DNA from: Candidatus Sumerlaeota bacterium
GTDB taxonomy: Bacteria > Sumerlaeota > Sumerlaeia > JADFCT01
DNA: 23,340 bases
NCBI GenBank assembly: GCA_026398575.1
Contig: JAPLSP010000692.1
Location: 1-23,340 of the forward strand
Reading direction: 5' to 3'
In this document: piece after piece, positions 1 to 23,340 of the stretch
How positions within the stretch are numbered: position 1 is the first letter of the stretch
Layout: every line of letters starts with the position of its first letter
Translations under genes and position numbers: made by a program
The notes under the pieces: model-generated
What the model was told of the DNA's origin: nothing
What the model saw: the letters and a program-made list of their open reading frames with translations, nothing else
The model's database searches: none

Positions 1-1461
1 CGCGAAACCCGCTGTCTCTATCAGCAACTGAGCCTGTTGGCCGATCTGCTGTTGTGCCTGGCGGCCTTCTTCCTTGCGCACGCCATCCGGAATTATCTGC
101 TGGTTCCGGTGACGCATGGATGGATTGTCCCTTCCACCATGCGCTATTATCTGCCGCTGGCGATTTTGTTTCCGCCGTTGGCGCTGCTGATGTGGCACGC
201 CAACGGAGCGTACCGGCTCGAACGCCTGTTCGACCGCGGCGCGATGGCGCGCTCGCTGATCCTGGGCGCCATCGAGGCCGCCGGCGTCCTGATCCTGATC
301 CGCTTTTTCTTCAGCGCGCCTCAAAAAGACCCCTATAGCGGCGCCATGATCCGCGACAGCCGCGGGCAGATGCTGCTATTTCCCATGATCGCGACGGCAG
401 TGGTCTGGGCGCGCGTCGAAGCCGCTTATGCATGGTTCCGCTGGCGGCGCCAGCGGGGGCGCGCAGCCCGCAATGTTTTGCTCGTCGGGAGCGGCGATAA
501 CCTGCGCCGCTTTATTGCCGACCTGATGACGCATCCCTTTTGGGGTATTCGCATCGAAGGCCTGGTCAGCGATCACGATAGCCTGTCCGTGGGCGAGCGC
601 ATCCAGGGGCATCCCGTCGTCGCTTCCATCGCAAGCCTGGCCGCTTATCTCGAAAAGCACGTCGTGGATGAGGTTATTTTTGTCCCTGGCAAAACGCCGC
701 TCGATGATCTGTCGCCGTGCTTGCGCGAATGCGAGACGATGGGCGTGCGAACGCGGCTGTCGCTTAATTTCTTCATGCGCGGAGTCCGGGGCGCCTCGCT
801 CGATACCTTTGAAGACATTCCCGTCGTCACCTATGACGCCGTTCAGGAGGTCAACGGCGCGCTGCTTGTGAAGTGGGCGTTCGACCGCGCAGCCTCAGCG
901 CTGGCGCTCCTGTTCTTGAGCCTGCCGATGCTTGTGATCGCCCTGATCATCCGGCGCGATGGCCCCGCCGGGGCGCCCGTTTTGTTTCGCCAGCGCCGCG
1001 TGGGGCGCAATGGCCGCGAATTCATTCTCTATAAATTCCGTACCATGCGTCCGGGCGCCGAGGAAGAACTCGAATCTCTGCGCGCGCGCAGCGAGGTGGA
1101 TGGCCCGCGCTTCAAGATGGCAAACGATCCGCGCGTCACGCGAGTGGGGCGCCGGCTGCGCAAATACAGTCTCGACGAATTGCCACAGCTATGGAACGTG
1201 TTGCGGGGCGACATGAGCCTCGTCGGTCCGCGTCCGCCGCTGCCCGAGGAAGTCGCCCGCTACATCCGATCGCAGCGCCGCCGCCTTTCGATGAAGCCCG
1301 GAATCACATGCCTCTGGGCCGTGCGCGGCAGAGACCGCCTGAGTTGGGATCAATGGATGCAGGCGGACCTGGAATACATTGACCGCTGGTCGCTGTGGCT
1401 GGATTTCAAGATTCTCGTCAAAACCTTCCTGATCGTCCTCCAGGGCAAAAACGCCTCTTGA
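1..1461 (+). CDS. Exopolysaccharide polyprenyl-phosphate sugar transferase, 5' end cut by the window
   Basis: This is a membrane enzyme of the bacterial sugar transferase family (WbaP/WcaJ type), which transfers a sugar-1-phosphate from a nucleotide sugar to undecaprenyl phosphate to start exopolysaccharide or O-antigen units. The frame is open from base 1, so the true start lies upstream; 486 codons are visible. Hydrophobic segments fill roughly the first 100 visible residues. A soluble Rossmann-like domain follows, with NVLLVGSGDN near residues 158-167. A further membrane segment lies near 295-316, then the catalytic domain with KFRTM at 345-349, SLDELPQLWN at 390-399 and SLVGPRP just after. 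This is the classic order for the family, and the C-terminus is complete, ending in TGA. The exact sugar cannot be told. The next gene starts 59 bases downstream and is unrelated. Confidence 0.93.
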   Translation, partial: RETRCLYQQLSLLADLLLCLAAFFLAHAIRNYLLVPVTHGWIVPSTMRYYLPLAILFPPLALLMWHANGAYRLERLFDRGAMARSLILGAIEAAGVLILIRFFFSAPQKDPYSGAMIRDSRGQMLLFPMIATAVVWARVEAAYAWFRWRRQRGRAARNVLLVGSGDNLRRFIADLMTHPFWGIRIEGLVSDHDSLSVGERIQGHPVVASIASLAAYLEKHVVDEVIFVPGKTPLDDLSPCLRECETMGVRTRLSLNFFMRGVRGASLDTFEDIPVVTYDAVQEVNGALLVKWAFDRAASALALLFLSLPMLVIALIIRRDGPAGAPVLFRQRRVGRNGREFILYKFRTMRPGAEEELESLRARSEVDGPRFKMANDPRVTRVGRRLRKYSLDELPQLWNVLRGDMSLVGPRPPLPEEVARYIRSQRRRLSMKPGITCLWAVRGRDRLSWDQWMQADLEYIDRWSLWLDFKILVKTFLIVLQGKNAS

Positions 1462-1520
1462 CCGCGCCCGCCAACTGCGGTGAACATTTGCTTACTTTTG
1501 CGAAAGGAAGAGATTGCGCC

Positions 1521-1769
1521 ATGACTTTTGTTTCTACAGTGGATTTGCGGCGCATGCAGACCAGGCTATTCGATCGCGTCGTAAGGGGTCACGAACGGAT
1601 CATTGTGCGTCGGCGCGAAAAAAATATTGGGGCGATTATCTCCATTGATGATTTAGAGCGGCTTCAAGCAATGGAGGATGCTGAAGATATCAAAGCGATT
1701 GATGAATCAATGGCTGAGCCTGGGGAAGACGTGCCGTATGAGCAAGTGCGAAAGGAACTAGGCCTCTAG
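1521..1769 (+). CDS. Phd/YefM-type antitoxin
   Basis: An 82-residue protein that should bind and neutralise the toxin encoded next and repress their shared promoter. The N-terminal half has the Phd/YefM pattern: a beta strand and helix (residues 4-20), then a strand pair around IIVRRREKNIGAIISIDDLE (27-46). The acidic helical tail (50-82) is the usual toxin-binding part. The frame is open further upstream, but ATG at 1521 was chosen because AAGGAAGAG lies just before it and the family begins here. Its TAG stop shares one base with the GTG start of the toxin gene, which supports translational coupling. The DNA is visibly AT-richer than the preceding sugar transferase, consistent with horizontal arrival of the pair. 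Confidence 0.85.
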   Translation: MTFVSTVDLRRMQTRLFDRVVRGHERIIVRRREKNIGAIISIDDLERLQAMEDAEDIKAIDESMAEPGEDVPYEQVRKELGL

Positions 1770-2026
1770 TGGTATATTGCATACGATTAAGGCCCTCTGC
1801 TATTCGTGACCTAAAGCATCTTCCATCGGATATCAGGAAGAAGATAAATGCGCACATATTATCCTTGGCAAACGACCCCAGGCCTCATGGAGTTGAAAAA
1901 TTATCGGGCCGGGAAAACATTTATCGTATTAGAGCAAGCGACTACCGAATTTTGTATGAGATAAAAGACGCCATTTTAATTGTCCTTGTTATCAAAATCG
2001 CTCATCGGCGCGAAGCATATCGCTAA
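1769..2026 (+). CDS. RelE/ParE-family toxin
   Basis: An 85-residue toxin of the RelE/ParE superfamily; RelE members cut mRNA on the ribosome and ParE members poison gyrase. The sequence shows the typical order: LRPSAIRDLKHLP near the N-terminus, the loop DPRPHGVEKLSG (residues 36-47), then YRIRASDYRILYEI (52-65) and the C-terminal HRREAYR (79-85). The size and the IAHRREAYR ending favour RelE over ParE. Translation starts at GTG 1769, overlapping the antitoxin stop by one base, with AAGGA about 12 bases upstream. It ends 21 bases before the end of the convergent protease gene. It forms a type II toxin-antitoxin module with the preceding gene. Confidence 0.88.
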   Translation: MVYCIRLRPSAIRDLKHLPSDIRKKINAHILSLANDPRPHGVEKLSGRENIYRIRASDYRILYEIKDAILIVLVIKIAHRREAYR

Positions 2027-2047
2027 ATAATAGATCTCCCGCAAAGA

Positions 2048-3571
2048 TTACGGATAATGTAGCTTCATCACCCACTTCTCCCACTGCTTCTGCCAGGCGT
2101 CCATGTCTTTCTCGCCCAGGATTTTTTGGAGCGTGTCATATCCGCTCGGGTCGGTCTTCACGTTCTTGTGGAATTCGTGGTAGTACTTGTTGAGCCATCC
2201 CTTCTCCTGAAGAAAGAGGCATAAGTAGCGCGCCTGGGCGTAGTTGTCGCCCTTGTTCTTTTCGCGCTTGTAGAACTCATCGCGCGTGGTTGTGCAGAGC
2301 GTTTTGAAGGACGGCAGGAAGCCGCGGCTAATGTGGCCTTGCAGACTGGGCAGGCGCCAGTTGGGCAATCCCGTCGCCACTCCGTTGCGTTCGGCGCCTT
2401 GCTCATAGAGCGAGCCCATGCCTTCGTTGAACCACGCGGGACATTCGGGAAAATTCGACGCGATGAAGGCGTGGACGATTTCATGGCAGAGCGTTCCGCC
2501 GCCGGTTCCGATGTTCATGACCAGCGCATGGTTCGCGTCCGAGCAATAACCGAACGGCGTCGTCGGCTCCTCCTGGAAAATGTCCTGCGAGATTTTGTAA
2601 TAGCTCTCCTTGTCCTTCATCAGCCACACGTCGTAGATCGCCGGGGGATCGTCTTCGAAGTAGAGATTGCGCATTTGATCCACGAACCATTTGACCGTGT
2701 ACATGGCATGGTCCTTTACCGCCTGGGGCGATTCGTCGCCGATCACCACAAAGGGCGCCTGGACGACAAGATTGAAGCCTTTGGGGATGCGGGGCTTCAA
2801 ATCCCGGACATGCTGGGCGATCTGCGCGGGGGTGAAGCGGTGCGGCGAGGAAGTAGCGGTATCGGCGGCTGTTGCTGTGGACGCGGTGGACGTGGTGGAC
2901 GCGAGGGAAGTGGAATTCGGCCCACTCGGCGCCGTCAGGCGCATGCGAACCAGCAGCCATTCATCCTGTTTGTATTTCAGCGGCCAGATCTTATAAAATG
3001 TCCAGCGCTTCATGTGGCGATAAGCGCCGTTTTCTTCCGCGGGCTCGTGATAAATCACTTCGTCGTCCAAAGCGTCGTAACCCAGGATCAGCCGGAAGTG
3101 CTCGCTCGCCGCGATGCCTTCATCAAAGCGCATGCAGACGATGGAAGGGATTCCTTTGCACAAGTCCTTGAGCATTTCCTTCCATTGAACATCCGTCGCG
3201 CCATAGGCCTGCGCCGCCGGAATTGGATACCAAACGGCGCCGGGTTCGATGCCGTAATGGCGGAGGGCTGGCCCCATTTCGCGCGTGAACATTCCGCGCC
3301 CCAGCGCGGGGTTCAGGCTGGAGGCGGCGAACACGTCATCCTGCGAAACCGGCAATCCGCTTTTTTGCAGCCACATCGCGATGCACGCTTCGCCGCAAAA
3401 ATCCGGCGATTGTTTGATGTGCGGCACATTCGCGATCAGGATCGGCCCTTTGGAGGGCGCGCTCTGCGCGGCGCTGGTCGGCTGCGTGTCCGTCTTGCCG
3501 CATCGCGCCAAGCCGGGACAAAAAAGCAGCATTGCTGCGAATGCGGGCGTCCATGTTTGAAAACGGCTCAT
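2048..3571 (-). CDS. Secreted two-protease fusion: C39-like domain plus HExxH metallopeptidase domain
   Basis: A 507-residue exported protein with two different peptidase-like domains. Residues 1-23 form a hydrophobic export signal; the LARC that follows is a poor lipobox because Arg precedes the Cys. Residues 43-211 resemble the C39-like papain fold, with candidate nucleophile Cys59 in FCGEAC and His158 in SEHFRLILGYD. Where the family usually has Asp or Asn before Pro there is Glu176 (YHEP). A Ser/Thr/Ala linker (213-246) leads to a second domain with HEIVH at 363-367 and Glu383 in AWFNEGMGSLYE, the zinc-site arrangement of gluzincin peptidases. Whether both domains are active is unknown. 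The gene starts 31 bases after the histidine kinase stop on the same strand and may be co-transcribed. Conventional Shine-Dalgarno is lacking. Confidence 0.82.
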   Translation of the reverse strand: MSRFQTWTPAFAAMLLFCPGLARCGKTDTQPTSAAQSAPSKGPILIANVPHIKQSPDFCGEACIAMWLQKSGLPVSQDDVFAASSLNPALGRGMFTREMGPALRHYGIEPGAVWYPIPAAQAYGATDVQWKEMLKDLCKGIPSIVCMRFDEGIAASEHFRLILGYDALDDEVIYHEPAEENGAYRHMKRWTFYKIWPLKYKQDEWLLVRMRLTAPSGPNSTSLASTTSTASTATAADTATSSPHRFTPAQIAQHVRDLKPRIPKGFNLVVQAPFVVIGDESPQAVKDHAMYTVKWFVDQMRNLYFEDDPPAIYDVWLMKDKESYYKISQDIFQEEPTTPFGYCSDANHALVMNIGTGGGTLCHEIVHAFIASNFPECPAWFNEGMGSLYEQGAERNGVATGLPNWRLPSLQGHISRGFLPSFKTLCTTTRDEFYKREKNKGDNYAQARYLCLFLQEKGWLNKYYHEFHKNVKTDPSGYDTLQKILGEKDMDAWQKQWEKWVMKLHYP

Positions 3572-3602
3572 GCGCGTACTCGTATGGCGCCAGCAGAGGA
3601 AT

Positions 3603-5519
3603 TTAAAAATGAGTCGGGAGCAAACCGATGATCCGCTCCAGCAGCTTGTCTTTGTCGAAGGGCTTTGAAAGATAATCGTTCATGCCGGCGCTCAGGCAAT
3701 GATCCTGATCGCCCTTCATGGCGTTGGCGGTCAAAGCGATGATGGGGATATCGGGGTAGAGCGTGCCGCCGTCGGGATTGCGGATGATCGCGGTGGCCTC
3801 GAAGCCGTCCATCTCCGGCATCTGGCAGTCCATCAGGACCAGATCATAATGGCGCTTTTTGAGGGCTTCAACAGCCTGGCGTCCGTTTTCGGCTATGTCG
3901 CAGCGCATGCAGGATTTCTCCAGGATGCGGCAGACCAGTTTCTGGTTGATGGGCGAATCCTCGGCCAGCAGGATGCGCGCGTGGGGCTGGCTTTCGGCCA
4001 GCGTATGCTGGGTGATGATCGGCTCGCTGGATCGCGCGCGCGCCGGCTCGTTTGCGCGCCTGGCCCGGCCGAGAACGGCCATCAAACAATCGCGCAGCTT
4101 GGCCACCTTGATGGGCTTTGGCAGATACGCCTGATAGCCGGCTTCCTCGGCAGCGGCCGCGTCGCCGCGCGCCGAGACGCCCGTCATCGCGATCAAGGGC
4201 AGCCGCGCCAGGTCCGCGTGAACGCTGTGGCGAATTTCGCGCGCCAGCTGCAGGCCGTCCGTGTCCGGCATGCGCAAATCAATGATCGCGGCCTGGATTG
4301 ACATTGTTTCGCCCAGGGCGGCCTCCAGGCGCTCCCACGCTTCCTTTGCGCCGGTGGCTTCCTGGCAGCGGCATCCCCAGGATTCGAGCGAATGCCTCAG
4401 AATTTGCCGGGCCGAGGCGTTGTCGTCCACGATCAGGATGCAGGCGCCGTTGGCATTGCATCTGGCCAGGTGCGGCGGCGTGGCGCCTTCCGGTTGCTTT
4501 GCGAAAGATGCCGTGAACCAAAAAGCGCTGCCTTCGCCTTCCCGGCTTTTGACGCCGATCGCGCCGCCCATCAGTTCGGCCAATTGCTTGGAAATCGCCA
4601 GTCCCAGCCCGGTGCCGCCATATTTGCGCGCCGTGGAGAGTTCGGTCTGCGAGAATCTTTCAAAGAGATGTTTTTGGCGGTCGGCCGGAATGCCAATGCC
4701 CGTATCGCGCACTTCGAAACAGATGACCGCTGCGCCGTTTTTTTCATCTTCCAGCATCACGCTCAGGATCACTTCGCCTTTATGTGTGAACTTCAATGCG
4801 TTGTTCAGCAGGTTGATCAATATCTGCCGCAGGCGCCCCGGATCGCCGCACAAGAGCGAAGGAACGCCGCTGTGGATCAGGCATGCCAGCTCCAATACTT
4901 TTTCCGCCGCCTTCGGGCCCAGCAGCTCGACGGCGGATTCGACGGTGGTCCGCAGATCGAAGTTGATGGTCTCCAGGCGCATCTTGCCCGCTTCCAGTTT
5001 GCTGAAGTCGAGGATGTCGTTGATAATGATCAGCAGGGCATCGGCGCTTTGGCGGATCGCGTCGCAATATTCGCGCTGTTCTTCGGTCAGCGGAGTATCG
5101 CTCAGCAGCGACGACATCCCGATCACGCCGTTCATGGGCGTTCGGATTTCATGGCTCATGCTGGCCAGGAACAGGCCTTTGGCCTGAAGCGCCTGCTGGG
5201 CGGCTTCGTTGGCTTGCGACAGCTCGAACGCCATGCGGGTCTGCGCCTCGAGCGAGACGGCCAGGGCGTCGTTGGCCGCCAGGAGCTGGCTTGCGGCTTC
5301 TTTCTGTTTTTCCGCCTCGCGAACCAGCGCTTCCTGCGCTTGATGCGCTTCGGCTGTGGCGCATCGAAGCGCGGCTGAAAGCGCGTTGATCTTTTGGGCC
5401 ACGCGGTTGAACGCGGCGCCAAGGCGGGGGTCCGGATCTATTTCCGCCGCCTGGCCGCGAGCCAGAGAAGGACTCTCCGCCAGCTGCTCCAGACATTGAA
5501 TAAGGCGGGAATGCGGCAT
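3603..5519 (-). CDS. Cytoplasmic hybrid histidine kinase with two receiver domains
   Basis: A 638-residue sensor kinase with no membrane segment, so it probably senses a cytoplasmic cue or a protein partner. Residues 52-117 are a predicted coiled coil. The dimerisation domain has the H-box [10 protein letters not shown] with His123. The ATPase domain has the N-box NLLNNALKF (Asn240), DTGIGI (272-277) and GGTGLGL (301-307). The first receiver has Asp365/366, phospho-acceptor Asp414 and Lys468. The second has Glu520/Asp521, Asp564 in [11 protein letters not shown] and Lys619. No Hpt domain follows, so phosphate must pass to a separate protein. The frame extends to a TTG at 5603, but that TTG lies in a strong -35 box. 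ATG 5519 is therefore the likelier start, although its ribosome site is weak. It is divergent from the REC-PP2C-STAS gene, a plausible partner. Confidence 0.92.
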
Positions 5520-5574
5520 TGGCAGCAGCTCAGGCTCGAAAGCGAAATAAGGCACAATAAAAACACGCGAACGA

Positions 5575-5603
5575 ATTATAATCTTTCGACTGTCGAATCT
5601 CAA
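5575..5603 (-). promoter_or_regulatory. Sigma70-like promoter for the histidine kinase, with a palindrome in the spacer
   Basis: Read on the minus strand, TTGAGA (5603-5598) is followed after exactly 17 bases by a perfect TATAAT (5580-5575). Transcription would begin near 5568, upstream of the ATG at 5519. The spacer contains the inverted repeat TTCGA-CTG-TCGAA (5585-5597), a possible operator. This placement argues against the alternative TTG start at 5603. Confidence 0.65.
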
Positions 5604-5655
5604 TCAAAATCGCCCTGAGCAAGCAGCGCCGGAAAAATAGCTGTAAATATTAGGA

Positions 5656-5684
5656 TTGAATCAGTCCAAATTTGGGCTTATAGT
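5656..5684 (+). promoter_or_regulatory. Sigma70-like promoter for the REC-PP2C-STAS gene
   Basis: TTGAAT (5656-5661) and TATAGT (5679-5684) are separated by 17 bases, matching the sigma70 consensus at 4 of 6 and 5 of 6 positions. Transcription would start near 5691, giving a short leader to the ATG at 5728. The in-frame TTG at 5656 is the first base of this -35 box and so is unlikely to be a start codon. Confidence 0.5.
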
Positions 5685-5727
5685 ATTCATTGTTTTTGCG
5701 TCAAATGAAAACAGGGACAAATTGAAA

Positions 5728-7539
5728 ATGAACGCATCGAAAGGCAAATTGCGGGTATTGGGAGTGGATGACGAAGATACCGTCCTTCAATTCCTTCGAT
5801 CGCTTTTTCAGCGTCGCGGCGACATTTTCGATCTGGCGCGCAGCGGCTTCGAAGCGGTGGCTTTGCTCGAAGCCAAGGACTTTGACGTCATGATCACCGA
5901 TCTCTATATGCCGGTGATGAATGGCCTCGAACTGATCCGCCGCGCCAAGGAACTGCGGCCCGATATGGTTTCGGTCATCCTGACGGGCATGGGAACCGCC
6001 CGGGACTCCATCGCCGCGATCAAGGAAGGCGTTTATGACTATATCGAGAAGCCGATCCGCGATTTGGATGTTTTTTCGCTTGCCATCGAGCGCGCCGGTT
6101 CGCGCGCACGGCTGATCCGCGAACGCAACAGTCTCATGGTAAATCTTCAGACGCAGAATGTCAAACTGGAAACGCACCTGAAGAATCTGAACCAGGCGTA
6201 TGAAAAACTCATGAAGCAGGAAGAGGAGCTCAAGGCCGACCTTCGGCAGGCGCAGCGCATGCAACAGAGCCTTCTTCCTTCCGATTTCCCGCGCGTGAAG
6301 GGCATCGAATGCTACGGCTATTATTGTCCTTGCGAAAAACTCGGCGGCGACTTTTTCGATTTTATTCCGCTCGGCGAGGGGCTGTCGGCGGTGCTGCTGG
6401 CCGACGTGGCCGGCCACGGCGTGCGCGCGGCGATGGTCACGGTGATCGTGCGCGGACTGATTCACGCCGAACGGATGCTACACCCGGAAAACAAGATCTT
6501 CGAGGCGCCGGAAACCGCGCTCGCATTCATCAATCGCGCTTTGATGCAGGAGACCTTGGACGATCCGCTGCACGTCACGATGGGCTATGCGGTGGTCAAC
6601 GCGGCGGCAGGAGAAATCGTTTACGGCAGCGCGGGGCATCCCAAGCCGATCCTCTGCCACGCCAACGGCCATCCGCATCATGTGCCGGTCGAAGGGCCGG
6701 CGCTGGGTTTGGATCGCGCGCCGCGATACGAGACCGTCCGCATCTCTTTGAACAAAGGCGATTTTCTCCTCATATATTCCGACGGCTTGTCCGAAGCGCG
6801 CAATGCCTCGGGCGACGAATTATCCGCGCAGCGGCTGGCGCTGGCCGCGGCGCAATGCGGCGACGTCCCGGCCAACGTCATCGGCGAGCGGCTCGAGCAG
6901 ATCATGCTCAATCACCAGCAGGGCGCCGCGCCCAGCGACGACGCCACCTTCGTCATCATCGGACGCTGCTCCGAGCGCGAAGCGGCGGCAGGCGCGAAAG
7001 AACAAAAATGCGTGAAGATCGTGGACGTGGGGGCCTTCCGCGCCGGAACGCCGCAGGGCGCGGCTTATATCGCCTCGGGCTGGGTTACCAATGGATGCGT
7101 GATTCGCCTGGCGGGACGCCTGACATGGGAGCAGGCGCCGGTCCTGAGGACGCTGATTCGGGAGGCCGAGGAGCGGGGCGCGGATCAGATTTTTGTGGAT
7201 CTGAAGGATTGCCAATCGCTCGACAGCACGCTGCTCGGGATGTTTCACCAGCATCGCGATCAGCTCATCCTGTGTTCGCCGCCGGCGAAGATCATCCAGC
7301 TTTTTCTGGAACTGGGCATTTTGGATCAGTTGCGGATATCCAACGATCCGGCGCCGCAAACGGAATTGACGCTGGAGGAAATTCCCCAGCCCGGCCAGAT
7401 CGAAAAAGCCAGAATGATCCTCGGCGCGCATGAATCGCTCATGGGCGCGCATCCTGGGAATGTGAAGAAATTCGAAACCTTCGTCGAACTCATGCGCCAG
7501 GATTTGGCTTCGCGAGTGGAGAAGGCAAAGAAGGAATAA
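5728..7539 (+). CDS. REC-PP2C-STAS response regulator phosphatase (RsbU-like with built-in anti-anti-sigma domain)
   Basis: A 603-residue cytoplasmic regulator with three signalling modules. The receiver domain has VDDED (14-18), phospho-acceptor Asp58 in ITDLYMP and Lys108. A coiled coil covers about 140-184. The SpoIIE/RsbU-type PP2C phosphatase has metal-site motifs GGDFFDF (Asp208), ADVAGHG (Asp226), SDGLSEARN (Asp352) and PSDDATF (404-405). The C-terminal STAS domain has the acceptor-type motif LKDCQSLDSTLLGMF, with Ser500 where anti-anti-sigma factors are phosphorylated. Such phosphatases dephosphorylate STAS proteins to free a sigma factor; here substrate and enzyme may share one chain. 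ATG 5728 has AGGGA 10 bases upstream. No RsbW-type kinase or sigma factor is in the window. The divergent hybrid kinase is the obvious candidate phosphodonor. Confidence 0.93.
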   Translation: MNASKGKLRVLGVDDEDTVLQFLRSLFQRRGDIFDLARSGFEAVALLEAKDFDVMITDLYMPVMNGLELIRRAKELRPDMVSVILTGMGTARDSIAAIKEGVYDYIEKPIRDLDVFSLAIERAGSRARLIRERNSLMVNLQTQNVKLETHLKNLNQAYEKLMKQEEELKADLRQAQRMQQSLLPSDFPRVKGIECYGYYCPCEKLGGDFFDFIPLGEGLSAVLLADVAGHGVRAAMVTVIVRGLIHAERMLHPENKIFEAPETALAFINRALMQETLDDPLHVTMGYAVVNAAAGEIVYGSAGHPKPILCHANGHPHHVPVEGPALGLDRAPRYETVRISLNKGDFLLIYSDGLSEARNASGDELSAQRLALAAAQCGDVPANVIGERLEQIMLNHQQGAAPSDDATFVIIGRCSEREAAAGAKEQKCVKIVDVGAFRAGTPQGAAYIASGWVTNGCVIRLAGRLTWEQAPVLRTLIREAEERGADQIFVDLKDCQSLDSTLLGMFHQHRDQLILCSPPAKIIQLFLELGILDQLRISNDPAPQTELTLEEIPQPGQIEKARMILGAHESLMGAHPGNVKKFETFVELMRQDLASRVEKAKKE

Positions 7540-7611
7540 AGCGCAGTTCCTTCCAAAGAAACATGATTCCAACTTGGTTCCAAATATTTCCGGTTAGTTT
7601 TGCAGCAGTTT

Positions 7612-7670
7612 ACAGGCAGAATCATTGAGGGCAGAATCATAATGATTCTGCCCTCAATGATTCTGCCTGT
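7612..7670. repeat. Perfect 29-base inverted repeat built from a 15-base unit
   Basis: The arms 7612-7640 and 7642-7670 are exact reverse complements around a single A at 7641. Each arm contains GGCAGAATCAT twice at a 15-base interval (7615-7625 and 7630-7640), separated by TGAG. It lies between convergent genes and could fold as a bidirectional terminator, although no strong T run follows. The same CAGAATSAT core at the same 15-base spacing recurs at 17136-17305, so this appears to be a repeat family and not a private terminator. Confidence 0.95.
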
Positions 7671-7727
7671 GTTTATACGCTTGCTCAGTATTGGGAAGCC
7701 ACGCAAATTTTTGAAATTACTGCCTGT

Positions 7728-8291
7728 CTATTTCTCTTTCTTCTTGTCTCCGTCCTTCTTGTCTCCGTCCTTCTTGTCCCCGTCCTTCTTGTCAGCCTTT
7801 TTGTCGCCGAACGTCCATTTCTTGATGACCGTGCCATCTTCCTTGGCAAACTGGATGGAGGCGATTTCCACCGTGCCTTCGCCGTCGCCGGGATCTATGC
7901 GCAAGGACTTCAACTCTCCCTTGACGGGGACGGTGACCTTGTATTCGCGGATTTTCTGGTCGGTTTCGAGACCCAAATCCACGCGCGTGTCTTCGCTCAT
8001 CTCGGGGACGTCGCTCGACGCCCAATAAATCTGCCCGCCTTCCACGGCGGCTTTGGCCATGATCGTGACAACGATGGCGCCCTTGGCCGCCGGAATCTCC
8101 GTACAGTTGATCTGGGGATCCTCGCCCGTGCATTTGGCGATCAAGTTGCCATCCTTGACGGACAACTGGCAATTATTCACCGCCTCCCATCCCGCAATCT
8201 TCTGCTTCTCCTCAGCGCCCGCCACAACCATCATCCCCGCCAGCGTCAATGCCAGCGCCATCCCTTGCATCCGCATTCCGATCTGATCCAT
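7728..8291 (-). CDS. Small secreted protein with predicted beta-sandwich domain and Lys/Asp repeat tail
   Basis: A 187-residue exported protein of unknown function. Residues 1-26 form a signal peptide ending in VVAGA-EE. The body (about 30-155) alternates short strands and has the flavour of jelly-roll or carbohydrate-binding-like domains in large environmental bacteria: GWEAVNNCQLSVKDG, then YKVTVPVKGELKSLRIDPGD, then VEIASIQF. This assignment comes from memory of similar proteins and is only moderately secure. The tail repeats DKKDG and ends KKKEK, highly charged and probably disordered. ATG 8291 is preferred over GTG 8300 because GGAG lies 8 bases before it (complement of 8300-8303). It converges on the signalling gene and is divergent from the ParA cassette. 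Confidence 0.8.
   Translation of the reverse strand: MDQIGMRMQGMALALTLAGMMVVAGAEEKQKIAGWEAVNNCQLSVKDGNLIAKCTGEDPQINCTEIPAAKGAIVVTIMAKAAVEGGQIYWASSDVPEMSEDTRVDLGLETDQKIREYKVTVPVKGELKSLRIDPGDGEGTVEIASIQFAKEDGTVIKKWTFGDKKADKKDGDKKDGDKKDGDKKKEK
7746..7790 (-). repeat. Three tandem 15-base units coding DKKDG
   Basis: Three copies of GTCTCCGTCCTTCTT (plus-strand reading; the third has one T-to-C change) lie head to tail at 7746, 7761 and 7776. They encode the acidic/basic pentapeptide repeat of the secreted protein's tail. Near-identity at the base level suggests recent expansion by slippage. Confidence 0.9.
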
Positions 8292-8466
8292 AGGTCTCAC
8301 TCCTTATCTTCAAAATATGTGTGTGAAGATTCTTGCGGTGAGTGTGACGGTGTTGTCAAACACAAATTATGCTTTAAGGCTTGCTTGTGCAAACAAAGCG
8401 CATTAATCTCTGACTGAATTTGATAGCAGTTAAGTGCCGCAATCTTTTTAGGAAAGAGGCCGGAAA

Positions 8467-8925
8467 ATGTCCGCTTCGACAGCTCTTCAATCGTTCCTCC
8501 AGCAAAAGGCGAAATCAAGCGGGGGGCGCAAATCGCATCCAGTTAATTGGGAAGCGAAAAAGCAGACGTGGCTCGAAGAAATAGATCAGTTTTACGCCAA
8601 TATCAAGAAGTGGCTTTCGGGGTTGGAGAAGAAAAAGTTGCTGAGCTATTTGGTTAGTTCGCTCACTATACAGGAAGATTATTTTGGCGAATATAAAGTG
8701 GAGTCTCTGGCCATTCTCATCGGGAAACAGAGAGTCGTTTTTTATCCCAAAGGGGCGGTTATTGTCGGCGCGGAAGGGCGTATTGACATTCGAGGAGAAA
8801 AATCAGCTCGCACAGTCATCTTGCGTAAAGGGAAATGGTATGCAGTAGGAATAGGAGGAAAGGCAGGATATGTCCCCTTCACTCCGAAGTCATTCCAGCA
8901 AATTCTTTTGGAGGTGATGGAGTGA
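8467..8925 (+). CDS. Unknown protein, first gene of the ParA cassette
   Basis: A 152-residue protein that I do not recognise. Residues 28-62 look like one or two amphipathic helices (WLEEIDQFYANIKKWLSGLE). Residues 66-136 look beta-rich, with VESLAILIGKQRVVFYP, a Gly-containing turn GAVIVGAEGRIDIRG and VILRKGKWYAVGI; a short C-terminal helix (140-152) follows. No signal peptide or membrane segment is visible, so it should be cytoplasmic. ATG 8467 has AGAGG 7 bases upstream. The DNA is AT-richer than the flanking genes. A 150-base space separates it from the ParA-type gene on the same strand, so the link is by position and composition only. That space holds only a 19-codon open frame (8972-9031) of doubtful meaning. 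Confidence 0.75.
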   Translation: MSASTALQSFLQQKAKSSGGRKSHPVNWEAKKQTWLEEIDQFYANIKKWLSGLEKKKLLSYLVSSLTIQEDYFGEYKVESLAILIGKQRVVFYPKGAVIVGAEGRIDIRGEKSARTVILRKGKWYAVGIGGKAGYVPFTPKSFQQILLEVME

Positions 8926-9064
8926 GCAGTAAAAAAGACTGCGCAAAAGATTCTATTGATTCGGCTAGTCCATGAAGCGGAAAATCCAGCGTTTTGATTC
9001 TCGACTATTTGCATCTTTGGAAAAGCGATAATTGCCGGTACTTTCTGCATGGGAAACATAATAT

Positions 9065-9070
9065 AGGAGG
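9065..9070 (+). promoter_or_regulatory. Strong ribosome binding site for the ParA-type gene
   Basis: A perfect AGGAGG lies 5 bases before ATG 9076. It fixes the start of the ParA-type gene and implies efficient translation relative to the other two cassette genes. Confidence 0.8.
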
Positions 9071-9075
9071 ATAAA

Positions 9076-9933
9076 ATGGCTAAACGTGTGGCAATCATAA
9101 ATATGAAAGGCGGCGTCGGCAAATCAACAATAACTGTCAATCTAGCCTGGCACTTGTATTTGTCAGGAGGTTGGCCTCTCAAGAGGAAGATTTTAGTGGT
9201 AGATTTAGATCCTCAGTTTAATGCCAGCCAGTACCTGCTTGGATCATCAAAATACAGAGACGAAGTAGTTACTAAAAATCGCCCAACGATTTGGAACATT
9301 TTTGAAGAACGCAGCAGAATGCCTGGTCATGAGGAACCCGTATCGGTAAAGCCGGAAGATGCTATCGTAAGCGTTGACAGCTCGAGTAACTCAGGCGCTC
9401 GGTTGGATCTTTTGCCTTCGCGTTTGGAATTGGCTTGGTCTTTGAAGCAGCCAGCCGGGAAAGAGAAACTGTTGGACAGTTTTCTTGACCGTGTCGAAAA
9501 TCAGTATGATCTTATCTTGATTGACTGCGCGCCAACAGAGTCAATGTTAACGTCTGCTGCTTATCATGCCGCTCCTAATGTCTTTGTTCCAGTCAAACCT
9601 GAGTTTTTATCAACGATAGGTCTGCCGCTCCTTGCTAAGTCAATTGAGGACCATAATAATGAACCAGAAAGCAGGAAGACCTCAGTTATAGGTATCGTAT
9701 TTAATCATGCCAGCGATTATCTACCAGAAGAGGCGCTTTCGAAAAAAGAAGTATGGGCTGTGGCCGAAAATTTTAAATGGCGTGTTTTCACATCTGAAGT
9801 TCCATTTTCGAGATCTTTCCCTAAAGGCGCTCGAGAAGGCAAACCATTGATATGGACCTCAAATGCCCGGGAGAATAAAAAGACAAAGATATTTGTATTT
9901 GCCGCCGAGTTTGCGAGGGTGATTGGCTTATGA
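9076..9933 (+). CDS. ParA/Soj-type P-loop ATPase
   Basis: A 285-residue ATPase of the ParA/MinD family. It has the deviant Walker A KGGVGKST (11-18), the Walker A' strand VVDLDPQFNAS (41-51), Walker B LILIDCAP (146-153) and the downstream VPVKPE (171-176). The N-terminus begins directly at the first strand, so there is no helix-turn-helix extension of the plasmid P1 ParA type. Members of this family move plasmids, chromosomes or protein clusters by ATP-dependent dimerisation on DNA or membrane. No ParB-like CTPase gene or parS-like array is visible, so the cargo is unknown. It overlaps the next gene by 4 bases (ATGA), suggesting the two products act together. The AT-rich composition relative to neighbours suggests acquisition. 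Confidence 0.93.
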   Translation: MAKRVAIINMKGGVGKSTITVNLAWHLYLSGGWPLKRKILVVDLDPQFNASQYLLGSSKYRDEVVTKNRPTIWNIFEERSRMPGHEEPVSVKPEDAIVSVDSSSNSGARLDLLPSRLELAWSLKQPAGKEKLLDSFLDRVENQYDLILIDCAPTESMLTSAAYHAAPNVFVPVKPEFLSTIGLPLLAKSIEDHNNEPESRKTSVIGIVFNHASDYLPEEALSKKEVWAVAENFKWRVFTSEVPFSRSFPKGAREGKPLIWTSNARENKKTKIFVFAAEFARVIGL

Positions 9934-10406
9934 ATAATAAAACCTTGGCTCTATTGAATGATCTCCTCTATCTAGTGCGCAAGTACGGTATTAGAGAATT
10001 GGAGCAACTCTCGAAACTTTTGGCGAATCCGGAATTTGCGGAAAAAGCTAGAATGATTCCTCACGTTACCGCCAAGTTTCATCAGGAATTTGCACCGTAT
10101 TCCACCAATCAGCAGATAAATAAGAGTGAGGCTCATTTAAGGGAACTAGTTGAGATTGCGCGCGTGCGGTTGGCAGACAAAGATTGCTATCCCAATCTAC
10201 ATGATGTTTCCGAAGAGATTGCGCGGCTAGGGGTTTGTGTTCCGCCTACGGGATACAAACGGCGAGAAGATGCAGTGCGAGCAGCGGTGAAATTTCTTCG
10301 CGATTGCTCGCTAGACCAAGCGAGCAATTTCGTCAAGCAATTGCGCACAACCACCAAACGAGGTTCCCTCGAAGAGTGGACGCAGATAATCATGGATCGA
10401 AGATGA
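9930..10406 (+). CDS. Unknown helical protein coupled to the ParA-type ATPase
   Basis: A 158-residue protein that I cannot assign to a family. It appears mostly helical. Residues 4-55 form several short helices, and residues 66-125 contain an ordered block with YPNLHDVSEEIARLG (87-101) followed by YKRREDAVRAAVKFL (109-123). The arrangement of a short helix, a turn and a basic helix would suit a small DNA- or protein-binding domain, but this is inference. No signal peptide or membrane segment is seen. ATG 9930 overlaps the ATPase stop as ATGA, a classic sign of translational coupling, so the product may be the partner that gives the ATPase its target, as ParB or a ParC-like adaptor does elsewhere. 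Confidence 0.78.
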   Translation: MNNKTLALLNDLLYLVRKYGIRELEQLSKLLANPEFAEKARMIPHVTAKFHQEFAPYSTNQQINKSEAHLRELVEIARVRLADKDCYPNLHDVSEEIARLGVCVPPTGYKRREDAVRAAVKFLRDCSLDQASNFVKQLRTTTKRGSLEEWTQIIMDRR

Positions 10407-10439
10407 GAGCCTAACAAGACCTTGGCATGATTATCCTAT

Positions 10440-10465
10440 GACTCTTTCGGGATTACTATAGAGTC
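10440..10465. terminator. Weak hairpin between convergent genes
   Basis: GACTCT (10440-10445) pairs with AGAGTC (10460-10465) across a 14-base loop and is followed by a T-rich stretch. It sits in the 100-base gap between the ParA cassette and the convergent macroglobulin gene. The short stem and long loop make it a poor terminator candidate. Confidence 0.2.
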
Positions 10466-10506
10466 TCTTTTCTCCTCTGCCGCTGCGTCATATCTTTGGC
10501 TGTCTT

Positions 10507-13500
10507 TTACTTATCCTCAATCCTCAACTTGATCTCATCCGAATTGCCGCGCAGTTCGGGAGCGTACATGGCGAAGCCGCGTGACGGCAGCGCGCTGAAG
10601 CGGCCGGGGATTTCGGCGCGGATGCGGTATGATACGCTGTGTTTGCCGCGCGCCAGGGAACGGACGAAGAATGCGACGCGGTTGTCGCGGTATTCGACGT
10701 AGGCGCCCATGTCGTTGCCGGTGTAGCCGCTGCGCACCTCGACGGGCTCGCAGCCGGCGGCTTTCATGTCCTCAAACACAAGGTACTCGTAGTCGTTCTT
10801 GCTCTCGATGACGAGTTCGATTTCCATCAGGTCGCCGCTCTTGAGCGTGTCGTCGCTCTTGATTAGGATGCGTTCGTACTTCTCGACCTTCTGATCCACG
10901 GCCTGTCCGCGCGAGCTGGCGACCTTGATCTTCTTGTCCACTTCTTTGAGCTTATAGACCTGGCGCTCGACTTTCACCTCCAGACCCGCCTTCGTGATGA
11001 AGTCTTCGAGGCTGAAGTAGCTCAGGTAGGCGTTGAAGTAGAGCGGGCCTGTGCCCTGCTTGCGCAACTCGACGACGTGTTTGCCGGTCTCGACGGCGTC
11101 GCCGAACATCACGAATTTGTTGTCATAGGTGAAAAGGTTCTCGGAATTAATTTTCACTTCCTTCTGTTTCTTGCCGTCCACGATGATTTCAACCGTCAGG
11201 TCCGGCTTGTCTTCGCCGCTGGCCTTGATGTAGTCGGCGAACGCCTCGACGACAATCGCCGTGTCGCGCGTGCATTTCCAGTAGGTCGCGTGCTTGCGGT
11301 TGTTGAGCAGGTATTTGACCAGATACGGCGCCTTCCAGTCTTTGACGTCGCCGGTGCGAGCAAGCAGTTTCAGGTAGTAGGCATGCGCCTCGTATTCGCT
11401 GCCGTACCAGTACCACCAGTAGCCGTTGTTGCCGAGATTCAAGTAGGCGGTCTGGTTCTCGTCGTCCTTCTGCAGGAACTGCTCGATGTTGCGCATGATC
11501 ATGTCGCGCTGTTCGACGTGGTTTTGTTTGTGCAGCGCCATGCCGAACATCGCCTTGGAATAAACGGCGAGGTCATTGCGGTCGCGATAAATGAATTCGC
11601 GCATCTCGGCGTTTTCCTTGCCGGCGTCGGCGAGTGTCATATAAACGAACGCGTCGAGATCGTCGGCGCGCACCTTATAGGGTTCGATCTTCTTTTCCTT
11701 GTCTTTGCTCGCTTCCCAGTTTTTAAGTTTTTGCAGTTCGCGGTCCTGATAATTTTTCAGCCATTCGACGCCGCGTTCGAGGACGCCCGGCACAAGCGCA
11801 ACATCGTTCTCACGCGCGATCTGCAAGCCGTGAACGACGTAGGCGGTTGTGTGCGGCCACGAATGTTCGGCGTATCCGCTGAACCATCCCCAACCGCCGT
11901 CGCTCAGCTGCATCTCGGTCAGCGACTTGACGCCTTCCTTGACCATCCGCGCGACTTCTTCTTCGTCGAAGACGGGGTTCTTGTATGAGCCGTCGCTGTT
12001 GCGATAGCGTTTCCATTGTTCCGCGCGCGCCTTGTCGTCGCCGATTTCCTGCGCGTTCAGGTTCGAGCGCTTCTCCTTGATGTCTTTCAGATTCAGGTTC
12101 ATCCGCTTCAGGACGTTTTGCGTGATGACCGTCGGCAGGAAGCGGCTGAGCGTTTGCTCCGTGCAGCCATAGGGATAGTCCGCCAGATACGGCAGCGCGT
12201 CCACCATCGCGGCGGCCAGCGTCGGCGAGTAGCGGATTTCGAGCCGCGATTCATCCACGCGGCGGTCCTTGGGGACTTCGAGCGTGAGCGTGCCGCGTTC
12301 CTTGTCCGGGCGGATGTAGCCGCTGAACGAAACCATCTTGTCCATGCCGTGTACATAGACAGGGAACTTCTGTTCCATCGCGTCGGACTCTTCGTCGGTC
12401 AGCGCCTTCATGCGCACGACCGCCTCGCCCTCTTTGACCACCTTGACGCGCCAATCAACGCGTTCCTCGCCATCGGCAGCCACGCTGATTTTCTGGACGA
12501 TTTTGTTCTTGTCCATCGGCTCGATGCATCCGCCGTCGAGTTCGAGGACAACGCGCACGGTCTTTTTGCTCTTCAGGTAGTTGTGGACGTTGGCAGAGAG
12601 GACAACTTCGTCCTTCTCGACAAAGAATCGCGGCGCCTGCTGGCGCAGCATCAGGTTCTTCTTTGTCGTGATGACCGTCTCGGCCTGGGCGACCTTCGTG
12701 CCATGTCCCATCGCCCATGCCTTGACCTTCCAGCCCGTCAGATTGTCGGGCATCGTCATTTCGATCTCGGCCTTGCCGTCCTTGTCCGTCGTGAGCGCGG
12801 CGGCCCAGAACGCAGCGTCGGCGAACTTCGAGCGGATCATCGGCGTCACCTCGGCGCCGCCTTCGCCAGGCCCTTCACCCGCTGATGGTTTCTCTTCCTT
12901 ATCGCCTGCATCTTTGCGTTTTGCCGTCATCATAGACGCGCCAGGAGGAGCGGGCATCGCGGCGGAAGCCATTGGCATGGCATCCATGGCCAAAGCCCCT
13001 CTGCTGTATGCCATTGACTTGCTCAGTTCTATTCCATTTGCCTCTCGCAAGCGCGCTCCTCCCGCCCTGCCGCCGCCAAGGCCAAATCTTCCATTCAATT
13101 CATCCGTTACTTCCGTGGCGACCGACGCGCCGAATATACCCAGCGCGCTCATCGCGATTTCATTCTTCTTCAGCAGGTTGCCAAACCATCGCTCGATGTT
13201 CGATTCGGTTTGCGTGTAGTGATGGCGGCGCCACTTCCAGAAGAATTCCTTGATCTCCGGCACGTTCGAGCCGCCGGAAATATATTCGAGCGCCTTGTCA
13301 TAAACCGTCATCACCGTCGAACCGATGAACGGCTTGCCGTCCGTCCCCAGCAAGCGCACGCCAATCTTTGCTTTATCCCCAGGCTTGTATTCCTGCTTGG
13401 CGGTTTCCACTTCCATCTTCAGGATTCGCGATTCGGGAGGAACAATGACTTCGCGCGTCTCGCTGTGAACGCGATTGCCGGCGATGGTCAGCGCCTCCAC

Positions 13501-16500
13501 GAAGAAATTCGGCATGTCCTTTTTGCTGATCTCGATCTCCTCGACCGTGCTCTTGCCTTTCAGGCGCAGCACCTTGGGAAGCAGATAGACGCCATTGGCC
13601 GGACGGATGAAAAGCAGGACGGTCGAATTCTTTTGCTCGGTGTTGATCCGGAGTTTGACTTTATCGCCGGGAGCATATTCGCGCTTGTCGGTCACGAGCT
13701 CGACGGCGTTGAAGCGGTAGTTCGATCCATCGTCGCCATCGCCCGTGACGGTGAAGACGTAGCCGCCTTCGATTTCGTGCTTCTTCGAATCCCTGACTTT
13801 ATACGCCAGGCGATATTGCCCTGCGGTCTTGGCGTCAATCTGGACGCTGGACATGCCTTCGACGTTCGTGTCGAGCCGCCAATCCTGGACGGATTTTTCG
13901 ACAGGCTTCATGTCCTTGTCGTAAGCGATCTTGTAGAGATTGAGATCGCCTCTTCCTTGAACCGGCTTGTTATCGAGCGTTTGCGCCCTGAAGTTCGCTT
14001 CGATGGTGTCGCCCACGCGATAGTGTCCGCGATTGACCCAGGCATAAACCTTGAACGGCTGGCGCGCCACCAGCACCTGCCCCGTGCCCGTGATCGTGCG
14101 GCGCGACTCATCCGTCACTTCGGCGGTGATCTCGTAGCGATGATCCTGATCGCCGTGAATCAGTTTGGCGAGCGCGGTGTCTATCTCGACCTTCACTGTG
14201 CCGTCTGCGCCGATCGGGACTTCGTTCTCCAGGACGACTTCCGGCTGCGGCGACGGACGGCTCCACCACCACGGAATCGGGCGGAAGCAGCCCCACTTCG
14301 TCCAGCCCGGATACCAGACATAATCATAAGCATACCACCAGTAGCCCGAGCCATAGAACCAATCCCATAAGCCGATCGGATACCAGTAAGCCGAGTGGCT
14401 GCTGCGCATGACCTTGTATTTGACCTTCGCTTTTTTGACGGGCTCGCCGAAGTAGTACTTGCCTTTGATCGTGGCGGTGATTTTTTCGCCGAGCATCACC
14501 GGCTCCGTGGGCGCCTCGACGTTCACTTCGAATTCCGGCTTCTTGTATTCCTCGACGCGGAAATTGCCGCCGCCGCCAATGCTGGGGATGAAGAGATGAT
14601 AAACACCCAGCGTGGCGTCCTTGGCCAGTTCGATCTCGCCATCGAAGCCGCCATACGCGTCCGCCGTGAATCGCTTCTCGAGAATCTTGTCGTTCTTGGG
14701 ATTCCGGATTTCGATGGCGAAGGATTGATTGGCGAAGGACGAACTGTCCTCCTCGTCGTACTTGGCATGTCGCACCCAGAACTTGAATTTGACTTTTTGG
14801 CCGGGGCGATAGACCGGGCGGTCCGTGATCGTGAAAACTTTGGTTGCGTTATATTCGTTGTCGTACCAAGTGGCGCGCCAGATGCCGGTAAAGCCGAGAT
14901 AGGCGAAGCGTCCGTCATCATTCGTCGCGGTGATGATCCATTGATAGCTGTTCGGCGCGTCTTTGGGATCGGGAAAAACCTGCCCGTCGCCGTCGGTGGA
15001 GTCGGCAAATTGGGCGATGTCAATCCGGTAGTCGTTGTTCTTGAGATACTCCTGCTTGTATCCGAAGAACTCGACGTTGGCCTTCGCCACCGGCGCGCCC
15101 GTGCGCGCGTCGGCCACGAACAGCCATGCCTTCTTGTCCATCTGCTTCTTGACGATGACGGTGTCGTTGAGCCACAGGATGATGCGGCTGACATTGCCGT
15201 CCTCCATTTTGGCGACGACCAGATAGGCGCCGGCTTTTTTCAGAGGGGTTTTGACCGTGACGCGCTTGTCGAAGTGATTGAGGCGGGGTTCAACTGGCAG
15301 CGACCACGAATCCACTTTGGCGCCGATATACTTATCTTCGTTATTATAAACCAGGCGCTGGCCGATGTCCTGGATATTGATCTTCTGCCAATCCAGCATT
15401 CGGGGCTTGGTGCGGATGAAATTCTTTACGTCCACCAGCAGCGCGTTGACTTTGATTTCGAACGCTTCGAATTCCACTTTCTTTCCGTTGCGGAAGCGAT
15501 AGTCAAGGGCGGCCGCCTCGCCGGCCGGCTGCGTCTGTATCATTTCGAATTCGCCCCACGCGTTGGTAATTTGCTTGAAGCGGTTTTCGGCCTGCTTGTA
15601 TTCGTTCTTGTCCGAATTGCCGATGCGCGTCATGAGTTCTTTCCAGTATTCGGCGGCACGCGGATATTGGCGGCGGTTTTCGTAATTTTCAGCCAGCCGT
15701 TTCAGCGATTCGCGGCCATAGTAGTTCTTGTCCGTCTTTGCGATGTCCGTAAAAATGGAAATGAAATTGAACTCATCGGGGAGCTTGAAGCGCTTGATGC
15801 CCGCGGCCAGGCGCGCGATGGTCTCGCTGTCTTTCAGCGTGTGCAGGGCGTAGGTTCCGCTTTCGTCTTTGGAAGTGTCGTCGGTCTGGCGTCCCCAAAA
15901 ATAGCTGTAACTCGCCATGGTCTGAACGCCGAACTGCTGCGACAAAAAGGAAGCGAATTCATATCGGATGCGCGTGGCGCTTCCGGGGCTCATCTCCATC
16001 GCCTGCATCAACATCCAGCGCCAACGCTCGCCGTCGGATTGCGCGGATTCAAAAGACTTGGGGATGCGATAAAAAATGGGATCGCCGTTCGCGTCCACGG
16101 GCGCGCCGCGCGTCTCGGACCCGCGATAGTACCAGTTATAGTAATTGCCTTCCTCGTAGTCCGGAAGCGTCGCGATATCGGTGAGCGATTGCAGCCGCCA
16201 CGAATCGGTTTGCCCGAACCGCCCCATCAGGAAATCGCGCGCGAATTCCTCGAAGAACTGGCTTGCTTCCGAGCGCGCGGCTTCCTTTTTGGCGGCTTCG
16301 ATGGCAAGCGGCATTCCCTGGAGCATCAGTTGCAGGCCGCGAATGCGATCGCGCTCGAAGGCGTTGGCCGGGCGTCCGCCGCCGCGATGCTGCCCGCGTT
16401 GGAATTCGCCGGCGATGATGAAGCCATTGTGTTCGATGTCGCGATAGCTCTGCGCGGCCGCCATCAGGAACCGCCAGTCATCCTTGTGAATCTTGATGGC

Positions 16501-16827
16501 CTCTTCGCGCAGGGCGTCAATCTCGCCGGCGCGATTGAGCGACAGCAGGCAGGAATTCACCATTGCCAGATCATTGCCGCATAGAGCGCCGCCATTTTGA
16601 GGATCAAGCAGCAGTTTCTTATAAACCTCGAACGCTTCCTTGTGGTTGCCGTCTTTGTTCAGCTTCTCCGCTTTCTTGCGCGTGTTCGCCATGGATTCAT
16701 TCGCTTCCTGAGCGGGGATGGAGAGCGCCGTCAACAATCCAAATCCTGCGCTCATTATCAATGCGATGACGCAAAGCGCCACGCCGAAATGCAGGAACCG
16801 GCGGCGATTGCTGGAGAGATGAAACAT
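10507..16827 (-). CDS. Giant alpha-2-macroglobulin family protein with thioester motif
   Basis: A 2106-residue exported protein of the bacterial alpha-2-macroglobulin family, which traps attacking proteases through a reactive thioester after bait cleavage. Residues 8-35 are a basic then hydrophobic export signal or membrane anchor. The following helical segment has TPR-like character (KAEKLNKDGNHKEAFEVYKK). A long series of macroglobulin-type beta domains includes VFTITDRPVYRPGQKVKFKF. A Met/Ala/Gly/Pro-rich, low-complexity stretch near 1256-1328, just before RSKFADAAFW, is the probable bait-like region. The thioester CTEQ is at Cys1555-Gln1558 (bases 12165-12154), within YPYGCTEQTLSRFLP. A loop at 810-855 holds 11 Trp and 8 Tyr. 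ATG 16827 is chosen over the frame's first ATG because GGGAGG lies about 10 bases before it. No pbpC neighbour is present, unlike in enterobacteria. Confidence 0.93.
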   Translation of the reverse strand: MFHLSSNRRRFLHFGVALCVIALIMSAGFGLLTALSIPAQEANESMANTRKKAEKLNKDGNHKEAFEVYKKLLLDPQNGGALCGNDLAMVNSCLLSLNRAGEIDALREEAIKIHKDDWRFLMAAAQSYRDIEHNGFIIAGEFQRGQHRGGGRPANAFERDRIRGLQLMLQGMPLAIEAAKKEAARSEASQFFEEFARDFLMGRFGQTDSWRLQSLTDIATLPDYEEGNYYNWYYRGSETRGAPVDANGDPIFYRIPKSFESAQSDGERWRWMLMQAMEMSPGSATRIRYEFASFLSQQFGVQTMASYSYFWGRQTDDTSKDESGTYALHTLKDSETIARLAAGIKRFKLPDEFNFISIFTDIAKTDKNYYGRESLKRLAENYENRRQYPRAAEYWKELMTRIGNSDKNEYKQAENRFKQITNAWGEFEMIQTQPAGEAAALDYRFRNGKKVEFEAFEIKVNALLVDVKNFIRTKPRMLDWQKINIQDIGQRLVYNNEDKYIGAKVDSWSLPVEPRLNHFDKRVTVKTPLKKAGAYLVVAKMEDGNVSRIILWLNDTVIVKKQMDKKAWLFVADARTGAPVAKANVEFFGYKQEYLKNNDYRIDIAQFADSTDGDGQVFPDPKDAPNSYQWIITATNDDGRFAYLGFTGIWRATWYDNEYNATKVFTITDRPVYRPGQKVKFKFWVRHAKYDEEDSSSFANQSFAIEIRNPKNDKILEKRFTADAYGGFDGEIELAKDATLGVYHLFIPSIGGGGNFRVEEYKKPEFEVNVEAPTEPVMLGEKITATIKGKYYFGEPVKKAKVKYKVMRSSHSAYWYPIGLWDWFYGSGYWWYAYDYVWYPGWTKWGCFRPIPWWWSRPSPQPEVVLENEVPIGADGTVKVEIDTALAKLIHGDQDHRYEITAEVTDESRRTITGTGQVLVARQPFKVYAWVNRGHYRVGDTIEANFRAQTLDNKPVQGRGDLNLYKIAYDKDMKPVEKSVQDWRLDTNVEGMSSVQIDAKTAGQYRLAYKVRDSKKHEIEGGYVFTVTGDGDDGSNYRFNAVELVTDKREYAPGDKVKLRINTEQKNSTVLLFIRPANGVYLLPKVLRLKGKSTVEEIEISKKDMPNFFVEALTIAGNRVHSETREVIVPPESRILKMEVETAKQEYKPGDKAKIGVRLLGTDGKPFIGSTVMTVYDKALEYISGGSNVPEIKEFFWKWRRHHYTQTESNIERWFGNLLKKNEIAMSALGIFGASVATEVTDELNGRFGLGGGRAGGARLREANGIELSKSMAYSRGALAMDAMPMASAAMPAPPGASMMTAKRKDAGDKEEKPSAGEGPGEGGAEVTPMIRSKFADAAFWAAALTTDKDGKAEIEMTMPDNLTGWKVKAWAMGHGTKVAQAETVITTKKNLMLRQQAPRFFVEKDEVVLSANVHNYLKSKKTVRVVLELDGGCIEPMDKNKIVQKISVAADGEERVDWRVKVVKEGEAVVRMKALTDEESDAMEQKFPVYVHGMDKMVSFSGYIRPDKERGTLTLEVPKDRRVDESRLEIRYSPTLAAAMVDALPYLADYPYGCTEQTLSRFLPTVITQNVLKRMNLNLKDIKEKRSNLNAQEIGDDKARAEQWKRYRNSDGSYKNPVFDEEEVARMVKEGVKSLTEMQLSDGGWGWFSGYAEHSWPHTTAYVVHGLQIARENDVALVPGVLERGVEWLKNYQDRELQKLKNWEASKDKEKKIEPYKVRADDLDAFVYMTLADAGKENAEMREFIYRDRNDLAVYSKAMFGMALHKQNHVEQRDMIMRNIEQFLQKDDENQTAYLNLGNNGYWWYWYGSEYEAHAYYLKLLARTGDVKDWKAPYLVKYLLNNRKHATYWKCTRDTAIVVEAFADYIKASGEDKPDLTVEIIVDGKKQKEVKINSENLFTYDNKFVMFGDAVETGKHVVELRKQGTGPLYFNAYLSYFSLEDFITKAGLEVKVERQVYKLKEVDKKIKVASSRGQAVDQKVEKYERILIKSDDTLKSGDLMEIELVIESKNDYEYLVFEDMKAAGCEPVEVRSGYTGNDMGAYVEYRDNRVAFFVRSLARGKHSVSYRIRAEIPGRFSALPSRGFAMYAPELRGNSDEIKLRIEDK

Positions 16828-17011
16828 CGTGCATTTTCCTCCCGATTTATAAATGGCAATAATCTGCGAATTCTCCATCAAAATTCAGACGCAGTTTGAC
16901 CAAATTAGTTCGCGCAATGCGAGCAAAAAAACTAAACGTTTTGCGAAAGGCATGCCGCTGCGCGTTTGTCGTAAATACATCTTCTTCTTTGCCATCCCGA
17001 TTTGCGTGTTG

Positions 17012-17095
17012 CGCCCCTTCAGGGCGAAGGACTATACAGGAATATCTTGTCCTGGGGCGCTGCCCCAGGCTATGCTCTTTGACGCCTTCGGCGTC
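17012..17095. repeat. Cluster of three GC-rich hairpins
   Basis: Three perfect-stem hairpins lie in a row: CGCCC-CTTCA-GGGCG (17012-17026), CCTGGGG-CGCTG-CCCCAGG (17051-17069) and GACGCC-TTC-GGCGTC (17081-17095). They are separated by 24 and 11 bases. The regular composition and lack of coding potential suggest an intergenic palindromic repeat unit. I recall similar triplets in Planctomycetes and Verrucomicrobia genomes but cannot verify this here. Confidence 0.8.
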
Positions 17096-17135
17096 TCTGG
17101 TGTTTGGCCATCCTTTGCGCATTTTTCGGTCATAC

Positions 17136-17305
17136 AAAACAGAATAATGCAAAACAGAATGATGCAAAACAGAATGATGAAAAACAGAATGATGAAAAAC
17201 AGAATGATGAAAAAGAGTATGATAAAAAACAGAATTATTCAGTTTTCATTCTTCCGATGTTCATGATCCCATTTTTTATCATTCTGTTTTTCATCATTCT
17301 GTTAA
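17136..17305. repeat. Array of 15-base units in direct then inverted orientation
   Basis: Seven head-to-tail units follow the pattern AAAACAGAATGATGA from 17136 to 17240; the first two end in GC, the sixth is AAAAGAGTATGATAA and the seventh ends ATTATTC. Two degenerate inverted units (17246-17275) and two clear inverted units (17276-17305, containing ATCATTCTGTT) follow. The whole can fold into a long imperfect hairpin centred near 17240. The CAGAATSAT core and 15-base step match the palindrome at 7612-7670. It is not a CRISPR array, because there are no spacers. Confidence 0.93.
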
Positions 17306-17356
17306 TAAGCGCTCAAGCTCTGATATGTTTCCATTCCATTCCTGAAAGGGCGAAAT

Positions 17357-18100
17357 ATGTTTCTCTCTACGGAATCCGCTTTGTCATCCCAACCGCCGTC
17401 GGCGCCGCATTCGATTCATATTGTATATGACGACCGCGAAACCGGGACGCCGGCGCTGGCGGCGTTGGCGCGAATGCCGGAAGTTGGTCTCACTAAAAAG
17501 CGTCTGAAGGTGGGGGATTACGAGGTGGATGGGCGCCTGCTCATCGAGCGCAAGTCCCTCGTGGATCTGGCCGAATCCATCAAAGATGGCCGCCTGTTCC
17601 GACAGGCGAAGCGGCTTGCGCGCGCCCCCATTCGCGGCGCCGTGATCCTCGAAGGAACCAGCCGCGATCTGGCGCAGAGCGAAATGCGCCGCGAGGCGAT
17701 CCAGGGAGCGCTCGTCACGCTGGCGCTGATTTACGGGTTGCCGCTGCTGCGTTCGCAGTCGCCGGAAGAAACTGCGCAGTTGATGATCTACGCCGCGCGC
17801 CAGATTCGCGAGGTCATCTCCGGCGCCCTCCATCGCAAAGGCTATCGTCCGCGCGGCAAGAGCAAGCTTCAGTTGCATATCCTCCAGGGCTTGCCCGGCG
17901 TTGGCCCCGGCCGCGCCGAAAAACTGCTGGCCGCATTCGGGAGCGTCGAGGCCGTCTGCCGCGCGGACGAGAAGGAATTGAGGCAAGTCTCCGGTCTGGG
18001 CCGGCGCACGGCCAGAGCCATCCGCTGGGCGCTGAGCGCGGATGAGGAGGCGCTTTATCCCGAACCATGCATTTTAGATGAAGATGTTCTTTCGGGATGA
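17357..18100 (+). CDS. XPF/ERCC4-type structure-specific nuclease with tandem helix-hairpin-helix
   Basis: A 247-residue protein with the architecture of archaeal short XPF and the nuclease half of Mus81/XPF. The N-terminal nuclease domain has the metal-site residues IVYDDRE (22-28), GDY (53-55) and the signature ERKSLVDL (64-71). The C-terminal part has two helix-hairpin-helix motifs, LPGVGPGRAEKLLAAF (179-194) and VSGLGRRTARAIRWAL (211-226), which bind DNA non-specifically. Known relatives cut 3' flaps, forks and branched DNA in repair, usually as dimers. The protein is short and lacks a helicase domain. AAAGGG lies 6 bases before ATG 17357. It converges on hicA with 7 bases between the stops. 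The family is mainly archaeal and eukaryotic, and scattered in bacteria. Confidence 0.9.
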   Translation: MFLSTESALSSQPPSAPHSIHIVYDDRETGTPALAALARMPEVGLTKKRLKVGDYEVDGRLLIERKSLVDLAESIKDGRLFRQAKRLARAPIRGAVILEGTSRDLAQSEMRREAIQGALVTLALIYGLPLLRSQSPEETAQLMIYAARQIREVISGALHRKGYRPRGKSKLQLHILQGLPGVGPGRAEKLLAAFGSVEAVCRADEKELRQVSGLGRRTARAIRWALSADEEALYPEPCILDEDVLSG

Positions 18101-18107
18101 GCGATGA

Positions 18108-18326
18108 TTAAATGCTCTCCCACTTCTGCCGGCTTATCCCAGCTTGCTTAAGAATTCGTGCAAGCAGATTTACTCCAATATCGGCTGTGTGCGGATTTGG
18201 AATGCGAATTGAAATGGCGTCTTTCATCATGAACTGATGTTTGCCGCCGGAGAATGGACCGGTAAAGCCGCATTGAAGCAGGCCGCGTATTAAATCTTTG
18301 CGCTTGATGGGACCAAAGGGAGGCAT
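18108..18326 (-). CDS. hicA: HicA-type mRNA interferase toxin
   Basis: A 72-residue toxin of the HicA family, a small double-stranded-RNA-binding fold that cleaves mRNA. The pattern is complete: PIKRKDLIRGLLQCGF (6-21), the catalytic His30 in SGGKHQFM, the strand SIRIPNPH (39-46) and the terminal helix LLARILKQAGIS (54-65). The frame is open further upstream, but ATG 18326 is chosen because it overlaps the hicB stop (TAATG, one shared base) and matches the family start. The order antitoxin then toxin is the less common arrangement for hicAB loci. Confidence 0.9.
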   Translation of the reverse strand: MPPFGPIKRKDLIRGLLQCGFTGPFSGGKHQFMMKDAISIRIPNPHTADIGVNLLARILKQAGISRQKWESI

Positions 18327-18568
18327 TATGCCGCTTTCCTGATGGCTAATTTTTGGCCACTGATTACCGGAAGCTTCATGTTGCGGGAGACGCGGAAAAG
18401 AATCCATTCTTCAAGTACTTCCTGAAGCTCCTCGCGGCACTTTTCAAGGGTCTTGGCGTGGGCGTATACGCCATTACAGGCGGGAATTTCCCCATAATAC
18501 ATGCCGTCATCCGGCAAGATCTCATATTGCGCATCACGCATGGCGGCTTGAACATAGTTTAGCAGCAT
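18326..18568 (-). CDS. hicB: HicB-type antitoxin
   Basis: An 80-residue HicB-family antitoxin with a partial RNase H-like fold. It shows YYGEIPACNGVYAHAKTLEK (24-43) followed by the helix CREELQEVLEEWILFRV (44-60). The C-terminal KLPVISGQKLA is short, so there is no clear helix-turn-helix domain. ATG 18568 has GGAG 8 bases upstream. It is translated just before hicA with a one-base overlap and should neutralise that toxin by direct binding. Confidence 0.88.
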   Translation of the reverse strand: MLLNYVQAAMRDAQYEILPDDGMYYGEIPACNGVYAHAKTLEKCREELQEVLEEWILFRVSRNMKLPVISGQKLAIRKAA

Positions 18569-18894
18569 GACATCATCTCCGCATTTACATCAGGCTTCAG
18601 AGCACTATTTTCATATTGATCAACTGGACTCTAGTGAGCTACGCCTCCCTTCAGCAAGCTGATTTTCCTTGGAACTTGGCTCTCCTGAATGGCGCATTTC
18701 GCATTTCGCAGTTGCGCCCTCTGAAGTGGACTTCGTATGCTCTTTTGCAGTTAGCGTGTTGCGCGATGGTTGAGGGTGGGGGGCAAGGACCTAAGGGACC
18801 GAAGGGACCCAAGGGACGGCAAGGACTACCAGAACTGTGAAACAAAATTGCGCAAAGTGAACCGAAAACCGAAAACTCCGAAGGGGGCTTCTCC
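18569..18894. other. Intergenic region between hicB and malQ with short repeats
   Basis: This 326-base space separates divergent genes. It includes the inverted repeat GGCGCA/TGCGCC (18691-18696 and 18713-18718) around a CGCATTT duplication, and the 9-base array at 18785-18826. The malQ leader ends with AAGGGGG at 18881-18887. The 74-codon open frame crossing it resembles no protein I know. Confidence 0.6.
18785..18826. repeat. AAGGGACC 9-base tandem array
   Basis: Three 9-base units AAGGGACCG, AAGGGACCC and AAGGGACGG run head to tail (18793-18819). They are flanked by the variant AAGGACCT (18785-18792) and a partial AAGGAC (18821-18826). The strand is strongly purine-biased. It lies upstream of malQ in non-coding sequence. 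Confidence 0.85.
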
Positions 18895-20478
18895 ATGGCT
18901 CAAGAAAGCAAATCCTGCCGGCAAGCCGGTATTCTGTTGCATCCCACGTCTCTGCCGGGACGCAGCGGCATTGGCGACATCGGGCGTCCCGCCTATGAAT
19001 TTGTGAAGTTCCTCATCGAGGGCGCGCAATCGCTCTGGCAGCTGTGTCCGCTGGGGCCGACCGGATATGGCGACAGCCCTTATGCGTCGCTGTCGGCGTT
19101 TGCCGGGAATCCCCTGCTGATCGGGCTGGAGCCGCTCGCGGACGACGGACTGGCGGACGCCTCGGAGATTGACGCATTTCCTGCGTTCCCGGCCGATCAT
19201 GTGGATTATGTCAACGTCACACCGGCCAAGATGGCTTTCCTGATGCGGGTGGGGCAGCGCTTTCCCGAGCGCGCGAACGCCGGCCTCAAAAGCGAGTTCG
19301 ATGCCTTTTGCGAAAGGAACCGGGGCTGGCTGGATGATTATGCGCTTTATGTGACGCTGAAACAATCTCATGGCGGCGTCGCCTGGACGCAATGGCCGGC
19401 GTCGCTGGCGCGGCGCGAGCCGGCGGCGATGAAGGAAGCGCGCCAGCGCCATGCCGCGCAAATCGCCGCCTGCAAAGTGATTCAGTTTCTTTTCTTCCGC
19501 CAATGGGCCTCGTTGCGGCGCTTCGCGAACGAACGCCAAATCCGCCTGATCGGCGACGTGCCGATCTTCGTGGCGCAGGATAGCGCCGATGTCTGGGCAA
19601 ATCCTCATTTGTTTTTCCTGAAGGACGACGGCGAACCGACCGTCGTTTCAGGCGTGCCTCCCGACTACTTCAGCCCCAGCGGCCAGCGCTGGGGCAATCC
19701 GATCTTTCGCTGGAAGGAGATGCGGAAAGACGGCTATGCATGGTGGATCGCGCGCATGAAAGCCGTTTTGGAACTGGTGGACATCGTCCGGATTGACCAC
19801 TTCCGGGGGTTTGAGGCCTACTGGGAGGTGCGCGCCGAGGCGCCGAACGCGCTCAATGGCCGCTGGGTCAAAGGACCGGGCGCCGATTTCTTTTTGAAAC
19901 TGCGCGATGCGCTGGGGTCGCTGCCGCTGATCGCCGAAGACCTGGGGATCATCACGCCCAAGGTGCACGCGCTTCGCGAGCAGTTCGGACTCCCGGGCAT
20001 GAAAATTCTCCAGTTCGCCTTCGGCGACGACGCTCGCAATCCCTATCTGCTGCACAATATCGAAGCCAACAGCGTCGTCTATACGGGAACGCATGACAAC
20101 GACACCACGCTGGGCTGGTATCGCGGCGCGGATGAGGCGGTCAAGGACAAGGCGCGCCGTTATTTGTGGTGCGACGGCGCCAACATCCATCTGGACCTGA
20201 CGCGCACGGCTTATATGTCGCGCGCGCGCATGGCCATCATTCCGTTGCAGGACGTGCTGGGCTTTGGCGGCGAAGCGCGCATGAATGTGCCCGGCGCGGC
20301 TGAAGGCAACTGGAAATGGCGCGTGACGCCGGATCATCTCAATCCCGGCAAGGCCGGCGCGCTGCGCTATCTGACGGAGTTATATGGCCGCAATGAACAT
20401 CCCCAGCCCGCGGCGCCGGCCAACGCGGAGGCGAGAGACCCCCGCTTCGATCCCGATCATGCGGCGGAAGCAGGATGA
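18895..20478 (+). CDS. malQ: 4-alpha-glucanotransferase (amylomaltase, GH77)
   Basis: A 527-residue cytoplasmic enzyme that moves alpha-1,4-glucan segments between maltodextrins during glycogen and maltose metabolism. The family pattern is complete: GILLHPTSLPGRSGIGDIG (12-30), LCPLGPTGYGDSPY (50-63), the nucleophile Asp301 in VRIDHFRGFE, the acid/base Glu348 in LIAEDLG and the transition-state Asp401 in THDNDTTLGW. The length matches the standard bacterial enzyme of about 500 residues, plus a Pro/Ala-rich tail of some 25 residues. ATG 18895 has AAGGGGG 7 bases upstream. Its stop overlaps the start of the carbon-nitrogen hydrolase gene by 4 bases (ATGA). No other maltose genes are in the window, so a role in glycogen turnover is a guess. 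Confidence 0.96.
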   Translation: MAQESKSCRQAGILLHPTSLPGRSGIGDIGRPAYEFVKFLIEGAQSLWQLCPLGPTGYGDSPYASLSAFAGNPLLIGLEPLADDGLADASEIDAFPAFPADHVDYVNVTPAKMAFLMRVGQRFPERANAGLKSEFDAFCERNRGWLDDYALYVTLKQSHGGVAWTQWPASLARREPAAMKEARQRHAAQIAACKVIQFLFFRQWASLRRFANERQIRLIGDVPIFVAQDSADVWANPHLFFLKDDGEPTVVSGVPPDYFSPSGQRWGNPIFRWKEMRKDGYAWWIARMKAVLELVDIVRIDHFRGFEAYWEVRAEAPNALNGRWVKGPGADFFLKLRDALGSLPLIAEDLGIITPKVHALREQFGLPGMKILQFAFGDDARNPYLLHNIEANSVVYTGTHDNDTTLGWYRGADEAVKDKARRYLWCDGANIHLDLTRTAYMSRARMAIIPLQDVLGFGGEARMNVPGAAEGNWKWRVTPDHLNPGKAGALRYLTELYGRNEHPQPAAPANAEARDPRFDPDHAAEAG

Positions 20479-21419
20479 AAATCGCCTGCGTGCAGATGGA
20501 TATTGCCTGGGAGGCGCCGGAAGCCAATTTGGCGAAAGCGCGTTCTCTCGTGGCGCAGGCGGCCCAATCCGGCGCCGAGCTGGTGTGCCTGCCTGAGTTG
20601 TTTTCCACCGGCGTAACGCTGAACGCTTCTCGGTTCGCGGAATCCGCCAACGGCGCCACGCCCCGCGCGCTGAGCGAGATAGCCGCGTCGAATGGCGTCA
20701 TGTTGATTGGGACTTATATCACCGCTGGGAGCGCGGGCGTCCCCGCCCGCAAAATGGCGCCGCGCATTATCACCTGCCAGGCCGGCGGGGACGCCTCCGT
20801 CCGCAAAGAGATGGCAGACTGCGTGTTTTATGAAACAGGCGAGAACGCTGCCGTATGCAAAGAGGCGGCGGATAGGATCGCCAATCATGCAGGCGAGGAC
20901 GCCTGCGCTCCCAGGGCGTTCAACACTTCAGGCGTGTGGGGGGCGGAGGGGCGGCTTATGGGGGTTTATCACAAGAACCATGTCTTTACTTATGGCGGCG
21001 AGCACATTGCTTATTCAAGCGGAGATGAGGCGCCGATTTTCCGGGTTGGCAAATTCGCGATGGGGCTTTTTATCTGTTATGATCTTCGTTTCCCGGAGAT
21101 GTTCCGCGCCGCTGTCGCCTGCGGCGCCGATTTGTTCGTGATTCCGGCCAACTGGCCGAATCCCCGCAAAGACCACTGGTTGACGCTGCTCAAAGCGCGC
21201 GCGATCGAGAACCAAGCCTACGTCATCGGCGTCAATCGCACGGGCGCATCGCCCTCGCATTCCTATTTCGGCGCGTCCCTGGTTGTATCTCCCCGCGGCG
21301 AAGTTCTTGCACAGGCGGGCGAAGGCGAAGAATTGTTGCTGGCCGATATCCATCCCGAAGAGGTCACATCGTGGCGCAACGAATTCCCCGCGCTGAAAGA
21401 CCGGAAAGATACAGCATAA
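20475..21419 (+). CDS. Carbon-nitrogen hydrolase (nitrilase superfamily, omega-amidase-like) with in-frame insertion
   Basis: A 314-residue amidase with the Glu-Lys-Cys triad: Glu41 in LPELF, Lys167 in VYHKNHVF and Cys201 in ICYDLRFPE. The stretch ADLFVIPANWP, then LLKARAIENQAYVIGVNR, resembles the YafV/Nit2 omega-amidase branch, which hydrolyses 2-oxoglutaramate-type amides. The substrate is not certain. Residues 84-147 do not fit the family. They are rich in Ala, Cys and charged residues and replace the short loop that normally links GTYIT to the FNTSGVW strand. They are encoded by a repeat element (20725-20914). Without it the protein would be about 250-260 residues, the usual length. The insertion lies between Glu41 and Lys167, so activity may survive if the loop is surface-exposed. 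The start overlaps malQ by 4 bases. Confidence 0.9.
   Translation: MKIACVQMDIAWEAPEANLAKARSLVAQAAQSGAELVCLPELFSTGVTLNASRFAESANGATPRALSEIAASNGVMLIGTYITAGSAGVPARKMAPRIITCQAGGDASVRKEMADCVFYETGENAAVCKEAADRIANHAGEDACAPRAFNTSGVWGAEGRLMGVYHKNHVFTYGGEHIAYSSGDEAPIFRVGKFAMGLFICYDLRFPEMFRAAVACGADLFVIPANWPNPRKDHWLTLLKARAIENQAYVIGVNRTGASPSHSYFGASLVVSPRGEVLAQAGEGEELLLADIHPEEVTSWRNEFPALKDRKDTA
20725..20914. repeat. 190-base palindromic element inserted in a coding sequence
   Basis: The left end CTGGGAGCGCGGGCGTCCCC (20725-20744, continuing GCC to 20747) is the reverse complement of the right end 20892-20914 at 21 of 23 positions. Inside, units starting GGCGGGGACG at 20784, GGCGAGAACG at 20838 and GGCGAGGACG at 20892 repeat with an exact 54-base (18-codon) step. 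Each of the first two is followed by a CGCAAAGAG/TGCAAAGAG segment. A more diverged unit precedes them. No transposase or stop codon occurs, so the reading frame passes through. Confidence 0.9.
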
Positions 21420-21811
21420 AGGGAATGAGCAATCACGTCGCCAACGCTCGCATATATTACTTCGGAATTCGTCGCAATCATTCAAGCAAGGGAATGAAGA
21501 TTAATGCGGATGGGAGAAGCGCCAGCATTTGGAGTGCGGTTGCTCGCTGCCGCTTTTGCTACCATGATCAAGAAGATTGGCGTTGGCAAAAGCGGCAGCA
21601 AGCAACCGCACTCCAAATGCTGGCGCCGCTTCTGACTGCATTGCAGTCATCCATTCAGCATAAATGCGTCGGCGGATTTGCGAGTCAAAGCAGCAAGGCG
21701 TTGGAATATTTGCGCTGGACGCTTGCCATGCGCGGCGCCAAACTGCGCTCGATTTTTGCCCATCGCAGCGGATCGCTCAATCCAACAGCTCATCTCGTGA
21801 GGGACAAGGGC
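21420..21811. other. Intergenic region dominated by a large inverted repeat
   Basis: This 392-base space lies between the hydrolase and the beta-helix gene. Positions 21420-21514 show nothing notable. Positions 21515-21648 hold the large palindrome and an abutting small hairpin. Positions 21649-21811 are an open but unconvincing upstream extension of the next gene's frame. Confidence 0.6.
21515..21633. repeat. Long inverted repeat (45/48-base arms, 26-base loop)
   Basis: The left arm 21515-21559 and right arm 21586-21633 are reverse complements except for one C/T difference and a 3-base GGC present only in the right arm. The arms contain GCCAGCATTTGGAGTGCGGT. The 26-base loop is 21560-21585. 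A perfect small hairpin GACTGCA-T-TGCAGTC (21634-21648) abuts the right arm. It could form a cruciform or a long RNA stem. Confidence 0.95.
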
Positions 21812-23340
21812 ATGAAGATATCAGCTGAATCGAGTTTCTCTATGAACATCAATCGAACGACGGCTACTACTTTCGGGATCGCAATGCTGTTGGTTATCTG
21901 CCTGGCGGCGATGGGGAGTGCGCGGGAGATATTGGTGGATGCAGCGGCCACATCCTCCACGGCGCCAAGCGCGGCTGGCGCCAACGTCAGCGGCAGCGCG
22001 GAGAAGCCTTTTCAGACGATTGCAGCCGCCATCAAAGCCGCGCGATCGGGCGACACGATCACCATTCGCAAAGGCGTCTATTGCGAATCGGTTTCGTTGG
22101 CCGTCTCGGGAACGAGCGATACGCCGACGATCCTGCGCGCGGCTCCGGGCGAGCGAGTGGTGCTTTCCGGCTTTGTCCGCGTCAAGGATTGGAAGGAGGA
22201 AGGCGGCGGCCTCTATACCAGTATGGTGGATGGCTCGGTCAGCGATTTGTTTGTCGGTCTGGCGTCGCAACCCGTCTCGCGCTGGCCTGGCCGCGACCTG
22301 GCGATGCGCAATTTGAGGGAGCCGAACAAAGACACCCTCATGTTTAAGGATTCCGCTGCGCTCGATTCCGCCGCGATGAAAGAAGTTGCCGCCGCCCCCA
22401 AATCAGTCATGGCGTTTCTTTATGTCGCCGCCGGTAATTATTTTTCCACCATCCCCGTCAAGACGCTCGACCTCGGCGCCCGCGCCATCAGCGTCGAGAA
22501 CTCGCGCAGTTTCGCAACGCTTCAAGGCAAGACGGATCGCTACCAGTTGGTCAATCATCCCAGCCTGATCGTGGCGCCGGGGCAATGGGCTTTTGAGAGG
22601 ATCGGAAAGACGCAGACGCGGCTGTACTTCCGCCCGAAGGCGCCCGCCGATCTCGAACGCGTCCAATGCCGGCTGGTGGGGGAGCGTGGGCTTATATTCG
22701 TCGGCGCCTACTCCGCCGGGCCGGTATCGAACATCCGCATCGAGGGGCTTGAAATTTGCGGATCCGCCGGCGTGGGGGTCGCAGTCACGGGCGTTTCGAA
22801 TGTTGTCATTTCGCGTTGCCTCATTCACAACAACCGGAGAAATGGCCTGGCCCTGCGCCGCACGGACAACTGCCAGATACTCAATAACATTGTTCTGGCT
22901 AATGGCTATGGCGTGGGCGTCACTTCAAGCCGAAAGACGCTGGTTCAGAATAATGAGATCGCCTACAACATGGTGGACGGCATAGATATCGCGGGCAATG
23001 TCACCGGCAAGCCCAACGGCGAGCCGGAAACTTTTGATGTCACAGTGCGGCGCAATTATTTTCACCACCATCTGCTCTTGAGCCATCCGGACAATTTTCA
23101 GACTTATCGCGGCGTGCATCGCCTCACGATCGAAGACAACGTCCTGCTTTGGGGCGGACAGGGCATCATGACCGAGGAGACTGACGATGTTACTATGCGC
23201 AACTGCATGGTGGCGGGGACGGCGGCCGTCGCCGTGATCCTCGGCCACAGCAACTCCAACAACTGGACCATCGAAAATGTGACGGTGGGCTTGGGAGGCT
23301 GGGGCGCGTTTTCTTTCACGGGCAAGGACTACCGGCTGCG
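21812..23340 (+). CDS. Secreted right-handed parallel beta-helix protein, 3' end cut by the window
   Basis: The frame runs open from ATG 21812 to the window edge, 509 complete codons. An N-terminal extension and hydrophobic segment (about residues 18-36, GIAMLLVICLAAMGSA) form an export signal. Next comes the DUF1565-like entry common to such proteins: EILVDAA, then KPFQTIAAAIKAARSGDTI and TIRKGVYCESV (about residues 65-94), followed by a segment asking for repair of reading by context: a 'flesh-out' domain to about 310. From about residue 315 typical beta-helix coils follow (GLEICGSAGVGVAVTG, CLIHNNRRNGLALR, NNIVLANGYGVGV, NNEIAYNMVDGIDI). Such proteins are often polysaccharide lyases or surface glycan-binding factors; the activity cannot be told. 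GAGGGA lies 7 bases before the ATG. A second ATG at 21842 lacks a ribosome site. Confidence 0.85.
   Translation, partial: MKISAESSFSMNINRTTATTFGIAMLLVICLAAMGSAREILVDAAATSSTAPSAAGANVSGSAEKPFQTIAAAIKAARSGDTITIRKGVYCESVSLAVSGTSDTPTILRAAPGERVVLSGFVRVKDWKEEGGGLYTSMVDGSVSDLFVGLASQPVSRWPGRDLAMRNLREPNKDTLMFKDSAALDSAAMKEVAAAPKSVMAFLYVAAGNYFSTIPVKTLDLGARAISVENSRSFATLQGKTDRYQLVNHPSLIVAPGQWAFERIGKTQTRLYFRPKAPADLERVQCRLVGERGLIFVGAYSAGPVSNIRIEGLEICGSAGVGVAVTGVSNVVISRCLIHNNRRNGLALRRTDNCQILNNIVLANGYGVGVTSSRKTLVQNNEIAYNMVDGIDIAGNVTGKPNGEPETFDVTVRRNYFHHHLLLSHPDNFQTYRGVHRLTIEDNVLLWGGQGIMTEETDDVTMRNCMVAGTAAVAVILGHSNSNNWTIENVTVGLGGWGAFSFTGKDYRL

Follow-up and report, generated by a model that had tools for sequence, protein, structure and literature searches.

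REPs with GTAG or CGTC tags are hairpins, often arranged as inverted dimers, and are described in frame inside genes for enzymes that include DnaE (Di Nocera 2013, PMC3733652). According to that account, in-frame dimers or groups mostly encode 20 to 30 amino acids, and clusters in Thauera and R. conorii encode 43 to 82. It also covers Rickettsia palindromic elements (RPEs), described from Rickettsia conorii, which are palindromes located in frame in genes of likely functional proteins. REPINs were defined by Bertels and Rainey (2011, PMC3116915) in extragenic DNA of Pseudomonas fluorescens as inverted REP doublets linked to RAYT genes, and the doublet is there the replicative unit. The published layout places a RAYT gene between two inverted REPs (PMC2817692), an arrangement termed a REPtron in PMC3733652. 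For subclass 2.4 of TnpA-REP, a 2018 survey (PMC6006769) describes REP-flanked RAYT genes and frame-keeping REP insertions that its authors place in loops; the tag described for these REPs is GT[AG]G, and it is the transposase gene itself that receives them.

The window (the whole 23,340-nt stretch of DNA analysed) carries a 190-bp element in frame inside a carbon-nitrogen hydrolase gene. The element resembles each of these systems in part. It shares the inverted doublet and, through its repeat family in other genomes, the RAYT link with REPINs, but this copy is intragenic. Like the intragenic GTAG and CGTC REPs it lies in frame in an enzyme gene, but its tag, compared with the tag descriptions in that paper, is of CTGG type, and it contains an inner 54-bp tandem. 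Like the insertions of subclass 2.4 it keeps the frame, but its host is a metabolic enzyme. Its likeness to RPEs is one of description. We consider it very likely that the insert is a REPIN-type element, belonging to a RAYT-associated family with a CTGG tag and situated in a tolerant loop of the amidase. A translated insertion of REPIN type is an instance of a published kind; the repeat family that carries it is a variant, marked by the CTGG-type tag and by a repeat free of stop codons in all six frames. The preliminary description regarded insertion into an enzyme as unusual, but PMC3733652 reports it for REPs and Rickettsia RPEs, and we also observed it in DnaE, PriA and MmeI genes.

Structure of the element

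Features of the window are as follows.

18895..20478, + strand: MalQ (4-alpha-glucanotransferase), upstream gene; PF02446, 581 bits; 4-bp overlap with the amidase start
20475..21419, + strand: carbon-nitrogen hydrolase gene (omega-amidase/YafV/Nit2-like), 314 aa; ATG at 20475, stop at 21417-21419
20725..20914, no strand: REPIN-type repeat element (very likely), 190 bp, in-frame insert; recognised by arms, period, alignment gap and repeat family elsewhere
20725..20751, + strand: left REP-like unit; tag CTGGGAGC, 7-bp stem 20733-20739/20744-20750, loop TCCC
20784..20837, + strand: inner 54-bp unit 1, 18 codons; opens with REP core GGCGGGGACGCC in minus orientation
20838..20891, + strand: inner 54-bp unit 2; 33/54 identical to unit 1; degenerate REP core GGCGAGAACGCT
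20892..20914, + strand: third unit, partial, inside the right REP arm
20888..20914, - strand: right REP-like unit, inverted; loop TCCT; 3 differences from the left arm

The element shows two inverted short hairpin repeats, heads outward, around a spacer. The terminal inverted repeats that the preliminary description gave as 21 of 23 matching are present and extend to arms of 27 nt (20725-20751/20888-20914), of which 24 are complementary; the highest value in 40 dinucleotide shuffles of the 901-bp region was 20 of 27. The left unit is assigned by its identity to a repeat family found in other genomes and by covariation in the stem of that family. The arms differ at positions 11, 19 and 24. Position 19 is in the loop, and positions 11 and 24 pair with each other, as G-C in the left arm and A-T in the right. 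As a single strand, the element folds more stably than all 200 shuffles (z -4.84).

The internal 54-base period is equally clear, with a self-identity at offset 54 of 0.543 versus a shuffle mean of 0.267, a value matched by none of 1000 shuffles at any offset from 30 to 89. Since 54 bp correspond to 18 codons, growth by whole units keeps the frame, and the unit starts at 20784, 20838 and 20892 are all in phase with the amidase ORF. The frame stays open across the whole element, as originally described, giving an ORF of 314 aa. An open frame is by itself unremarkable, since shuffling the element leaves 18% of frames open. The repeat ends, for their part, are free of stop codons whichever of the six frames is read.

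The host gene and its relatives

PF00795 matches the amidase ORF in two stretches in a Pfam profile search. In an alignment of 70 sequences, E41 and C201 do not vary, and at least 90% of the sequences have K167; these three residues form the known catalytic triad of the CN-hydrolase family. With a Glu-Lys-Cys triad present and a nitrilase fold predicted, the protein has the characteristics of this family. G+C content is 65% in the 190-bp insert versus 59% in the remainder of the gene.

Relatives of the amidase were compared by aligning the best 120 of 7,884 matches, query included. Residues 92-149 have no counterpart in any of the 119 other proteins of this set, which is the clean gap that the preliminary description had proposed to look for. 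The loop between the positions of Ile82 and Asn150 has 8 to 13 residues in 118 of the 120 proteins, most commonly 9 (97 of 120), versus 67 in the query. The earlier estimate was about 60 added residues; the net gain over the 9-residue loop is 58 codons, or 174 nt, rather than exactly 63 residues. One relative, P0086 (310 aa, known from its protein sequence), has 60 residues in the same loop, an insert of about 50 residues unrelated in sequence to that of the query. The long inserts of these two proteins indicate that one loop has acquired such inserts at least twice.

In AlphaFold2 the insert is modelled as a low-confidence excursion between strands 76-83 and 148-155 of a confident nitrilase fold, with mean pLDDT values of 91-99 in core blocks and 32-59 in insert blocks. 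A helix is predicted at 125-138 within this low-confidence sequence. These results bear out the proposal that an otherwise normal amidase carries an in-frame repeat element, and that such a repeat is able to reside in coding sequence. We infer that amidase activity is retained and that the insert is nearly neutral.

A different possibility is that the insertion inactivated the amidase, and that the gene is a decaying pseudogene whose frame is open by luck. The frequency of open frames in element shuffles leaves room for such luck, and the codon positions of the insert give no clear sign of selection. However, each half of the gene is open and conserved, all three catalytic positions are retained, and the model of the core has high confidence. 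We therefore regard a pseudogene as unlikely.

The overlap with the upstream gene suggests that MalQ and the amidase are likely in one operon. The closest amidase among 40 genomes is that of G041, a genome of the phylum of the Sumerlaeota MAG G001, at 43% identity overall, and proteins from other or unnamed sources among the best 120 of 7,884 matches reach 46-47%. G041 also has the best MalQ match among 46 genomes, at 58%, and another MalQ relative reaches 68%. For the sugar transferase of the window, the 12 top matches listed from 46 genomes all belong to the phylum of G001, with 45-52% identity and one at 42%; G001 itself gives a weaker match of 39%. Taken together, these matches make that phylum a probable placement for the host. 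Within P0123, a MalQ relative of 720 aa, a long stretch of MalQ is duplicated, which may be real or an assembly error.

Distribution of the repeat family

The family repeat is a REP-like hairpin with the tag CTGGGAGC, a 7-bp stem and a TCCY loop. The pattern GGGAGCGCRGGCGTCCYCGCCYGC occurs in at least 120 stretches of a species-genome collection, from at least 45 genomes as judged by record titles. Among the matches listed are Lentisphaerae, Kiritimatiellae, Verrucomicrobia (Opitutaceae and others), Acidobacteria, Bacteroidota, Armatimonadetes, Planctomycetes, Gemmatimonas, Chloroflexi, Alpha- and Betaproteobacteria, and Sumerlaeota. Whole-genome searches with a 21-nt form, allowing up to 2 mismatches, found 1-226 copies per genome in 38 genomes, versus 0-2 for the reversed pattern; all 38 were chosen for having at least one match, and several have few copies. 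Within the phylum of G001, copies are present in 9 of 40 genomes, with more than 2 in just G001 (76) and G072 (15), so the distribution in this phylum is patchy.

Stem positions 11 and 24 covary across 141 units, with G-C in 116, A-T in 21, G-T in 2 and A-C in 2 (137 of 141 G-C or A-T), although these units are not independent events because related genomes share copies. Among 137 units, the tag begins with C or T in 84% and with G in 2%. A GT[AG]G tag 5' of the hairpin defines the GTAG superfamily, and the window has CTGG at this place. The CGTC superfamily has a terminal CGTC and a stem that almost always begins with A-T pairs; the CGTC found in the unit here lies across stem and loop, and the first stem pairs are G-C. 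Among the titles listed in literature searches none concerned this repeat family, and none of those listed for TGGGAGCGC concerned REPs.

Grouping the units of 120 loci (up to 3 mismatches) gave 135 clusters, consisting of 77 single units, 47 head-out doublets and 11 others. Head-out (+-) pairs spanning 59-236 bp thus account, by raw count, for 47 of the 58 multi-unit clusters. The preliminary description took the 54-base unit to be what recurs, but the recurring unit is the 27-nt terminal hairpin. The matches listed from BLAST searches with the whole element come from 26 genomes of several phyla and, in one phylum, from 3 of 40 genomes; they cover only the ends, starting at 1-4 and ending at 26-45, or starting at 155-165 and ending at 185-190; the inner 54-bp units have no counterpart among them. 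This architecture recurs in one locus, L104, where a doublet encloses a 43-bp tandem that ends in the REP core. The other 12 doublets of at least 125 bp that were listed include none with an inner tandem as clear.

In other collections, a BLAST search of plasmids with the element returned 2 records with a partial 43-bp match (E 0.05), which were set aside, and nothing in the window matched Rfam at gathering thresholds. Among viral contigs, 14 matches in 13 stretches were read, and those in L001, L003, L006, L007, L009, L011 and L012 were judged REP-like. The matches in L002, L004, L005 and L010 were judged to be one unrelated coding sequence, and L008 and L013 fitted neither group plainly.

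Copies within other genes

A scan with a stricter pattern (2 mismatches), requiring an open frame through the cluster with at least 50 codons before and at least 30 after it, found 90 frames open through a REP cluster. Most of the loci scanned are from MAGs and carry a risk of assembly error. All 66 distinct frames of at least 480 nt were searched with Pfam at a domain cut-off of E 1e-4, shorter ones being left out. Twelve of the 66 have a Pfam domain, and in four the repeat is flanked by domains to either side: DnaE (L125, Sumerlaeota MAG), PriA (L085, Kiritimatiellae MAG), MmeI (L108, Prevotella MAG) and a glycosidase pair (L132). In the other 8 of the 12 the repeat precedes the domain or its position is ambiguous (L019, L111, L123); for the GlnD candidate L123, no solved relative was found.

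Alignments to solved structures place extra residues at 253-340 of DnaE versus 238-252 of the template, at 257-331 of PriA versus 234-239 of the template, and at about 190-210 of MmeI. In DnaE and PriA the extra stretch exceeds the length of the REPIN and is thus explained only in part by the repeat. A comparison of translated frames, which left out L197 because its transposase is on the other strand, showed that the repeat ends are read in differing frames in DnaE, PriA and MmeI. Because the ends are translated in different frames and are free of stops in six, the peptide itself is not the conserved feature.

This bears on the possibility that the insert is a lineage-specific domain or loop with its own function, composed of 18-residue repeats whose palindromy in DNA is incidental. 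The open frame, the period of exactly 18 codons and the predicted helix fit such a domain, as does the distribution of changes between the two full 54-bp units, which are fewest at codon position 2 (10, 3 and 8 at positions 1, 2 and 3). However, position 3 does not have the most changes, the helix is placed in sequence of low confidence, and the 27-nt ends are a genome-wide repeat elsewhere that is translated in differing frames in the three genes above. In addition, in a search of 5.8 billion proteins the insert peptide matched itself alone among 22 candidates. A functional domain is accordingly quite improbable, and the same codon-position counts lend no support to the selection for an insert that had initially been suggested.

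In L132:1351-3891 (minus strand), a single repeat unit at about residue 545-552 stands between two glycosidase domains in one open frame. This pair is perhaps a read-through fusion of two genes.

Association with RAYT transposases

Y1 transposases were found in 28 of the 30 genomes searched, in 25 of the 26 from the repeat-bearing set, and in all three repeat-free genomes (G041, G044 and G051). Two genomes, G026 and G072, carry the repeat and gave no Y1 match. Because various kinds of Y1 gene are very widespread, co-occurrence is weak evidence, and position is better evidence. We therefore examined 50 Y1 loci, comprising 30 returned by the search and 20 picked mostly for a profile match from about position 39 on. 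The HUH motif itself was detected in 28 of these, and a repeat lies within 900 nt of one in 10 of the 50, leaving 40 without. The repeat or its stem variants occur on both sides of a RAYT gene in 6 of the 50 loci, from 5 genomes, and 44 are unbracketed, both being raw counts.

Bracketed RAYT loci: L192, L197, L203, L206, L207, L208; genomes G018, G034 (two loci), G010, G001, G030

In L208 and L197 the stem flanking the RAYT gene is the left-arm stem of the window. Stem variants predominate beside the RAYT gene in L192, L203, L206 and L207, and in the first three of these they take the place of the exact stem of the window. L206 and L208 score above the NCBIfam cut-off for NF047646 (REP-associated tyrosine transposase). 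The association with RAYT genes comes from these other genomes, and the element of the window was probably mobilised by such a transposase.

Some RAYT genes are themselves in frame inside other genes. L228:4627-8193 is an MmeI gene with five MmeI domains, the last ended by the contig edge, and has a RAYT (85.6 bits, cut-off 80) and a repeat doublet in frame between the methyltransferase and the TRD. In L236:88-3336 (minus strand), from another genome of the same family, a RAYT (88 bits) lies in frame within the methyltransferase domain of MmeI; the repeat that flanks it is a different one, and the cassette sites differ between the two genes. In L229:1338-4052 the repeat is in frame inside CbiG, and a RAYT (88.7 bits) is fused after CobM. 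In L230:2539-6489 a RAYT of 76.1 bits, below the cut-off, is in frame inside a DUF1156 methylase gene. Among 121 genomes of the family of G016, 6 proteins exceed the RAYT cut-off and 2 of these 6 are in frames of more than 1,000 aa. Whole in-frame RAYT cassettes in two MmeI genes are a more surprising result than the amidase insert. A search for literature on MmeI with RAYT found nothing relevant by title. The 2018 survey, by its own account, excluded unusually long proteins (PMC6006769), which may be why in-frame cassettes drew no notice.

The size and ends of the element also fit the general description of a MITE, 70-300 bp with inverted ends of 15-30 bp (PMC3733652), which would be mobilised by an ordinary DDE transposase with terminal inverted repeats. 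However, no target-site duplication is visible by eye at the one site available (junctions ATCACCG/CTGGG and CCCAG/GGCGTT), and each end is itself a hairpin with a covarying stem. Moreover, 77 of the 135 clusters are single units, and RAYT genes are bracketed by the repeats. A MITE is thus very unlikely. An assembly chimera, in which misassembly joined in the repeat, is the least probable explanation: the window appears to be one whole 23,340-base contig and repeats are a known cause of misjoins, but the two parts of the amidase join as one gene, with the frame exact and the insert at a single position in the loop, and a misjoin would rarely restore both.

Proposed origin of the insert

The reading as a REPIN-type element draws on the REP-like hairpins at its ends, their presence in many genomes, the head-out doublets, the covariation and the RAYT bracketing elsewhere. 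A RAYT transposase (HUH/Y1) would most likely have carried a doublet, ancestrally about 82 bp long, into the amidase gene, where it would have landed in frame at the tip of a beta-hairpin loop. The inner 54-bp unit, comprising spacer plus core, may then have tripled, extending the element from 82 to 190 bp; 190 - 2 x 54 is 82 bp, within the observed doublet range of 59-236 bp. The enzyme would tolerate the approximately 58 extra, probably disordered, residues. Ends free of stops in six frames would help copies to persist inside genes.

A broader idea, which we consider possible but doubtful, is that the CTGG-tag REP/RAYT family is adapted to coding genes, with REPINs and RAYT cassettes as translated passengers, MmeI as a favoured home, and the transposase expressed within a host fusion protein. 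A testable form of this idea is that the family can enter genes in any frame because its tag is without the stop codon present in the usual GTAG. The amidase insert adds a clear case to the little-studied mobile repeats that survive through translation, and links it to a repeat family of several phyla that has a non-canonical tag and probably a transposase as its partner. For annotation, such inserts, and RAYT cassettes in MmeI genes, may resemble novel domains.

Other repeats in the window

Just 3' of the amidase, at 21503-21642, is an inverted repeat with 57-nt arms that are 86% complementary and separated by a 26-nt gap. A 15-bp tandem array of AAAACAGAATGATGA, with inverted copies, occupies 17136-17303, and a perfect 29-nt palindrome at 7612-7670 has a CAGAATSAT core similar to this array. 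The array and the palindrome perhaps represent a second repeat type.
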